Assembly: GCF_009834345.1 (NCBI RefSeq)
Contig: NZ_CP035042.1
Span: 3,472,001 to 3,536,000, forward strand
From: Billgrantia tianxiuensis
GTDB taxonomy: Bacteria > Pseudomonadota > Gammaproteobacteria > Pseudomonadales > Halomonadaceae
DNA: 64,000 nucleotides
Reading direction: 5' to 3'
Numbering within the stretch: position 1 is the first letter of the stretch; the number at the start of each line of letters is the position of its first letter. Below, piece by piece: positions 1-64,000 of this stretch. A program made the translations under genes and the position numbers. The notes below the pieces were generated by a model that worked only from the letters and a program-made list of their open reading frames with translations, had not been told where the DNA came from and did not search any database.

Positions 1-1057
1 GGCCAACCGCATCATCACACTGAGCCTCGAGCCCAATGACCCACAGCGTCTCGCCAACCTCTGCGGTCAGCGGGACGAGCATTTGAAACTGGTCGAGTCG
101 CGCCTCGGCGTCACCCTGCGAAATCGCGGCAACGTCTTTCAACTGGCAGGCCCCGGTCATCGGGTCAAGGCTGCCGCCAACGTGCTGGAGCATCTCTATC
201 GCGAAGCCGAGGCTAGCGAACTATCGCCGGATACCGTCCACCTGTTCCTGCAGGAGTCGGGACGCGAGGCTCTCGATGAAGAAGAGGGCCCCGCCGAGGA
301 CGAGGTACTGCTACGTACACCCAAGGTGTTGATCAAGCCACGCGGCCAGAACCAACAGAGCTACGTCACCAGCATCCGTCAGCACGACATCAACTTCGGT
401 ATTGGCCCGGCCGGTACCGGCAAGACCTACCTGGCCGTCGCCGCGGCGGTGGAAGCGCTCAACCAGCAGGAAGTGCGCCGCATCCTGCTGGTACGCCCGG
501 CCGTGGAGGCCGGCGAGAAACTCGGCTTCCTGCCTGGCGATTTGGCGCAGAAAATCGACCCCTACCTGCGCCCGCTCTACGATGCGCTCTACGAGATGCT
601 CGGCTTCGAGCAGGTCGGTAAGCTAATCGAGCGACAGGTCATCGAGATCGCTCCGCTGGCCTACATGCGTGGGCGCACCCTGAACAATGCCTTCATCATT
701 CTCGACGAGAGCCAGAACACCACCCGCGAACAGATGAAGATGTTCCTGACTCGCATCGGCTTCGGCTCCACCGCGGTGATCACCGGCGACGTCACCCAGG
801 TCGACCTGCCACGTGGGCAGAGCTCCGGGCTGATCCAGGTTCTCGAGGTTCTCAAGGATACCGCCGGCATCGGCGTGACCCACTTCGCCGCCAAGGACGT
901 GGTGCGCCACCCGCTGGTGCAACGCATCATCGAAGCCTACGACAGCTTCGAGGCCGCCGAGGAGGCCCAGGAGCGGGCCCGCCGCGAAGCGCGTGAGCGC
1001 GAACGCGAGGCGCTGCGTCTGGAGCGCGAGCGTAACAGGGAAGACGACGGAAAATGA
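1..1057 (+). CDS. ybeZ: PhoH-like ATPase (YbeZ), 5' end cut by window edge
   Basis: The frame is open from base 2, so the N-terminus lies outside the window and no start can be assigned. A Walker A motif GPAGTGKT is encoded near 404-430 and a Walker B-like stretch IILDESQN near 694-717, followed by the PhoH-type C-terminal half and an Arg/Glu-rich tail. PhoH-family proteins are cytoplasmic P-loop ATPases related to RNA helicase cores; YbeZ is linked genetically to the RNase YbeY in ribosome and rRNA maturation. The stop overlaps the ybeY start (ATGA at 1054-1057), so the two are translationally coupled, in the order ybeZ-ybeY-corC-lnt usual in gammaproteobacteria. Confidence 0.93.
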   Translation, partial: ANRIITLSLEPNDPQRLANLCGQRDEHLKLVESRLGVTLRNRGNVFQLAGPGHRVKAAANVLEHLYREAEASELSPDTVHLFLQESGREALDEEEGPAEDEVLLRTPKVLIKPRGQNQQSYVTSIRQHDINFGIGPAGTGKTYLAVAAAVEALNQQEVRRILLVRPAVEAGEKLGFLPGDLAQKIDPYLRPLYDALYEMLGFEQVGKLIERQVIEIAPLAYMRGRTLNNAFIILDESQNTTREQMKMFLTRIGFGSTAVITGDVTQVDLPRGQSSGLIQVLEVLKDTAGIGVTHFAAKDVVRHPLVQRIIEAYDSFEAAEEAQERARREAREREREALRLERERNREDDGK

Positions 1058-1572
1058 CCGCGGTTCCCATCGTCGACCTTCAACTGATCACCACGGGCCA
1101 GGGCGCACCTGGTCAGGCCGAGCTTGAGGCCTGGGTCGGCGCCGTGCTGGCGCGCTTCCCGCAGGAAGCGCGCCACGAAGTCACCGTGCGTATCGTCGAC
1201 GCCGAGGAGGGCCAGGCGTTGAACCGCGACTATCGCGGTCGCGACAAGCCTACCAACGTGCTCTCCTTCCCCTTCGAGTGCCCACCTGGGGTCCCGCTGC
1301 CGCTGCTTGGCGATCTGGTACTTTGCCACCCGGTGGTGATACGTGAAGCCTCCGAGCAAACCAAGCGTGTCGAGGATCACTATGCCCACCTGGTGGTGCA
1401 TGGCATGCTGCACCTGCTCGGCCACGATCACCTCGAGGAGGAGGAGGCAGAGGCGATGGAGCAGTTGGAGCGCGAGATCCTCTCGGACTTCGCCATTGCC
1501 GACCCCTACGCCACGCCTCCGGGCAGCGATGAACAACAAGACGACAGCAAGGACGAGAGACACGATCGATGA
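1054..1572 (+). CDS. ybeY: Endoribonuclease YbeY
   Basis: A 172-residue protein with the UPF0054 metal-binding signature HGMLHLLGHDH (His116, His120, His126), which holds the catalytic zinc. YbeY is a single-strand-specific endoribonuclease needed for 16S rRNA 3'-end maturation and 70S ribosome quality control. It starts inside the phoH stop (ATGA) and its own stop overlaps the corC ATG (1569-1572). Length is typical, with a slightly longer acidic C-terminus than the E. coli protein. No internal defect is seen. Confidence 0.95.
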   Translation: MTAVPIVDLQLITTGQGAPGQAELEAWVGAVLARFPQEARHEVTVRIVDAEEGQALNRDYRGRDKPTNVLSFPFECPPGVPLPLLGDLVLCHPVVIREASEQTKRVEDHYAHLVVHGMLHLLGHDHLEEEEAEAMEQLEREILSDFAIADPYATPPGSDEQQDDSKDERHDR

Positions 1573-2442
1573 GTGACGACCGAACGACCGGCCAAGGCGG
1601 AAGGTCCTGGCTCGACAAGCTGCTCGGTGCCCTCTCGGGGATAACGAAGGTCCCAGTTCGCGGGAAGAGCTGATGGAGTTCCTGCGCGAGGCAGCCACTC
1701 GTCTCAAGCTGGACCAGGACGCCATGATGATCATCGAGGGCGCTCTGCAGATCAGCGACCAGCAGGTTCGCGAAGTGTTGATCCCCCGCTCCCAGGTGGC
1801 CGCCATCGCCGTGGATCAACCCGCCGAGGAGTACCTGGCCCTGATCAACGAAACCGGCCACTCACGCTACCCGGTCATCGGCGAGAACCTCGACGAGGTC
1901 AAGGGCCTGCTACTGGTCAAGGATCTGCTGCAGTTGCTCAACCGTCCTACCGAGGAGCGCGAGCGCTTTCGTCTGGAAGACGTGCTGCGCCCCGCCATGT
2001 TCGTCCCGAATCCAAGCGCCTCAATAGCCTGCTCAAGGAGTTCCGCGACACCCACAACCACATGGCGGTGGTGGTGGACGAGTATGGTGGCACCGCCGGC
2101 ATCGTCACCATCGAGGACATCCTCGAGCAGATCGTCGGTGACATCGAGGACGAACACGATACCGACGAGGACGACGACATTCGCGAGCTGGGCGAAGGCC
2201 GCTACGCGATCCGCGCGCTGACACCCATCGAGGATTTCAACGAGCGCTTCGGCACCCGCTTTTCCGACGACGAGTTCGATACCGTAGGCGGGCTGGTCAT
2301 GCAGCGCTTCGGTCACTTGCCCGGCCGCGGCGAGCATACCGAGCTGGGCGGCTGGCGCTTTACCGTGCTCAACGCCGACAATCGCCGCATACGCCTGCTC
2401 GAGGCCGTATGGCAGGACGAATCGATGCTGTCCCAAGACTGA
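1569..2442 (+). CDS. corC: CorC/YbeX CBS-pair protein, two frameshifts in this sequence
   Basis: Three frames together encode an intact CorC of about 291 residues, the normal length: a short N-terminus, a CBS pair ([10 protein letters not shown]... to the [17 protein letters not shown] region) and the C-terminal CorC/HlyC transporter-associated domain. The frame breaks at the GGGG run 1637-1640 and again at CCC 2005-2007. Adding one base to each run restores continuous homology, so sequencing error is more likely than decay. CorC proteins are linked to magnesium and cobalt efflux and sit in the ybeZYX-lnt operon. The start at 1569 overlaps the ybeY stop. I infer the living gene is intact. Confidence 0.88.
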
Positions 2443-2470
2443 ACCACGGCCGTCACAGGAACGACACGCC

Positions 2471-3949
2471 ATGACTCACTCTCGTCCGTCACCGACGCTC
2501 GGCTACCTGGCCGCGCTCGTCGCCGGGGTTCTGACCACTCTCACCGCCTCGCCCTACGAACTGTGGTGGCTGGGCCCGCTCGCCGTCGGCCTCGTCTACT
2601 GGGTCATTCAGCCGCTGCGTCCTCGCCAGGCGGCGCTGCTAGGCTGGTGCTACGGTGTTGGCCTGTTCGGTTCCGGCGCCTCGTGGGTCTACGTATCGAT
2701 CCACGATTATGGCTACACCGGCGTGCCATTGGCGGTATTCCTGACCACCTTGTTCGTCTGCGCCATGGCGCTGTTCATCGCCGTTACGCTATGGCTCTAC
2801 CGCCTGCTATGCGGCCAGCGCCTGGCCTTCCTCACTTTCGCCGGGGCCTGGGTGCTCGGCGAGTGGCTGCGCACCTGGTTGTTCACCGGATTTCCCTGGC
2901 TGCTGTTGGGCAGCTCGCACGTCGATTCTCCGCTGGCGCCCTGGGCCCCCATCGGAGGGGTCTACCTACTGTCACTAATCGTTGCGCTCTCCGGCACCCT
3001 GGGAGCGGAGTTCCTGCGCCGACGCTGGTGGGCCGTCCTTCCGGTTGCCGCCATGTGGCTTGCACCGCTGGCCCTCCCTACCCAGTGGACGCAACCTGCC
3101 GGCGAGCCGCTGCGCGTGGCGCTGCTGCAGGGCAACCTTCCCCAACTGATCAAATGGACTCCCGAAGGCCAGCGCATCGCCGCCAACACCTACCTGGAGA
3201 TGACGAGGGAATATGCCGAAGACGCCGATCTGGTCGTCTGGCCCGAGGCGGCATTGCCGATGTTCGAAGACGAAGCCGAGCCGATCCTGGCCCGCGCCCA
3301 GACCCACCTGGTACCGGGCAGCGCCCTGCTTACCGGCATTCTTCAGCGCGAGGGGCGCGGACTCTACTACAACAGCGTGATCGGCCTGGGTAACGCCGAA
3401 GGCGAATATCGCAAGGCGCACCTGGTGCCCTTCGGCGAGTACCTACCGCTGGAACGTTGGCTGCGCGGCACCATCGCCTTCTTCGACCTGCCGATGCCGG
3501 CCATGACGCCCGGACCGGCGGGCCAGCCGCCGATCCGCGCCGCCGGCACCGTGATCGGCAATGCCATTTGCTACGAGATCATCTACGCCGATCTGGTGGC
3601 ACAACAGGCCCGGGACAGTGAGCTGCTGCTGACGGTATCCAACGACACTTGGTTCGGCGAGTCGATCGGCCCGCTGCAGCACCTGCAAATGGCCCGCCTG
3701 CGGGCGCTGGAGAACGGCCGCTACGTGGTGCGTGCCACCAGCAACGGCGTCACGGCGGTGATCGACCATCACGGCCGCCTCGTTGCCAGCGTGCCCCAGT
3801 TCGAGACCGTAGCACTGCTGGCCGAGGCCGTTCCCATGCAGGGCCTGACACCCTTCACCCGCACCGGCAGCTGGCCGATCTGGCTGCTCAGTGCACTGCT
3901 GGTCATTCCCGGCCTGCGTTGGCCACGCCGCCAGCGGCGACTTTTCTGA
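2471..3949 (+). CDS. lnt: Apolipoprotein N-acyltransferase
   Basis: A 492-residue inner-membrane enzyme that transfers the third acyl chain to the N-terminal Cys of lipoproteins. The first ~200 residues form about six hydrophobic helices; a periplasmic nitrilase-fold domain follows. The catalytic triad is visible as Glu259 (WPEAALP), Lys315 (YRKAHLVPFGEY) and Cys367 (AICYEI). A last hydrophobic helix lies near the C-terminus. An AGGA ribosome-binding sequence precedes the ATG. Last gene of the ybeZ-ybeY-corC-lnt operon, and it ends at a hairpin facing phaC. Confidence 0.96.
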   Translation: MTHSRPSPTLGYLAALVAGVLTTLTASPYELWWLGPLAVGLVYWVIQPLRPRQAALLGWCYGVGLFGSGASWVYVSIHDYGYTGVPLAVFLTTLFVCAMALFIAVTLWLYRLLCGQRLAFLTFAGAWVLGEWLRTWLFTGFPWLLLGSSHVDSPLAPWAPIGGVYLLSLIVALSGTLGAEFLRRRWWAVLPVAAMWLAPLALPTQWTQPAGEPLRVALLQGNLPQLIKWTPEGQRIAANTYLEMTREYAEDADLVVWPEAALPMFEDEAEPILARAQTHLVPGSALLTGILQREGRGLYYNSVIGLGNAEGEYRKAHLVPFGEYLPLERWLRGTIAFFDLPMPAMTPGPAGQPPIRAAGTVIGNAICYEIIYADLVAQQARDSELLLTVSNDTWFGESIGPLQHLQMARLRALENGRYVVRATSNGVTAVIDHHGRLVASVPQFETVALLAEAVPMQGLTPFTRTGSWPIWLLSALLVIPGLRWPRRQRRLF

Positions 3950-3970
3950 TTCTTTCCGACCCAAACGCAG

Positions 3971-3994
3971 CGAGGCCCGCTCATGCGGGCCTCG
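3971..3994. terminator. Hairpin between convergent lnt and phaC
   Basis: A perfect 10-bp inverted repeat (CGAGGCCCGC, loop TCAT, GCGGGCCTCG) lies between the 3' ends of lnt and phaC. There is no strong U-tract on either side, but position and stability suggest a bidirectional terminator. Confidence 0.7.
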
Positions 3995-4025
3995 TCGATT
4001 CACCAGGTGGATACGAGCCAGCGAC

Positions 4026-5864
4026 TCAACCGGCTTGCGTCGGCACCTCACCCAGCACCTCGGGAATGGTCATGCGCACGTAACGCCCCGGGGCTTCCTC
4101 GAGCAGCTTGAGTTCACCCTCGCCCGGCTGACGAGCCGGCACCATCTTACCGGTATCGGCGTAGCCGCCCTCGGTCATCCATTGCTGCCAGTGCGGCCAC
4201 CAAGAGCCTTCGTGGAACTCCGCCCCGGTAAGCCACGCCTCATGATCGTCAGGCAGCGCGTCGTTGGTCCAGTAGCCGTACTTGTTGCGTGCCGGAGGGT
4301 TGACGATACCGGCGATATGACCGGAACCGCCCAGCACGAAGGTGACCGGCCCTTTGGGCAGCAGCGCACCGTAGTAAGTACTGTTCCACTTGGCGATGTG
4401 ATCCTCGCGCGTGGAAACGAAGTAGCTCGGCGTGGAGATCTTGCGCAGGTCGATGCGCACGCCGTCGAGCTCGATGCCGCCCGGCTCCACCAGGCGATTC
4501 TCCAGGTACATGTGGCGCAGGTACCAACCGTGGGTACCGGCAGGCAGGTTGGTGCCGTCGGTGTTCCAGTAGAGCAGGTCGAACGGCGCCGGGTTCTCTC
4601 CCTTCAGGTAGTTGCTGACGTAGAAGGACCAGAACAGATCGTTCTCGCGCAGCAGGTTGAAGGTGTAGGCCATGGAGCGGCCATCCAGGTAGCCGTCCTG
4701 CTCCATGCGCGCCTCGATCCCTTGCAGGATCGGCTCGCTGAGCAGCACACCCAGCTCTCCCGGGTCACGAAAGTCCTGTAGCGTGGCCATGTAGGTGACC
4801 GACTTGACCTTACGTCCGCGCCGGGTGCTGGTGAGGTAGGCCACGGTGGAGGCGGTCAGGGTACCGCCGATGCAGTAGCTGAGCAGGTTGACCGACTTCT
4901 CGCCGCAAGCCTGCTCGATGGCTTCCATGGCGGCGATTGGCCCCATCTGCATGTAGTCGGCCCAGGTCAGGTCGCGCTGCGCGGGTCCCGGGTTGCGCCA
5001 CGAGATCAGAAAGACGGTGTGGCCCTGGTCCACCAGCCACTTGACCAGCGAGTTGTCCTGACGCAGGTCGAGAATATAGTACTTGTTGATCCACGGCGGC
5101 ACGATCAGCAGCGGGGTCTTGAATACCGTCTCAGTGGTCGGCGTGTACTGGATCAGCTGTATCAGCTCGTTCTCGTAGACCACATAGCCAGGAGTCACAG
5201 CGATGTTGCGTCCGATCTCGAACGCGCTGCGGTCGGTCATGGCCACGTTGAGACCGTCGGAGGAGTTGGCCAGGTCACGACGCAGTTGGGCGAGCCCCTC
5301 GATCAGGTTCTGTCCCTTGGTTTCCAGGGTACGCCGCATCACTTCGGGGTTGGTGGTGACGAAGTTGGTCGGCGCCATGGCGTTGACCAGTTGGCGAGCA
5401 TAGAACGCCAGGTTGCGCTTCTGCCGCTCGGGCAACCCTTCCAACTGCTCGACCAGCTCCTCGACCGCACTCGAAAACAGCAGGTACTGCTGCAAGATGG
5501 CACGGTAGAACGGTTCCTGCTGCCAGGCCTCGTCCTTGAAGCGACGATCGCCCTTGGGCGGAGCAACCAACGGCTCGCCCAGTTCACCGCCAAGCGCCTT
5601 CAGGCCCTGTTGCCAAAGCTGGAACTGATCCTGAAGAAGGCGCGCCTGGGTCTGCCACAGCAGCTGCGGATTGCTCATCAGCGACTCGGCGCCCGCCCGA
5701 AAGGCGTCGCGCATGTCGGCCTGGATGGAGTCGGCGGCCGCGTCGGGCGCCATGCGTTGCAACAGTTCCTGCATCAGTGCCTGGTAGTGCTGGCCCAGTT
5801 CCTGAAGCTGTTCGTTCCACTCCTCCAGTTCGACCTGGGAGGAAACCGCATCCCCTGACTGCAT
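4026..5864 (-). CDS. phaC: Class I poly(3-hydroxyalkanoate) synthase PhaC
   Basis: A 612-residue PHA synthase that polymerises (R)-3-hydroxyacyl-CoA into storage polyester at the granule surface. It has an alpha/beta-hydrolase core with the PhaC box SYCIGG (Cys331 nucleophile), Asp488 in STREDHIAKW and His516 in GSGHIAGIVNPP, plus the N-terminal PhaC_N region. The size fits class I enzymes that work without PhaE or PhaR. The start follows an AGGAGAG ribosome-binding site. It lies downstream of the phasin on the same strand, separated by 119 bp holding a long stem-loop, so its expression may be set below that of the phasin. Confidence 0.96.
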   Translation of the reverse strand: MQSGDAVSSQVELEEWNEQLQELGQHYQALMQELLQRMAPDAAADSIQADMRDAFRAGAESLMSNPQLLWQTQARLLQDQFQLWQQGLKALGGELGEPLVAPPKGDRRFKDEAWQQEPFYRAILQQYLLFSSAVEELVEQLEGLPERQKRNLAFYARQLVNAMAPTNFVTTNPEVMRRTLETKGQNLIEGLAQLRRDLANSSDGLNVAMTDRSAFEIGRNIAVTPGYVVYENELIQLIQYTPTTETVFKTPLLIVPPWINKYYILDLRQDNSLVKWLVDQGHTVFLISWRNPGPAQRDLTWADYMQMGPIAAMEAIEQACGEKSVNLLSYCIGGTLTASTVAYLTSTRRGRKVKSVTYMATLQDFRDPGELGVLLSEPILQGIEARMEQDGYLDGRSMAYTFNLLRENDLFWSFYVSNYLKGENPAPFDLLYWNTDGTNLPAGTHGWYLRHMYLENRLVEPGGIELDGVRIDLRKISTPSYFVSTREDHIAKWNSTYYGALLPKGPVTFVLGGSGHIAGIVNPPARNKYGYWTNDALPDDHEAWLTGAEFHEGSWWPHWQQWMTEGGYADTGKMVPARQPGEGELKLLEEAPGRYVRMTIPEVLGEVPTQAG

Positions 5865-5903
5865 CGCCCTCTCCTGTTTTCAGACCCTGTTCTTCGATTC
5901 GGT

Positions 5904-5969
5904 GCGAGTGTTGCCGGCCGCCTCCACGAAACGCACGTCGATCCGTGGAGACGGGCCGCCATCACTCGC
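5904..5969 (-). repeat. Long imperfect stem-loop between phasin and phaC
   Basis: Outer arms GCGAGTG (5904-5910) and CACTCGC (5963-5969), and inner arms CTCCACG (5922-5928) and CGTGGAG (5944-5950), are nested. The intervening arm segments also pair with one bulge and few mismatches, giving a 66-nt hairpin with a 15-nt loop. No T-tract follows on the transcribed (minus) strand, so it is not a classic terminator. It could be an mRNA processing or stability element, an attenuator, or a copy of a dispersed palindromic repeat. Confidence 0.6.
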
Positions 5970-5983
5970 AGAGGCACACGGCC

Positions 5984-6433
5984 TCAGCTCTTGCGTGACG
6001 CCTGGCTGCTAGCCTTGGCCGGAGCGTCGGACTTGCTCGACGCGGCCGGCTTGGCGCTCGCTTCGGCCTGTTGCTGGGCCTGTTGGGTCCGCTCGGTCAG
6101 TTCCTGGCTGACTTCGCCGAACAGCTGCTCCAGCTCGGTGCGGAACTGCTGGCTCATCTCGCCGAGGGCCTGGGCGTCTTCCATCATCTGACGCGAGAGC
6201 TCGCTCATCATCTCGGCCTGCTTGGCACCAAAGGCCTGCAGATCCTGGGCGTCGCGAATCTCGGAAGCGCTGCGCATGCGCTCGGTGCCCATCTGGCTAT
6301 AACGCTTCATCGCTTCGAGCTGGTACTCGGTCATCTTCTCCATATTGCCGAGCATCAGCGAGTTCAGCTTGCGCATGGGTTCGAAAAAGCGCCGTGTCTG
6401 CTGGTTGAATTCATCGAGCATCTTGTCCTGCAT
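5984..6433 (-). CDS. phaP: Phasin family protein
   Basis: A 149-residue, strongly helical, Gln/Glu/Met-rich protein matching the phasin family: an amphipathic body (LNSLMLGNMEKMTEYQLEAM) and a Ser/Ala/Lys-rich low-complexity tail from about residue 118. Phasins coat PHA granules and control their size and number. A strong AGGAGG ribosome-binding site sits just upstream of the ATG. It is the first gene of a phasin-phaC pair on the minus strand; the 221 bp upstream are presumed to hold its promoter, which I could not assign. Confidence 0.88.
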   Translation of the reverse strand: MQDKMLDEFNQQTRRFFEPMRKLNSLMLGNMEKMTEYQLEAMKRYSQMGTERMRSASEIRDAQDLQAFGAKQAEMMSELSRQMMEDAQALGEMSQQFRTELEQLFGEVSQELTERTQQAQQQAEASAKPAASSKSDAPAKASSQASRKS

Positions 6434-6654
6434 GGGGGTAACCTCCTGTGGACCGGAAACATGCGGGGGCAGCGCCAGCGCCTTTCAAGGCAACTCGACC
6501 AACGCCCTTCCCTATTTGCCACACAAGCCGATAGTGCGTGGCACGGCACCTATGCTGCACCGCACAAAGCGTAGCCCGACAGGGCTCTCGCTGCAATACC
6601 CTTCCACTGCAAGCAGAACCTCACTCAGCAAGGAGGCTCGCCATTACGCCACGG

Positions 6655-7038
6655 CTACTCCGAGCGCCGGGAGCGCGACCGCGCACTGGCCGTCCCGCCC
6701 TTGCCTGCCGGCTTTGACGGAGCCTCCGGCTCACCGGCCTCACCAGGCTCACGCGCCTTGCCCATGGCGCTTCCCGCCTGGCGCAGCATGTCGAGCATCA
6801 TCTGCTGGTAGGTGCCGAAGCTGGCCAGCCCCTGTGAGAGCCCTTGACTCATGTCCTGAGTGAGACCTTGTTGCAGAAAGGGTTTCATCAGGCTCATGGG
6901 GTCGTAGCCCTCGACGCCGGATTCCATCTGCTTCTGGATCCGGTTCAACAGCTCCTGCTGGAAGGCTTCGACATCCGGCAGGCCGAGGGCGCGACGGAAC
7001 TCCTCGGGGGTCAGGTCGAACTCGACGTTTATCTTCAT
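6655..7038 (-). CDS. DUF6489-type protein next to the PHA genes
   Basis: A 127-residue protein starting MKINVEFDLTPEEFRRALGL, which I recognise as the DUF6489 type: a short beta-strand and LTPEE-F-R-LGLPD opening, then an amphipathic helical segment rich in Met and Gln, then a Pro/Gly/Lys/Arg-rich tail from about residue 95. Function is unknown. The amphipathic middle and basic tail resemble granule-associated proteins, and it lies directly upstream of phasin and phaC on the same strand, so a role at PHA granules is a reasonable guess from context only. Confidence 0.75.
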   Translation of the reverse strand: MKINVEFDLTPEEFRRALGLPDVEAFQQELLNRIQKQMESGVEGYDPMSLMKPFLQQGLTQDMSQGLSQGLASFGTYQQMMLDMLRQAGSAMGKAREPGEAGEPEAPSKPAGKGGTASARSRSRRSE

Positions 7039-7112
7039 GGCATCACCTGCTTGAGTGTTCCCTCAGTGTAGCAACCCGGCACCAGGCGCAACGCGCGCCG
7101 GGGCCAGACTCC

Positions 7113-8197
7113 TCAACGCAAGACCGGCGTTTCGACCCTCACCGCGGCATTCTGCGCCCGATGACGCAGAAGGTGGTCCATCAGCGTCAGTGCCATCATC
7201 GCCTCGGCAATCGGCGTGGCGCGAATGCCCACGCAGGGGTCGTGACGCCCCTTGGTCACCACTTCGACCGGGTTACCGTGGATGTCGATGCTGCGTCCGG
7301 GGATGGTGATGCTGGAGGTGGGCTTGAGCGCCAGGTGGGCGATCAGCGGCTGCCCGGAGGAAATGCCGCCGAGCACACCACCGGCATGGTTGGAGAGAAA
7401 GCCTTGCGGTGTCATCTCGTCGCGGTGCTCGCTGCCGCGGCTTGCCACCGCGGCGAAGCCGTCACCGATCTCCACGCCCTTCACCGCATTGATGCTCATC
7501 AGGCCATGGGCCAGCTCAGCATCCAGACGGTCGAAGACCGGCTCACCCAAGCCCGGGGGCAGCCCTTCGGCAACCACGGTGATCTTCGCTCCCACCGAAT
7601 CCTGGTCGCGGCGCAGTTGGTCCATGAATGCTTCGAGCTCTGGCACGCGCGCGGGATCGGGGCAGAAGAAGGGGTTCTCGTCCACGGCCTCCCATTGCTT
7701 GAAGACGATCTCGAGCGGGCCGAGCTGACTCATGTAGCCGCGCACGGTGATGCCCTGGGTTGCCAGGAATTTCTTGGCAATGGCCCCGGCGGCCACGCGC
7801 ATGGCGGTTTCCCTGGCGCTGGAGCGGCCGCCGCCGCGGTAGTCGCGGACCCCGTATTTGTGGTGGTAGGTGTAGTCGGCGTGGGCGGGACGGAACTGGT
7901 CCTTGATGTTGCCGTAGTCCTTGGAGCGCTGGTCGGTGTTCTCGATCAACAGGCCGATGGCGGTGCCGGTGGTCACGCCTTCGAACACACCGGAAAGGAT
8001 GCGCACCTGGTCGGGCTCGCGGCGCTGGGTGGTATGCCGCGAGGTGCCGGGCGGCGGCGGTCTAGGTCGCGCTGCAGGTCGGCTTCGCTGAGCGGCAGCC
8101 CCGGCGGGCAGCCGTCGACGATGGCGCCTAGCGCCGGGCCGTGGCTCTCGCCAAAGGTGGTGACGGTGAACAGTTTGCCAAAGGTATTGCCGGACAT
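7113..8197 (-). CDS. aroC: Chorismate synthase, one frameshift in this sequence
   Basis: It converts EPSP to chorismate, the last common step of aromatic amino acid synthesis, with reduced FMN. The N-terminus ([20 protein letters not shown]) and the rest ([53 protein letters not shown]) lie in two frames that meet at the GGG run 8049-8051. Adding one base yields a continuous 361-residue protein of normal length. An upstream alternative frame gives a longer N-terminus but is not homologous and was rejected. Directly downstream of prmB on the same strand, a common pairing. Confidence 0.92.
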
Positions 8198-8227
8198 GGA
8201 CGTGCCTCCCGATATCTTGGTGGTGGA

Positions 8228-9178
8228 TCAGGCGAAGGACGCCGCATGGGCGTCGAGTTCCGCGGCGGTGAGGGCGAACACGCCCTGGCCGCCGCGCTCG
8301 AAGTCGAGCCACAGGAAAGGCACCTCGGGGAAGGCCGCCTCCAGGTGACGGTCGGAGTTGCCGACCTCGACGATCAGCACGCCGTCGTCGCTGAGGTGAT
8401 TACGCGCCTCGCGCAGGATGCGCCGCACGATGTCGAGCCCGTCGGCCCCAGCCCCCAAGGCCAGCTCGGGCTCATGGCGATACTCGGCGGGCATGGTGGC
8501 GAGATCACGGGCATCCACGTAGGGCGGGTTGGAGACGATCAGGTCGTAGCGCTGTCCAGCCAATCCTTCGAACAGATCCGAGAGCACCGCCCGCACCCGC
8601 GCACCGACATCGTGACGCTGGATGTTCTGCTTGGCGACGGCCAGGGCATCGACGCTGACGTCGGAGAGATCGACCTCGCAGGTCGGCAGGTAGAGGGCGG
8701 TGGCAATACCGATGCAGCCCGAACCGGTGCACAGGTCGAGCACCCTGGCGGGCGGCTCTTCGGGAAACCAAGCGGCAAAGCCGGACTCGATCAGCTCGGC
8801 GATGGGCGAGCGCGGAATCAGCACGCGCTCGTCGACGTCGAATGGGAAGCCGGCATAGAACGCCTCCCCGAGTAGGTAGGGCAGCGGCCGGCGTGAGGAG
8901 ATACGCTCGCGCACCAGGCCGACGATACGCGCTCGCTCCATGGGCAGCAGCCTGGCTTCGAGCACTCCCGGGTCGACGTTCCAGGGCAGATGCAGCGCAC
9001 CCAGCGTCAGGGCGACGGCTTCGTCCCAGGGAGAATCGGTGCCGTGGCCGTGAAACAGCCCGGCCAGATGAAATTCACTGGCCGCCCAGCGCAGGAAATC
9101 GCGCAGGGTGACGAGATCACGACACAGCGCCTCGTCGTCCAGGGTGAGGGTCGAGCGGGAAACGATGGAATTGGCCAC
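8228..9178 (-). CDS. prmB: Ribosomal protein uL3 glutamine methyltransferase PrmB
   Basis: A 316-residue class I SAM-dependent methyltransferase of the HemK/PrmB family that methylates a Gln of ribosomal protein L3. It carries the SAM-binding motif [13 protein letters not shown] and the Gln-recognising [10 protein letters not shown] motif. The PrmB-type N-terminus ([12 protein letters not shown]) separates it from PrmC. It is divergent from the Smr-domain gene, as in E. coli, and is followed 30 bp on by aroC. Confidence 0.94.
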
Positions 9179-9296
9179 GAAAGGTCCTGCAGGGTCGTTG
9201 TAGGTCGATGGCTAGATTGTACCCGCGGCGGCAGGCGGTTCACAGCCACGCTCAGGCCGCTATACTGGGCCGCTCGACGACATCATACGAGCGCTC

Positions 9297-9875
9297 ATGA
9301 GCCAACGCCGCCCACCCGACGACGAAGACGACGATACCAATGCCTTTCGCCGGGCGCTGCGTGAGGCCGGCGTGCGCCGTATCAAGGTCAACCGCGCCGA
9401 CCCGGGGCGGGCACGCCGTTCGGACCCGGCCGCAGCACAGCGGCGCGCCGCCGCGGTGTCGAGCGACGCCAACGATCTCGTCAGTCGTACCAGTGACGGT
9501 CGCGTGGAGCCGGTTCGCCCTTCCGAATATCTCGACTTCGCCCTGCCCGACCTGCCCTACCGCACCCGCAGCCAGCTCAAGCGCGGCCAGATCGCCTGGG
9601 AAGCAGGCCTCGATCTGCATGGCTACAGCCTCGACGAGGCGCGCCTCGAACTCGAGAGCTTTCTCAAGGAGGCAGTCGGCAGCCATATGCGCTGCGTGCT
9701 GGTGGTCCATGGCAAGGCGTGGGGAAGCACGGCGGATTACCCGGTGATCAAGAGCCACATCAATGCCTGGCTGCGTGAGTGGCCCACGGTTCTGGCCTTC
9801 TGCTCTGCCCGCGAGAGCGACGGCGGCACCGGTGCCGTCTATGTGCTGTTGCGGCGTCGCGGACAGGCCCTCTAG
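9297..9875 (+). CDS. smrB: Smr-domain endonuclease (SmrB/YfcN-like)
   Basis: A 192-residue protein with a charged N-terminal extension and a C-terminal Smr domain from about residue 95: LDLHGYSLDEAR and VVHGKAWGS, the LDLHG and HGxG-like signatures. SmrB in E. coli is a ribosome-rescue nuclease that cleaves mRNA at collided ribosomes. It sits divergent to prmB as in E. coli. Its TAG stop and the stop of the convergent patatin gene share the palindrome CTAG at 9872-9875. Confidence 0.88.
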   Translation: MSQRRPPDDEDDDTNAFRRALREAGVRRIKVNRADPGRARRSDPAAAQRRAAAVSSDANDLVSRTSDGRVEPVRPSEYLDFALPDLPYRTRSQLKRGQIAWEAGLDLHGYSLDEARLELESFLKEAVGSHMRCVLVVHGKAWGSTADYPVIKSHINAWLREWPTVLAFCSARESDGGTGAVYVLLRRRGQAL

Positions 9876-10933
9876 CCCCCGCCTCCCGACTCACGATCGG
9901 CCGGCATTTGCGGCGGCTCGACGATCATGCCGCCGCTGCCGCCATCGCCGCTGTGAGTGCGTCCTTCATAGCGGTCCAGGGCCTCCATGGCCAGGTGACG
10001 CCCCAGGCGAACCAGCGCCTCGGCCCGATGGAACTCGAAGGCACCGCACACCGTCTTGGGTACCTCGATCAGCACATCGGGTGGATAGCCCGCGATCTTG
10101 TACTTGGCCAGGGAGGCCTGGGTGATGTCGAAAGAAGCCAGGATCATGTCCAGCCGCCCCCAGGCGCGTCGTCCGGTGGCGGCACGCCCGCCTTTGCCAG
10201 CGGCCTCGGTCTCGCCGAGATCGGGCCCACCGAGGCCTTCGAACAGCCAGCGGGTCGCACCGCGGACATCCATCCACTTGCGCGCCGCGGCCTCCGCCTC
10301 GGCTTCGTTTTCAGCCTGCTCTTCGGCGGGCAGCAGATCGTCGAGCGCCACCGGCCGGGCGCTGTGGGCGGTCACGTTGACTGCCAGCATCATGTCGGCG
10401 TGGGCCGAAACGGTAGGTGTGATCGGCAGCGGATTGAGCAGGCCACCATCGACCAGGGTGTTGTCGCCGATATGCACCGGCGTGATGACGCCCGGAATGG
10501 CGATGGAAGCACGAATCGCCCGCAGCAGCGGCCCCGACTGGAACCACACCTCGCGCTGACGCACCAGGTCGGTGGCTACCGTGGTCAGCGGAATCGGCAG
10601 GTCCTCGATCAGAATGTCGCCCACCAGTTCCTCGAGCTTGCTCATTACCTTGCTGGCGCGCATTGCCCCCATCGGGCTCCAGGTGACGTCGACCAGCTTG
10701 AGCACGTCGAAGTAGTCGAGCTGGCAGACCCAATCACGGTAGGCCTCGAGCTGCCCTGCAGCGTAGACGCCAGCGATGACCGAGCCCATCGAGCAACCCG
10801 AGATGGCGACGATCTCGTAGCCGCGCGCCTCGAGCACTTCGATCACGCCGATATGGGCATAGCCGCGCGCACCGCCGCTGCCCAGCGTCAGTGCCACTCG
10901 CTTGCCCATTTCCTCCACCGCCTTGCTGCTCAT
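9872..10933 (-). CDS. Patatin-like phospholipase (RssA type)
   Basis: A 353-residue patatin-fold lipid acyl hydrolase. The Gly-rich oxyanion motif GSGGARGYAHIG, the nucleophile elbow GCSMGS and the DGG of the Ser-Asp dyad (LVDGGLLNPLP) are all present, and the overall pattern follows the RssA/YlbK type. An Ala/Glu-rich insert lies around residues 200-220 and a Gly/Pro-rich tail ends the protein. I chose the start at 10933 because GGAGG precedes it and MSSKAVEEMGKRVALTLG fits the family; a longer in-frame extension runs through non-homologous sequence. Substrate unknown. Confidence 0.85.
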   Translation of the reverse strand: MSSKAVEEMGKRVALTLGSGGARGYAHIGVIEVLEARGYEIVAISGCSMGSVIAGVYAAGQLEAYRDWVCQLDYFDVLKLVDVTWSPMGAMRASKVMSKLEELVGDILIEDLPIPLTTVATDLVRQREVWFQSGPLLRAIRASIAIPGVITPVHIGDNTLVDGGLLNPLPITPTVSAHADMMLAVNVTAHSARPVALDDLLPAEEQAENEAEAEAAARKWMDVRGATRWLFEGLGGPDLGETEAAGKGGRAATGRRAWGRLDMILASFDITQASLAKYKIAGYPPDVLIEVPKTVCGAFEFHRAEALVRLGRHLAMEALDRYEGRTHSGDGGSGGMIVEPPQMPADRESGGGG

Positions 10934-10952
10934 CGCGCCCTCCAGCCTCCGC

Positions 10953-11815
10953 CTACTCCGCCGAGGCCAGCCACGCCTCGATCGTCTCTGCCACGCAGAA
11001 TACACTGCCGGGCTCGAGATGCAGATGGTGTCCGCCTGGCAATACCCGACGCGCCAGATGCGACACCGCCGCTCGCGCCGCCCGGGCCATGTCGCGCTCG
11101 CCGAGGATGCCGCCCTCACCCTCGATTAGTAGAGCTGGCGCCTGGATCGCTTCCAGCAATGCCAGTGCCTGCTCGGGACTCAGCCGCACCGGCGAGGGCC
11201 ACAGCAGCCTGCCGTCGGTGCGCAGTCGCACATGGCCATCGGGCTCCCTCACCAAGTTGCGTTCGACGAGCGGTGTGGCCGTTGCGGTGTCGATCGGCGT
11301 CACACCCCCGCCACACGCGCGGCAATGGCGGTCCTGCTTTCAGGATAGCGCGGGGCCGCCGAACGCGGACGCCTGGCCGCGCGCAACCCCTTGCGCAGTT
11401 GGGCAGCACTCTCGCTGATCGGGGTGGTCACGGCACCCAGGCCGTCGATGAGGACTAGCCGCTCGACCCGCTCCGGCAATGCCGCCGCAGTCAGGCAAGC
11501 CACCCCGGCTCCCATCGAGTGCGCCAGCAACGGCACCCGCTCCAGGCCCAGCTCGTCGGCGGCATCGAGCAGGTCGTGGCAATAGTCCCACAAGGCGTAG
11601 TCGCCCTCACGATGGGACGAATGGCCATGGCCGGCAAAATCCAGCGCCACGATGCGGATACCGAGCCGCGCCACGAGCATTGGCGCCAAGCGCGAGAAGC
11701 TGGCCGCGTTGTCCAGCCAGCCGTGCAGCGCCAGCCAGGTCGGTGCCGCCTCGTCGCCCCAGGCCAGTGCCGCCAGGCGGCCCTCGGCCAGGGTCAGCGG
11801 CTGCGCCTCGCTCAT
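10953..11815 (-). CDS. Alpha/beta hydrolase, one frameshift in this sequence
   Basis: Two overlapping frames make a single alpha/beta-hydrolase of about 287 residues: an LHGWLDNAASF oxyanion-hole motif, the nucleophile elbow AHSMGAG, and the acid/His part with GGHHLHLE near the C-terminus. The break is at the run CCCCC 11305-11309, where one extra C (G on the coding strand) joins ARVAG to VTPIDTATA. It is coupled by ATGA to the upstream hydrolase. Esterase, thioesterase or epoxide hydrolase activity are all possible; I cannot tell the substrate. Confidence 0.82.
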
Positions 11816-12627
11816 GCCCCACCCTCCAGCAGCTCGTCGAGCATCGTCAGCAGCGCCTGGCGGGTCTCTTCAGGGTGCTCCATGGGAAACATGTGGGTAC
11901 CTGGCACCATGGCCAGCGGAATGCCCTGGGCGGCCAGACGCCGGCGCCGCTTGGGGGTGATCAGATCGGAATCGCTGCCGGCCAGCACGGCGAAGGGAAT
12001 CTTCAGCCGTCGGGGCAGGCGGCCGAGGTGATCGGGCAAGTTGCGGAAGATCTCGGTCTCGATGGCCGGATCGTAGATCAGCTCGGCAACACCGTCGTCG
12101 CGCAGTCGAGTGCCACCCTCGACGTAGTCGTGCAGGGCATCCGGCGTGAAGCGCCGGAACAGCCCGCGGCGGCGCAAATGATTGGCCATGGCCTCGCGGT
12201 CGGGCCAGGAAGCACGACGCCCCTTGCTCTTGCCGGCCGGCGTGACCCGGTCGACGAAGCCGAAGCGCTTGGCGACCTTCATGCTCCAGGCATCGAGGCC
12301 CAGCATCAATGGCGGGTCGAGCATCACCACGCAACGGAAGCGTTCGGGGGCGTGCTCCGCCGCCATGGCCATCAATACACCGCCCATGGAGTGTCCCACG
12401 CCGACGACCGGGCCATCGCCGGCCAGCACATGTTCGAGCAGCTCGTCGCGCAGCGCCAGCCAGTTGGCGCCCACAGGGTAGTCGGGATGGTGCCCGAGAC
12501 GATCGACCGGATGAATGTCGAAGCGCTCGTGCAGCGGAGCGAGCAGGCTGCGGTAGCTCATGCCGGGAAAGCCGTTGGCATGGGCGAAGACCAGTCGCGG
12601 ACGCGAATGAGTAGTAGGGTCGTTCAT
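11812..12627 (-). CDS. Alpha/beta hydrolase
   Basis: A 271-residue alpha/beta-hydrolase: FAHANGFPG (oxyanion region), nucleophile elbow GHSMGG, acid near AGSDSDLI and His in PGTHMFPME. No signal peptide, so cytoplasmic. Its stop overlaps the start of the next hydrolase (ATGA), and the patatin gene follows 19 bp after that, so three lipid- or ester-acting hydrolases form one minus-strand run. Substrate unknown. Confidence 0.85.
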   Translation of the reverse strand: MNDPTTHSRPRLVFAHANGFPGMSYRSLLAPLHERFDIHPVDRLGHHPDYPVGANWLALRDELLEHVLAGDGPVVGVGHSMGGVLMAMAAEHAPERFRCVVMLDPPLMLGLDAWSMKVAKRFGFVDRVTPAGKSKGRRASWPDREAMANHLRRRGLFRRFTPDALHDYVEGGTRLRDDGVAELIYDPAIETEIFRNLPDHLGRLPRRLKIPFAVLAGSDSDLITPKRRRRLAAQGIPLAMVPGTHMFPMEHPEETRQALLTMLDELLEGGA

Positions 12628-12745
12628 GAAGGGATCCAGTAGCGGTTCTGGCAGGTCGCCAGTGGCGATAGCAGGCTAACGGGTTTACTCTATCTCGCCA
12701 AGTCGACCTCCGGCCCATGTCGTCCGTTTTATTCTGGAGTCAGCC

Positions 12746-12844
12746 ATGCCCCGTCCTCCCCGGCGCGATACCCGCGCGCGCAACCGCCTGTTCTGGTTCA
12801 CCGTGACTGCCGCCATCGTCGTTGGCCTGTGGCTGGCACGCTGA
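12746..12844 (+). CDS. 32-residue single-pass membrane protein
   Basis: A small open frame encodes a basic N-terminus (MPRPPRRDTRARNR) and one hydrophobic helix (LFWFTVTAAIVVGLWLA) ending in Arg. A TGGAG ribosome-binding sequence stands 6-7 bases before the ATG. The stop is one base from the ATG of the AEC permease, which itself has no convincing ribosome-binding site, so the small frame probably drives permease translation by coupling. The positive-inside topology and strong ribosome-binding site argue for a real product, possibly a permease partner. No family recognised. Confidence 0.55.
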   Translation: MPRPPRRDTRARNRLFWFTVTAAIVVGLWLAR

Positions 12845-12845
12845 C

Positions 12846-13793
12846 ATGGGCTTGTACGAACTCTTCTTCGCCACTCTCGAAATCACCCTGCCGGTGTTCG
12901 CCATGGTCTTCATCGGCCAAGGACTGAAGCGCCTGGGCTGGATCGACCAAGCCTTTATCGCCACTGCCTCGAGCCTGGTATTCAAGGCTACCATGCCGAC
13001 GCTGATCTTTCTCAGCATCATCAAGGCCGACCTGGACGCCACGCTCAATCCCGCCTTGCTCGGCTTCTTCGCCCTGGCTACCCTGGCCAGCTTCCTGCTT
13101 GCCTGGGGTTGGGCCATCCTGCGCGTGCCCTACGCCGAACGCGGCGTCTACGTACAAGGGGCCTTTCGCGGCAACTGCGGAATCGTCGGCCTGGCGCTGG
13201 CCGCCGGCATGTACGGCGACTATGGACTTTCCGCCGGCGGGCTACTGCTGGGTGTGGTAATTCTCACCTACAACGCCTTCTCGGTCATCGTTCTGGCCAC
13301 CTATCAGGAGGGTCGGAGTGCCGACTGGCACAGCATTGCCAAACATATCGCACGCAATCCGTTGATCCTTTCCGTGGTGGCCGCCGTGCCGGTGGCGGCG
13401 CTGGAGCTGCGCCTGCCCGGCTGGCTGATGACCTCGGGACAGTACTTCGCTTCGCTGACCCTGCCCCTGGCCCTGATCTGCATCGGCGCCACGCTGTCGC
13501 TGGGCTCGATCCGGGCATCGGGCGGGTTGGCCACGGGAGCCAGCCTGATGAAGATGGTCACGCTGCCGCTACTGGCTACCCTGGCGGCTTGGCTGATCGG
13601 GTTCGAAGGACGCGAGCTGGGCGTGCTGTTCCTATTCTTCGCCAGCCCCACGGCCGCAGCCAGCTTCGTGATGGTCAAGGCGATGGGGGGCAATGCCGCG
13701 CTCTCGGCCAATATCATCGCCCTGACCACGCTGATGGCCAGCCTGACCATTACCGTTGGCGTGTTTGCCCTGAAAGTGGTTGGCTGGATCTAG
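12846..13793 (+). CDS. AEC-family permease (auxin efflux carrier type)
   Basis: A 315-residue membrane protein with about ten hydrophobic helices in two halves. It opens MGLYELFFATLEITLPVFAM and has the family-typical QGAFRGNCGIVGLALA and FASPTAAASFVMVKAMGG segments. AEC permeases export or import small organic acids such as malate or malonate, or auxin-like acids; the substrate here cannot be read from sequence. I chose the start at 12846, one base after the upstream small frame; an extension eight codons longer lies inside that frame and lacks homology. Confidence 0.85.
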   Translation: MGLYELFFATLEITLPVFAMVFIGQGLKRLGWIDQAFIATASSLVFKATMPTLIFLSIIKADLDATLNPALLGFFALATLASFLLAWGWAILRVPYAERGVYVQGAFRGNCGIVGLALAAGMYGDYGLSAGGLLLGVVILTYNAFSVIVLATYQEGRSADWHSIAKHIARNPLILSVVAAVPVAALELRLPGWLMTSGQYFASLTLPLALICIGATLSLGSIRASGGLATGASLMKMVTLPLLATLAAWLIGFEGRELGVLFLFFASPTAAASFVMVKAMGGNAALSANIIALTTLMASLTITVGVFALKVVGWI

Positions 13794-13800
13794 CTGCCGG

Positions 13801-14274
13801 CTAGCGGATGTCGACAGGCGTGGTGAAGCGATGCAGTCGTGCACAGCCCGCCGCCCACACCGTGCTGTCGAGTTCGACCACGGCGGCGGTGGGAAAGGCG
13901 AGCCCGTGGTCGCCGCGCCCCTCCACCAGCAGCCCGGTGAGCAGGCCAACCAGCGGCATATGGCTGACCAGCACGATGGGAGCCTCGTCGGCATTGGCGA
14001 GCAGCCAGTCGCAAACCGCCTCTGGCGCGTCGTCCGGCGTGATGATGGGCAGGACTTCAGGCTCTACGCCCAACGCCTCGGCCAGCGGCAGTGCCGTCTG
14101 GCACGCCCTCACGTAGGGGCTTACATAGAGACGCGCGTCTTTCGCCACCTGCGCTCCCAGCCAGCGCGCCATGCGCTCGGCCTCACTGCGGCCGCGAGCG
14201 GTCAGTTCGCGCTCGCTGTCCGGATGGCCCGGCGCCGCCTCGCCGTGTCGCATGATGTAGAGTCGTCCCGTCAT
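13801..14274 (-). CDS. sixA: Phosphohistidine phosphatase SixA
   Basis: A 157-residue member of the histidine phosphatase superfamily with the RHGEA catalytic motif at residues 9-13 ([12 protein letters not shown]) and the second His in VSHMPLVG. SixA dephosphorylates histidine-phosphorylated proteins such as NPr of the nitrogen PTS, or ArcB. Coupled by ATGA overlap to the upstream gpsA, and convergent with the AEC gene. Confidence 0.88.
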
Positions 14275-15344
14275 GGCTTGCCCTCGCCCGCCTCGACCCG
14301 GCGGTGAGCCCGCTGCACGTCCTCGCGCGGCAGCACGAACTCGACATCGCTGCTCTGTTCGCCGCGCATCAGCATGCGTGCCATCTCCCGTGCCGGCACG
14401 CCCTCGAAGAGCACCTGATAAAGTCCTTCGGCCAGCGGCATGTAGACCCCCTCCGCGCGTGCCTTGTCGCGTACCAGGCGGATGGTATTGACCCCCTCGG
14501 CAACCTGGCCCAGCGCCTCGATCGCTTCATCGAGGCCCTTGCCCTGGCCAAGCGCATAGCCAACCCTGTAGTTGCGCGACAGCTGCGAGGAGCAAGTCAC
14601 GATCAGGTCACCCACTCCAGCCAGCCCGAGGAAGGTCATGGGGTTGGCTCCCAGGCTCACGGCAAAGCGCCCCATCTCGGCCAGCGCCCGGGTCATCAGC
14701 ATACTGCGGGTGTTCTCGCCCATGCCCAGTGCCGCGGCCATGCCGGCAGCTATGGCGTAAATGTTCTTCAGCGCCCCGCCCAGCTCGACGCCATAGCGGT
14801 CATTGCTGGCGTAGACGCGAAAGTAGTCACAGCCCAGCGCCTGCTGCACCCGGGTACGTGTCAGCGCATCGTCGCTGGCGATCACAGTGGCGGTGAGCTG
14901 CTTCTGGGCGATCTCGGTGGCCAGGTTCGGTCCGGAGATGACCCCGATATGGGAAAACCCCGTCTCCTCCTCGAGGATCTGGCTCATCAGCTTGAAGCCC
15001 TCCTCCTGGATGCCCTTGGTAGTGCTCACCAGGATCTGCTCCTCATGCAGCCAGGGCCGGGCCTGGCGCACCACGTCGCGAAAGGCCTTGGAGGGAATCG
15101 CCACCAGCACCAGCTCGGCCCCCTCGAGCACCTCCTGCATGTTGCTGGAAGCACGCACTGCCGGGTTGATGGCATAGTCCGGCAAATAGCGCGGGTTGCA
15201 GTGTTCGCGGTTGATCTGCGCCGCCAGCTCGGGGTCACGCAGCCACTGGCACACCTTGGCCCCGTTGTCGGCGGCGATGCTGGCCAGTGCCGTACCGAAG
15301 CTACCGCCCCCCAGAACTGCCACCCGCATGGGATCGTCTGACAT
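14271..15344 (-). CDS. gpsA: Glycerol-3-phosphate dehydrogenase [NAD(P)+]
   Basis: A 357-residue cytoplasmic enzyme reducing DHAP to sn-glycerol-3-phosphate for phospholipid synthesis. Rossmann motif [10 protein letters not shown] near residue 10, [11 protein letters not shown], the catalytic Lys region [12 protein letters not shown] and [11 protein letters not shown] are all visible. The start at 15344 ([14 protein letters not shown]) fits the family; the upstream in-frame extension runs across a terminator and was rejected. sixA follows with a 4-nt overlap. Confidence 0.95.
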
Positions 15345-15398
15345 GTCTGCCCCGTGAGTCGGTCGATGGAAACAGGAGGAATCGACCAGAGTGTAACG

Positions 15399-15421
15399 AA
15401 AAATGCCCCCGTCAGGGGGCA
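15399..15421 (-). terminator. Rho-independent terminator of pntAB
   Basis: On the minus strand TGCCCCC, loop TGAC, GGGGGCA is followed by TTTTT. It lies 39 bp past the pntB stop and ahead of gpsA. A second small palindrome (GGCGCC-TCAG-GGCGCC) sits between it and pntB. Confidence 0.85.
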
Positions 15422-15459
15422 TGTGTTTGGAGTGGGCGCCTCAGGGCGCCGCACCTGGT

Positions 15460-16902
15460 TCAGTCGATCAGCGACAACAGCGAGTCGATGCTTTCGCGTG
15501 CGTCACCATAGAACATGCGTGTGTTCTCTTTGTAGAACAGCGGGTTCTCGATGCCCGAGTAGCCCGTGCCCTGGCCGCGCTTGCACACGAACACCACCGA
15601 GGATTTCCATACTTCCAGCACCGGCATGCCGGCGATGGGGCTGTTGGGATCCTCTTGGGCAGCCGGGTTGACGATGTCGTTGGAGCCGATGACGATGGTC
15701 ACATCGGTCTTGGGGAAATCATCGTTGATCTCATCCATCTCCAGCACGATGTCGTAGGGCACCTTGGCCTCGGCCAGCAGCACGTTCATGTGGCCCGGCA
15801 GGCGACCGGCCACCGGGTGGATAGCGAAGCGTACCTGCTTGCCCGCAGCACGCAGCTTGCGCGTCAGCTCGCTCACGGCGTTCTGGGCCTGGGCAACCGC
15901 CATGCCGTAGCCCGGCACGATGACCACGCTGTCGGCATTGTTGAGCGCGCTGGCCACCCCTGCCGCATCGATTGCCACTTGCTCGCCCTCGATTTCTGCG
16001 GCGGGCCCCTGGGTGCCGCCGAAACCACCGAGAATGACGCTGACGAAGTTGCGGTTCATCGCCTTGCACATGATGTAGGAGAGAATCGCACCCGAGGAGC
16101 CTACCAGGGCACCGGTGACGATCAGCAGATCGTTCGAGAGCGTGAAGCCGATGGCTGCCGCGGCCCAGCCCGAGTAGCTGTTGAGCATCGATACCACCAC
16201 AGGCATGTCGGCGCCACCGATGCCCATGATCAGGTGCCAGCCAATGAAGAACGACAGTGCCGCAAGCAGCAGCAGCGTCCAGAAGCCCGCGCCGTTGAGG
16301 TAGAGAACCGCCAGCAACAGACAGAGCGCTGCTGCCCCGGCATTGAGCAGGTGCCCGCCGGGCAGCTTGCGCGGCTTGCCGTCGACCTTGCCAGCCAGCT
16401 TGCCGAAGGCAATCACCGAGCCGGTGAAGGTCACCGCGCCGATGAAGATGGCGAACACGACCTCGAGCTGCAGAAAGGTGAGTTCATCCGATGCCTTGGT
16501 GGCCACCAGGGCGGCGAAGGCGGAGAACTGCTCCGCCGTGGCGCCCATCGCCTGGGCGGCCAGCACCCGGCGCCGCTCCAGATCGGCATTCCATGCCACG
16601 AACACTGCGGCCAGACCGACGAAGCTGTGCAGCGCCGCCACCAGCTGGGGCATCTCGGTCATGGCCACCCGCTTGGCCACGTGCCACCCCACTACCGAAC
16701 CGATTGCAACCATCGGGATCATCAGCCAGTAGTTGCCGATCCCCGGGCCGAAGGCGGTGAACAGCACCGCCACAGCCATGCCGACGATGCCATACCACAC
16801 CGCCCGCTTGGCCTTCTCTTGATTGCTCAGCCCGCCCAGGGAGAGCACGAAGAGAACACTCGCCGCGATCGCCGCGGCCGATACGAAACCTTGTGCCAAC
16901 AT
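15460..16902 (-). CDS. pntB: NAD(P) transhydrogenase subunit beta
   Basis: A 480-residue integral membrane subunit of proton-translocating transhydrogenase. About eight N-terminal helices are followed by the NADP(H)-binding domain ([49 protein letters not shown]). With PntA it couples hydride transfer from NADH to NADP+ to proton re-entry, supplying NADPH for biosynthesis, including reductive PHA precursor synthesis. 16 bp downstream of pntA; a terminator follows. Confidence 0.96.
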
Positions 16903-16918
16903 GACTTGTCTCCGCCGC

Positions 16919-18490
16919 TCAGGACTTCTGGAACATGGCCAACATACGACGGGTGACCAGGAAGCCCCCCACGATATTGATGGTCGCGATCAGCACCGAG
17001 ATGGCCGCCATCAGCACGACGAGCCAGTTCCCCGAACCGATCTGCAGCACGGCGCCGAGGATGATGATGCCGGAAATGGCATTGGTGACCGCCATCAAGG
17101 GCGTATGCAGCGAGTGACTGACATTCCAGATGACCTGGAAGCCGACGAAGCAGGCCAGCACGAAGACGATGAAGTGCTGCATGAACGAGGCCGGCGCGAT
17201 CTGGCCGAGCAGCAGCATGAGCGCCCCGCCGATGCCCAGCAGGGTGACCTGACGCTTGGTCTGCTCCTTGAAGCTGGCAAGCTCCGCCGCGCGCTTCTCC
17301 TCGGGCGTCGGCTCCTTGACCTTCTCCTTGGGCTTGGCCGCGGCAATGGCTTTCACCTTGGGCGGAGGCGGCGGGAAGGTGATCTCGCCCTGGTGCGTCA
17401 CGGTGGCGCCGCGAATCACGTCGTCTTCCATGTCATGCACGATCGCGCCGTCCTTTTCCGGCGTCAGATCGGTGAGCATGTGACGAATGTTGGTGGCGTA
17501 GAGCAGTGAAGACTGGGTCGCCATGCGCGACGGGAAGTCGGTGTAGCCGACCACCACCACGCCGTTGTCGGTGACCACGCGCTCGTTCGGTACGGTGAGG
17601 TCGCAGTTGCCGCCCTTCTCGGCGGCCAGATCGACGATCACCGAGCCTGGCTTCATCGCCTTGACCATGTCCTCGAGCCACAGCTTGGGCGCCGGGCGAC
17701 CCGGGATCAGCGCGGTGGTGATGACGATGTCGACCTCGGGGGCCTGCTCACGGAACAGTGCCAGCTGCTTCTCGCGAAACTCGGGGCTAGAGGGCGCGGC
17801 ATAGCCGCCGGTGCCGGAGCCGTCCTGAGCTTCCTCGAAGTCGAGGAACAGGAACTCGGCGCCCATGGACTCGATCTGCTCGGCCACTTCGGGGCGTACG
17901 TCGAAGGCGCGCACTACGGCACCCAGGCTGGTCGCCGTGCCGATGGCAGCAAGGCCTGCCACACCGGCGCCGATGACCAGCACCTTGGCCGGCGGCACCT
18001 TGCCCGCCGCAGTAACCTGGCCGGTGAAGAAGCGTCCGAAATTGTTGCCCGCCTCAATCACCGCGCGGTAGCCGGCGATGTTGGCCATGGACGAGAGCGC
18101 ATCCATTTTCTGGGCCCGCGAGATCCGCGGCACCATGTCCATGGCGATCACGGTCGCGCCCTTGGCCCGGCTCTTCTCCAGCAGCGCTTCGTTCTGGGCC
18201 GGCCAGAAGAAGCTGATTAGCGTCTGGCCTTTGCGCAGCAGGTCGGCTTCCGCCTCGCTCGGCTCGCGAACCTTGATCACCACCTCTGCCTCACGCCACA
18301 GCGCCTCGGCGCTCTCCACCACCGTGACGCCGGCGTCGCGATAGGCCTCGTCGTCGAAGCCGGCGGCAACGCCAGCCCCGGTTTCGATCAAGCACTCGTG
18401 TCCAAGCTTCTGAATGAGCTGTGCACTGTCAGGGGTGAGCGCGACACGCGCTTCTCCCGTGGCGAGCTCCTTGGGTGCACCAATCTTCAC
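16919..18490 (-). CDS. pntA: NAD(P) transhydrogenase subunit alpha
   Basis: A 523-residue single-chain alpha subunit (alpha1 and alpha2 fused, E. coli type). The N-terminal NAD(H)-binding domain starts MKIGAPKE and contains the nucleotide motif [16 protein letters not shown] Pro/Lys-rich linker near residues 370-395 precedes about four C-terminal hydrophobic helices that pair with PntB. First gene of pntAB, with a candidate sigma-70 promoter about 50-80 bp upstream. Confidence 0.96.
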
Positions 18491-18541
18491 GTTGGATCTC
18501 CCTTTATGGTTATTGAACTTTCTGGTTAGGCAATCCGACTA

Positions 18542-18570
18542 TTCATACCTGACCTTACTGCGATGCACAA
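18542..18570 (-). promoter_or_regulatory. Candidate sigma-70 promoter of pntAB
   Basis: Read on the minus strand: TTGTGC, a 17-bp spacer, then TATGAA, placing transcription start about 45 bp before the pntA ATG. The match is moderate (three of six at -35, four of six at -10). No other element in this gap looked better. Confidence 0.35.
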
Positions 18571-18685
18571 CAGCAGCGCAGCCTTTTCCTGCTGGCTCGT
18601 GGGCAACACTATCCAGCTGAAATGCCGAAAAAAAAGCTTGCTGACGCTTACGTCAAGAAGGGGCAAGAAGACGCGAATAGATACG

Positions 18686-18707
18686 AAAAGGCCGCCCGAA
18701 AGCGGCC
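18686..18707 (-). terminator. Rho-independent terminator of htpG
   Basis: Minus strand: GGCCGC, loop TTTCGG, GCGGCC, then TTTTCG, starting 27 bp after the htpG stop. It separates htpG from pntAB. Confidence 0.8.
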
Positions 18708-18733
18708 GAAAGTGCTATGTCGTTAGCCCTACG

Positions 18734-20638
18734 TCAGGCGGTCAACAGCGCATTGAGGCGTCGTACGTAGGCGGCCGGGTCGTCGAGATGACCGCCCTCT
18801 GCGATGATCGCCTGGTCGAGCAGCACCCGAGCCAGATCGCCGAAGCGCTCGCTCTCGGCGGCCTCGAGCCGCTCCACCAGGGCATGGGTCGGGTTGAGCT
18901 CGAGGATCGGCTTGACCTCGGGCATCTTCTGGCCCGCCGCTTCCATGATGCGGCGCATCTGGTAGCCCATCTCGTGCTCGGGCAGCACCACGCAGGCCGG
19001 TGAGTCGGTCAGCCGGTGGGTCACCTTGACATCCTGCACGGCATCGCCCAACGCTTCCTTGACCCGCTTGACCAGATCCTCCTTGGCCTTGGCGGTCTCC
19101 TCCTGGGCCTTCTTCTCCTCCTCGCCCTCGATCTCGCCGAGGTCGAGCTCACCCTTGGCCACGTCGACGAAGCGCTTGCCCTCGAATTCGTGCAGGTGAC
19201 TCATCAGCCACTCGTCGATGCGATCGTGCAACAGCAGCACCTCGATGCCCTTCTTGCGGAAGATCTCCAGGTGCGGGCTCGATTTTGCCGCGTTGAAGCC
19301 GTCGGCAACGATGTAGTAGATCTTCTCCTGCCCTTCCTTCATGCGCGAGACGTAGTCGGCCAGCGACTGGTCCTGGGTGGCACTATCGGTGTGGGTGGAG
19401 GAGAAGCGTAGCAGCCCCGCGATCTTCTCGCGATTGGCGAAGTCCTCCGCGGGGCCCTCTTTCAACACGCTGCCGAAAGTGTTCCAGAAGGTCTGGTAGG
19501 CCTCCTGGTCCTTGGCCAGCTTCTTGAGCATGTCGAGCGCACGCTTGGTCAGCGCACTCTTGATCTTCTCGACTTTGGGATCCTGCTGCAGCAGCTCGCG
19601 AGAGACGTTGAGCGACAGCTCACGGGTATCGAGCACACCCTTGACGAAGCGCAGGTAGAGCGGCAAGAACTGCTCAGCATCGTCCATGATGAAGACGCGC
19701 TGGACGTAGAGCTTCACGCCGCGGGAACCATCGCGCTCATAGAGATCGAAGGGCGCACGCCCCGGCACGTAGAGCAGGCTGGTGTACTCGAGCTTGCCCT
19801 CGACCTTGTTGTGGCTCCAGGTCAACGGGTCCGCGAAATCGTGGGCCACGTGCTTGTAGAAGGCCTTGTACTCATCGTCCGAGATCTCGCCCTTGGGTCG
19901 CACCCACAGCGCAGTGGCCTCGTTGACGGTCTCCCAGGTGGTGACCTCGCTGCCCTCGATCTCGTTGCCCTCGTCGTCCCTGGCGGTCTCGACCTTAGGC
20001 ATGCGCACCGGCACCTCGATATGATCGGAGTACTTGCGCACCAGGCTCCTCAGGCGGAAGTCGTCGGCAAACTCCTTGGCGTCTTTCTTCAGGTGCAGGA
20101 CGATCTCGGTCCCATGCACCTCGCGCTCAAGATCGGCGACGGTGAATTCGCCCTCGCCCTTGGAACGCCACTCGACGCCCTCACCCTTGTCGCTGCCCGC
20201 CTTGCGGGTGCGCACCGTGACTTCATCGGCAACGATGAAGCTGGAATAGAAACCTACGCCGAACTGGCCGATCAGCCGCGCGTCCTTCTGCTGCTCGCCC
20301 GAGAGCTGCTTGAGGAACTCGGCGGTGCCGCTACGGGCGATGGTGCCGAGGTTCTTGATCACCTCCTCACGGCTCATACCGATGCCATTGTCGCGTACGG
20401 TCACTGTACGCGCTTTCTCATCGTGCTCGATCTCGATGCGCAGCTCGCTGTCGCCCTCATACAGCGCATCGTTGTCGAGCGCTGCATAGCGCAGCTTGTC
20501 GCAGGCATCGGCGGAATTGGAAATCAGCTCGCGCAGGAAGATCTCCCGATTGGAGTACAGGGAGTGGATCATCAGGTGCAGCAGCTGTTTTACCTCGGTC
20601 TGGAAGCCGAGGGTTTCCTCGTGAGCGGTAGTGGACAT
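18734..20638 (-). CDS. htpG: Molecular chaperone HtpG (Hsp90)
   Basis: A 634-residue Hsp90 homologue: GHKL ATPase domain with [17 protein letters not shown] (ATP-binding Asn/Asp) and [13 protein letters not shown], then the middle domain and C-terminal dimerisation domain. It is cytosolic and remodels client proteins with DnaK. A sigma-32-type promoter lies about 70-97 bp upstream, so heat-shock control is directly supported. Its own terminator follows, so it is a single-gene unit. Confidence 0.97.
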
Positions 20639-20707
20639 GGATCGCTTACCTCATGGCTTGAACCCGCGGCGGCGCGCGACGCACCGCCGTTTCAGAACTG
20701 TTCAGCG

Positions 20708-20735
20708 ATATGGGGTCCACATCCCACTTTTCAAG
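20708..20735 (-). promoter_or_regulatory. Sigma-32 heat-shock promoter of htpG
   Basis: On the minus strand CTTGAAA, a 13-bp spacer, then CCCCATAT, essentially the textbook RpoH consensus. Its -35 element overlaps the last codons of the upstream thioesterase gene. Confidence 0.85.
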
Positions 20736-21201
20736 CGTCGCTTGGCTCCGGCGTTGCCAACACCAGGTGCAGGCGGGCCGTGGCCACCGGCTGATCCTCC
20801 GCTTCCTGCCAGGCCGTGACCTGGACGTTGGCCAGGCGCCTCCCCTCGCGAAGGAGCTGGCAGCGTGCGTAGGTGGGTACGACGCGCGCCGTGCGCAGGT
20901 AATCGATGGAGAAGTCGACAATGCGCGGCAGGCGCGGCTCACGTGCCGAAAACATCAGGTCGAGAGTGCCGGCGGTCTCCATGAAAGCCGCCACCACGCC
21001 GCCGTGCAGGGCCGGCAGCAGGATGTTGCCGACATTGTGCTCATGCGGTTCGAGACGGAACACCAGGCCATCGCCGGCGGCATCCCGCGACGCCGAAACG
21101 CCGATATGACGCGCATAGGGAAGTCGCTCGAGCCAGGCACTCACGTCGCCCTGGTCACGGGTCCTGGCCAGCCAGGCCACGTCGTGGAATCCTTCAGGCA
21201 T
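20731..21201 (-). CDS. PaaI-type hotdog thioesterase
   Basis: A 156-residue hotdog-fold protein of the PaaI/YdiI type: the helix motif LPALHGGVVAAFMETAG carries the HGG signature and a Glu at the catalytic position, and VDFSIDYLRTARV forms the central strands. It probably hydrolyses an acyl-CoA. I chose the start at 21201 (MPEGFHDV), overlapping the upstream gene by 8 nt; a longer frame reads through that gene and was rejected. The 3' end overlaps the htpG heat-shock promoter. Confidence 0.82.
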   Translation of the reverse strand: MPEGFHDVAWLARTRDQGDVSAWLERLPYARHIGVSASRDAAGDGLVFRLEPHEHNVGNILLPALHGGVVAAFMETAGTLDLMFSAREPRLPRIVDFSIDYLRTARVVPTYARCQLLREGRRLANVQVTAWQEAEDQPVATARLHLVLATPEPSDA

Positions 21202-21715
21202 GGTCGGCCTCCCCAAACAGCGCTTCGGCAAAGCCCGGCGGCGTATTGCGCGGCCCGAGCCGAACGAAGTTACCGATGCCGCGAGCAATGGGTCGCTGCG
21301 GGTCCTGCCACAGCGTCCCCTCGGTGAAGACCATGGCGCCGGTCACGCGCAGCACGCGAGCCTCGGCCATGATCGGCTGGCCGGCCAAGGCCGGGCGATA
21401 GTGATCGACCCGCAGATCGAGCGTGGGACAGACCTCCGGCGACGGCAATCCACACAGCACCGCCGAGCCGCACACGGTATCCAGCAGCATGGTCAACACG
21501 CCGCCATGCACCAGACCGTGATCGACGTCGCCCAGCAGTTCGTCTCGCCACGGCAGGCGCATGCGTACCCAGGGCGGACTGACCTCTTCGACCTCGAGCC
21601 CGAGGTTGCGGGTATGTGGAATGATAGTGACGAAACGGCTCAGGCCGGCTCGCCAGCTGTCGGGACTTCGGCCTGCCACGACAGCCCCCCTTTGCAGCTC
21701 CTCGCGTTCGTTCAC
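21194..21715 (-). CDS. PaaI-type hotdog thioesterase
   Basis: A 173-residue hotdog protein with VDHGLVHGGVLTMLLDTVCG (HGG plus catalytic-position Asp) and LDLRVDHYRPA, similar in layout to its downstream neighbour. I set the start at a GTG (21715) because GGAGG lies exactly five bases ahead; a TTG five codons upstream is also open. The two thioesterases overlap by 8 nt and look like a tandem divergent pair. Substrate unknown. Confidence 0.8.
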   Translation of the reverse strand: MNEREELQRGAVVAGRSPDSWRAGLSRFVTIIPHTRNLGLEVEEVSPPWVRMRLPWRDELLGDVDHGLVHGGVLTMLLDTVCGSAVLCGLPSPEVCPTLDLRVDHYRPALAGQPIMAEARVLRVTGAMVFTEGTLWQDPQRPIARGIGNFVRLGPRNTPPGFAEALFGEADHA

Positions 21716-21909
21716 CCCACCCTCCAACAAGCGTTTGATCAGGTTTCTAGACTAGTCCGAGCCCAGTTGGGAGACAAGCGTCGCACGGTCACTACCCACG
21801 AGAGGAAATGCCGTTGACGCAGCGAGAAAACGTCGCGACGGTCTACTCAAGACGGCGCCAATAAGCGAGGATACAGTGGGTTCGTCACCGCCTTCCGGAG
21901 GCCGTCAAC

Positions 21910-23862
21910 ATGCGCTATTTCTTATCTTTTCGTCGCGCGACGAGCTGGCTCGCCGTAGCCGCTCTGAGCGTTTCCGTCACCGCGCATGCCCAGCCCAGCG
22001 ACAGCGCCATGCGTACGGCACTCGAAGCCGCGCGCAATCATCAGTGGCAACGTATCGACGAGGCCGCCATCAGCGGCCACGTGCTGGAGGGTTACGTCGA
22101 ATATCACCGGCTGCGCAGCCGCCTTCCCCAGGCCGAGCCAGGCCAGATACTGGAGTTCATTGAACGCCATCGCGGTGCTCCCGTCGCCGATTGGATGCGC
22201 GGCCAGGCGATCAGCCGCTATGGTGCCGCCGGCCGCTACGGCAGCCTGCTCGCCGTAGCCGATGGCAAGCCCAGCGGCACCGAGCGCCAGTGCTATTACT
22301 ACACGGCGCTGCTCGGCAGCGACCCGCAGGCCGCTGCCGAAGGGGGGCGCACCCTGTGGCGCGTCGGCAGCTCGCAGCCCTCGGCCTGCGATACCCTGTT
22401 CGACCATCTGCGCGCCAGCGGCGAGATCAGCGAGTTCGATATCTGGGAACGCAAGATGCTGGCCTGGGAGCAAGGCGAAACCGGCCTGGTCAGCTACCTG
22501 GGCCGGCTGCTCGGCAGCCGCTGGCAGGAGGGCCGCGACGCCGTGGAGCGGCTGCAGCGCAGCTATGCCGACATTACCCGCATTCCCACCTGCATCGGTC
22601 CCGAATGCCGCGGCAGCGGGCCACTCTTCGTTGCCGCCATGCACGGCTTCATCCGTGCCGATACGGAAGCCGCCATGGAGGCATGGCGCAAGATCGCTGC
22701 GCACCTGCCGATCGAGGAGAGCCACCGCCACGCCATCGAGGAGGATCTCGCCTTCTATTCACTGGTGCGCGGCATAGAGCACAACATGGGCTGGGTCGAC
22801 GAGGCGCTGCCGCGAATCGGCACTACCCGCGTTCTCGAGCTTCGCATCCGCCACGCGCTGGCCCAGCGCAACTGGAACGACGTGCTACGCTGGACCGAAC
22901 TATTGCCCGAGGACTCCCGCGATGACAGCCGCTGGCAGTACTGGAAGGCACGCGCTCATGAACAGCTCGGCGATCAGGAGCGTGCCGAGGCGGCCTATGC
23001 ACGAGCCGCCCAAGGGCGCAACTTCTTCGGCTTCGCCGCAGCCGATCGCATCGGCAGGCCCTATTCCTTGAATCTGGAGCGCAGCAGCTTCAACGGTGAT
23101 TTCCGTGACCAGGTGGCACAGTGGCCGGCCGTGCAGCGCACCGAGGCATTGCTGCGCATCGGCGAGGATGGCCTGGCCAACAGCGAATGGCTGCATGCGG
23201 TGGCCAACGCTACGCCGCGCGAGGTGCGGGCACTGGCCGACTACGCCGAGCGGCGCGGCTGGCATGCCCGCCTGGTGCAGACCACGATCACCGCCCAGTT
23301 GTGGGACGCCCTCGACTGGCGTTTCCCCGAAGCCTATCGCGAGCACTTCCTGCATTGGGGACAGCAGACCGGGGTCGATCCCTACCTGCTGATGGGCATC
23401 GCCCGGCGCGAGAGTGCCTACAATCCCACGGCACTGTCGCCGGCCGGTGCCCGCGGCCTGATGCAGATCATGCCGGGCACCGCCACGCTGCTCAGTCGCC
23501 AGTTGGGTATCAGCGACCCCGGCCCCTACGGCGTGCTGGACCCCGAGCTCAACATCCGCCTTGGCAGCACCTACATCCGCGACATGACCAACCGCTACCG
23601 GGGCAACCGCCTCGCGGCGACGGCGGCTTACAACGCCGGCCCCGGCAGGGTGGACCGCTGGCTGCGCGATGCTCCCGAGGAATTCGACCTGTTCGTCGAG
23701 TCGATTCCCTTCCGTGAAACCCGCGACTACGTCCAGGCGGTACTCTCCTATCGAGTGATCTTCGAGAGCCTGGCCAACGGCGGCAGCAGCGAAGGCGTAT
23801 CGATGCTCAGCCAGGCGGAGAAGACGGTGCGCTACGATGCCTCGCTGTTGGCCAGGAACTGA
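21910..23862 (+). CDS. slt: Soluble lytic murein transglycosylase
   Basis: A 650-residue periplasmic enzyme that cleaves peptidoglycan to 1,6-anhydro-muropeptides. Signal peptide at residues 1-27 (to VTAHAQ), then a long alpha-superhelical U/L domain, then the C-terminal SLT domain with catalytic Glu501 (ARRESAYNPTALSPAGARG), MQIMPGTATLL and AAYNAGPGRV. Length and layout match Slt70. Single gene, with the LysE-type gene convergent after 14 bp. Confidence 0.94.
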   Translation: MRYFLSFRRATSWLAVAALSVSVTAHAQPSDSAMRTALEAARNHQWQRIDEAAISGHVLEGYVEYHRLRSRLPQAEPGQILEFIERHRGAPVADWMRGQAISRYGAAGRYGSLLAVADGKPSGTERQCYYYTALLGSDPQAAAEGGRTLWRVGSSQPSACDTLFDHLRASGEISEFDIWERKMLAWEQGETGLVSYLGRLLGSRWQEGRDAVERLQRSYADITRIPTCIGPECRGSGPLFVAAMHGFIRADTEAAMEAWRKIAAHLPIEESHRHAIEEDLAFYSLVRGIEHNMGWVDEALPRIGTTRVLELRIRHALAQRNWNDVLRWTELLPEDSRDDSRWQYWKARAHEQLGDQERAEAAYARAAQGRNFFGFAAADRIGRPYSLNLERSSFNGDFRDQVAQWPAVQRTEALLRIGEDGLANSEWLHAVANATPREVRALADYAERRGWHARLVQTTITAQLWDALDWRFPEAYREHFLHWGQQTGVDPYLLMGIARRESAYNPTALSPAGARGLMQIMPGTATLLSRQLGISDPGPYGVLDPELNIRLGSTYIRDMTNRYRGNRLAATAAYNAGPGRVDRWLRDAPEEFDLFVESIPFRETRDYVQAVLSYRVIFESLANGGSSEGVSMLSQAEKTVRYDASLLARN

Positions 23863-23876
23863 CGCTCACCTGCTGC

Positions 23877-24518
23877 TCAGGCAGGCTGGCGCTCCAGCGC
23901 CAGCCTGACGCCGAACAGGATCAGTACCGCGCCTGTCGCACCGTTCAGTGCGCGGGCGAAAAAGCGACTGCCGAGCCAGCGCCCCGCGCTGCCGACCATG
24001 AACACGATGGCGATCTGCCACAGGTTGGCGATGACGAAGTGCACCCCAGCAAGCCACAGCGACTTGAGCAGCGCAGGGTCTGTCGGTGCGATGAACTGCG
24101 GCAGAAAGGCCATGTAGAAGACCACCGTCTTGGGGTTGAGCACATTGGAGAGCAGCCCCTCGCGCAGCGGCCGCCATACCGGCACGGCCTGGCGCCCACC
24201 CTGTACGGCCCCCAGCGGCAAAGCATTGCCGCGCTGGGCGGCCAGCAGACCATTGATGCCTAGCCATATCAGGTAGGCCGCCCCCGCCAGCTTGAGCGCG
24301 CTGAATGCCCAGGCCGATTGCAGCAGGATCAGCGAGATGCCCAGCGCCGAGATCGTGGCATGTACGAACAGGCCGCAGCAGATCGCCAGGCTGGTGAGCA
24401 CGCCATCACGTACTCCTCCGCGGGCGGTATTGCGAATAACCAGCAACGTGTCGACTCCCGGGCTCATCGACAGCAGCGTGATGGCAATCAGGAAGGGCCA
24501 GAATTGTGCGTCCAGCAT
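23877..24518 (-). CDS. LysE/RhtB-family amino acid exporter
   Basis: A 213-residue inner-membrane protein with about six hydrophobic helices and the family signature SPGVDTLLVIRNTARGGVRDGV near residue 17 (quoted here in part only as a family landmark), plus NVLNPKTVVFYMAFLPQF. RhtB-type proteins export homoserine, threonine or other amino acids. The start at 24518 follows GGAG by eight bases. The specific substrate cannot be read. Confidence 0.87.
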   Translation of the reverse strand: MLDAQFWPFLIAITLLSMSPGVDTLLVIRNTARGGVRDGVLTSLAICCGLFVHATISALGISLILLQSAWAFSALKLAGAAYLIWLGINGLLAAQRGNALPLGAVQGGRQAVPVWRPLREGLLSNVLNPKTVVFYMAFLPQFIAPTDPALLKSLWLAGVHFVIANLWQIAIVFMVGSAGRWLGSRFFARALNGATGAVLILFGVRLALERQPA

Positions 24519-24890
24519 ACAGGTGACTCCAGTACTGGGTGGATGACGAGGCACAGTGGCCAGGCATGGGCTCCGCCCAGTGGAGGCCTGGTTCGTGCCA
24601 TTGTGGCACGAAGCACGGCCAAGGTAAGGCAACGGAATCTCTGGACGCTTGGAATTTTTCTATCTACAGTGGATTGAGCGGATGGCATGGTGGGAGTGGG
24701 AACTCACTGCAGATTGCAACCTGCTTCACCGGATGCTCCGCTGCGTTGGCCTGGAAGTGGAAAGTCGTCCGTAGTATGTCGAGTTTTTCGATACACCCGA
24801 AGCGCACTTTTCGTCTCTTGCCCACGCACTTCGGGCCCCGGTATTGCCGAGTGCCCAGCACGATCAATCAGTAAGTAAGGAAAATCGACA
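24519..24890. other. Intergenic region with cold-shock gene leader
   Basis: 372 bp between the divergent LysE-type gene and the cold-shock gene. The right half is relatively AT-rich. A TAGTAT hexamer at 24772-24777 could be a -10 element, but no good -35 was found. CCCGAAG (24796-24802) pairs with CTTCGGG (24829-24835), so a transcript starting upstream would have a structured, possibly temperature-sensitive leader. An AAGGA ribosome-binding site precedes the gene. No gene seen here. Confidence 0.5.
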
Positions 24891-25097
24891 ATGGCAACTG
24901 GCACTGTCAAGTGGTTCAACGATACCAAGGGCTACGGCTTCATCTCTCCGGACGACGGCGGTGATGACCTGTTCGCGCATTTCTCCGAGATTCAGGCTGA
25001 AGGCTTCAAGACCCTGCAGGACGGTCAGAAGGTTACCTTCGACGTGACCCAGGGCAAGAAAGGCCTTCAGGCCTCCAACATCCGGGTTTCCAACTGA
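24891..25097 (+). CDS. Cold-shock-domain protein (CspA family)
   Basis: A 68-residue single-domain OB-fold nucleic-acid chaperone with RNP1 (KGYGFIS) and RNP2 (DLFAHFS). Binds single-stranded RNA or DNA and melts secondary structure. Full family length, free-standing, preceded by a long leader and followed by a strong terminator. The exact paralogue (constitutive or cold-induced) cannot be told. Confidence 0.95.
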
Positions 25098-25165
25098 GGC
25101 AACGCTTCGGCTCGGAAGACTTGGTGTCTGGCCTGGCAACATAAACGGGCCAGCTAGTCAGACGA

Positions 25166-25193
25166 AAGGCCCACCTTCAAGGTGGGCCTTTTT
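25166..25193. terminator. Strong bidirectional terminator
   Basis: A perfect 12-bp inverted repeat, AAGGCCCACCTT and AAGGTGGGCCTT around a single C, followed by a T run ending at 25193. It ends the cold-shock transcript and faces the convergent lipoprotein gene; the AAA before the stem gives a short T run for the other strand. Confidence 0.9.
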
Positions 25194-25205
25194 CATGGGT
25201 TGGTA

Positions 25206-25907
25206 TTACTCATTCTCGCTCTCGAGCTGCGATGAGCCGCGCCTCGGATCGCTCTGCTCCGCTTCACGGAATTGTTCATCGAGCTGACGCTGGGCCTCCT
25301 CGAAGCGGCGTTCGGTCTCTTCGAGCCAGGCATCGACATCGGACTGAGTGACCTCACCGGTTCGTTCCGCCTCTCGTTCAATGTCCGAGGTCGTACCAGC
25401 CTCACCATCTTCCATCGGCTCGAGCGACGGCTCGAAATCGGCGCCTCCCTCCATTGGCTCCAGAACAGGCGAGTCCCTCTCCACTTCTTCGAATTGCTGG
25501 TCGATCTGACGCTGCGCTTCTTCGAAACGTCGCTCGGTATCTTCGAGAATGGCATCGATATCGGAGCGGGTGGGCTCACCGGGCAGTGCGCCGCCCTCCT
25601 CCAACGTATCGACAGGTGATTCACCCAGGGTGTCGGTATCGGCTTCGATCTCCTCGCCTGGCTCGAGCGTCGTTTCCTCCTCCGGCACGCCAGGCAGCGA
25701 TTCATCGGCAGTATCGGCCTCCTCTTCCGCCGCCGGAGGTGGCGTGGTGGGCTCTTCATCGTTCGCCTCTAGCCCGGGTTCGGCTTCCGTGACAGGCGCG
25801 TCGGCCTCGGTCGGAGCGGCAGCCTCCTCGTCACTTTCTCCGCAGCCCGCCAACCCCAGTGCAAGGGTCAGCGCTAAGGCGGCAGGGATCCAGGGTGTCT
25901 TGGCCAT
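25206..25907 (-). CDS. Acidic lipoprotein with a duplicated coiled-coil motif
   Basis: A 233-residue predicted lipoprotein: lipobox LALGLAGC (Cys about residue 22), then a very acidic Glu/Pro/Thr/Ala-rich disordered region, then two copies of a ~30-residue helical motif of the form SDxDAxLExTERRFEEAQRQ and xDxQFxExE, separated by ~40 acidic residues. No known family recognised. The start at 25907 is supported by GGAGA seven bases upstream. It is convergent with the cold-shock gene and shares its terminator. Possibly a periplasmic or surface scaffold; a strongly acidic composition suits a halophile. Confidence 0.65.
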   Translation of the reverse strand: MAKTPWIPAALALTLALGLAGCGESDEEAAAPTEADAPVTEAEPGLEANDEEPTTPPPAAEEEADTADESLPGVPEEETTLEPGEEIEADTDTLGESPVDTLEEGGALPGEPTRSDIDAILEDTERRFEEAQRQIDQQFEEVERDSPVLEPMEGGADFEPSLEPMEDGEAGTTSDIEREAERTGEVTQSDVDAWLEETERRFEEAQRQLDEQFREAEQSDPRRGSSQLESENE

Positions 25908-26061
25908 CGGCTTTCTCCCATCCATATGAGACCAGCAAAAGGGCTCTATTCCAGCAGAGCCCGACGGTCGCTGCAAGCCGCCGGGCAAGTCTCTTTCCCT
26001 TGGACAGCGAAGGCGGAAAACGATCCCGCTCCGGCCCCAGAGGTATTGACAGAACAGCCTC

Positions 26062-27973
26062 TCAATCCGTGGCGCTCATCGGCAAGGGGCAGTCGAGCGC
26101 CCAGGCCACGGCTCGCAGCAGCTCGGCTTCCTGCGGATGGACACGACCGTCATGGGCCACGCAGCGTGCCATGGCATCGAGTAGCCTGGGGCGCTCCGCT
26201 TCGGCCAGCTGACGACAATGGTTCAGGGCCTCATCGAGATCCCGGCGCAGCCGGCCGAGGAGCGAAGGCCGCGGACAGGCCCAGCGTATCGGCCGCCTGG
26301 CGAAATGCCGCTGCGGCCATCGTTTCGTCGCGGCTCCCCGCAAGCGCCAGGCTCGACAGTAGACAGGCGACCGCACCCTCGACCTGTGCCAGATGCCGAT
26401 GCCCACGCCGTGGCACGACGCCTTCGCTACCGCTGATGACCAGGCGGTGCAAAGCCCACTGCAGGGCACCAGGGTCGTCTTCGGCCGCCATCAGCCGCTC
26501 GAGACAGTCGCGAAAACGGGCATACTGGGCGACCGACAGTTGCTGCAACATGGGCAGGCAGAGTTCGATCAGCGCCAGCCGCTGACCCGGCCGGACCGCG
26601 GCAAGAGGCTCGGCGAGACGATCCAGCTCCACCAGTACTTCCGGCACGGCGGCATCGACCAGGGCCTCGCGCTGCCGCGCCCGGCTGCTCGGCTCGGCGC
26701 CCATGAGGATGCCGTACACGACTGCACGCGCCGCGTAGGGATCGTGAGCGGCCTCGAGCAATATGGGATCGATGCCAGCCAATACCCGCCGGGCCTGCTG
26801 TAGATCCTCGTCATTCGGCTCACCGACCCGCCGCGCCACGCTCATCGCCAACAACGGGGCCATGCCAGCGGCTGGCGCGGCAGCCCGAGTCTGATCCGCA
26901 GGCTCTTCGAGGCCGGCTGCAGCTGCGGCAACGGGCTCGGGTTCGCGTTCGACACTCGGCTCAGGCAGGTGGCCATCCCATGCGGGATCGAGGCGGCGAA
27001 TGCGAGTGGCAAGCGGCGGATGGGTAGCGGTAAGGCCGCGCAGGCCCGGCAGGCCTCGGCTGAAGTAGAGATGGCTGAATTCCTCGGCACGGCTGGCATG
27101 CAGTTCAGAGCCATGGGCATGGGCCGCGACGCGCTTCAGCGCATCTGCCAACCCCGCCGGATTGCGGGTGTACTGCACCGCGCTGGCATCGGCCAAAAAT
27201 TCACGCTGGCGGCTTACCGCCGCCTTGATCAGGTTGCCACACACGGTGCCGACGAAGCCCACCAGCATCAGCGCCAGGCCAGCTCCCAGCAGCACGACCT
27301 GGCCATTGTTCTGGCGCGACCCACGCGTCATGCGCCGCGCCGCCGTGCCCCGCAGCAGCATGCGCCCCACGAGTCCGATCACCAGAATGCCATAGAGCAG
27401 CGCGATCAAGCGCATGTTGAGCCGCATGTCGCCATGCAGCACATGGCTGAACTCATGGGCGATCACCCCCTGCAGCTCATCCCGCGTCAGGCAGCGAATC
27501 GCCCCGCGAGTCACACCAATCGCGGCGTCCTGCGGCGTATGGCCGGCAGCAAAGGCGTTGATGCCGGGCTCGTCGAGCAAGTAGGTCGACGGCACCGGCA
27601 GCCCCGAGGCAATGGCCATCTCCTCCACCACGTTGAGCAGCCTGCGCTCGTCGGGATCGCGTGTGGCGGCGTTGATCACTCGGCCGCCTAACGCCTCGGC
27701 CACCGCCGATCCGCCGGAGCGCAGCTGCAGATGCCGCGCCAGGCTGCCCGCCCCGACCACCAGCAGCACGCCAAAGGCGACACCGCCAAGCAGCAACGGA
27801 TCGAGCGCACGGGCCAGCGGATCGCCCCCGGGCTGGCCGCCGTCGATCAGCACCATGGCAAGCGCAATCACCGCAACGGCGGCAGCAATCATTCCAACCA
27901 CTGCCACGATCAGCAGCACGACCAACCAAAGGCTGAGGCGTCTTGCGCGCTCCTGGGCACCGAAGAAATCCAT
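26062..27973 (-). CDS. M48 membrane metalloprotease (HtpX-like), one frameshift
   Basis: About 636 residues once two frames are joined near 26258-26264, which needs one base fewer or two more. Two N-terminal hydrophobic helices, the zinc motif HEFSH in GVIAHEFSHVLHGD, two more helices, the third ligand region REFLADASAVQYTRN, then a long Glu/Ala-rich helical region with a TerB-like end (CVAHDGRVHPQEAELL). M48 proteases of this kind degrade misfolded membrane proteins. It follows lemA on the same strand, a very common pairing. Confidence 0.85.
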
Positions 27974-27985
27974 TGCCGCGTGCCG

Positions 27986-28582
27986 TTAGAAGTTGATGCG
28001 CGGCGCCGCCTGAATTTCGGCGCTGTCGTCGAATTCCAGCAACGCCGCATCCTCACGATGGCCCAGCGGCCCTGCCAGCAACACCGGCGGAAAGCTCTGC
28101 TTGTAGGTGTTGTACTGCATGACCGCATCGTTGAAGGCCTGGCGAGCGAATGCCACGCGGTTCTCTGTGCTGGTGAGCGTCTCGGAGAGCTGGCGCATGT
28201 TGTCCGAGGCCTTCAGATCGGGGTAGGCCTCCATCACTACGTTCAACCGCCCCAAGGCAGCCCCGAGTGCCCCCTCGGCACCTGCCAGCTCGGCCATGGC
28301 GCCAGGCTCGCCCGGTCGGGCGGCTGCCGCCTGCAAACCGGCCAGGGCAGCATTACGCGCTTCGGTCACGGCGGTGAGCGTATCGCGTTCGTGGGCCATA
28401 TAGGACTTGGCGGTCTCGACCAGGTTGGGGATCAGGTCGTAGCGGCGCTTGAGCTGCACCTCGATCTGGGCAAAGGCGTTCTGGTAGCGATTCCGGAGTG
28501 CCACCAGGCGGTTGTAGATGCTGGCCCCGTAGATCACCAACAGCGCCACTACCACCAGTACGACGATCAGTGTCACGTTCAT
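27986..28582 (-). CDS. lemA: LemA family protein
   Basis: A 198-residue protein with one N-terminal membrane helix (VTLIVVLVVVALLVIYG) and a helical LemA domain (YNRLVALRNRYQNAF, QLKRRYDLIPNLVETAKSYM, YPDLKASDNMRQL). Function in general is poorly known; it is routinely next to M48 or TPM-domain proteins and may support membrane quality control. The start at 28582 has GGGAGAG five bases upstream; longer in-frame starts lack this. Confidence 0.9.
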   Translation of the reverse strand: MNVTLIVVLVVVALLVIYGASIYNRLVALRNRYQNAFAQIEVQLKRRYDLIPNLVETAKSYMAHERDTLTAVTEARNAALAGLQAAAARPGEPGAMAELAGAEGALGAALGRLNVVMEAYPDLKASDNMRQLSETLTSTENRVAFARQAFNDAVMQYNTYKQSFPPVLLAGPLGHREDAALLEFDDSAEIQAAPRINF

Positions 28583-28772
28583 TCGCTCTCTCCCTTTCGC
28601 TGCCATCGACCCACGCTTGATGTGAGTCAATGCCGGAGCCTGCATTAGCGCCTGCTCAACGTCATAGGCCGATGGTATAGTGTGGCGGCCGCCCGGGCCA
28701 GCCAACCCGACAGTCATGCCTGTGCTCTCCGCGGTACGTCTTGCCCAACCGATCATTGCCAGGGAGTCGGTC

Positions 28773-30267
28773 TTGGTAGCGCAACTCAGGGATTTCCTAC
28801 ACGCACTGACCCATGCTCTACGCAACCTGTTACCCATCATCATCGTAGTGGTGGCGTTTCAGGCACTGCTGCTGCGCGAGTGGCCGGAGGGCGGGTTGGG
28901 CATGGCAACGGGGCTGCTGGTTGTCGCCGTTGGCGTCGCCCTGTTCCTGCAGGGACTCGAGTTGAGCATCTTTCCGGTGGGCAAGCGGCTCGCCAATCAG
29001 TTTGCCCGCCGCGGCTCCATGCCATTGTTGATGCTGTTCGGATTCGCCATCGGCTTTTCCGCCGTGGTGGCGGAACCGGCACTGATCGCCGTGGCCGAAC
29101 AGGCCGCCATGATCAGCGAAGGGCGCATCGACGCCTTCACCCTGCGCCTGATCGTAGCAAGCTCGGTAGGGCTGGTGATGGCAATGGGCGTATTCCGCGT
29201 GATTCTCGGCCACCCCCTGCACTGGTACATGATCGTCGGCTACGTGATGGTGGTGCTGGTGACTTTCTTCGCCCCGAGGAGATCGTGGGGCTGGCCTACG
29301 ACTCCGGCGGTGTGACCACCAATATCGTGACCGTGCCGCTGATCGCTGCACTGGGTATCGGCCTTGCCGCCTCGATCCGTGGGCGCAATCCGCTCACCGA
29401 CGGCTTTGGCCTGGTAGCGCTGGCGGTGATGGTGCCGATGATCAGCGTGCAGCTCTACGGCATCCTGGTCTATGCCGACCCGGGTACCCTGGCCGGCGGT
29501 GCCGAGCTGATGCTCACCGAGAGCGACGCCGAGCCTCCCGCCGGCTGGGTGACGATGATTCTCGATCTGTTCGGCATGCTGCGCGACGTGCTGCCGATCA
29601 TTCTGGTGATTCTCTTCTTTCAGTACGCCGTGCTGCGCCACCCTCTGGCCAGCCCACTCAAGGTTGGTGTGGGCTTCGCCCTGGTGATCGTGGGCCTGTA
29701 TGCCTTCGTGGTGGGCCTCAAGCTCGGCTTGTTCCCGATCGGTCAGAGCATGGCCGCCCAGTTGATCGGCTTCGATACTTGGTTGTGGGTCTACCTGTTC
29801 GCCTTCTGCATCGGCTTTGCCACCACCATGGCCGAACCGGCACTGATCGCCGTGGGTCAGCAGGCTGAGGAAGCCGCCGCCGGTAAGATCCAGGGCAACG
29901 TCATTCGCCTGTTGGTCGCCCTGGGGTAGCCATCGGCATCACCATCGGCGTGCACCGCATCATCGTCGGCGATTCCATCCACCATTACATCATCGGCGGC
30001 TACCTGCTGGTGATACTGCTCACCGCTTTGGCGCCACGCTACATCGTGGCACTGGCTTTCGATCTCGGCGGCGTCACCACATCCGAGGTGACGGTGCCAC
30101 TGGTCACCGCGCTGGGGATCGGCCTGGCCAGCCAGATCGAGGGGCGCAACGTGCTGATCGACGGCTTCGGGCTGATCGCCTTCGCCTCGATCTTTCCTAT
30201 CGTGACTGTGATGAGCTATGCCATTCTGATGGAAAGGATGGCACCGCCGGGAGGCAAGACGAGATGA
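28773..30267 (+). CDS. DUF1538 membrane protein, two frameshifts in this sequence
   Basis: Joined across one-base shortfalls in CCCC 29272-29275 and GGGG 29923-29926, this is a ~498-residue membrane protein of two homologous halves. Each half has AEPALIAV followed by a Gln-Ala pair, GVTT then T/S-x-VTVPL, and GIGLA then GRN-L-DGFGL-A. The duplicated membrane fold with conserved Glu/Asp and Gly motifs suggests a transporter or channel, but its substrate is unknown. I favour a TTG start at 28773, six bases after AGGGAG; an ATG at 28716 lacks a ribosome-binding site. The stop overlaps the PII-like gene (ATGA). Confidence 0.82.
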
Positions 30268-30614
30268 AGTTTTCGCTGTTGGTCGCCATCGTGCCGGAAG
30301 ATCTCGAGCAGGAGTGCATCGACGCCGCGACCGAGGCCGGGGCAGTCGGCATGACACTGATGACCGGCCGTGGCATTGGTGGCGAACGCAAGAAGACTTT
30401 TTTTGGGCTGACCTACGAGGGCAGCCAGAGCATCATGCTGCTGACGCTGGAGAAGAGTCTCTCGCTGAGAGTACTCAAGGCGATACGCCAGGTGCTCAAC
30501 CCGACAGGCGAGGACTCGCGGGGGCTGGTGATGACGTTGCCGGTGGAGCACTTGGGTGGCATCGACATGGCGCAGGTCAAGCGCTTCGAAGAACGACTCA
30601 GACAAGATGTTTGA
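30264..30614 (+). CDS. PII-like signalling protein
   Basis: A 116-residue protein with the PII ferredoxin-like pattern: an opening strand KFSLLVAIVPEDLEQECIDAA, a T-loop region around TLMTGRGIGGERKKTF, and a C-terminal strand. It lacks the GlnB/GlnK uridylylated Tyr motif, so it belongs to the wider PII-like group that binds adenyl nucleotides and regulates neighbouring transporters. It is coupled to the DUF1538 gene by ATGA overlap, which strongly suggests it gates or senses for that membrane protein. Confidence 0.8.
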   Translation: MKFSLLVAIVPEDLEQECIDAATEAGAVGMTLMTGRGIGGERKKTFFGLTYEGSQSIMLLTLEKSLSLRVLKAIRQVLNPTGEDSRGLVMTLPVEHLGGIDMAQVKRFEERLRQDV

Positions 30615-30640
30615 ACGAGTGGATTGACGGAGAGAACCAG

Positions 30641-31027
30641 ATGCTGGTCAAGGACATCATGAACCGCGACGTGGTGACAGTTTCGCCTTTTGCCACCTTG
30701 CGCGACGCGCTGAGCCTGATGAAGCGCCACAACCTCAAGAGTCTGGTGGTGGAGCAGCAGGATCCACATGACGCCTGGGGGCTGATCACCTACACCAATA
30801 TCCTCAAGACCATCGTCGCGGAAAACGGCGACATCGACCTGATCAACGTCTACGACGTCTGCGCCAAACCCGCCATCGGCGTAGGTGAGTCGCTCGATGT
30901 ACGCCATGTGGCCAGCCTAATGACCGACAGCGTGGTCAAGCGGGTGCTGGTGCTCGACGACAACAAGCTACTGGGTCTGGTCACCATGGATGATATCGTA
31001 GGCACCGTTCTCGACATGATCGAGTAA
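30641..31027 (+). CDS. CBS-domain pair protein
   Basis: A 128-residue protein that is nothing but a CBS pair: MLVKDIMNRDVVTVSPFATLRDAL for the first and VGESLDVRHVASLM to LLGLVTMDDIVGTVLDMIE for the second. CBS pairs bind AMP, ATP or other adenosyl ligands. It lies 26 bp after the PII-like gene, so this operon holds two adenosyl-nucleotide sensors behind one membrane protein. Function inferred from context only. Confidence 0.88.
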   Translation: MLVKDIMNRDVVTVSPFATLRDALSLMKRHNLKSLVVEQQDPHDAWGLITYTNILKTIVAENGDIDLINVYDVCAKPAIGVGESLDVRHVASLMTDSVVKRVLVLDDNKLLGLVTMDDIVGTVLDMIE

Positions 31028-31044
31028 GCCAACCGGACCCGCTT

Positions 31045-31331
31045 ATGCAAGATTTCTTTTCCTGGCTGGGCCAGACCCTGGGCGAGATCATTCGCTTCGT
31101 GGTCGACCTGCTGATTCTGTTCTTCTACAACCTGGGGGCTTCCGCCCGGGGCTTTTTCGATGGCCTGGCCAACGCACTGGGCATACCCCCCACGCTGATC
31201 AGCCTGGCGGTGCTGCTGCTCGGCCTGTGGCTACTCTATCTCGCCCTGCGCGCCCTGCTGCGCCGACGCATCATCGCCACCCTGATCTGGGCGGTGCTGG
31301 GGTGGTGGTGCTGAGCTGGCTGATCTATTGA
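31045..31331 (+). CDS. Small two-helix membrane protein, frameshift near its end
   Basis: Read as it stands the frame ends at 31314 with ...AVLGWWC. Adding one G to the GGGG run 31299-31302 gives ...AVLGVVVLSWLIY and a stop at 31329-31331, a more natural hydrophobic end (95 residues). Two or three hydrophobic segments are present (IIRFVVDLLILFFYNLGA, LISLAVLLLGLWLLYLALRALL, and the C-terminal end). No family recognised. It is the last gene of the DUF1538-PII-CBS run, 17 bp after the CBS gene, and probably part of that complex. Confidence 0.6.
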
Positions 31332-31503
31332 TTGGGCGGAGGCTTTGCTGCTGCGCTCAGGCACTTGATGATAAAAGCTGGCCGCCGGCGGTGCCGATAC
31401 GTCGGACTGTCGCTCTCCTCATGTAGCAGGCTACATTCCGGGAGCTGCGCTCCGGCGGCGACCAGCCTCTCATCGCTCGCGACGCAAATCACTCTCGCCC
31501 AAT
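31331..31503. repeat. Nested inverted-repeat element
   Basis: The gap between the small membrane protein and pepN is bounded by ATTGGGCG (31331-31338) and its exact complement CGCCCAAT (31496-31503). Inside are GCCGCCGG (31381-31388) and CCGGCGGC (31452-31459), the hairpin ATGTAGC-AG-GCTACAT (31421-31436), and GGAGC-TGC-GCTCC (31441-31453). No coding frame. The nested symmetry looks like a MITE- or BIME-type dispersed repeat, or a complex terminator for the convergent genes. Confidence 0.55.
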
Positions 31504-31513
31504 TGCCTGCACA

Positions 31514-34147
31514 TTAAGCAAGGGCTTTTTCGATCACCTCATACACATTGGGCGAGAGCTTCTCGGCACGGATGCGTTCGAGTTCGCCCTTCATCAGTTC
31601 CTGACGCGATTCGTCGAAGCGCTGCCAGCGGGTGAGCGGCGTGACCAGGCGCGCGGCGATCTCGGGGTTGAGCCGGTTGAGTTCGATCACCACGTCGGTC
31701 AACAGCCGGTAGCCCTCCCCGTCGGCACGATGGAAATTGATCCGGTTCTGGTTGGCGAAGGCGCCAACCAGAGCACGTACCTTGTTGGGGTTCTTCAGCG
31801 AGAAGGCCGGATGCGCCATCAGGTGCTTGACCCGCTCCAGCGCATCCGGCTGAGGCCGGGTGACCTGAATGGTGAACCACTGATCCATTACCAGCGAGTC
31901 GTGAGCCCACTTCTCACCGAAGGCACGCAGGGCCGGCGCCGCCAGGTCGTCGCGGCTGCTATGGGTAAGCAGCGTAAGCGCATGACGTACGTCGGTCATG
32001 TTATGGTCGGCCTCGAACTGCCGGCGAGCGATGTCAATGCCCTGCTCGTCCTCGATCGCCATCAGGTAGGAGAGCGCCACGTTCTTCAAGCTGCGCCGGG
32101 AGATCTGCTCGGGCTCCGGCGCGTAGGGTGCATCGCTCACGTTCTCCTCGTAGACGCGCAGGAAGCCATCACGCAGCGTCGCCGCCAGCGACTGCTTGAC
32201 GAAGTTGCGCGCCGCGTGGATCGCCTCGACGTCGACCAGCGGCTGCTGCTCGGCGATATAGGCCTCGCTCGGCAGCGTCAGCATCTCGGCTAGCACCGCC
32301 TTGTCGTCGCTGCCGCGCTCGAGCAGAGCGCGGAACGCCTCGACCACGCGCGGGTCCATGACCTTCTCGACGCCATTGCGATGGGCGGCGATCAGGTCGT
32401 CCAGCGCCAGCATCGCCAGGCGCTGGCCGGCGTCCCAGCGATTGAAGCCATCCGAATCGTTGGCCAGCAGGAAGGCCAGATCCTCGCGACTATAAGGGAA
32501 GCGCAGTTGAACCGGTGCCGAGAAGCCGCGCAATAGCGAGGGTACCGGCGCTTCAGGCACGTCGGTGAAGACGAAGGTCTGCTCCGCCTCGCGCAGGTGG
32601 ATCACGCCATCGCCGCCGAGCGACTCCCCTTCCAGCGTCAGGGCAAGGTCGCGCCCCGTCTTGGTGCCCACCAACCCCATGCGAATGGGAATGTGCAGCG
32701 GGCTTTTCTCGGGCTGGCCGGGAGTCGCCGGCGTACGCTGGCGCAAGGTCAGGTGATACGCCGTGTTGGCGTAGTCGTACTCGCCGTAGGCATCGATCTC
32801 TGGCGTGCCGGCCTGGAAGTACCACAGCATGAACTGGGAGAGGTCCTGGCCTGAGGCTTCTGCCATGCAGTCGACGAAGTCCTCGATGGTCACCGCCTGG
32901 CCGTCGAAACGCTCGAAGTAGAGGTCGCTGCCGCGGCGGAAGGCCTCCCAGCCCACCAGGTTGCTCAGCATGCGTACCACTTCGGCACCCTTCTCGTAGA
33001 TGGTCAGAGTGTAGAAGTTGCCGATCTCGATGTAGTGGTCGGGGCGCACCGGATGGGCGGTGGGGCCGGCATCCTCGGCGAACTGGGCGGTGCGGAAAAA
33101 GGCAACGTCCTCGATGCGCTTTACCGCCGCCGAATTGACGTCGGCGGAGAAGCACTGATCGCGAAAGACGGTAAACCCCTCCTTCAGCGACAGCTGGAAC
33201 CAGTCGCGGCAGGTGACGCGGTTGCCCGACCAGTTGTGGAAATACTCATGGGCGACGATTCCCTCGACCCGCTGGAAGGTGGCATCGGTAGCGGTGTGCG
33301 GATGGGTCAGCACCGCCGCAGAGTTGAAGATGTTGAGCCCCTTGTTCTCCATCGCGCCCATATTGAAGTCGTTGACCGCCACGATCATGAACAGGTCGAG
33401 GTCATACTCGCGGCCGTAAGTCTCTTCATCCCACTGCATGGCACGCTTGAGCGAGGCCATGGCGTGGTCGGTCTTGCCCAGGTTCTCCTCCTCGACCCAG
33501 ATCTGCAGCGTGACCTCGCGTCCACTCATGGTGACGAAGCGATCCTCCACCTTTTGCAGGTCACCGCCTACCAGGGCGAACAGGTAGCTGGGCTTGGGAA
33601 AGGGGTCGTTCCAGGTGACGAAGTGGCGCCCCCCGGGCAGCTCGCCCCGCTCTACCGGGTTGCCGTTGGAAAGCAGCACCGGCAGGCTCGCCCGATCGCC
33701 GATCACCGTGGTGGAAAAGGTCGCCATCACGTCCGGACGATCGGGGTAGTAGGTGATGCGGCGGAATCCTTCGGCCTCGCACTGGGTGCAGTACATGCCG
33801 TTGGAGAGATAGAGCCCTTCCAGTGCCGTGTTCTCCTGGGGCGCGATCTCCACCTCGGTATCCAGGCGGAACCGACCGGGCGGGTTGTGCACGGTCAATC
33901 CGGTATCGCTCAGTGTGTATTCGTCGTCGGCCAGTACCTGGCCATCGATGGCGATACGCTTGAGTATCAGTTGCTCGCCATCGAGCTGCAGTGGCGCGTC
34001 GCCTCCGCTCTGCGGGTGGCGCTCAATTTGCAGGCTCGCCTTGACGCTGGTAGCGGCGGGGTCCAGTTCGAAGGTCAGCTCGACATGAGACACACGATAG
34101 GCGGGCGGCCGGTAGTCGTGGCGATGGGTCGGCTTGGGTTCAGACAT
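31514..34147 (-). CDS. pepN: Aminopeptidase N
   Basis: An 877-residue M1 zinc aminopeptidase. Substrate-recognition motif GAMENKGLN, zinc motif HEYFHNWSGNRVTCRDWFQL with the third ligand Glu in LKEG, and the C-terminal DUF3458-type domains of the bacterial PepN. Cytosolic, broad specificity, releases N-terminal residues from peptides. The start at 34147 (MSEPKPTHRHDYRPP) follows AGGAG; a slightly longer in-frame start is less likely. Confidence 0.96.
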   Translation of the reverse strand: MSEPKPTHRHDYRPPAYRVSHVELTFELDPAATSVKASLQIERHPQSGGDAPLQLDGEQLILKRIAIDGQVLADDEYTLSDTGLTVHNPPGRFRLDTEVEIAPQENTALEGLYLSNGMYCTQCEAEGFRRITYYPDRPDVMATFSTTVIGDRASLPVLLSNGNPVERGELPGGRHFVTWNDPFPKPSYLFALVGGDLQKVEDRFVTMSGREVTLQIWVEEENLGKTDHAMASLKRAMQWDEETYGREYDLDLFMIVAVNDFNMGAMENKGLNIFNSAAVLTHPHTATDATFQRVEGIVAHEYFHNWSGNRVTCRDWFQLSLKEGFTVFRDQCFSADVNSAAVKRIEDVAFFRTAQFAEDAGPTAHPVRPDHYIEIGNFYTLTIYEKGAEVVRMLSNLVGWEAFRRGSDLYFERFDGQAVTIEDFVDCMAEASGQDLSQFMLWYFQAGTPEIDAYGEYDYANTAYHLTLRQRTPATPGQPEKSPLHIPIRMGLVGTKTGRDLALTLEGESLGGDGVIHLREAEQTFVFTDVPEAPVPSLLRGFSAPVQLRFPYSREDLAFLLANDSDGFNRWDAGQRLAMLALDDLIAAHRNGVEKVMDPRVVEAFRALLERGSDDKAVLAEMLTLPSEAYIAEQQPLVDVEAIHAARNFVKQSLAATLRDGFLRVYEENVSDAPYAPEPEQISRRSLKNVALSYLMAIEDEQGIDIARRQFEADHNMTDVRHALTLLTHSSRDDLAAPALRAFGEKWAHDSLVMDQWFTIQVTRPQPDALERVKHLMAHPAFSLKNPNKVRALVGAFANQNRINFHRADGEGYRLLTDVVIELNRLNPEIAARLVTPLTRWQRFDESRQELMKGELERIRAEKLSPNVYEVIEKALA

Positions 34148-34220
34148 CGGGAATGGCTCCTGTCCATGGTCGACGCCCATTGTACGGTTGCCGGCTCCCC
34201 AACCTCAAAGGCGCTTGCCC

Positions 34221-34615
34221 TCAACGCCGGATCAGGCGCACCGCTGTGCTGCCGGGCTCTGGCCGCGTCACGATCCACAACCCCAGCAAGGCCAGACCAG
34301 ACACCAACAGTAGCTTCAGCCATACCACGCTGAGCGTCACCAGCAGCACCAGGATCGAGAAGGCCAGCATCAGGCCGGCAATCCATTTGGCATGGCGGGG
34401 TATGGCGCGCTCCCCTCCCAAGCCACCACGGTGGGGCCAAAACGTGGATGCTCACGTATCCACGAGGCAAAACGCGGCGAGCCACGGGAGGCCGCCCATA
34501 CCGCCAGCAGCATGAAGCAGGTCGTCGGCATCAATGGCACGAAGACGCCTACCACGCCGAGCGCGAAACTGGCCCAGGCCAAGGCGATATAAAGGGCTCG
34601 ACGAAGCGAATGCAT
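34221..34615 (-). CDS. ybaN: DUF454 inner-membrane protein (YbaN), one frameshift
   Basis: Two frames joined at CCCC 34412-34415 (one base short) give a 131-residue protein: three to four hydrophobic helices, with ALGVVGVFVPLMPTTCFMLLA and WIREHPRFGPTV, the typical DUF454/YbaN landmarks. Function unknown. The start at 34615 has GGAGC seven bases upstream. Stands alone between pepN and the hsp20 terminator. Confidence 0.82.
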
Positions 34616-34724
34616 GCATGAAGCTCCAGATTCGGCATCTTTGCTGCTGCTTCCATTGAAGCCCATCTCCCTCTGGCAGGCCAATCGGCTAAGGCTATGG
34701 ACCTCTTCGTAAAAAAATCACTGC

Positions 34725-34754
34725 GTAAAAAGAAAGCCCGCCCGAAGGCGAGCT
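34725..34754 (-). terminator. Rho-independent terminator of hsp20
   Basis: Minus strand: AGCTCGCC, loop TTCG, GGCGGGCT (one U-G pair), then TTCTTTTT. Starts 18 bp after the hsp20 stop. Confidence 0.85.
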
Positions 34755-34772
34755 GACAGACCCAAGCCACTT

Positions 34773-35303
34773 TTACTGAATGGGAATCTCGCGGCGATTC
34801 GCTTTCACCTCGCCACTGCGCGGCACCCTTATCTTGAGTATGCCGTGATCGAAGGATGCCTTGATCTCCTCGGTCTGCGCATCGGCGGGTAGGTCCAGCA
34901 CCCTGCGGAAGTTGCCATAAGAGCGTTCGATACGCTGGTAGCGATCCTCCTGGGTACTGCTCTCCTGGCGTTTCTCGCCTTCGATGACCAGGCGGCTGTC
35001 GTCCAGGGTGAGCTTGATGTCCTTCTCTTCCACGCCAGGCACTTCGACGCTGATCATGTATTCGTCATCGCGCTCGGCGATGTCGAGCTGCGGCCTCAAC
35101 AAGCTCGGCATCTCCCCGAAGCGGCTCTCTAGGAAAGGCATGCCGAATTGACGCATGACGTCGTTCATCCAGCGATCGAGTTCCTGATGCAAGCCGACGA
35201 ACGGTGTCAGCTCACTCTGCCTGGGCTCCACGGGAACCGGTACTCCGGCATCGCCGCGCTCGCTCCTGAACCAATTCCAGGGAGAGAGTTTGTGCAATTT
35301 CAT
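34773..35303 (-). CDS. Small heat-shock protein Hsp20
   Basis: A 176-residue alpha-crystallin-domain holdase. The core begins about residue 68 (LRPQLDIAERDDEYMISVEVPGV) and includes DIKLTLDDSRLVIEGEK and the C-terminal GILKIRVPR; the IxI-like tail is IPIQ. It keeps unfolding proteins from aggregating for DnaK/ClpB. A sigma-32-like promoter lies about 75-105 bp upstream and a terminator follows. The N-terminal WNWFRS and ELTPF-LHQELDRWMNDVM regions resemble the archaeal/bacterial Hsp20 group A type. Confidence 0.92.
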   Translation of the reverse strand: MKLHKLSPWNWFRSERGDAGVPVPVEPRQSELTPFVGLHQELDRWMNDVMRQFGMPFLESRFGEMPSLLRPQLDIAERDDEYMISVEVPGVEEKDIKLTLDDSRLVIEGEKRQESSTQEDRYQRIERSYGNFRRVLDLPADAQTEEIKASFDHGILKIRVPRSGEVKANRREIPIQ

Positions 35304-35378
35304 ACGCCACCTCCTGTTCGTGACAAGCCAATGTGACGCATCGGGCAGGCCTCACCGGCACTGCACTAGCACGAAGAG

Positions 35379-35406
35379 AATTGGTGGCGCCCAGCTGCTT
35401 TTCAAG
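35379..35406 (-). promoter_or_regulatory. Sigma-32-type promoter of hsp20
   Basis: Minus strand: CTTGAAA (preceded by CCC), a 13-bp spacer, then CACCAATT, a partial match to CCCCATNT. The same 13-bp spacing is seen at the htpG promoter in this window. Confidence 0.65.
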
Positions 35407-35479
35407 GGGAGTTCGGACATCCCTTGCGCCAGGTCAAGTTTACCATCGACCACGACTGGCCGATGGCAAGCGCGGCGTA

Positions 35480-35965
35480 TCAGTCGCGGAAATTGTCGAA
35501 CTGAAGGGCCAGGTCGGGACCGCCCTCGCCGCGCAGCATGGCGATGACCTCCTGCAGATCGTCGCGCTTCTTGCCGGTGACGCGCACCTTCTCGCCCTGG
35601 ATCTGAGCCTGGACCTTGAGCTTGCTGTCCTTGATACGCTTGACGATGTCCTTGGCTTCCGTCTGCTCGAGCCCCTGCTTGAGCTTGACCTCTTGACGGG
35701 CTCTGACACCGGAGAGCTCGGGCTCCTGCACGTCCATGCAGCGGGCATCGATGCCGCGAGCGATGAGCCGGTTGCGCAGCACGTCGAGCATCTGCTTGAG
35801 CTGGAAGTCGACCTCGGCTTCCAGCAGCACCGTATCGCCATTCAGTTCGAAGCTTGCCTTGACGCCCTTGAAATCGAAGCGCCCCTGAATCTCACGGTTG
35901 GCCTGATCGACGGCGTTGCTGGCTTCATGCTTGTCATATTCGGAAACGATATCGAAAGAAGGCAT
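35480..35965 (-). CDS. yajQ: YajQ family nucleotide-binding protein (UPF0234)
   Basis: A 161-residue protein with the complete YajQ pattern: [25 protein letters not shown]-like [14 protein letters not shown], and [15 protein letters not shown] [22 protein letters not shown]. YajQ proteins bind c-di-GMP in some species and act in gene regulation with a LysR-type partner. That is worth noting because a c-di-GMP-responsive polysaccharide locus lies 2.6 kb away, although no direct link is shown. Confidence 0.93.
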
Positions 35966-36030
35966 GGCGATGTCTCTGTTTGCCCAAACATGCCGGAAGT
36001 TTACCAGTCCCTCTCGATCCCTGCGCGCCT

Positions 36031-36062
36031 AGCGGGCTGTCAGTTCAGTCCGACAGCCCGCT
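36031..36062 (-). terminator. Stem-loop over the GNAT stop codon
   Basis: A perfect 11-bp stem AGCGGGCTGTC / GACAGCCCGCT with a 10-nt loop includes the stop codon of the acetyltransferase gene. No T-tract follows on the minus strand. It could limit read-through into yajQ. Confidence 0.5.
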
Positions 36063-36522
36063 CTTCCGTTGCAACGACAAGAGGCTTGCTCATCTGCCAG
36101 CCGGCACAGCCATCCTCGTAGTAATCCTCGAGCCAGCGTTCGAGGCGAAAGCCCATGCGCCGGTAGAGCCCCAGGGCAGCACGGTTATCTACCCGGACCT
36201 CCAGGCCCAGCGCGGTGCAATCGTAACGGACGGCGACCCGCTCCAGGGCTTCGAGCAGTTGGCGCCCCAACCCGCTGCCGCGCGCTTGCGGATGCACGCA
36301 GAACGAATAGAGCCGGGCGCGGCGGCTGCCACGCCGGAACAACAGGGTGCCGTATCCCACCAGTCTCTCCCCGTCATCGGCGACGAGAGTCTCGGCATGA
36401 GCGCGATTCAACAGGTGCCACAGCTGTCGACGACTGAAGCGATCGCCGCTGAAGGCCACCTGCTCCAGGCGATAAAGTGCGCCCAGATCCTGCGGATGGG
36501 CCTGGCGCAGGGTGACGTTCAT
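36040..36522 (-). CDS. GNAT-family N-acetyltransferase
   Basis: A 160-residue GNAT protein: VTLRQAHPQDLGALYRLEQVAF, acetyl-CoA P-loop QARGSGLGRQLLEALE (Q/RxxGxG/A), and the C-terminal LGLEVRVDNRAALGLYRRMGF motif of RimI-type enzymes. It is divergent from the RimK-type gene across 183 bp; GNAT/RimK neighbours are common in proteobacteria and may modify the same target. Substrate unknown. Confidence 0.85.
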   Translation of the reverse strand: MNVTLRQAHPQDLGALYRLEQVAFSGDRFSRRQLWHLLNRAHAETLVADDGERLVGYGTLLFRRGSRRARLYSFCVHPQARGSGLGRQLLEALERVAVRYDCTALGLEVRVDNRAALGLYRRMGFRLERWLEDYYEDGCAGWQMSKPLVVATEERAVGLN

Positions 36523-36705
36523 GAAATTCTCCGGGACTGGCTGCAGCGATGTGGCAACAGGGCGATGACCATACGGACGACGACTGGGCCGTCAGTCATG
36601 AAATCATTTCACCTGTCGAAGCGCTTGTCGACTGCAAGATGCAACGGCATGCTGGCCGCATCCAGCGGCGTCATGCCGCCTCTTACACTCGAACGGAACT
36701 CGCCC

Positions 36706-38214
36706 ATGTGCCCTTTGCGAATCGTCATCGATCGGCAGGAAGACTGGCAGCCCTACTACCCTTCCGAAGACCTGATCAGCGCAGATGATTTCCTGGCCCT
36801 GGATCGGCGTCATCGCGCGGCCGCCGACCAAGATCGCAGCACCCACGTGATCAACCTGTGCGGCGAACTCGATTACCTGGGTACCGGCTACTATGTTTCG
36901 CTGCTCGCCCAGGCCCGCGGTCAACGTGTGCTGCCGAGCGTCGAAACGCTCAACGAGCTATCGCGCAAGGTCCTGGTCGATCTGCAGTTGGATACGCTGG
37001 CACCGCTGCTTGGCGAGCTGGCACGCCAGGGACGCCTGGCCGGCGACAGCGTGACGCTGCGCGTGTTGTTCGGCGAGTGTCGAGAACCCGAACTTGCCCG
37101 GTTGGCGCGCAAGCTCTTCGAACGCCTGCCGTGCCCCCTGCTGGAGGCACGCCTGGTGCGGCGCCACGACCTGTGGCGGCTGGCCCGACTCAAGCCAATC
37201 CACCTTCGTGACCTCAACGCCGAGGAACAGGATCTCTTCGCCTCCGCCCTCAATCGCCACTCGCGCAAGGTATGGCGCACACCCAAGGCGCGCCGTCGCT
37301 ATCGCTTCGACCTGGCCATTCTGATCGACCCCAAGGAGGCCATGCCACCGAGCAACAAGAGCGCGCTCAAGGCCTTCATCCGTGCTGGGCGCAAGCTAGG
37401 CATCGATGTCTCGCTGATCACTCGACGCGATGCAGGGCGGCTGGCCGAGTTCGATGGACTCTTCATCCGCGAGACCACGGCGTTGGACCATCACACCTAT
37501 CGCATGGCCCGCTTGGCCGAGCACGAAGGGTTGGTGGTGATCGATGCGCCACGCGACATCCTGCGTTGCACCAACAAGGTCTACCTGCATGCGCTGCTGC
37601 GCGCCCGCGGCGTGCCGGCGCCGGAAGGCGTACTGCTCAAGCGCCGCGACCGGCGCCCGCTCGGCGAGCGAATCGCCGGCCTGAGCTTCCCTCTGGTATT
37701 GAAGATTCCCGACGGCTCCTTCTCTCGCGGCGTGGTCAAGGTCGAATCGCTGGAGCAGCTAGAGCGCGAGGCCCGGCGCCTGTTCGAGGACTCCGCTCTG
37801 CTGCTGCTGCAGGAGTGGCTGCCGACCGAGTACGACTGGCGTATCGGCGTTCTGGATGGGCAGGTGCTGTTCGCCAGTCGCTACTACATGGCTCGCGGAC
37901 ATTGGCAGATCTATGACCATTCAGGCGCACGGGTGAAGAGCGGCGGCTTCACTACCCACGACCCCGCCGAGGTGCCACCAGCCGTCATTCGGGCGGCACT
38001 CAAGGCTACCCGCCTGATCGGCAACGGGCTCTATGGCGTGGATCTCAAACAGACAAAGGATCGCGTCGTCGTCATCGAGGTGAACGACAACCCCAATGTC
38101 GACGCCGGCATCGAGGACAGCGTGCTCGGGCGCCAGCTCTACGAGCGCATCATGGAGGTCTTTTTGACTCGTATGGAAGCGCGGGTCGCGGCCAGGACGG
38201 AAGGTGCCCGCTAA
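36706..38214 (+). CDS. RimK-family ATP-grasp ligase with N-terminal RLAN-type domain
   Basis: A 502-residue protein. The N-terminal ~200 residues (VIDRQEDWQPYYPSEDLISADDF, CGELDYLGTGYYVSLLAQARG) look like the RimK-like ATP-grasp N-terminal domain; the C-terminal half is an ATP-grasp ligase with VLKIPDGSFSRGVVKVES, QEWLPTEYDWRIGVLDG and VIEVNDNPNVDAG (Mg-binding Glu/Asn). Members attach amino acids, often Glu, to protein or peptide tails. I placed the start at 36706 (MCPLRIVIDRQED), because the upstream in-frame extension crosses the GNAT gene. Target unknown. Confidence 0.83.
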   Translation: MCPLRIVIDRQEDWQPYYPSEDLISADDFLALDRRHRAAADQDRSTHVINLCGELDYLGTGYYVSLLAQARGQRVLPSVETLNELSRKVLVDLQLDTLAPLLGELARQGRLAGDSVTLRVLFGECREPELARLARKLFERLPCPLLEARLVRRHDLWRLARLKPIHLRDLNAEEQDLFASALNRHSRKVWRTPKARRRYRFDLAILIDPKEAMPPSNKSALKAFIRAGRKLGIDVSLITRRDAGRLAEFDGLFIRETTALDHHTYRMARLAEHEGLVVIDAPRDILRCTNKVYLHALLRARGVPAPEGVLLKRRDRRPLGERIAGLSFPLVLKIPDGSFSRGVVKVESLEQLEREARRLFEDSALLLLQEWLPTEYDWRIGVLDGQVLFASRYYMARGHWQIYDHSGARVKSGGFTTHDPAEVPPAVIRAALKATRLIGNGLYGVDLKQTKDRVVVIEVNDNPNVDAGIEDSVLGRQLYERIMEVFLTRMEARVAARTEGAR

Positions 38215-38283
38215 ACCAATCACACCCACACTCACCCACCAAAACAAATCAATTCAGCAATTTACTTCTTGGTGAACTATTCT

Positions 38284-38365
38284 TGTCGCCATTAAGAGAC
38301 AGCGCAACTCCTTGATCTGAAAGGCTCAGAAAACTTCGGGCCTGATATGTCTCTTATTGGCGACA
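38284..38365. promoter_or_regulatory. Inverted pair of 18-bp sites, likely operator
   Basis: TGTCGCCATTAAGAGACA at 38284-38301 and TGTCTCTTATTGGCGACA at 38348-38365 are reverse complements at 17 of 18 positions, differing only at a central base. Each site also has its own dyad ends TGTC...GACA. Centres are 64 bp apart, about six helical turns. This fits two binding sites of a dimeric regulator on one face of the DNA, or one large cruciform. Confidence 0.6.
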
Positions 38366-38418
38366 TAATAACGCCACAGCGAACTACAATAATCCCTTCA
38401 TTCCTCTCCAACTCACTG

Positions 38419-38440
38419 ACTGGAAAGAGACTTTTCCAGT
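38419..38440 (+). promoter_or_regulatory. Leader stem-loop
   Basis: ACTGGAAA, loop GAGACT, TTTCCAGT: a perfect 8-bp stem 134 bp before the ugd start. No T-tract follows, so a structured mRNA leader is more likely than termination. Confidence 0.4.
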
Positions 38441-38574
38441 TGGCGTGGATGTTGCGTACCGTATGGCACGTTAACGAAACCAACTGGCCCTACTCGCCAC
38501 CGGCGTCGGTTACCACCGGCGCGGTGGCGTTGATTGGATGAACAGGGCCCAATCAGCAAGGAGCGACGACGACC

Positions 38575-39921
38575 ATGAAGATCACCATCTTCGGATCTGG
38601 CTATGTGGGACTGGTAACCGGCGCTTGTCTGGCCGATGTCGGCCATCGGGTCATGTGCGTGGACGTCGATGAGGCGAAGGTAGCTCGCCTCAACGCTGGC
38701 GAAGTGCCCATCTACGAGCCTGGCCTGGAGCAATTGATCGCAAAGAACAAGGCCGCCGGCCGCATCGAGTTCACCACCGACGCCGCCAAGGCGGTCGACT
38801 TCGGCCTGCTCCAGTTCATCGCCGTGGGCACGCCATCCGACGAGGATGGCAGCGCCGACCTCAAGTATGTGCTCAAGGTTGCCGAGACCATCGGTCAGCA
38901 CATGCACGACTACAAGATCGTCGTCGATAAATCCACCGTACCGGTGGGAACCGCCAGCAAGGTGGAACGTACCGTTGCCGCCGAATTGGAAAAGCGTGGT
39001 CTGGACCTGGAGTTCGATGTCTGCTCGAACCCCGAATTCCTCAAGGAAGGGGCCGCTATCGAGGATTTTTCGCGCGGTTCGCGCATCGTCGTCGGCACCG
39101 ACTCGGAGCGCGTCAGGAAAGCCATGCTGGAGTGCTACGGGCCCTACAACCGCCAGCGAGACAAGATGATGTTCATGGGCGTACGCAGCGCCGAGCTGAC
39201 CAAGTACGCCGCCAACGCCATGCTGGCGACCAAGATCAGCTTCATCAATGAAGTCGCCAATCTGGCCGAGCGTCTCGGAGCCGATGTCGAGGAGGTGCGC
39301 CATGGCATCGGCTCCGACCCGCGTATCGGCTACAGCTTCATCTACCCCGGTTGCGGCTATGGCGGTTCCTGCTTCCCCAAGGACGTCAAGGCTCTGGCCC
39401 ATACCGCCGAGGAGATCGGGCACCCCGCCGAGATGATCAAGGCAGTGGAGCGAGTCAATGCCCGGCAGAAGAACAAGCTGTTCGAGAAGCTCTGCCAGGC
39501 CTTCGACGGCCAGCTCGCGGGCAAGACCATCGCCATCTGGGGACTTGCCTTCAAGCCCAACACCGACGACATGCGCGAGGCACCCAGCCGCGCCTTGATG
39601 GAAGCGCTGTGGGAGGCCGGGGCGCGAGTTCAGGCCTACGACCCGGAGGCTTCGGACGAGTGCCGCCGCATCTACGGCGAGCGCGATGATCTGGTGCTGG
39701 CCGAGCAGCGTGACGACGCCCTGGAAGGCGCCCATGCGCTGGTCATCTGCACCGAGTGGAAGGCCTTCCGCACCATCGACTTCCCCGAACTCTACGAAAA
39801 GCTCGAGGAGCCGGTGCTGGTCGACGGCCGCAATCTGTTCCAACCCGATACCGTCAAGGCCGCCGGGCTCGCCTACTACGGTATCGGACGAGGTGACTCC
39901 GTGCGGCCCGTACTGGCCTGA
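38575..39921 (+). CDS. ugd: UDP-glucose 6-dehydrogenase
   Basis: A 448-residue NAD-dependent enzyme oxidising UDP-glucose to UDP-glucuronate. Rossmann motif [52 protein letters not shown] and the catalytic Cys266 in [12 protein letters not shown]. These features match Pseudomonas-type UDP-glucose dehydrogenase. They do not match AlgD, whose corresponding VGTPS segment and N-terminus differ. It is the first gene of the polysaccharide locus and ends 9 bp before the Alg8-like synthase, the position of algD in alginate operons. Confidence 0.92.
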
Positions 39922-39930
39922 GGAGTGACC

Positions 39931-41859
39931 ATGTCCGCTACTCCCCGAGACCATACCACGGCCAGCCGGATCACCGAGCTGACGACGTTCCTGCTCGGCC
40001 TGTCGCTGCTGATCGTCATCATCAGCGAGCTGCCGGCGGATGTGTTTTCCCCCGAGTCGCAGAGTTTCTTCTTCGTCATCGGGGCGATTGCCATGTGGCG
40101 CTACTCATGGTGGGCCGTGCAGGCGGCGCGCTCGACCTGGTACAACCGGATGATCTTCCCGCGCCTGCGAGCGGAGGCCGATGCGGCGGGCGAGCTGGAG
40201 CGGCCACCGGAGCTATTCGTGCTCTGCACCTCCTTCCGCATCGAGGCCAGGGTCAACTTCCAAGTCTATGACGCTCTGATCCGGGAAGCGCGCGACTATG
40301 GCGTGCCGACGACCATCTTCGCCTCCGTCTCGGACCGTACCGACGTGGACGTCATCACTCATGTGATGGACGAGCACGGCTGGCCGCGGAACGTCGAAGT
40401 CCGCTACATGTTCCAGAAGGGGGACGGCAAGCGCTCGGCCATGGCCGAGGTGCTGCGTGCGATCTCCCGGCGCCTGCCGGCGCCGGGAGCGCTGCTGATC
40501 TCGATGGATGGGGATATCCGGCTGGAGCCAGGCACCCTTTCGCGCTCGCTCTCCTTCTTCCAGGCCCAGGACGATCTCGGTGCGCTGACCACCAACAATC
40601 GGGCCGAGGTGACCGGCAACGATGCCACCTGCGAGTGGTATGACCTGCGCTACGCACAGCGGCACCTGATGATGAGCTCGATGTCGGTATCGCGTCGCCT
40701 GCTGGTGCTGACAGGACGCTACAGCGTGTTCCGCGCCGACCTGGCAACGCAGCCGGACTTCATCGAGCTGATCGAGAACGATCATGTCGAGCACTGGCGC
40801 TTCGGCAACTTCAAGTTCCTCTCGGGCGACGACAAGTCCTCCTGGTACTGGTTGCTGAAGAACGGCTGGCGCATGCTCTACATTCCCGATGTCTTCGTGA
40901 CCGGATTCGAGGAGCTGCCCGACCGACGGCGCTTCTTCGCCTCGACCACCGACCTGATGCGCCGCTGGTACGGCAACATGCTGCGTACCAGCAACCGCGC
41001 CATCTCCCTGGGGCCACGGCCGATGGGCGTATTCACCTGGTGGAGCCTGATCGATCAGCGCCTCTCGATGTGGACGACCCTGGTCGGCCCCACGGTAGTC
41101 ACGCTAGTGTCGCTGTTCGTGCGGCCCTCCTTCTTCTTCGCCTACGTGTTGTGGATTCTCTTCACTCGCGGTATCGCGACCTCGATTCTGGCCTGGCAAC
41201 GCGGACGCTTCAGCCTGCTGTGGATCCCGCTGATCTACTACAACCAGGTCTGGGGCGCGATGCTGAAGACCTACGTCAGCTTCCGCTTCAACCGCCAGAA
41301 GTGGTCGCGCCAGGGCATCTCGGCAGGCGAACCGAACGACCCTGTCGCCGCGCGCCGGCAGCGCCGCATGGGCCATGTGCTGCATGGCTTCGCCTACGGC
41401 GTGCTGCTGTTCGTGCTGATTCTCTCGACCGGTGTCATGACCCCTCCGGACCGGGTATCGCTGCACATCGCCCGCGACCAGACCTGGGAGCGCAATCAGC
41501 AGCCCGAGCGGCTTGACCGCTGGCTCGGCGCAACTCTCGTCGACAACACCCGCGACGCGGTGCAACTCCCCTCGGGACACTTCCGGCTGGGCGGCGAGCT
41601 GATCGAGACCCTGCAGCGGAACACCCTGGCCGAAAGCAAGCAAATCGAGGGCAACCTAGGAACCACGATCCTCGCTATTTCTCCGGCCATGGCGGAACTG
41701 ATGCAAGGACCGAGTGGCGAGCCCATCCAGGATGCCGTCCAGTGCACCGTGGATGCCAACTGCCAGCTGGCTCTCGACGAACATAACCTGACCCTTGTCA
41801 ACGTACGACTCAGGGTCGAGCCCGAAGCCCCCGCCAACGTGGCAGCGGCTCATCCCTGA
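39931..41859 (+). CDS. Alg8-like GT2 polysaccharide synthase with extra C-terminal domain
   Basis: A 642-residue inner-membrane processive glycosyltransferase. Two N-terminal membrane helices, a GT2 domain with D193xD195 (SMDGDIRLEP), the acceptor/catalytic region ENDHVEHW and SGDDKSSWYWLLKNGWRMLY, RRWYGNMLR in the QxxRW position, then helices including FFFAYVLWILFTRGI. These are Alg8 landmarks. After a last helix at about 489-505 comes a ~135-residue tail, presumably periplasmic, that Alg8 (about 494 residues) lacks. Start at 39931 from AGGAG five bases upstream. Substrate inferred to be UDP-glucuronate from the coupled ugd. Confidence 0.85.
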   Translation: MSATPRDHTTASRITELTTFLLGLSLLIVIISELPADVFSPESQSFFFVIGAIAMWRYSWWAVQAARSTWYNRMIFPRLRAEADAAGELERPPELFVLCTSFRIEARVNFQVYDALIREARDYGVPTTIFASVSDRTDVDVITHVMDEHGWPRNVEVRYMFQKGDGKRSAMAEVLRAISRRLPAPGALLISMDGDIRLEPGTLSRSLSFFQAQDDLGALTTNNRAEVTGNDATCEWYDLRYAQRHLMMSSMSVSRRLLVLTGRYSVFRADLATQPDFIELIENDHVEHWRFGNFKFLSGDDKSSWYWLLKNGWRMLYIPDVFVTGFEELPDRRRFFASTTDLMRRWYGNMLRTSNRAISLGPRPMGVFTWWSLIDQRLSMWTTLVGPTVVTLVSLFVRPSFFFAYVLWILFTRGIATSILAWQRGRFSLLWIPLIYYNQVWGAMLKTYVSFRFNRQKWSRQGISAGEPNDPVAARRQRRMGHVLHGFAYGVLLFVLILSTGVMTPPDRVSLHIARDQTWERNQQPERLDRWLGATLVDNTRDAVQLPSGHFRLGGELIETLQRNTLAESKQIEGNLGTTILAISPAMAELMQGPSGEPIQDAVQCTVDANCQLALDEHNLTLVNVRLRVEPEAPANVAAAHP

Positions 41860-41879
41860 ATGCAAGGAGCGACCAACGG

Positions 41880-43439
41880 ATGGCTGATCATTTTTCCCAC
41901 GACGACCCCAAGCGGCATGAGCCTACCCTGGGAGAAGCGCGTTCAAGGCGACGGCCCGCCTCTTCTGCCGAGCCTGACAACGCGGACCATGACAGCGTGC
42001 GCCTGACCCGGGGCGACCGACTCCAGCATGAGCGTCGCGACGAACGGGGCTACATACGCGTTACGCTCCCGTTTCGTGTCGATCTCGACGACAGCGACAT
42101 TGAGCTGAACGGCAATGATGTCTCGCTGGGAGGCTTTTCCGCCCAGAGTTCGCATAGATTCGAACCCGGCGATCGCATCTCGGCCTCACTGTTGATGATG
42201 GCGGGCGCCACCGAGCTGATCGTTCCGCTGAAGGCCGAGTGCCTGCGCACCACCCGCGCGGCGAGCGGCAATGGCTACGACATCAGCTTCGAGATCACCG
42301 AGATCGAGCCGCAGCATCGCGAGCTGCTGCGCCAGATCATCCGCAGCGCGCTGAGCGGCCGCTCGCCCAATGTCGAAGGGTTGATCGGTGGCGAGGATCC
42401 GCAGACGCCGCGCAAGCGTCAGGCGACCAAGCCGCTGCCGCCCGCGCGTCCGCCCAAGCCGATGGGACGCTATATCCTGCTGTTCGTCGCCATCGGCCTG
42501 CTGGTGCTGGTAGGGGCGGCTACCGCTTACCGCAACTTCATGCTGATCGAGCCGAGCTTCGCCGCCGTGACGGCGCCGCGTATCGACATCCGGGCGCCCG
42601 GCCCCGGGATTCTCGGCGAGCACGACCTAACGGCCGGTGATCGGGTCGAGCGCGATCAGTTGCTGACCAACGTGGTCAACAGCGAGCTGGAATCGGACCT
42701 GATCCTTGCCGAGGCGGCGATCGACTACAACAACCGCCTGCTCGAGAACCTCCGCGAGCACCTCGAAGGCGGTATGCAGGAGGTCAGCCTAGCCAACTCG
42801 GCACAACCCGCCAGCGGCGACACCATGACCTTCGAGTCGGTCTCGCCCGAGATTGCCCAGGCCCGGATCGAGCAGTTCGAGACAGTACGCGACTACGAGA
42901 GTTCACGCATTGCCGCGCTCGAGGCGCGCATGGCAAGCAACGACATCTACAGTCCCTGCGACTGCCTGGTGGCCTGGGCGCTGAGCAGCGCCGATGGGGT
43001 CTACATCAACGAAAGCGAGCGGATCATGACCCTGATTCGCACTGACGAGGACGATGTGCTGGTCGAGGCATTGGTGCACATGAACGACATCAGCCGCATC
43101 GAACCCAACCAGCAGGCCTACGTGACATTGGCCAACGCCAACCAGCCGATCCGCGCCCGGGTGCGCAACGTTGCGCTCGACGTTGAACGCCAGCCGCGTG
43201 CCGGCTTCCCCAGTTGGGTGCGCCAGCAGCAGAACGTGGCCAGCGTACTGCTGGTACCCGAGGAGCCGCTGCCCGCAGAGAGCGTCGGCCAACCCGTGGA
43301 CGTACGCTTCACCGAAGCTCCACTGCTGGGTGCCGCCTCGGAGCGGATCTGGCAGGGCGTACGCTCGGTCATCCAGTTCGGCGACGACATTTATCGCGCC
43401 GCCACGGAGGACAATGATGAAGTTACCGATGAAGGCTAA
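41880..43439 (+). CDS. Alg44-like PilZ / membrane-fusion co-polymerase
   Basis: A 519-residue protein. After a charged N-terminus it has a PilZ domain with R52xxxR56 (also R56xxxR60) and D80xSxxG85, the c-di-GMP-binding signatures, then a Pro-rich linker, one membrane helix near residues 196-220, and a periplasmic HlyD-like arm (APGPGIL, helical hairpin, IYSPCDCLVAWAL, barrel). This is the Alg44 layout: c-di-GMP binding on the cytosolic side switches on the synthase. It is longer than Alg44 (about 389 residues), mainly in the N-terminus, linker and hairpin. Follows the synthase by 20 bp; its end overlaps the next gene. Confidence 0.85.
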   Translation: MADHFSHDDPKRHEPTLGEARSRRRPASSAEPDNADHDSVRLTRGDRLQHERRDERGYIRVTLPFRVDLDDSDIELNGNDVSLGGFSAQSSHRFEPGDRISASLLMMAGATELIVPLKAECLRTTRAASGNGYDISFEITEIEPQHRELLRQIIRSALSGRSPNVEGLIGGEDPQTPRKRQATKPLPPARPPKPMGRYILLFVAIGLLVLVGAATAYRNFMLIEPSFAAVTAPRIDIRAPGPGILGEHDLTAGDRVERDQLLTNVVNSELESDLILAEAAIDYNNRLLENLREHLEGGMQEVSLANSAQPASGDTMTFESVSPEIAQARIEQFETVRDYESSRIAALEARMASNDIYSPCDCLVAWALSSADGVYINESERIMTLIRTDEDDVLVEALVHMNDISRIEPNQQAYVTLANANQPIRARVRNVALDVERQPRAGFPSWVRQQQNVASVLLVPEEPLPAESVGQPVDVRFTEAPLLGAASERIWQGVRSVIQFGDDIYRAATEDNDEVTDEG

Positions 43440-44310
43440 TGCTGCCCGCATACCGTTCGGCAATTGCCGATTGCTGCTATTGAGTGGCCTGATGATGTTG
43501 CCGGTATCTGCCGCCCATGCCGACGAGGCCGAGAATGCCCTCGTCGGCATTCCCCAGGAGGAAGCCTGTTCGCAGCGTTACGTGCAGGCCGAGACGCCCC
43601 GTCCGCAGCACGCTGCGAACGGCCATGCCGCCATTCGGCAGAACTTCCATACCAGTCGCCACTGGGGCACCGAGGAGAACGTGGAGCGCCTAGGCGCCGC
43701 GCAGACCGGCATCGGCGAACCCGGACTGCGCGTGCATTACCCCGCCGGCACCTCTTCGCCGGGAGACGAACCCCGTGGCGGTGCCGGATTTTATAGCGAT
43801 CCACCATCGCTGCGCGGCGCTGATCGGGCCTGTCTCAGCTACATGGTGCGCTTCCCGGCGGACTTCGACTTCGTTCGCGGTGGCAAGCTGCCGGGACTCT
43901 ACGGCGGCGAAGCCCCATCGGGGGGCGAGGACGTCGACGGCACGAGCGGCTTCTCCATGCGCCTGATGTGGCGTGAAGAGGGGGAAGGCGAGCTCTATCC
44001 CTATGTCGTCGGCTTCGAGGGTGATTCGGTGGGCCGCGGCTTCTGGCACTTCCCGGTTGGCCGCTGGGTCACCGTCGAACAGGAGATCGTGCTCAACGAT
44101 CCCGACCTCGACAATGGCATCGCCCGTCTCTGGGTCGATGGCCGGCCGGTGCTGGAGCAGCAGAACGTGGTATTCCGCACCACGCCGGAGATCACCATCA
44201 ATGGCCTGATGTTTTCCACGTTCTTCGGCGGTACCGGCGAAGGTTGGCGCACGCCACGCGATCAGTACGTGGACTTCGCCGCCTTCCGTTTCTATACGCC
44301 GCAGCCTTGA
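43417..44310 (+). CDS. PL14-like polysaccharide lyase, copy 1
   Basis: A 297-residue secreted protein: signal peptide about residues 1-33 (to SAAHADEA), then a beta-jelly-roll domain with WGTEENVERL, GGKLPGLYGGEAPSGG, SMRLMWREEGEGELYPYV, ARLWVDGRPVLEQQNVVFR and FSTFFGGTGEGWRTP. These I associate with polysaccharide lyase family 14/20-type proteins; family assignment is by eye. Two start codons lie in tandem; the second (43417) has GGAGG at the proper distance. It overlaps the 3' end of the Alg44-like gene by 23 nt. A near-identical-length paralogue lies at 48341-49233. Confidence 0.75.
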   Translation: MKLPMKANAARIPFGNCRLLLLSGLMMLPVSAAHADEAENALVGIPQEEACSQRYVQAETPRPQHAANGHAAIRQNFHTSRHWGTEENVERLGAAQTGIGEPGLRVHYPAGTSSPGDEPRGGAGFYSDPPSLRGADRACLSYMVRFPADFDFVRGGKLPGLYGGEAPSGGEDVDGTSGFSMRLMWREEGEGELYPYVVGFEGDSVGRGFWHFPVGRWVTVEQEIVLNDPDLDNGIARLWVDGRPVLEQQNVVFRTTPEITINGLMFSTFFGGTGEGWRTPRDQYVDFAAFRFYTPQP

Positions 44311-44348
44311 TCAATTTGCATTCGAGCGCCAATGGAGCGACGCCGATC

Positions 44349-45589
44349 ATGCCCCTTGCCGTAGTAAAAGGATTTATCGTACGACTGCCCATGATGCTCG
44401 CCTGCGTTTTGCTGGCAGGCGTCACCGCGACGGCCGACGACACCCTCTCGCGAGAGGAGCGCATGGAGCTCGACCTCTCGGAGTATCGTGTCACTGACAC
44501 GGACGCCAGCTACTTCGATGTGGAAGCGCGCATGGAGTTGCTGCGCGAGACCCAGAATCCCATTCTGTTGCAATTGAAGGACGAGCTGTCACTAGGCCCC
44601 AGTTGCCAGCAGAAGCTCAACTTCACTCCCATCACCACACGAGGCGGGATCCCCGGTTTCTATCCCAACCCGGAGGAGTGGGAGTTGGCCACAGAGCCTC
44701 TGTTCGCCTTCGAAGATAGTGTGTCGGTGCTGGCCGGGGCCTTCGTCGCCAGCAGCGACACCTTCTATGCCGATTGCTTGGTGCGCTTTCTGCACGGCTG
44801 GGCCGAAGCCAAGGCGCTGACCACTTTCGTCTTTGACCCCAGGAGCCCCAAGCCTGGTTCGCCTCCGAATCGATGCTGTTCGCCGCGGCCATGGCCTACT
44901 CCATCGTGCGCCCCCATGTGGATGGCCTCGAGGAGGAGCGCGCCGAAGTCGAGCAGTGGCTGCATGGCCTCGCCCTACAACATTCAGCATTCCCCGGCGA
45001 GCCGGAAGAGAGCTGCTGCAATAACCACTTCTACCGGCGTGCACTCTACGCCACCATGATCGGCGTGCTGGTAGAGGACGACGACCTGTTTCGCTTCGGC
45101 GTCAGCGCCGTTTACTCGGCACTACACGACATGACCGAGAACGGCGCCCTGCCGCTGGAAGTCGGACGCGGCCGGCGTGCAACGCACTACCAGAACTATG
45201 CGCTGAATTATCTGATTACCAACATGCAGATCATTCATCGCCAAGGCTACGACATCTTCGATCTGGAATACGAAGGCAACGACATTCACGAGGGCATCGA
45301 TTTCCTCTTCCAGATTCTCGACAACCCGGCGGCGCTGGGCGACTACGCGCCGCAGGAACAATTTACTGGCTTCCTGCGGGATCCCCAGTATTTCACCTGG
45401 ATGGATATCTACCTCACCCACTTCGATCATCCGCAGGTAGCCGATTTCGTCACCCGGGTGCGCCCCACCTACAACCGCAGCGCCGGAGGCTTCATTACGC
45501 TCTATTTCATGGACCCCGAGGCCCAGCAACATATCTATCTCGACGAGGAGCGCCGGAGTACCGAGGCCTTCCGCGGCCTGGGCAATTGA
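44349..45589 (+). CDS. PL5 (AlgL-like) uronate lyase, copy 1, one frameshift
   Basis: About 413 residues when joined at the run CCCC 44846-44849 (one base short). It has a signal peptide and then the alpha-toroid of family PL5. The catalytic Asn-His is in CCNNHFYRRAL, and the Arg/Tyr pair in GRGRRATHYQNYAL matches AlgL's NNHSYW and R-A-x-x-Y-HNYAL. PL5 enzymes depolymerise poly-mannuronate, and at least one member acts on poly-glucuronate. In alginate systems AlgL clears misplaced polymer from the periplasm; the same housekeeping job is likely here. Paralogue at 49283-50531. Confidence 0.83.
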
Positions 45590-45633
45590 AGACGAAAGGA
45601 CTTCCCGGAACCACATAGAAAAGAGGGGACAAC

Positions 45634-48278
45634 ATGGAACGCTTGACGAACGGGACTCGACGCCTCCCCTCGCTGCGACTGACCGCGGCGATCACCTTAT
45701 CGGCATGGTTGGCCGGCTGTGCAGTGACCTCGGACGAACCGCCGAGTGGCGAGCATGCACGGGCCGTTCCCGAGCAGTATGCCGCCTGGTTCGCCGGCGG
45801 TCTTGAGGCCGACATCGACTCGTCGGACTGGAGCCGCATCAATCGCGCCCAGGAGCTCATTGATGAGGGGCGCTACAACGAAGCCATCGACTACCTGCAG
45901 CCGCTGGTCAATCGCGATGTGCCGCCTGCCTACTACGAAATGGCCAAGCTCTACGACCAGGGCCTGGGCATCGAGGAAAACCCCGCCGAAGCGGCGCGTC
46001 TCTATGGCCTTGCCATCGAGCGGCCCTCCTCCGTGCGCGGCCACGCCTCGCTCAACCTCGCCCGGCTCTATCTCGAGGGCCGTGGCGTAGAGCGTAACGA
46101 CGTGCTGGCCTACCATCTGCTCTGGCAAGCCAAGGAGGCCGACCTCGAGCGCACCGCCGAAGTGCTGCTCGCCGACCTGCTAGCCGAAGGCGGTGAAGGA
46201 GTCGAGGCCGACCCGGACTTGGCCCGCCAGCTCTATGAGCAGGCGGCTGCCCAAGGTCAACAGCAAGCCCTGCAAGCCCTGGCCGAGGCGCATGCGCCCG
46301 GCGGCTGGCTCGAGGAAGATCCGGCCCAGGCCATGGATTATGCCCAGCGGCACGCCGAGGTGCTCCAGCAGCAAGCCAGTGCAGGCGACGTCAATGCCAT
46401 GCTTCAGTTGGCCTCGCTCTATTCGGCTGACGGCCTGCTGGGCGATCAACCCAGCCAGCGCATTCATTGGTTGCAGCAGGCAGCCCAGGCCGGCGACCTG
46501 GATGCCCTGGCGGGGCAGGACGCGACATGATCGAGGTCGGCGAATACCGGCAGGGTATCGAGCTGCTGGCGGATGCCGCCCGCCAAGGGCATGTCGATGC
46601 CATGACCTACCTTGGCCAGGCACTGCTCGAACCCGAGTCCGGCCAGCCGCAACCAGTACAAGCCGAGCGCTGGCTGCGTGAGGCGATCAACGCCGGCTCG
46701 GTCGATGCCCAGGTGATCCTCGGCCGCGCCCTGGTCGAAGGCCAGGGTGGTCTCAACGACTTGCCACGTGGCATGGGCTTGCTCGAGCAAGCCGCCGAGC
46801 ACGACCACCCCCTGGCGCTGGCGCAGCTGGGCTCGCTCTATCTGGACGACGAGCGAATCGCCGGCCAGCCCTATATTGCCGTCGACTATCTCGAGCGTAG
46901 CCATGAACTCGGCCACCCTTGGGCAACACAGCAGCTGGGGGCAGCCTATCTCGAGGGGCGTGGCGTGCCGCAGGATCCCGCCCGGGGCGAGGAACTGCTG
47001 CGGCAGGCCGCCGAGCACGGGCAGTCGGGCGCGATGCGGTTGCTCGGCGAAGCCTACCTGGACGAGGAGAACCCCAACTTCCAGCCCAGCCGTGGCGAGG
47101 AACTGCTGCGTCAAGCCGCACAGGCTGGCGATACCACGGCCATGACCCAACTTGGCGAGGCCTACCTGGAAGGGCCGCTGCGGGAGGACCCCACCCAAGG
47201 CATCCAACTGCTGACCCAGGCCGCCCAGCAGGGCGACGCCTATGCCATGGTGGTCCTGGGCCGCGCCTATCGCAACGGCAACGGCGTGGAGCGCGACCTG
47301 AACGAGGCCAACCGCTGGCTGACGCTAGCCCAGCAGGCGGGGCACGAGTCCGCGGACGATGCGCTCACCTACGTACAGCGCGACCTGGGCGCCCAAGGCA
47401 ATATCGAGGCGCTCGTCGCCGCTGCCGAGGATGGCCATCCCGGCGCCATGGCCGATCTTGGCCGCGCCTTCCTCGATGGCGAAGGCGTTCAGCGCGACCA
47501 GCAGCAAGCCGAATACTGGCTGGACCGAGCTCACCAGGCGGGTCATGCCGGCGCCGCGGCAAGCCTTGGCCGGATGTATATGGACCGGGGCGACAGCGAG
47601 CGCGGCATCGACTATCTGGAAGCCGCCGTGGCACGCGGACACGCCGGCGCCCGCAGCGACCTGGGCGAAGCCTACCTGACCGGTGACCACGTGGAGCTTG
47701 ATACCGAGCGTGGCATCGAGTTGCTGACGGCAGCGGCGGAATCCGGGGCAACCCATGCGGCCTTTGTGCTGGGCGAGGCTTACCAGCACGGCAACGGCGT
47801 GGAACAAGACGCCGAGCAGGCCGAACGCTGGTACCGCCAGGCTAGCGATGCCGGCGCCGACTATGCGCGTGCCGCCCTGGGGCTCGCCCTGATCCGCGGC
47901 GAAGGCGCCATCGACCAGGATGTCGAGCAGGGTCATGAGCTGCTGCTCGATGCCGCCGAACAGGGACATCCAGGCGCCCAGGCCTCACTCGGACGCGAAT
48001 ATCTGCGTGGCGAGAACATCGAGGCCGACCCGGAGCGCGGGGCGGACTACCTCTACCAGGCGGCTAGCCAGGGGCATAGCAGCGCGCGTCTCGCCCTGGC
48101 CGAAGCCTACCTTTCATCCCGCGGCCTGGAGCAGGCCAACCAGCAGCAGGCCCTGCTGTGGCTGGATGATGTCTTCGAGAGCGAGGGCCAGCTCGCCATC
48201 GAAACCCTGCGTCAACTGCTTACCGATGAAGAGGCCATTGCCGCCGCCAGTGAGGTGGAGGTAGAGGCAGAAGAGTAA
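45634..48278 (+). CDS. Large Sel1-repeat lipoprotein (AlgK-like), one frameshift
   Basis: About 881 residues when joined at GGGG 46512-46515 (one base short). Lipobox AWLAGC (Cys about residue 29), then some 20 Sel1/TPR-like repeats of the form A-x-LG-xx-Y-x-x-G-x-x-V-x-x-D, running almost to the C-terminus. AlgK, the alginate outer-membrane lipoprotein that organises the AlgE porin, has the same architecture but about half the length. It therefore probably scaffolds the export path of this polymer. It sits between the two lyase cassettes and has an AGGGG ribosome-binding site. Confidence 0.82.
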
Positions 48279-48285
48279 GTCCTCG

Positions 48286-48316
48286 CTCGCCCCACAGGCC
48301 CAACCCGTGGGGCGAG
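48286..48316 (+). terminator. Intercistronic stem-loop before the second lyase cassette
   Basis: CTCGCCCCAC (48286-48295) pairs perfectly with GTGGGGCGAG (48307-48316) over an 11-nt loop, 8 bp after the Sel1 gene stop. No U-tract follows, so partial termination or mRNA processing is more likely than full termination. Confidence 0.5.
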
Positions 48317-48340
48317 TCGCTTCGACCCGATGAGGCAAGC

Positions 48341-49233
48341 ATGAGACAGCTAACGCCGTGGAAAGCACGCGCCGCTCCATGGCTGCTGGCCATGGCGAGC
48401 CTGGGTTCAGCGCTCGTGTCCGCACATGGAAATGATGACGTGGCCCAACCCAGGTTGGCCCCCTGCTCGGAGCGCTATTCCCTCGTAGCCAACCTGCAGC
48501 CAGCGCACTGGCTACAAACAGGCAAGGATGCCATCCGCCAGGACTTCTCCTCGACCCGGGACTGGGGCACCGAGGAGAACGTTCTTTTGCTCGATCCTTT
48601 GAGCAGCGGCCTGGCGGAGCCCGCACTGCGCGTTCTCTATCCCAAGGACAGCTCCTCGCCGAGCGATGCCGATAAGACCGAAGTGCCGCGAGGCGGTCTG
48701 GGCTTCTATACCGAGGAAGCGCGCTTGCAGGGCGCCGATCGGGTGTGTCTACACTACCGGTTACGGTTCGAAGCGAACTTTGACTTTGTCAAAGGAGGTA
48801 AACTCCCCGGACTCTACGCAGGCGAAGCGCCCAGCGGGGCGAGGAGGCCACCGGCAAGAACGGCTACTCGCTAAGACTGATGTGGCGCGAAGATGGCCAA
48901 GGTGAACTCTACGCCTACCTGGTCGGACGTGAAGGCGAGTCCATCGGTCGAGGCTCCTGGTACTTCCCCTCGGGCCGCTGGGTCAGCGTCGAGCAGGAAG
49001 TGATCCTCAACACGCCCGGCGAGGAGGACGGCATCGTGCGCTTGTGGATCGACGGCTGGCCCGTGCTCGAGCAGCGCGGCCTCGTCTATCGCACCACCGA
49101 GGAGGTCGGTGTCGATGGCGTGATGTTCTCCACCTTCTTTGGCGGCACCGGCGAAGAGTGGCGAACGCCGCGCGACCAGCATGTCGATTTCGCCGACTTC
49201 CGCCTGTTCGCCCCGAGCCGAAGGAGCGGCTGA
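48341..49233 (+). CDS. PL14-like polysaccharide lyase, copy 2, one frameshift
   Basis: Joined at GGGG 48836-48839 (one base short) this gives 297 residues, exactly the length of copy 1. Signal peptide to about SALVSAHG, then WGTEENVLLLD, FVKGGKLPGLYAGEAPSG, SLRLMWREDGQGELYAY, VRLWIDGWPVLEQRG and FSTFFGGTGEEWRTP, clearly the same family with well over half of positions shared with copy 1 by eye. Followed after 49 bp by the second PL5 gene, as copy 1 is followed by the first. Confidence 0.74.
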
Positions 49234-49282
49234 CAAGAGGATTCGCAGTCGCAGCGCTATCAATGCAGGAGGCAGATACGCT

Positions 49283-50531
49283 ATGACGCAACCAGGACAA
49301 GATCCAAGACACTGCTACCTACGCCAGTTGAGCTGCACGGCGGCGTGCCTGACCCTGGCACTGGGAAGCATTGCCCAGACTAAAGCCCTGACGCTGGAGG
49401 AGCGCGAGCAGCTCGACCTCTCCGCGTACGAGGTTGTCGACCCCGACGCATCCTACTTCAACGTTGAGGAACGCATGGAGGTGCTGCACGAAACGGACAA
49501 TAGCCTGTTGATGCAGCACCGGGAGGAACTGGCCAAGTATGCGCCAAGCTGCCGGCAGCGATTGGAAATTCCGACCATTACCGAGAAAATGCGCATCCCG
49601 GGGTTCTACCCACCCCGATGACTGGAAGCTCGCCACCGAGCCACTGTTCAAATTCGAGGATACCGTCTCGGAGCTGGCCGGCGCCTACGTGGCCAGTGGC
49701 AACGTGTACTACGCCGAATGCCTGGTCAAGTTCCTGGACCGGTGGGCTCAGGATGACGCCCTACTCGACTTTCACTATCACTGGGAGCAACCGCAAGCCT
49801 GGTTCTCGCTGGAATCGATGATCTTCGCCGCCGGCATGGCCTATTCCGTTGCCCGACCGTTCGTCGAGGGCATGCAGGAGGAACGGGCCCGGGTCGAGGA
49901 GTGGCTCAATGAGCTTGCCAGTGTACACATGGAGATCGAAGGGGCTGATAGCAGCTGCTGCAACAACCACTTCTACCGTCGGGCGCTCTACGCCGCCATG
50001 GTCGGCGTGCTGACCGAGGACGATGCCATGTTCCGCTTCGGTGTCAGCGCCATCTACTCCGCGCTTCACGACATGACCGAAGAGGGAGCCTTTCCGCTCG
50101 AGATGGAGCGTGGCAGGCGGGCCACCCACTACCAGAACTATGCCCTACTCTACTTGGTTCCGATCATGGAGATCGTCGCGCGCCAGGGATACGATATCTA
50201 TGAATACGAGGTGGACGGCGGCACCATGCACGATGCGGTGGATTTCGCCATGGACATCCTCGAAGATCCCTCGCAGCTCGGCGACCTGGCGCCGCGGGAG
50301 CAGTACACGGGTTTTCTCAAGGACAACCAGTACTTCGCCTGGATGGAGATGTACCGGGCTCGCTTCGGCGAATCCCGCTTCGACGACTTCCTGGCCTCGA
50401 TGCGCCCCATCTACAACCGCGGGGCGGGCGGCTACGCGACGCTCTACTTCATGGATCCCGAAGCCCAGCAGCATATTCGCCACAACGAAGAGGAGCGCCA
50501 GACACGGGCCTTCGAAGGACTGTCCAACTGA
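49283..50531 (+). CDS. PL5 (AlgL-like) uronate lyase, copy 2, one frameshift
   Basis: About 416 residues when joined near CCC 49609-49611 (two bases short or one extra; the paralogue's FYPNPEEW suggests two short). Signal peptide near SIAQTKA, then LDLSAYEVVDPDASYF, the catalytic CCNNHFYRRAL and GRRATHYQNYAL regions and a C-terminal YFMDPEAQQHI shared with copy 1. It is the last gene of the locus, ending at a strong hairpin. AGGAGG lies ten bases before the ATG at 49283. Predicted periplasmic polyuronate lyase. Confidence 0.82.
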
Positions 50532-50540
50532 CGCATGAAC

Positions 50541-50568
50541 GACGAGGCCGGCTTGCGCCGGCCTCGTC
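50541..50568. terminator. Hairpin closing the polysaccharide locus and purA
   Basis: A perfect 12-bp stem, GACGAGGCCGGC and GCCGGCCTCGTC around TTGC, lies between convergent genes. No long T-tract; position suggests bidirectional termination. Confidence 0.75.
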
Positions 50569-50602
50569 GGGTGATGCGGTGGGCACGCTCAGGTAGCGCG
50601 CC

Positions 50603-51916
<1,314 letters not shown>

Positions 51917-52035
51917 TCAGCGCCGCGTATGTGCGCGTCGATCATCCGGCCCGCGGGCCGCGCTCGTCTTCCGGCCCGCTTGCCGGTATCGTCCAAACTA
52001 GGCCTCGGCCGCCACGCCGACTTTTCAAACAGAGC

Positions 52036-53211
52036 CTAGAGTGCCTCCGCTTGCCAGCGGCCATCGACCATTACCAGTTGCTGGCTGCAGCGATGCGCCT
52101 CGGGGGGCGTCTGCTGGCCCGGCAGCGCCTGCACTACCCGGTGCCCGCTGTCGCGCAGCGATGCAATCGCCTCCGCCACGCCCTCGCCGGAGGCCGGCGC
52201 CCAGATGCCGTCGCAGGCCGGCTCGCTCTGCACCAGCGTGGCAAGCAGCTTCAGGTCCATCGAAAAGCCCGTGGCGGGACGCGCACGGCCGAAGGCTCGT
52301 CCCGTATCGTCATAGCGTCCGCCCTTGGCCAGGGCCTGGCCGTAGCCCGGCACGAAGGCCGCAAACATCATTCCAGTGTGGTACTGATAACCACGTAGCT
52401 CGGCCAGATCGAAATAGAGCGCCACTTCGGGGTGCTCACTGGCCACGCCACGGTGCAGCGCGCCGAGCTGCGCCAAGGCCTCGCCTACCGCAGCGGGAGC
52501 GCCGGCAAGCGCTTCGCGCGCGCTATCCAACACCTCGGGGCCACCGTTCAGGCGGCCCAGCGCACGGAACATTTCCGCCAGGGCAGGATCGGCCACGTTG
52601 GCCTCGACCTGCTGGGCCAAGGCCCCCGGCGACTTGAGTTCCAGCGCTTCGAACAGCGCCCGCTCCTGGTCGCGATCCAACTCGGCTGCCTGTACCAGGC
52701 TACGATAGATGCCGATATGGCCCAACGCCAAATGCAGTTCACTGGCCCCGGCGGCCTCGAGGCTCAACAGTGCCAGGCGCAGGATCTCGAGGTCCGCTTC
52801 CAGGCCGGCATGGCCGAACAGTTCGACACCGACCTGGACCGGACTGCGCCCTCCCTGGTGCTGGTCGGCCTTGGCCCGCAGCACGTTGGTGCAATAGCAC
52901 AGCCTGGCCGGCCCCTGGTGGTGCATGGAGTGGGCGTCCATGCGCGCCACCTGGGGTGTCACGTCAGCGCTCACCCCCATCAGGCGGCCGGTCAGTTGAT
53001 CGGTCAGCTTGAAGGTCTGCAGATCCAGGTCGGTGCCGGTACCGGTCAATAGGGAGTCGAGGAACTCCACCGGCGGTGGCATTACCTGGTCGTAACCCCA
53101 GCGATAGTAGAGGTCGAGCAGCGTTCGCCGCAGCTCCTCCATACGGCTTGCCTGGGGCGGCAGCACCTCATCCATGCCGTCGGGCAACAGCCAGCGGTCA
53201 GCAATGGTCAT
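52036..53211 (-). CDS. hisZ: ATP phosphoribosyltransferase regulatory subunit
   Basis: A 391-residue HisRS-like protein (MTIADRWLLPDGMDEVLPPQA, YYRWGYDQVMPPPVEFLDS, PQVARMDAHSMHHQGPARLCYC, GGRYDDTGRAFGRARPATGFS). HisZ lacks tRNA charging and activates the short HisG for the first step of histidine synthesis. The start at 53211 fits the family; the open frame extends far upstream across a terminator and hflC without homology. Located between hflC and purA. Confidence 0.93.
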   Translation of the reverse strand: MTIADRWLLPDGMDEVLPPQASRMEELRRTLLDLYYRWGYDQVMPPPVEFLDSLLTGTGTDLDLQTFKLTDQLTGRLMGVSADVTPQVARMDAHSMHHQGPARLCYCTNVLRAKADQHQGGRSPVQVGVELFGHAGLEADLEILRLALLSLEAAGASELHLALGHIGIYRSLVQAAELDRDQERALFEALELKSPGALAQQVEANVADPALAEMFRALGRLNGGPEVLDSAREALAGAPAAVGEALAQLGALHRGVASEHPEVALYFDLAELRGYQYHTGMMFAAFVPGYGQALAKGGRYDDTGRAFGRARPATGFSMDLKLLATLVQSEPACDGIWAPASGEGVAEAIASLRDSGHRVVQALPGQQTPPEAHRCSQQLVMVDGRWQAEAL

Positions 53212-53273
53212 GTCGTCAATCCTGCAAGGCGTTGGGGCGGGCAAAAAAGGATTCGATGGCAAAAAAGGCCCAC

Positions 53274-53297
53274 AAAAAAACCGGGCCACGCCCGGTT
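53274..53297 (-). terminator. Rho-independent terminator of hflKC
   Basis: Minus strand: AACCGGGC, loop GTG, GCCCGGTT running into TTTTTTT. It lies about 105 bp after the hflC stop and just before hisZ. Confidence 0.9.
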
Positions 53298-53401
53298 GAC
53301 GGATTCTATCACGTTTGGCGACGGGTTGAACCCCGCGATGCCGGGACAAGCCCAGCGACATGCCTGGAAAGCGACAGCCGCTGGGCCCGGTCCGGTGCCT
53401 C

Positions 53402-54292
53402 TTACTCGTCGCTGCCGTTCTGCACTGCCGGGCTGCGCAGATAGCGGAAGAAATCGCTGGTCGGGTCAAGCACCAGCATGTCCCGCTCACCGTCGAAGCT
53501 CTCACGATAGGCGTTGATACTGCGCCAGAAGGTGAAGAACTCCGGGTTCTGGCCGTATGCCTCTGAGAAGATCGCTGCTGCTTCGGCATCGCCCTCACCG
53601 CGCAGGGTCTCGGCCCGCTCAGTAGCCTGGGCCAGCAGCACCTGGCGGCGGCGGTCGGCATTGGCGCGGATGCGCTCGGCTTCCTCCTGGCCCTGGGCAC
53701 GCCATTCACGTGCTTCACGCTCACGCTCGGAGCGCATACGGTCGAAGACCGCAGCAGAGACGTCCTCGGGCAGGTCGATACGCTTGACGCGGATGTCGAG
53801 GATCGACACCCCCAGCTCCTCGCGCATCAACGAGTCGAGTTCCTGGGTCGGGCGAATCATCAGGTCGTCGCGGCGCTCGGCGATGATCTGCTGCAGGTCC
53901 AGGCGGCCAAACTCGTTACGCAGGCTCTCATCGACCCGCGGCTGGATCAGGCGGATCGCCATCATCTCGTCGCCGGCGGTGGCCTCGTAGTAGCGGGTGG
54001 GGTTGATCACCTGCCACTTGACGTAGGAGTCCACGATGACCGCCTTCTGCTCGAGCGTCAGGTAGCGGCTGGTATCGGTATCCAGCGTCAGTACCCGGGT
54101 GTCGAACTTGCGAACCGTTTGAGTGATCGGCACCTTGAAGTGCAGGCCGGGCTGGATGTTCTCTTCGATGACCTCACCGAAGCGCAGCTTGACGGCACGC
54201 TCGGTCTCATCGACCACGTAGAGGCTATTGCTGGCAAGCCAGGCCACGGCAGCGAGGCCGCCCACGATGATCAAGGAACGGTTGTTCACCAT
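53402..54292 (-). CDS. hflC: Protease modulator HflC
   Basis: A 296-residue SPFH/band-7 protein: an N-terminal membrane helix (SLIIVGGLAAVAWLASNSLYVV), then the periplasmic band-7 domain (ETERAVKLRFGEV, QPGLHFKVPITQTVRKFDTR) and the coiled coil RSEREREAREWRAQGQEEAERI. With HflK it forms the large membrane complex around FtsH. Starts immediately after the hflK stop with no gap. Confidence 0.95.
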   Translation of the reverse strand: MVNNRSLIIVGGLAAVAWLASNSLYVVDETERAVKLRFGEVIEENIQPGLHFKVPITQTVRKFDTRVLTLDTDTSRYLTLEQKAVIVDSYVKWQVINPTRYYEATAGDEMMAIRLIQPRVDESLRNEFGRLDLQQIIAERRDDLMIRPTQELDSLMREELGVSILDIRVKRIDLPEDVSAAVFDRMRSEREREAREWRAQGQEEAERIRANADRRRQVLLAQATERAETLRGEGDAEAAAIFSEAYGQNPEFFTFWRSINAYRESFDGERDMLVLDPTSDFFRYLRSPAVQNGSDE

Positions 54293-55516
54293 TTAGCGGC
54301 CCTCCCTGCGGATACCACCGGTATTGCCACCCTGCGCCGAACTCGTCGTGCGCAGGCGCTCGAGCACGCGCGGATCGAGTTCGCCGCTTTCGCCACGAGC
54401 CGCCTCGCCGTTGCCTTCACCATCGCCACCCCTTCCGGGGCGCTGGTCGAGCGGCAGATACATCAGCGGTGCGTCCTCACGCACGTCGACCAGTACCTTC
54501 GGCGTACGCGCGAAGACATCGGCCATGGCATCGATGTAGAGACGCTCGCGCATGATCTCCGGTGCGTTGCGGTACTGGGCCAGCAGTGCGTTGAAGCGGT
54601 TGACCTGACCCTGGGCTTCGGCCACCACCGATTCGCGATAGCCCTGGCCTTGCTCGACCAGACGCTGCGCCTGGCCCTGAGCGGCCGGGATGATGGCGTT
54701 GGCGTAGGCCATGCCCTCGTTGATGGTCCGCTGGCGATCCTCGCGGGCGCGGATTACGTCATCGAAGGCATCGATAACGGGTGCCGGCGCCGAGGTCGAC
54801 TCGATGTTGATGGTTTGCAGGCGAATGCCGGTGCCGTAGCTATCCAGATAGGTCTGCAGGCGGCTCGCCACCGAGCTACCGAGAATCTCACGACCGGAGG
54901 TCAGGATCTCGATCATGTCGGTACCGCCAACCACATGGCGCAACGCGGAATCCAGAGCATTCTCGATGGAGAGCTGGGGATTGCGCACGTTGAGCACGAA
55001 GTCACGCGGATTGTTGACCTGATACTGGGCCGAGATCTCGACCTCGACGATGTTCTCGTCGCGGGTCAGCATCGATTGGGTCTGGGTCAGCGAACGCACG
55101 CGAGTCACGTTGACCATGCGCACGTCGTCGATCAGCGGCGGATTCCAGTGCAAGCCTGGCCCTACCACCGTCTGGAACTCACCAAAACGCAGCACCACGC
55201 CACGCTCGGCCTGGTCGACCAGATAGAAGCCCATTGCCCCCCAGATACCCAGGGCGATGACCAGCAGCAGACCCGGCAAGGCGAACGTATTGCGCGGGCG
55301 ACCGCCGCCCTTGCCGCCACGACCGCCACCGCCTTTGCCGCCACGACCGCCAAGCATGCTGTTGAGCTTGTCCTGGAACTTCTTCAGGGCCTCGTCAAGG
55401 TCGGGTGGCCCCTGGTTGCCCCCACGGTTGCCACCGCCGCCGCCGTTGCCACCGCGTCGGCCCCCGCCGCTCCAGGGGTCATGCTGGTTGCCACCACCCG
55501 GCTCATTCCAAGCCAT
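54293..55516 (-). CDS. hflK: FtsH modulator HflK
   Basis: A 407-residue SPFH protein with a Gly/Asn-rich cytosolic N-terminus (residues 1-75), one membrane helix (ALPGLLLVIALGIWGAMGFYLV), the band-7 domain (ERGVVLRFGEFQTVVGPGLHWNPP) and a coiled coil. The length fits E. coli HflK. It partners with HflC, whose gene abuts it. Preceded by 151 bp with no recognisable signal, then hflX. Confidence 0.95.
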   Translation of the reverse strand: MAWNEPGGGNQHDPWSGGGRRGGNGGGGGNRGGNQGPPDLDEALKKFQDKLNSMLGGRGGKGGGGRGGKGGGRPRNTFALPGLLLVIALGIWGAMGFYLVDQAERGVVLRFGEFQTVVGPGLHWNPPLIDDVRMVNVTRVRSLTQTQSMLTRDENIVEVEISAQYQVNNPRDFVLNVRNPQLSIENALDSALRHVVGGTDMIEILTSGREILGSSVASRLQTYLDSYGTGIRLQTINIESTSAPAPVIDAFDDVIRAREDRQRTINEGMAYANAIIPAAQGQAQRLVEQGQGYRESVVAEAQGQVNRFNALLAQYRNAPEIMRERLYIDAMADVFARTPKVLVDVREDAPLMYLPLDQRPGRGGDGEGNGEAARGESGELDPRVLERLRTTSSAQGGNTGGIRREGR

Positions 55517-55667
55517 ACGTCGTCTCCACTCTGCGTTTCCTCCCGACCGCTCGCCTGTGCCTGTCTGCGACCGGGAAGTTCGGTTGCTGTCCTGTAGAAC
55601 GCCCTTCGGCGCCCGGTGCCGTTAGTTGTTGGAGAATCAATCCTGTCGAGCCGAACGACCGCAGCCG

Positions 55668-56984
55668 TCACGCATCCCATACCGGTCGTTCGTGCAACTC
55701 GGGCGGAAGGTAATCCTCCGCCCGCTCTCCCAATCGGGCCATCAACTGCAGGAAATCGCGGCGTGGCAGGCGCACCTCGAGATGCACCTGGCCACCCTCT
55801 TCGTAACGTTCTTCGCGTACGGCGCCAAGCTCATGCAAGCCCGCCCTCAGGCGGCCCTGTTGCGGAGAAAGGAGCATGCCGAAGGCGATCACATCCTCCG
55901 CCAGGCATTCCGAGAGAGCCTGCTCGAGCAGTTCGAGTCCGCGCCCCTCACGGGCCGACAGCCAAACCACTTCGGGCCGGCCCTGCCCGTCGCGCTCGAT
56001 GCGCGGCGCACTGTCGAGCAGGTCGATCTTGTTCATCACCTTGAGCATGGGCACGTCGAGCGCACCGATCTCGTCGAGCACCCCTTCGACCTGAGCTACG
56101 TTGAGCTCACGGTCGGGATCGGCGGCATCGATCACGTGCACCAGCAGCGAGGCTTCGGCCGCTTCCTGAAGAGTGGCCTGGAAGGCCTCTACCAGCTTGT
56201 GGGGCAGATGACGGATGAACCCCACGGTATCCGCCAGCACCACCGGACCGACATCGCCGATCTCCAACCGGCGCAGGGTCGGATCGAGCGTAGCGAACAA
56301 CTGGTCGGCCGCATAGACCTTGGCAGAGGTCAGGGCATTGAATAGCGTCGACTTGCCGGCGTTGGTATAGCCGACCAACGAGACGCTGGGAATCTCTGCC
56401 CTGGCCCGAGCACGCCGGTTCTGGCTGCGCTGGCTACGCACCTTGTCGAGACGCTTGTGGATCGCCTTGATGCGTGCACGCAGCAGTCGCCGGTCGGTTT
56501 CCAACTGTGTCTCACCGGGGCCTCGCAGGCCGATACCGCCCTTCTGACGCTCCAAGTGAGTCCAGCCACGCACCAGGCGGGTAGACATGTACTCCAACTG
56601 GGCCAGTTCGACCTGCAGCTTGCCCTCGTGGGTACGCGCACGCTGGGCGAAGATATCGAGTATCAGCCCCGTGCGATCAAGTACCCGACACTTGAGCTCT
56701 CGTTCCAGGTTGCGTTCCTGAGAGGGGCTCAAGCCATGGTTGAAGATGACGAGTTCAGCGCCATGCACCTGCAGTGCCTCGCGCAGCTCTTCTACCTTGC
56801 CGCTACCGATGAAGGTGCGTGAATCGGGCCGATGCCGGCTGCCGCTGAGCAGCATGGCCGGCTCGGCGCCGGCGGAACGGACCAGTTCCAAGAACTCACC
56901 GGGATCTTCGCGCTCACGCTCGTCCTGGAAGTCGACATGAACCAGTACTGCCGTTTCGCCGGCATCGGGTCGTTCAAAAAACAA
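55668..56984 (-). CDS. hflX: Ribosome-splitting GTPase HflX
   Basis: A 438-residue GTPase with the HflX N-terminal domain (RPDSRTFIGSGKVEEL, FNHGLSPSQERNLE), linker helix, and G domain: G1 GYTNAGKSTLFNAL, G3 DTVGF, G4 NKIDLL and a C-terminal region. HflX splits stalled ribosomes under heat stress. It lies 8 bp downstream of hfq. Confidence 0.95.
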   Translation of the reverse strand: MFFERPDAGETAVLVHVDFQDEREREDPGEFLELVRSAGAEPAMLLSGSRHRPDSRTFIGSGKVEELREALQVHGAELVIFNHGLSPSQERNLERELKCRVLDRTGLILDIFAQRARTHEGKLQVELAQLEYMSTRLVRGWTHLERQKGGIGLRGPGETQLETDRRLLRARIKAIHKRLDKVRSQRSQNRRARARAEIPSVSLVGYTNAGKSTLFNALTSAKVYAADQLFATLDPTLRRLEIGDVGPVVLADTVGFIRHLPHKLVEAFQATLQEAAEASLLVHVIDAADPDRELNVAQVEGVLDEIGALDVPMLKVMNKIDLLDSAPRIERDGQGRPEVVWLSAREGRGLELLEQALSECLAEDVIAFGMLLSPQQGRLRAGLHELGAVREERYEEGGQVHLEVRLPRRDFLQLMARLGERAEDYLPPELHERPVWDA

Positions 56985-56992
56985 TCAATACC

Positions 56993-57244
56993 TCACGCGT
57001 TGCTGTCCGGCTGGGCCGCGGGATCCTGCGGCGGCAGCCGCACGTTGCGCGAAGGCACCACAGTGGAGATGGCGTGCTTGTAGACCATCTGACTGACGGT
57101 GTTGCGCAGCAGAATCACGAACTGATCGAACGACTCGATCTGTCCCTGCAGCTTGATGCCGTTGACCAGGAAGATAGAAACCGGAATGCGCTCCTTGCGC
57201 AGGATGTTCAGGTACGGGTCTTGAAGGGACTGCCCTTTGGACAT
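56993..57244 (-). CDS. hfq: RNA chaperone Hfq
   Basis: An 83-residue Sm-like protein, hexameric in the family: [19 protein letters not shown] (Sm1), [14 protein letters not shown] with the YKH motif (Sm2), and a short disordered acidic tail. It pairs small RNAs with mRNAs and includes the residues for the proximal face. Between miaA and hflX as in E. coli. Confidence 0.97.
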
Positions 57245-57333
57245 GTTACCTCTCCCTAAAACGTTCTCTTGAGGGGTGGAAGTTGTGTTCTTTCTCGGCT
57301 GGTCGCCCGGCCACTCGAAGCCAATATCTTACG

Positions 57334-58272
57334 CTAAGAGCCCGATTCACGCACGAAATTCAGGACTTCGCTCAGTGCATTTCGCCCCTGGCTATCGACC
57401 CAGTGTAGCTCCGGCCAGCTTCGCAGCCAGGTCAGTTGGCGCTTGGCCAACTGCCGGGTCGCCACCACGGTGCGCTGCCGCAACTGCTCCAGATCGCCCT
57501 GCCCGTCGAGATACTCCCAAGCCTGGCGGTAGCCCACGCTCTTCATCGACGGCAAGCCCGGATGCAAGTCGCCGCGCGCTCTCAACGCCTCGACCTCCCC
57601 AATGAAGCCGGCATCCAGCATGACCTCGAAGCGAGCCGCGATTCGCTCGTGCAGGATACGACGATCAAAGGGCGTGAATCCTATCGACAGCACATTCCAT
57701 GGGAAGGTTTCAGGACGTTGCCGACGCCACAGTTCGGTAAGCGTCGTGCCGCTGGCCCGATAGACCTCCAACGCCCGCATCAGCCGCTGCGGATCGTTGG
57801 GATGAATGCGCCGGGCAGACTCGGGGTCGACCCGGGCGAGCTCAGCGTGCAGCCCCGTCAGGCCATGGCGTTCGGCCTCACAGGCCAGCTCGGCACGTAT
57901 CGATGGATCGGCCGCCGGCAGATTGGCCACGCCCTCGAGCAGGCGCTTGGCATACATCATGGTGCCGCCAACCAGTAGTGGGATGCGTCCGGCTGCGGTA
58001 ATTCGTCGCATCTCGCGATGAGCATCCTCGCGAAAATCCGCCGCCGAGTAGGGCTCGGCGGGATCGCGGATGTCGATCAGCCGATGCGGCGCACGGGCCA
58101 GCTCTTCGGCGGAGGGCTTGGCACTGCCGATGTCCATGCCGCGATAGACCATGGCCGAGTCCATGCTGATCAGCTCGCAGTCGAGCCGCTCATGCAGCGT
58201 GATGGCCAGATCGGTCTTGCCGGCGGCGGTAGGACCCATCAGCAGGATGGCGAGGGGGCGTCTTTCGGACAT
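57334..58272 (-). CDS. miaA: tRNA dimethylallyltransferase
   Basis: A 312-residue enzyme adding dimethylallyl to A37 of tRNAs reading UNN codons. P-loop [41 protein letters not shown] and [14 protein letters not shown] are present. Start at 58272 ([15 protein letters not shown]). The apparent overlap with mutL disappears if mutL ends at 58287, as argued there, leaving a 14-bp gap. Confidence 0.95.
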
Positions 58273-58286
58273 GGTAGGAACGTTCC

Positions 58287-60217
58287 TCACTGCCCCGCAG
58301 GAACAGCCGATCGAGCTGCTTGAGCGACATTTCAGTCCAGGTCGGCCTGCCATGGTTGCACTGGCCACTCCGCTCGGTGCGCTCCATGTCGCGCAGCAAC
58401 ACATTCATCTCGGCCGTGGTCAGGCGCCGATTGGCACGCACGCTGCCGTGACAAGCCATGGTCGCCAGCAGCTCATTGATATGAGCTTCCAGGCGGTCGG
58501 AGCGGCCATAGCGTTCCAGGTCGCCGAGCATATCGCGAATCAGCGGCTCGACGTCGGCATCGACCAGCAGCGTCGGTACCTGGCGCACCAGCAGGGTCTC
58601 GGGACCCGCCACGTCGAGTTCCACCCCCAACCGGGCGAAGGCCTCACGCTCGGCCTCGGCGGTCGCTACCTCGGCGTGACTGGCCGCCATCGACACCGGC
58701 ACCAGCAGCGGCTGCGCCTCGAGCGCGCCGCCATGCACCTGAGCCTTCATGCGCTCGTAGACGATGCGCTCGTGAGCGGCGTGCATGTCGACGATGATCA
58801 TGCCCTGCGCGGTCTGGGAAATAATGTAGATGCCGTGCAATTGGGCGATGGCAAAGCCCAGCGGCGGGATACCGCTGCCTTCCTCCGCGGCGGGCAGCGC
58901 CGGTGACTCCACCTTGGCCGGGAACGCCGCTGGTGGAGGTGGCGCCACGGCGCCAGCAATCTCGTCGCCGGCTGCTTGCGGTGTCAGCAGACGCTCTTCA
59001 TGCTCGGGATGCAGCGCACGGTAGCCGCTCATGAAGGCGCGCACACGATCGGCCGTGACCCGCTCGGACGAGTCGCCGGACGGATGCAGGGCGATGGGCT
59101 GCTGCTGCCAGCGCGCCGCGGGCTCCCGCACTGCGCTGCTGTCGGGATTCTTCTCCTCGGCCATGTCGCCGGCTTGCGCTTCGCGCTCGGCCGGACGCGC
59201 CTCGGCCAGTGCACGATGCAGGCTGGAAAAGAGGAAGTCGTGCACCAGGCGGCCGTCGCGAAAGCGTACCTCGTGCTTGGTGGGATGAACGTTAACGTCC
59301 ACCACCATGGGGTCGACCTCGAGATAGAGCACGAACACCGGATGCCGGCCATGGAACAATACGTCGCGGTAGGCCTGACGGATGGCATGCGCCACCAGCC
59401 GGTCGCGAACCACGCGACCGTTGACAAAAAAGTACTGCTGGTCGGCCTGGGCCCGGGAGTGGGTGGGCAAGCCTACCCAGCCCCATAGGCGCAGGCCGCC
59501 GACGGCAAGATCGAGATGCAGGGCATTGTCGAGGAAACCCTTGCCCAGCAGCGCCGCAATACGCCGCTCGCGGCGAGCCGGATCGTCGCCCGCCGGCAGC
59601 TGTTGCACTGTCTTCTGGTTGTGGCGCAGCACCCAGGCGATATCGAAGCGCGACAGCGCCAGGCGGCGAAAGGTCTCCTCCACGTGGCCATACTCGGTCT
59701 TCTCGGTACGCAGGAACTTGCGCCGAGCCGGCGTATTGAAGAACAAGTCGCGCACCGTGACCGAGGTGCCGCGAGGATGCGGCGCAGGACTGACGCGAGG
59801 CTCCATCTGGCGACCTTCGGCCACCACGCGCCAGCCGCTGCGCGGATCGTCGTCGACGTTGGCGACGAGTTCGAGGCGCGACACCGAGCTGATCGAGGCC
59901 AAGGCCTCGCCGCGGAAACCGAGGCTCGCCACGCCCTCCAGATCCTCCAGCGAAGCGATCTTGCTGGTGGCATGGCGTGACAGTGCCAGCGGCAGGTCGT
60001 CCTCGGCGATGCCGCTACCGTCGTCGCGCACGCGGATCAGCCGGGCGCCACCCGCCTCGAGCTCCACCTCGATACGAGTGCTGCCCGCATCGATGGCATT
60101 CTCGACCAGTTCCTTGACCACCGAGGCCGGCCGCTCCACCACCTCGCCGGCTGCGATCTGGTTGGCCAGACGGGGATCGAGGACGCGGATGCGGCGGGCT
60201 TCTTCGACGACTGTCAT
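58287..60217 (-). CDS. mutL: DNA mismatch repair protein MutL, probable frameshift at the very end
   Basis: A GHKL ATPase N-terminus ([38 protein letters not shown]) and a C-terminal dimerisation domain with [20 protein letters not shown] and CNHGRPT. As read, the frame runs 32 residues past LFLRG into miaA, ending at 58190. One extra base in the CCCC run 58293-58296 gives the family-typical end FLRGQ and a stop at 58287, for 643 residues. DMHAxxExxxxE resembles the endonuclease motif of nicking MutLs with Met in place of Gln. Overlaps amiB by 4 nt. Confidence 0.92.
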
Positions 60218-61697
60218 GAGCGGGGAATCCGTAGTACCTGTCCGACGCGGATCACGTCGCCATTGAGTTCATTGGCCTGCTTGAGCTGCGCCACCGGCAC
60301 GCCATGTCTGGCGGCGATCTGCGACAGGGTGTCGCCCGGCTGGATACGGTACTCGTTGCCGGAGGGCGTGCGCTGGTTGTCGCGCTGCCAGGCAAGCAGG
60401 CTGGCTGGCGGCGGGTTGGTGCGGAAGTGAGAGCGTATTCCCGAGAAGATCGATTCCGCCAACCGCTGCTGATGGCCTGAGTCGCGCAGGCGACGCTCCT
60501 CGTCGGGGTTGGAGATGAACCCCGTCTCGATCAGCAGCGAGGGGATGTCGGGCGACTTCAAGACCATGAAGCCGGCCTGCTCCACCCGCGATTTGTGCAG
60601 GCGGTTGACCCGCCCCAACTGGTCGAGCACCTGCCCCCGATGGCCAGGGAATCGTTGAGGGTGGCGGTCATGGTCAGGTCGAGCAGCACGCCGCGCAGCA
60701 CCTCGTCCTTGTCGTTGAGCGAGAGGTTGCCGTCCACGCCGCCGATCAGGTCGGCCTGGTTCTCGCTGGCCGCCAGCCACTGGGCGGTCTCCGACGTGGC
60801 ACCACGCTGGGACAGGGCATAGACGGAGCTGCCGTTGGGGCGCGGGCTGTTGAAGGCATCGGCATGGATGGAGACGAAGAAGTCAGCCTTCTGCTCCCGG
60901 GCAATACGGGTACGCTGGCGCAGCCCGATATAATAATCACCATCACGGATCATCACCGCGCGGAAGCCTTCGGTATCGTCGACCAGGCGCTGCAGGCGAC
61001 GGCTGATCTCCATCACCACGTCCTTCTCCCGGGTACCACTGGGGCCGATGGCGCCGGGGTCTTCGCCGCCATGGCCGGGATCGATGGCGATGATGATGTC
61101 GCGGCGCGGATGCGGTGCCGCCGGCTGCTGTGCCACCACCTCGGGATCGATGCGCGGTGCATCCGCCTCGGCGGCTCCGCTGCGATGCCGATTGGCGGCG
61201 ATTTCCTGCTCGCGAATCATCGCCTCGATCGGATCGATGGGGTTCTGCACCGCGCTCTCGCCGGGATACTCCATGTCCACTACCAGGCGGTGGCCGTACT
61301 GGTCGTTGGGCGGCAGGGTGAAGTGACGCGGCTCAACCTCGCGCGAGAGCTCCAGCACCACCCGCAACCCGCCACCATCACGCGCGCCACTGCGCACGGC
61401 GGTGATGGCGCTGCCATCCAGATTGAGACTCGCCAGGTCGGTGTTGAGGCGACTCTGGTCGAGATCGATCACCAGGCGCCGCGGGCCGTCCAGGGTGAAG
61501 ACGTTGGCTTCGGCGTGGGTGGAGAGGTCGAACACCAGGCGCGCATGGTCCGGCGCCGCCCACAGGCGAATGTTATCGACCTCGGCCGCCTGGGCAGGCA
61601 GGGTAAAACAGAGCAACAACAGCAATACCAGGCAGCTGCGCCAAAGGTCGGCCAGCTCACCGCTACGGAGCCTGGACAGGAAGCGGGATCTCATCAC
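60214..61697 (-). CDS. amiB: N-acetylmuramoyl-L-alanine amidase with AMIN and LysM domains, one frameshift
   Basis: About 494 residues when joined at CCCCC 60634-60638 (one base short). Signal peptide to about [12 protein letters not shown] domain ([18 protein letters not shown]), zinc amidase_3 domain ([35 protein letters not shown]) and a C-terminal LysM domain ([18 protein letters not shown]). It cleaves septal peptidoglycan for daughter separation. Within nnr-tsaE-amiB-mutL, each start overlapping the previous stop. Confidence 0.93.
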
Positions 61698-62194
61698 GGC
61701 GTTTCACGCTCTTCATTACTGATCATGTCGGCCATATCGGCATCCCGGGCCAGGGTATGCAGTACTGTTCGGCCATGCTCGGTATGTGCCTCGAGCAATG
61801 CCTCGCGACCGCTCTCGCACAGCGACAGGACGACGGCCACATCAGGTGGTGGCAGCCAGCCTTCGCCCCGGCTCGGCCATTCGACGATACACAGGGCGTC
61901 GGCGGCGAAGAGGTCCCGGCCACCGATGAACTCCAGCTCCTCCGGGTCGCCCAGGCGGTAGAGATCGAAGTGGTAGACCTGCCGCTCGCCGAGTTCGTAG
62001 GGCTCGACCAGCGTATAGGTCGGACTCTTGACCGCGCCGGCATGTCCCAGGGCGCGCAGGATGCCACGGGTCAAGGTGGTCTTGCCTGCCCCCAGCTCTC
62101 CTTCGAGATAAATGCGCCCTCGCCCCTCGAGAGCCTTGCCCAGGCGCTGCCCGAAGACGACCTGGCGTTCTTCGTCGACGAGTCGTATGCGCAT
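61694..62194 (-). CDS. tsaE: tRNA threonylcarbamoyladenosine biosynthesis protein TsaE
   Basis: A 166-residue P-loop ATPase (LEGELGAGKTTLTRGIL, SPTYTLVEPYE, HFDLYRLGDPEELEFIG) of the TsaBDE complex that makes t6A37 in ANN-decoding tRNAs. Start at 62194 (MRIRLVDEERQ) fits the family and shares its A with the nnr stop; a longer frame is inside nnr and is rejected. Confidence 0.94.
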   Translation of the reverse strand: MRIRLVDEERQVVFGQRLGKALEGRGRIYLEGELGAGKTTLTRGILRALGHAGAVKSPTYTLVEPYELGERQVYHFDLYRLGDPEELEFIGGRDLFAADALCIVEWPSRGEGWLPPPDVAVVLSLCESGREALLEAHTEHGRTVLHTLARDADMADMISNEERETP

Positions 62195-63738
62195 CAATGG
62201 CCCCCTGCCAGCAAATGAAGCCCCGGCTCGAAACCGGGGTTGACAATGACTCGGGCATAGGATGCCAGATCGGCAGCCAGCAGGCCACGCTCGCCCGCGT
62301 CGCGCACCGCCATGTCCGCCGCCATGGCGTGCACCATGACACCCAGCCGGGCTGCCGTCTCGAGAGGCAGCCCCTGGGCCAGCAGCGCCCCGAGGATGCC
62401 CGACAGCACATCGCCCATACCGCCGGAAGCCATGCCCGGGTTGCCGTAGGGACACACCGCCATACCCGCCGGGCCCGCCACCAGGCTGCCGGCGCCCTTC
62501 AGCACGACCACGCCACCGCGGCTTTGCTGCAGTTCGCGTGCCGCCGCGGGCCGGTCGGCCTCCACCTCCGCCGCGCTGCAGCCCAGCAGCCGCCCGGCCT
62601 CACCGGGATGCGGCGTGAGGACCCAGTCGTCGCGCCGCAGCCCCGGGAAGCGCGCCGCCAGCAGATTGAGACCGTCGGCGTCCACCACCAGCGGCTTCGA
62701 CTCGGCCAGTGCCGCCTGCAGCATGCCTTGCCCCCAGGCGCCCTGCCCCAATCCGGGGCCGACCACCAGCACATCGGCCTTGCTGGGAAGCTCGCCAAGC
62801 TCGGCGGCCCCGCGCAAGCCGTGCACCATCACCTCGGGCCGGTAGGTGAGGCAGGCCGTGACATGTTCCGGCGCCGTGGCCAGGCTGATCTTGCCGGCGC
62901 CCAGACGCGCCGCCGCCTCGCTGGCGAGCAGCGCTGCACCACCGAAGCCCGGCGCCCCACCCAGTACCAGCACGTGCCCCATGCCACCCTTGTGGGCATC
63001 GCGCGAGCGGGGCGGCAGCCACACCTCGAGCAAGACCTTGTCCAACAGCTCGGCGGCCGGCGCCAGATCGGCATGGCGCCGCGCATCGACGCCCAAGGCG
63101 CGAAAGTGGACCTCGCCGGTACGTGCGGGAGCGCGCCCGGTGTGGAGGCCGACCTTGTCGCCGATGAAGGTCACCGTACGTGTCGCACGTACCGCCACGC
63201 CGAGCTCCGCCCCGGTATCGGCGGCCAGTCCCGACGGGATGTCGATGGCCAGCACCGGCAGGCCGCTGGCATTGACGGCCTCGATGGCCTCGCGGAACTC
63301 GCCGCGCACGTCGCCGGTGAGGCCGGTACCGAGCATGGCGTCGACGATCACTTCGCCTGAAAACTCGATCCCCTTGCGCCATGGCTCGAGACCTACGCCT
63401 GCAGCGGTAGCCATTTCAGCTGCTCGCGCCGCATCGCCCTCGAGCGTCTTCGGCGGCTTCAGCGCAATGCGCTGCACCTCAACGCCCGCCACTGCCGCCA
63501 GCGCGGCCAGCACGTGGCCATCGCCGCCGTTGTTGCCACCGCCACACAGCACGCTGACGCGCTTCACCCCGGGCCAGCCCGCCCTGAGACTCTGCCAGGC
63601 CGCCGTGGCCGCCCGCTGCATCAGCGCGAAGCCTTCGATCCCGGCGGCGATGGTGCGCCGATCGAGTTCGCGGACCTGATCGGCACGGTACAGTGGGCGC
63701 AGCGCCACCTGTTCTTGATCGGAACGATTGCCAGACAT
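62194..63738 (-). CDS. nnr: Bifunctional NAD(P)H-hydrate repair enzyme
   Basis: A 514-residue fusion. The N-terminal YjeF-type epimerase (VSVLCGGGNNGGDGHVLA, DAMLGTGLTGDVRG, AIDIPSGLAADTG) and the C-terminal ADP-dependent dehydratase (GMGHVLVLGGAPGFGGAALLAS, VVGPGLGQG, GNPGMASGGMGDVLSGI) together repair hydrated NADH/NADPH. Start at 63738 with GGGAG upstream. First gene of the minus-strand run, divergent from queG across 100 bp. Confidence 0.95.
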   Translation of the reverse strand: MSGNRSDQEQVALRPLYRADQVRELDRRTIAAGIEGFALMQRAATAAWQSLRAGWPGVKRVSVLCGGGNNGGDGHVLAALAAVAGVEVQRIALKPPKTLEGDAARAAEMATAAGVGLEPWRKGIEFSGEVIVDAMLGTGLTGDVRGEFREAIEAVNASGLPVLAIDIPSGLAADTGAELGVAVRATRTVTFIGDKVGLHTGRAPARTGEVHFRALGVDARRHADLAPAAELLDKVLLEVWLPPRSRDAHKGGMGHVLVLGGAPGFGGAALLASEAAARLGAGKISLATAPEHVTACLTYRPEVMVHGLRGAAELGELPSKADVLVVGPGLGQGAWGQGMLQAALAESKPLVVDADGLNLLAARFPGLRRDDWVLTPHPGEAGRLLGCSAAEVEADRPAAARELQQSRGGVVVLKGAGSLVAGPAGMAVCPYGNPGMASGGMGDVLSGILGALLAQGLPLETAARLGVMVHAMAADMAVRDAGERGLLAADLASYARVIVNPGFEPGLHLLAGGH

Positions 63739-63838
63739 CCGGTGTCTCCCTGCCAGCATTGCTTTATCATGGGAGTTTAAGCGTCACGTCGCCGACGCCA
63801 ATCCCCTCGCTGTGTTTTTGCCCGGTTTTTTCTCGATC

Positions 63839-64000
63839 ATGACTCTCCCCGTGACCCTGGACGACAACGCGCTGGTCGAGCTGGCCGCCACCATCAAGAC
63901 CTGGGGCCGTGAGCTCGGCTTCCAGCAGGTGGGCATCGCCGACGTCGACCTGGCCGAGGACGAGCTGCATCTGCAGCGCTGGCTCGATGCCGGCTACCAC
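63839..64000 (+). CDS. queG: Epoxyqueuosine reductase, N-terminal part only
   Basis: The last 162 bases encode 54 residues from an ATG at 63839: MTLPVTLDDNALVELAATIK..., with GRELGFQQVGIADVDL and LHLQRWLDAGYH, the QueG opening. QueG is the cobalamin- and iron-sulfur-dependent enzyme of the last queuosine step. It runs off the window end. Divergent to nnr, the standard neighbour. Confidence 0.85.
   Translation, partial: MTLPVTLDDNALVELAATIKTWGRELGFQQVGIADVDLAEDELHLQRWLDAGYH

Follow-up and report, generated by a model that had tools for sequence, protein, structure and literature searches.

An alginate-like gene cluster linked to ugd in Halomonadaceae as a candidate locus for glucuronan biosynthesis

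A gene cluster in Billgrantia tianxiuensis probably encodes an exopolysaccharide system of the synthase-dependent kind under c-di-GMP control, wherein a synthase supplied with UDP-glucuronate would polymerise glucuronic acid into a beta-1,4-glucuronan-type polymer. The cluster lies in a stretch of 64,000 nucleotides from contig NZ_CP035042.1, the whole of which is called the window here and supplies the position numbers used below. An earlier sequence-only reading of this DNA had described alginate-like export machinery wired to UDP-glucuronate. Our analysis confirms the gene set that it had observed and supports its interpretation in part. We consider the locus to be a strong candidate for glucuronan-making genes, as judged from its predicted proteins and their relatives.

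All of the genes are on the plus strand. The first is ugd (38575..39921; PF03721, PF00984 and PF03720), which encodes a UDP-glucose 6-dehydrogenase, and it is followed by the gene for an Alg8-like GT2 membrane synthase of 644 amino acids (39925..41859; PF13641). The first ATG of the synthase is located 9 bp past the ugd stop codon, in agreement with the sequence-only reading. An Alg44-like protein (41880..43439) carries a PilZ domain, associated with c-di-GMP (PF07238, 35.1 bits), and an HlyD domain (PF13437, 40.2 bits). Polysaccharide lyases of families PL14 and PL5 are encoded as a pair twice over, at about 43.4-45.6 kb and at 48.3-50.5 kb. The first pair consists of a PL14 enzyme with a signal-peptide-like start (43429..44310, start chosen by eye; PF21294, 1.5e-59) and a PL5 enzyme that spans two frames, 44244-45059 and 44873-45589 (44349..45589, start by eye; PF05426, 1.6e-29 on the second piece). 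Between the pairs is a Sel1-repeat lipoprotein in two frames (45634..48278), with PF08238 in both pieces and a LAGC lipobox recognized by eye. The second PL14 gene (48341..49233; PF21294, 1.1e-16 on the first piece) is also in two frames, the second piece being 48880-49233, as is the second PL5 gene (49283..50531, start by eye; PF05426, 5.6e-39).

These profile matches agree with the ugd, Alg8-like, Alg44-like, Sel1 and lyase genes of the sequence-only reading, on the same strand and near where it had placed them. Two of its names need qualification. The term AlgL-like lyases is appropriate for the PL5 enzymes only, since PL14 is a separate family. Similarly, the protein called an AlgK-like lipoprotein does have Sel1 repeats, but it is AlgK-like by layout, and its two pieces score only 26.1 and 91.6 bits with the AlgK model NF038194, far below the cut-off of 700. 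This model decides nothing here, because the AlgK-like protein from an alginate operon itself (L083) scores 60.3.

The best solved relative of the ugd product is the UDP-glucose dehydrogenase 2y0e (E 1.6e-168), compared with 1e-61 for GDP-mannose dehydrogenase. Its translation includes GGSCFPKD, which we take to be the catalytic cysteine motif of UDP-glucose 6-dehydrogenase, and the protein is nearer to characterised Ugd than to AlgD. A survey of other genomes for linkage of ugd, alg8 and alg44, as the earlier reading had proposed, found it in 37 of 38 Halomonadaceae loci. In each of these 37, the gene immediately before the synthase gene is ugd, and alg44, PL14, PL5 and Sel1 are all present, and the contig of the 38th (L025) starts inside the synthase gene. 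Thus, the gene arrangement is not a product of chance. The distant locus L149 has the order synthase-alg44-ugd-PL14-PL5-Sel1, and in L105 a galU gene, scoring above the curated cut-off, is located some 440 bp upstream of synthase-alg44-PL5. It weighs against the glucuronate reading that a dehydrogenase was not counted at the locus in 11 of the 41 rows on the window's side of our 81-row synthase tree, and some of these 11 shift position in the 51-row tree. L082 was treated as having no dehydrogenase, its ugd-type gene being about 4.2 kb from the synthase with unrelated genes between. Matches also occur in 14 plasmid records from Rhizobium and roseobacters, 6 of which were mapped, and a search of viral_contigs found no relative.

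AlgD is absent from the B. tianxiuensis genome. The best match scores 219.8 bits, which is the level expected of Ugd, whereas the control scores 996.6 and known AlgD-type genes score at least 390. It is likewise absent from all 52 synthase-bearing Halomonadaceae genomes, wherein the best match is 247.2 bits against the same control value of 996.6. The AlgX/AlgJ profile (PF16822) has no match in the B. tianxiuensis genome and none in 20 genomes from the window's side of the tree, and it is positive in four of five alginate-type controls. The operon frames scanned contain no AlgE, AlgX, AlgI, AlgJ, AlgF, AlgG or AlgA. The sequence-only reading had reported AlgD, AlgX and AlgE homologues to be missing, and a genomic algD/algE set was looked for as evidence against it; the genome-wide searches uphold the absence of AlgD and AlgX/AlgJ and return AlgE only below its cut-off.

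The synthases themselves are divided in the same manner. In a tree of 81 rows, AlgD-linked synthases are apart from all Ugd-linked synthases (SH-aLRT 96). The split has support of 99/96 in a tree of 71 rows, made by removing 11 rows (long branches or near copies) from the 81 and adding the window row. In a tree of 51 chosen rows, a branch with support of 99/97 divides all Ugd-linked synthases from the AlgD-linked ones and the named mannuronan synthases, and the Pseudomonas aeruginosa and Azotobacter vinelandii anchors are across this branch from the window synthase. The window protein, which the earlier reading had wanted placed in a tree, thus does not belong to the AlgD-linked group, in which the named mannuronan synthases are found.

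Three residues follow this division, although positions 163, 225 and 261 were picked from the same alignment in which the pattern was counted: they are F, N and V in all 16 Ugd-linked rows and R, E and T in all 35 AlgD-linked rows. The R, E, T combination is also present in 120 of 120 Alg8 homologues among the matches listed. The residue test on 21 rows did not include the partial L197. None of 20 new loci contradicts the pairing of Ugd with N225 and AlgD with E225. There are 19 with E225, of which 13 have an AlgD-type gene in view, none has Ugd and 6 have no dehydrogenase in view. The remaining one has N225, a locus with no dehydrogenase and a genome that lacks AlgD. E225 is not always accompanied by R163, as these 19 have R in 15 cases, K in three and H in one. 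G760, a more distant relative on the window's side, speaks against a strict N225 rule, as its synthase has N225 but its genome also carries, at another place, an AlgD-type gene (552.7 bits). In addition, because the Ugd/AlgD split is a single branch in an unrooted tree, the residue pattern is without an independent replicate, and it may reflect descent rather than specificity. On balance, we lean towards a single split of the Alg8 superfamily into two donor classes, one for GDP-mannuronate with E225 and usually R163 and T261, the other for UDP-glucuronate with N225 and usually F163 and V261. The latter, widespread in Halomonadaceae and scattered in apparent Alphaproteobacteria, would then be the family of bacterial glucuronan synthases that has been missing so far, and would have a PL14, PL5 and Sel1 kit of its own and AlgE-free export.

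From these features we infer a donor, a polymer and its linkage, a mode of regulation and a lyase substrate. Next to the membrane GT2 synthase, Ugd would oxidise UDP-glucose and thereby provide UDP-glucuronate. The synthase would be gated by the PilZ domain of its Alg44-like partner and would join glucuronate into a beta-1,4 polymer of the glucuronan type while moving it across the inner membrane. The path through the periplasm would be made up of the Sel1 lipoprotein and the HlyD domain, and in the periplasm the PL14 and PL5 enzymes would trim the polymer or clear it away, much like AlgL in the case of alginate. The Alg44-like protein is 25% identical to an Alg44-like protein from an alginate operon, and its translated PilZ domain (PF07238) has RxxxR and DxSxxG, presumably the c-di-GMP motifs of such domains. 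The PilZ domain and these motifs support the predicted control of the synthase by c-di-GMP, as the sequence-only reading had claimed.

The lyases are consistent with a polyuronate substrate. For the first PL14 enzyme, the solved relatives are 5gmt and VAL-1 (3a0n), and the K, S, R, Y and Y residues that we take to be catalytic are aligned to 5gmt. The second PL5 enzyme matches A1-III (1hv6, 3.5e-51), 7fhu (6.7e-32), which we take to be Smlt1473, and 4ozv (1.3e-16), presumably AlgL of P. aeruginosa, and is therefore nearer to the first two. Its N, H, R and Y residues, also assumed to be catalytic, are aligned to A1-III. For PL14 and PL5 enzymes the main substrates are 1,4-linked polyuronates, and both families cut mannuronan too. 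Because the nearest solved relatives of both enzymes are named alginate lyases, the lyases do not decide the sugar. In PMC11784403, Smlt1473 is described as cutting polyglucuronate and also polymannuronate and hyaluronate. The claim of a glucuronate polymer is favoured by the Ugd linkage, the absence of AlgD, the galU variant and the types of lyase; the mannuronan activity of both lyase families and the AlgD of G760 weigh against it, and we keep the product as a prediction.

A possible, though unlikely, variant is that the same uronate polymer never leaves the periplasm, or is exported via a TolC-type channel with the aid of the HlyD domain, with no AlgE-like pore. Neither the scan of the operon frames nor the genome search for the AlgE family (PF13372) brought up an outer-membrane pore. 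In B. tianxiuensis the only match to this family scores 20.2 bits (cut-off 25.2) and is 0.97 Mb off the locus, whereas two alginate-type loci (L083 and L092) pass the cut-off. The family is matched in 13 of the 52 genomes that have the synthase and in 14 of the 99 that lack it. Because its score is weak and its co-occurrence with the synthase is not clear, the AlgE-family protein at 4.49 Mb was rejected as the missing pore. The simplest relatives, which have only a PilZ-HlyD protein and a synthase (L152 and L154; only HlyD was called in L169), also fit this variant, as do the signal-peptide-like starts of the lyases, judged by eye. However, each of the 37 complete loci encodes a Sel1 protein, and this points to a step at the outer membrane like that of AlgK; a pore unrelated to AlgE may also be encoded elsewhere.

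It is doubtful that UDP-glucuronate is joined to a second sugar, from UDP-GlcNAc or UDP-glucose for example, to give a hyaluronan-like or mixed polymer. The closest solved folds to the synthase model (AF2, pLDDT 85.5) are the hyaluronan synthases of Chlorella virus and Xenopus, at 10-15% identity and ahead of BcsA, and the hyaluronate activity of Smlt1473 points the same way. However, a control model of A. vinelandii Alg8, built from an alignment with 5 window-side sequences among 24, has the same best matches and at least as good. Because of this the fold does not discriminate, and it was set aside as evidence for the donor. A PDB sequence search gave no direct match for the synthase, the Alg44-like protein or an Alg8. 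The scanned operon frames contain no amino-sugar gene, and the preference of PL14 and PL5 for 1,4-linked polyuronates also argues against a mixed polymer.

Decay of the operon in this strain, such that it makes nothing, is quite improbable. In this assembly, the first PL5, the Sel1, the second PL14 and the second PL5 genes are each split over two frames, a point that the sequence-only reading had left unmentioned. However, relatives carry the same genes whole: the first PL5 and Sel1 genes are each one intact frame in L007, and the second PL14 and PL5 copies are intact in L009, L012 and L016. The exceptions are a split PL5 in L021 and a short alg44 frame in L018. Since the frames are whole in relatives, pseudogene decay of the lineage was rejected. 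In addition, single-base length differences to the nearest relative occur outside the operon as well, and the completeness of the single-contig genome, 95.2%, is in keeping with minor assembly errors.

A reduced alginate system, wherein a mannuronan synthase uses GDP-mannuronate and ugd is adjacent for some other reason, could draw on the 35-42% identity of the synthase with Alg8-type enzymes from the same order, the shared PilZ-HlyD, Sel1 and PL5 partners, the AlgD of G760 and the 'atypical alginate operons' lacking algKE or algGXLIJF that PMC7112194 reports, but it is very improbable given AlgD in 0 of 52 genomes, the position of the synthase outside the AlgD side of the trees, ugd in 37 of 37 complete loci and galU in L105.

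If the glucuronan reading is correct, the locus would provide a defined glucuronan gene set in culturable, salt-tolerant bacteria, a route to producing the polymer and a hypothesis, at the level of single residues, for what makes a synthase take GDP-mannuronate or UDP-glucuronate. It would also correct the label for at least 16 of 120 homologues among the matches listed, which are named Alg8 or mannuronan synthase in some source, the others being mostly plain glycosyltransferases or without a name. A literature search of titles and abstract openings, with most subscription papers and all preprints outside its scope, found neither genes assigned to glucuronan synthesis nor the ugd-alg8-alg44 linkage.

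The closest known system is the alginate operon (algD-8-44-K-E-G-X-L-I-J-F-A), which shares the GT2 synthase, the PilZ/HlyD co-polymerase, the Sel1 periplasmic protein, PL5 and a nucleotide-sugar dehydrogenase just ahead of the synthase. The locus differs in having Ugd for AlgD, an extra PL14, a separate synthase group and N rather than E at 225, and in the alginate genes listed above as missing from its frames. The glucuronans of Sinorhizobium meliloti M5N1CS and Peteryoungia rosettiformans are like the polymer predicted here in being beta-1,4-polyglucuronate and in having a lyase that cuts it, but they bear acetyl groups, for which this locus showed no gene. Their biosynthesis genes were stated to be unknown in 2023 in PMC10180729. 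That these documented producers are rhizobia was counted against our reading, as the Rhizobium loci mapped (three of nine) carry AlgD-type genes. The hyaluronan synthases of Chlorella virus and Xenopus share the synthase fold and, as predicted here, the use of UDP-glucuronate, but with low identity and a fold that an Alg8 model matches at least as well. Hyaluronan synthase makes a two-sugar polymer and is not known to have a PilZ partner. Finally, cellulose synthase BcsA shares the GT2 fold and c-di-GMP control, whereas here the PilZ domain is on a separate Alg44-like protein and the predicted sugar donor is another one.

The operon (38575-50531, + strand) comprises ugd, an Alg8-like GT2 synthase gene, alg44 encoding a PilZ/HlyD protein of Alg44-like layout, genes for PL14 and PL5 lyases and a Sel1 lipoprotein, and a second PL14/PL5 pair, which bears out the one-strand gene content of the sequence-only reading. 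Its 3' boundary is purA on the opposite strand. The dehydrogenase is assigned from its sequence as a UDP-glucose dehydrogenase because, among solved relatives, 2y0e is its best match (1.6e-168), whereas GDP-mannose dehydrogenase reaches merely 1e-61. The Alg44-like translation contains the PilZ motifs RxxxR and DxSxxG. The PL5 and PL14 proteins retain residues aligned with the catalytic ones of A1-III and 5gmt, respectively, and these nearest solved relatives are both named alginate lyases. A long frame preceding ugd (window 35980-38214) carries RLAN and RimK-like ATP-grasp domains; most Billgrantia loci have a match to it, likewise ahead of ugd. The host genome, a single contig of 5.0 Mb, also holds a second ugd (G000:C1:2760940-2762067; L002, L167) with 70% identity to that of the operon.

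Four genes have their coding sequence divided between two frames: the first PL5 gene, the Sel1 gene and both lyase genes of the second pair. The lyase and Sel1 genes of the 37 complete related loci are unbroken, the exception being a split PL5 in L021; one locus (L018) has a short alg44 frame, and four of the 37 have two Sel1 frames that are apparently separate genes. Assembly error is the likelier source of the breaks in the operon, because single-base length differences between the window and the close relative's locus L007 extend beyond it. A further nucleotide-sugar dehydrogenase gene (G000:C1, about 2576194-2576471; L005/L006) is also apparently split over two frames, which fits frame errors throughout the assembly.

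The nearest relative of the synthase is from Billgrantia zhangzhouensis (96%). The predicted model of the window synthase (pLDDT 85.5) is best matched by hyaluronan synthases, and this fold match says nothing about the donor because a model of A. vinelandii Alg8 (control alignment of 24 sequences, five from the window's side) is likewise best matched by them. Residues ~510-644 of the synthase model form a C-terminal alpha/beta part past the last long helix, which is missing in some relatives of about 525 residues.

The synthase trees are all unrooted, and several rows have long branches. Surroundings were mapped for 67 tree rows, of which 35 have AlgD-type dehydrogenases (AlgD-linked), 16 have Ugd (Ugd-linked) and 16 have none in view. 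In the 81-row tree, a single branch (SH-aLRT 96) splits 40 rows (35 AlgD-linked, five without a dehydrogenase in view) from the 41 on the window's side (16 Ugd-linked, 11 without a dehydrogenase, 14 undetermined). A slower 71-row tree supports the split at 99/96. The sequence-only reading had proposed such a placement as a check, and a 51-row tree that includes the named P. aeruginosa and A. vinelandii mannuronan synthases sets the window synthase apart from these and from the AlgD-linked rows (99/97). No Ugd-linked row falls on the AlgD side, nor any AlgD-linked row on the window's side, in any of the three trees. The order of the dehydrogenase-less rows L105, L108, L148, L152 and L154 in the 51-row tree is unsure (65/53 and 80/93).

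Comparison of the two groups reveals cleanly differing positions. At residues 163/225/261 the window synthase has F/N/V, as do 16/16 Ugd-linked rows and 38/38 Halomonadaceae loci (15 loci common to both), and R/E/T is found in 35/35 AlgD-linked rows and in 120/120 Alg8 homologues among those listed. Judging from general GT-A structure, residue 163 may lie near the nucleobase, and guanine might be read by E or R. Among the 16 rows lacking a dehydrogenase at the locus, position 225 is N in 11, E in three and Q in two. One N225 synthase of this kind, L158, breaks a strict association of N225 with AlgD-free genomes because its genome, G760, has AlgD elsewhere. Residues were also read at 20 new loci in 18 genomes before their wider surroundings were fetched. 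Nineteen have E225, with R (15), K (3) or H (1) at position 163; an AlgD-type gene is in view at 13 and no dehydrogenase at six, and none has Ugd. The sole N225 locus, L204, is a synthase-alg44-PL5 locus of the window's type with no dehydrogenase, and its genome (G1408) has no AlgD; this genome belongs to the family of G485, where the other 19 loci read have E225. None of the 20 loci contradicts the pattern, of which the N225 side was tested by one only.

Whole-genome searches for AlgD, a check proposed by the sequence-only reading, found none in the host. Six of 25 genomes tested score at least 390 bits, namely G760 and five controls of alginate type; none of the remaining 19, the host among them, exceeds 238 bits, a Ugd-level score. 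AlgD is also absent from 52/52 synthase-bearing Halomonadaceae genomes and G1408 (best 247.2 bits, versus 996.6 for a control). AlgX/J was found in 0/20 genomes on the window's side of the tree and in 4/5 controls. For AlgE the host genome gives a match of 20.2 bits, below the cut-off.

No pore gene was found among the operon frames scanned. AlgE-family matches (E 0.001 or better) occur in 13/52 synthase-bearing genomes (25%) versus 14/99 without the synthase (14%), assuming that the two samples of 151 Halomonadaceae genomes are identical, and the family does not clearly track the synthase. The Sel1 protein is present in 37/37 complete Halomonadaceae loci.

The synthase has a match in 52/151 sampled Halomonadaceae genomes. 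Among the 38 Halomonadaceae loci from the genome scan with the synthase, 37 keep the order ugd-synthase-alg44-PL14-PL5-Sel1, with 4-409 bp between the ugd end and the first aligned synthase base. Salinicola loci L033 (20014-21255) and L035 (18563-19783) have an additional PL5-family lyase gene downstream of Sel1. In overlapping samples whose matches include Alg8-type synthases, matches occur in 36/390 genomes of the order, 24/398 of the phylum, 23/385 of the class of G674 and 20/247 of the family of G485. Likeness to named plasmid loci suggests that this class is Alphaproteobacteria and this family that of Rhizobium. The window's locus type recurs in distant genomes as synthase-alg44-ugd-PL14-PL5-Sel1 (L149), synthase-alg44-PL5-Sel1 (L147), synthase-alg44-PL5 (L148) and, about 440 bp after a galU whose product is above the curated cut-off (337.9 versus 326.8), synthase-alg44-PL5 (L105). 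At some loci the synthase is neighboured solely by a PilZ-HlyD or HlyD protein. Downstream in L105 (8206-10566; G674), a protein combines a beta-helix and 14 RTX repeats; its layout resembles that of secreted C5-epimerases, and it might act on the polymer. Upstream in L147 (2515-4956; G764) lies a protein that has both a beta-helix and an inverse-autotransporter barrel and is a possible outer-membrane part.

A 2023 paper describes the genes of glucuronan synthesis as unknown (PMC10180729). Atypical alginate operons without export or modification genes appear in a 2020 survey (PMC7112194), in whose main text 'glucuron', 'UDP-glucose dehydrogenase' and 'Halomon' are absent. The synthase matches 14 plasmid records from Rhizobium and roseobacters; all six loci mapped have AlgD-type genes, and ties between the window's synthase type and proven glucuronan makers are weak. 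The UDP-glucuronate donor proposed by the sequence-only reading is well supported, and the synthase probably uses it. The proposed glucuronate polymer is plausible, being a fairly likely product. The operon is a variant among synthase-dependent, alginate-like systems, with Ugd where alginate-type loci have AlgD.
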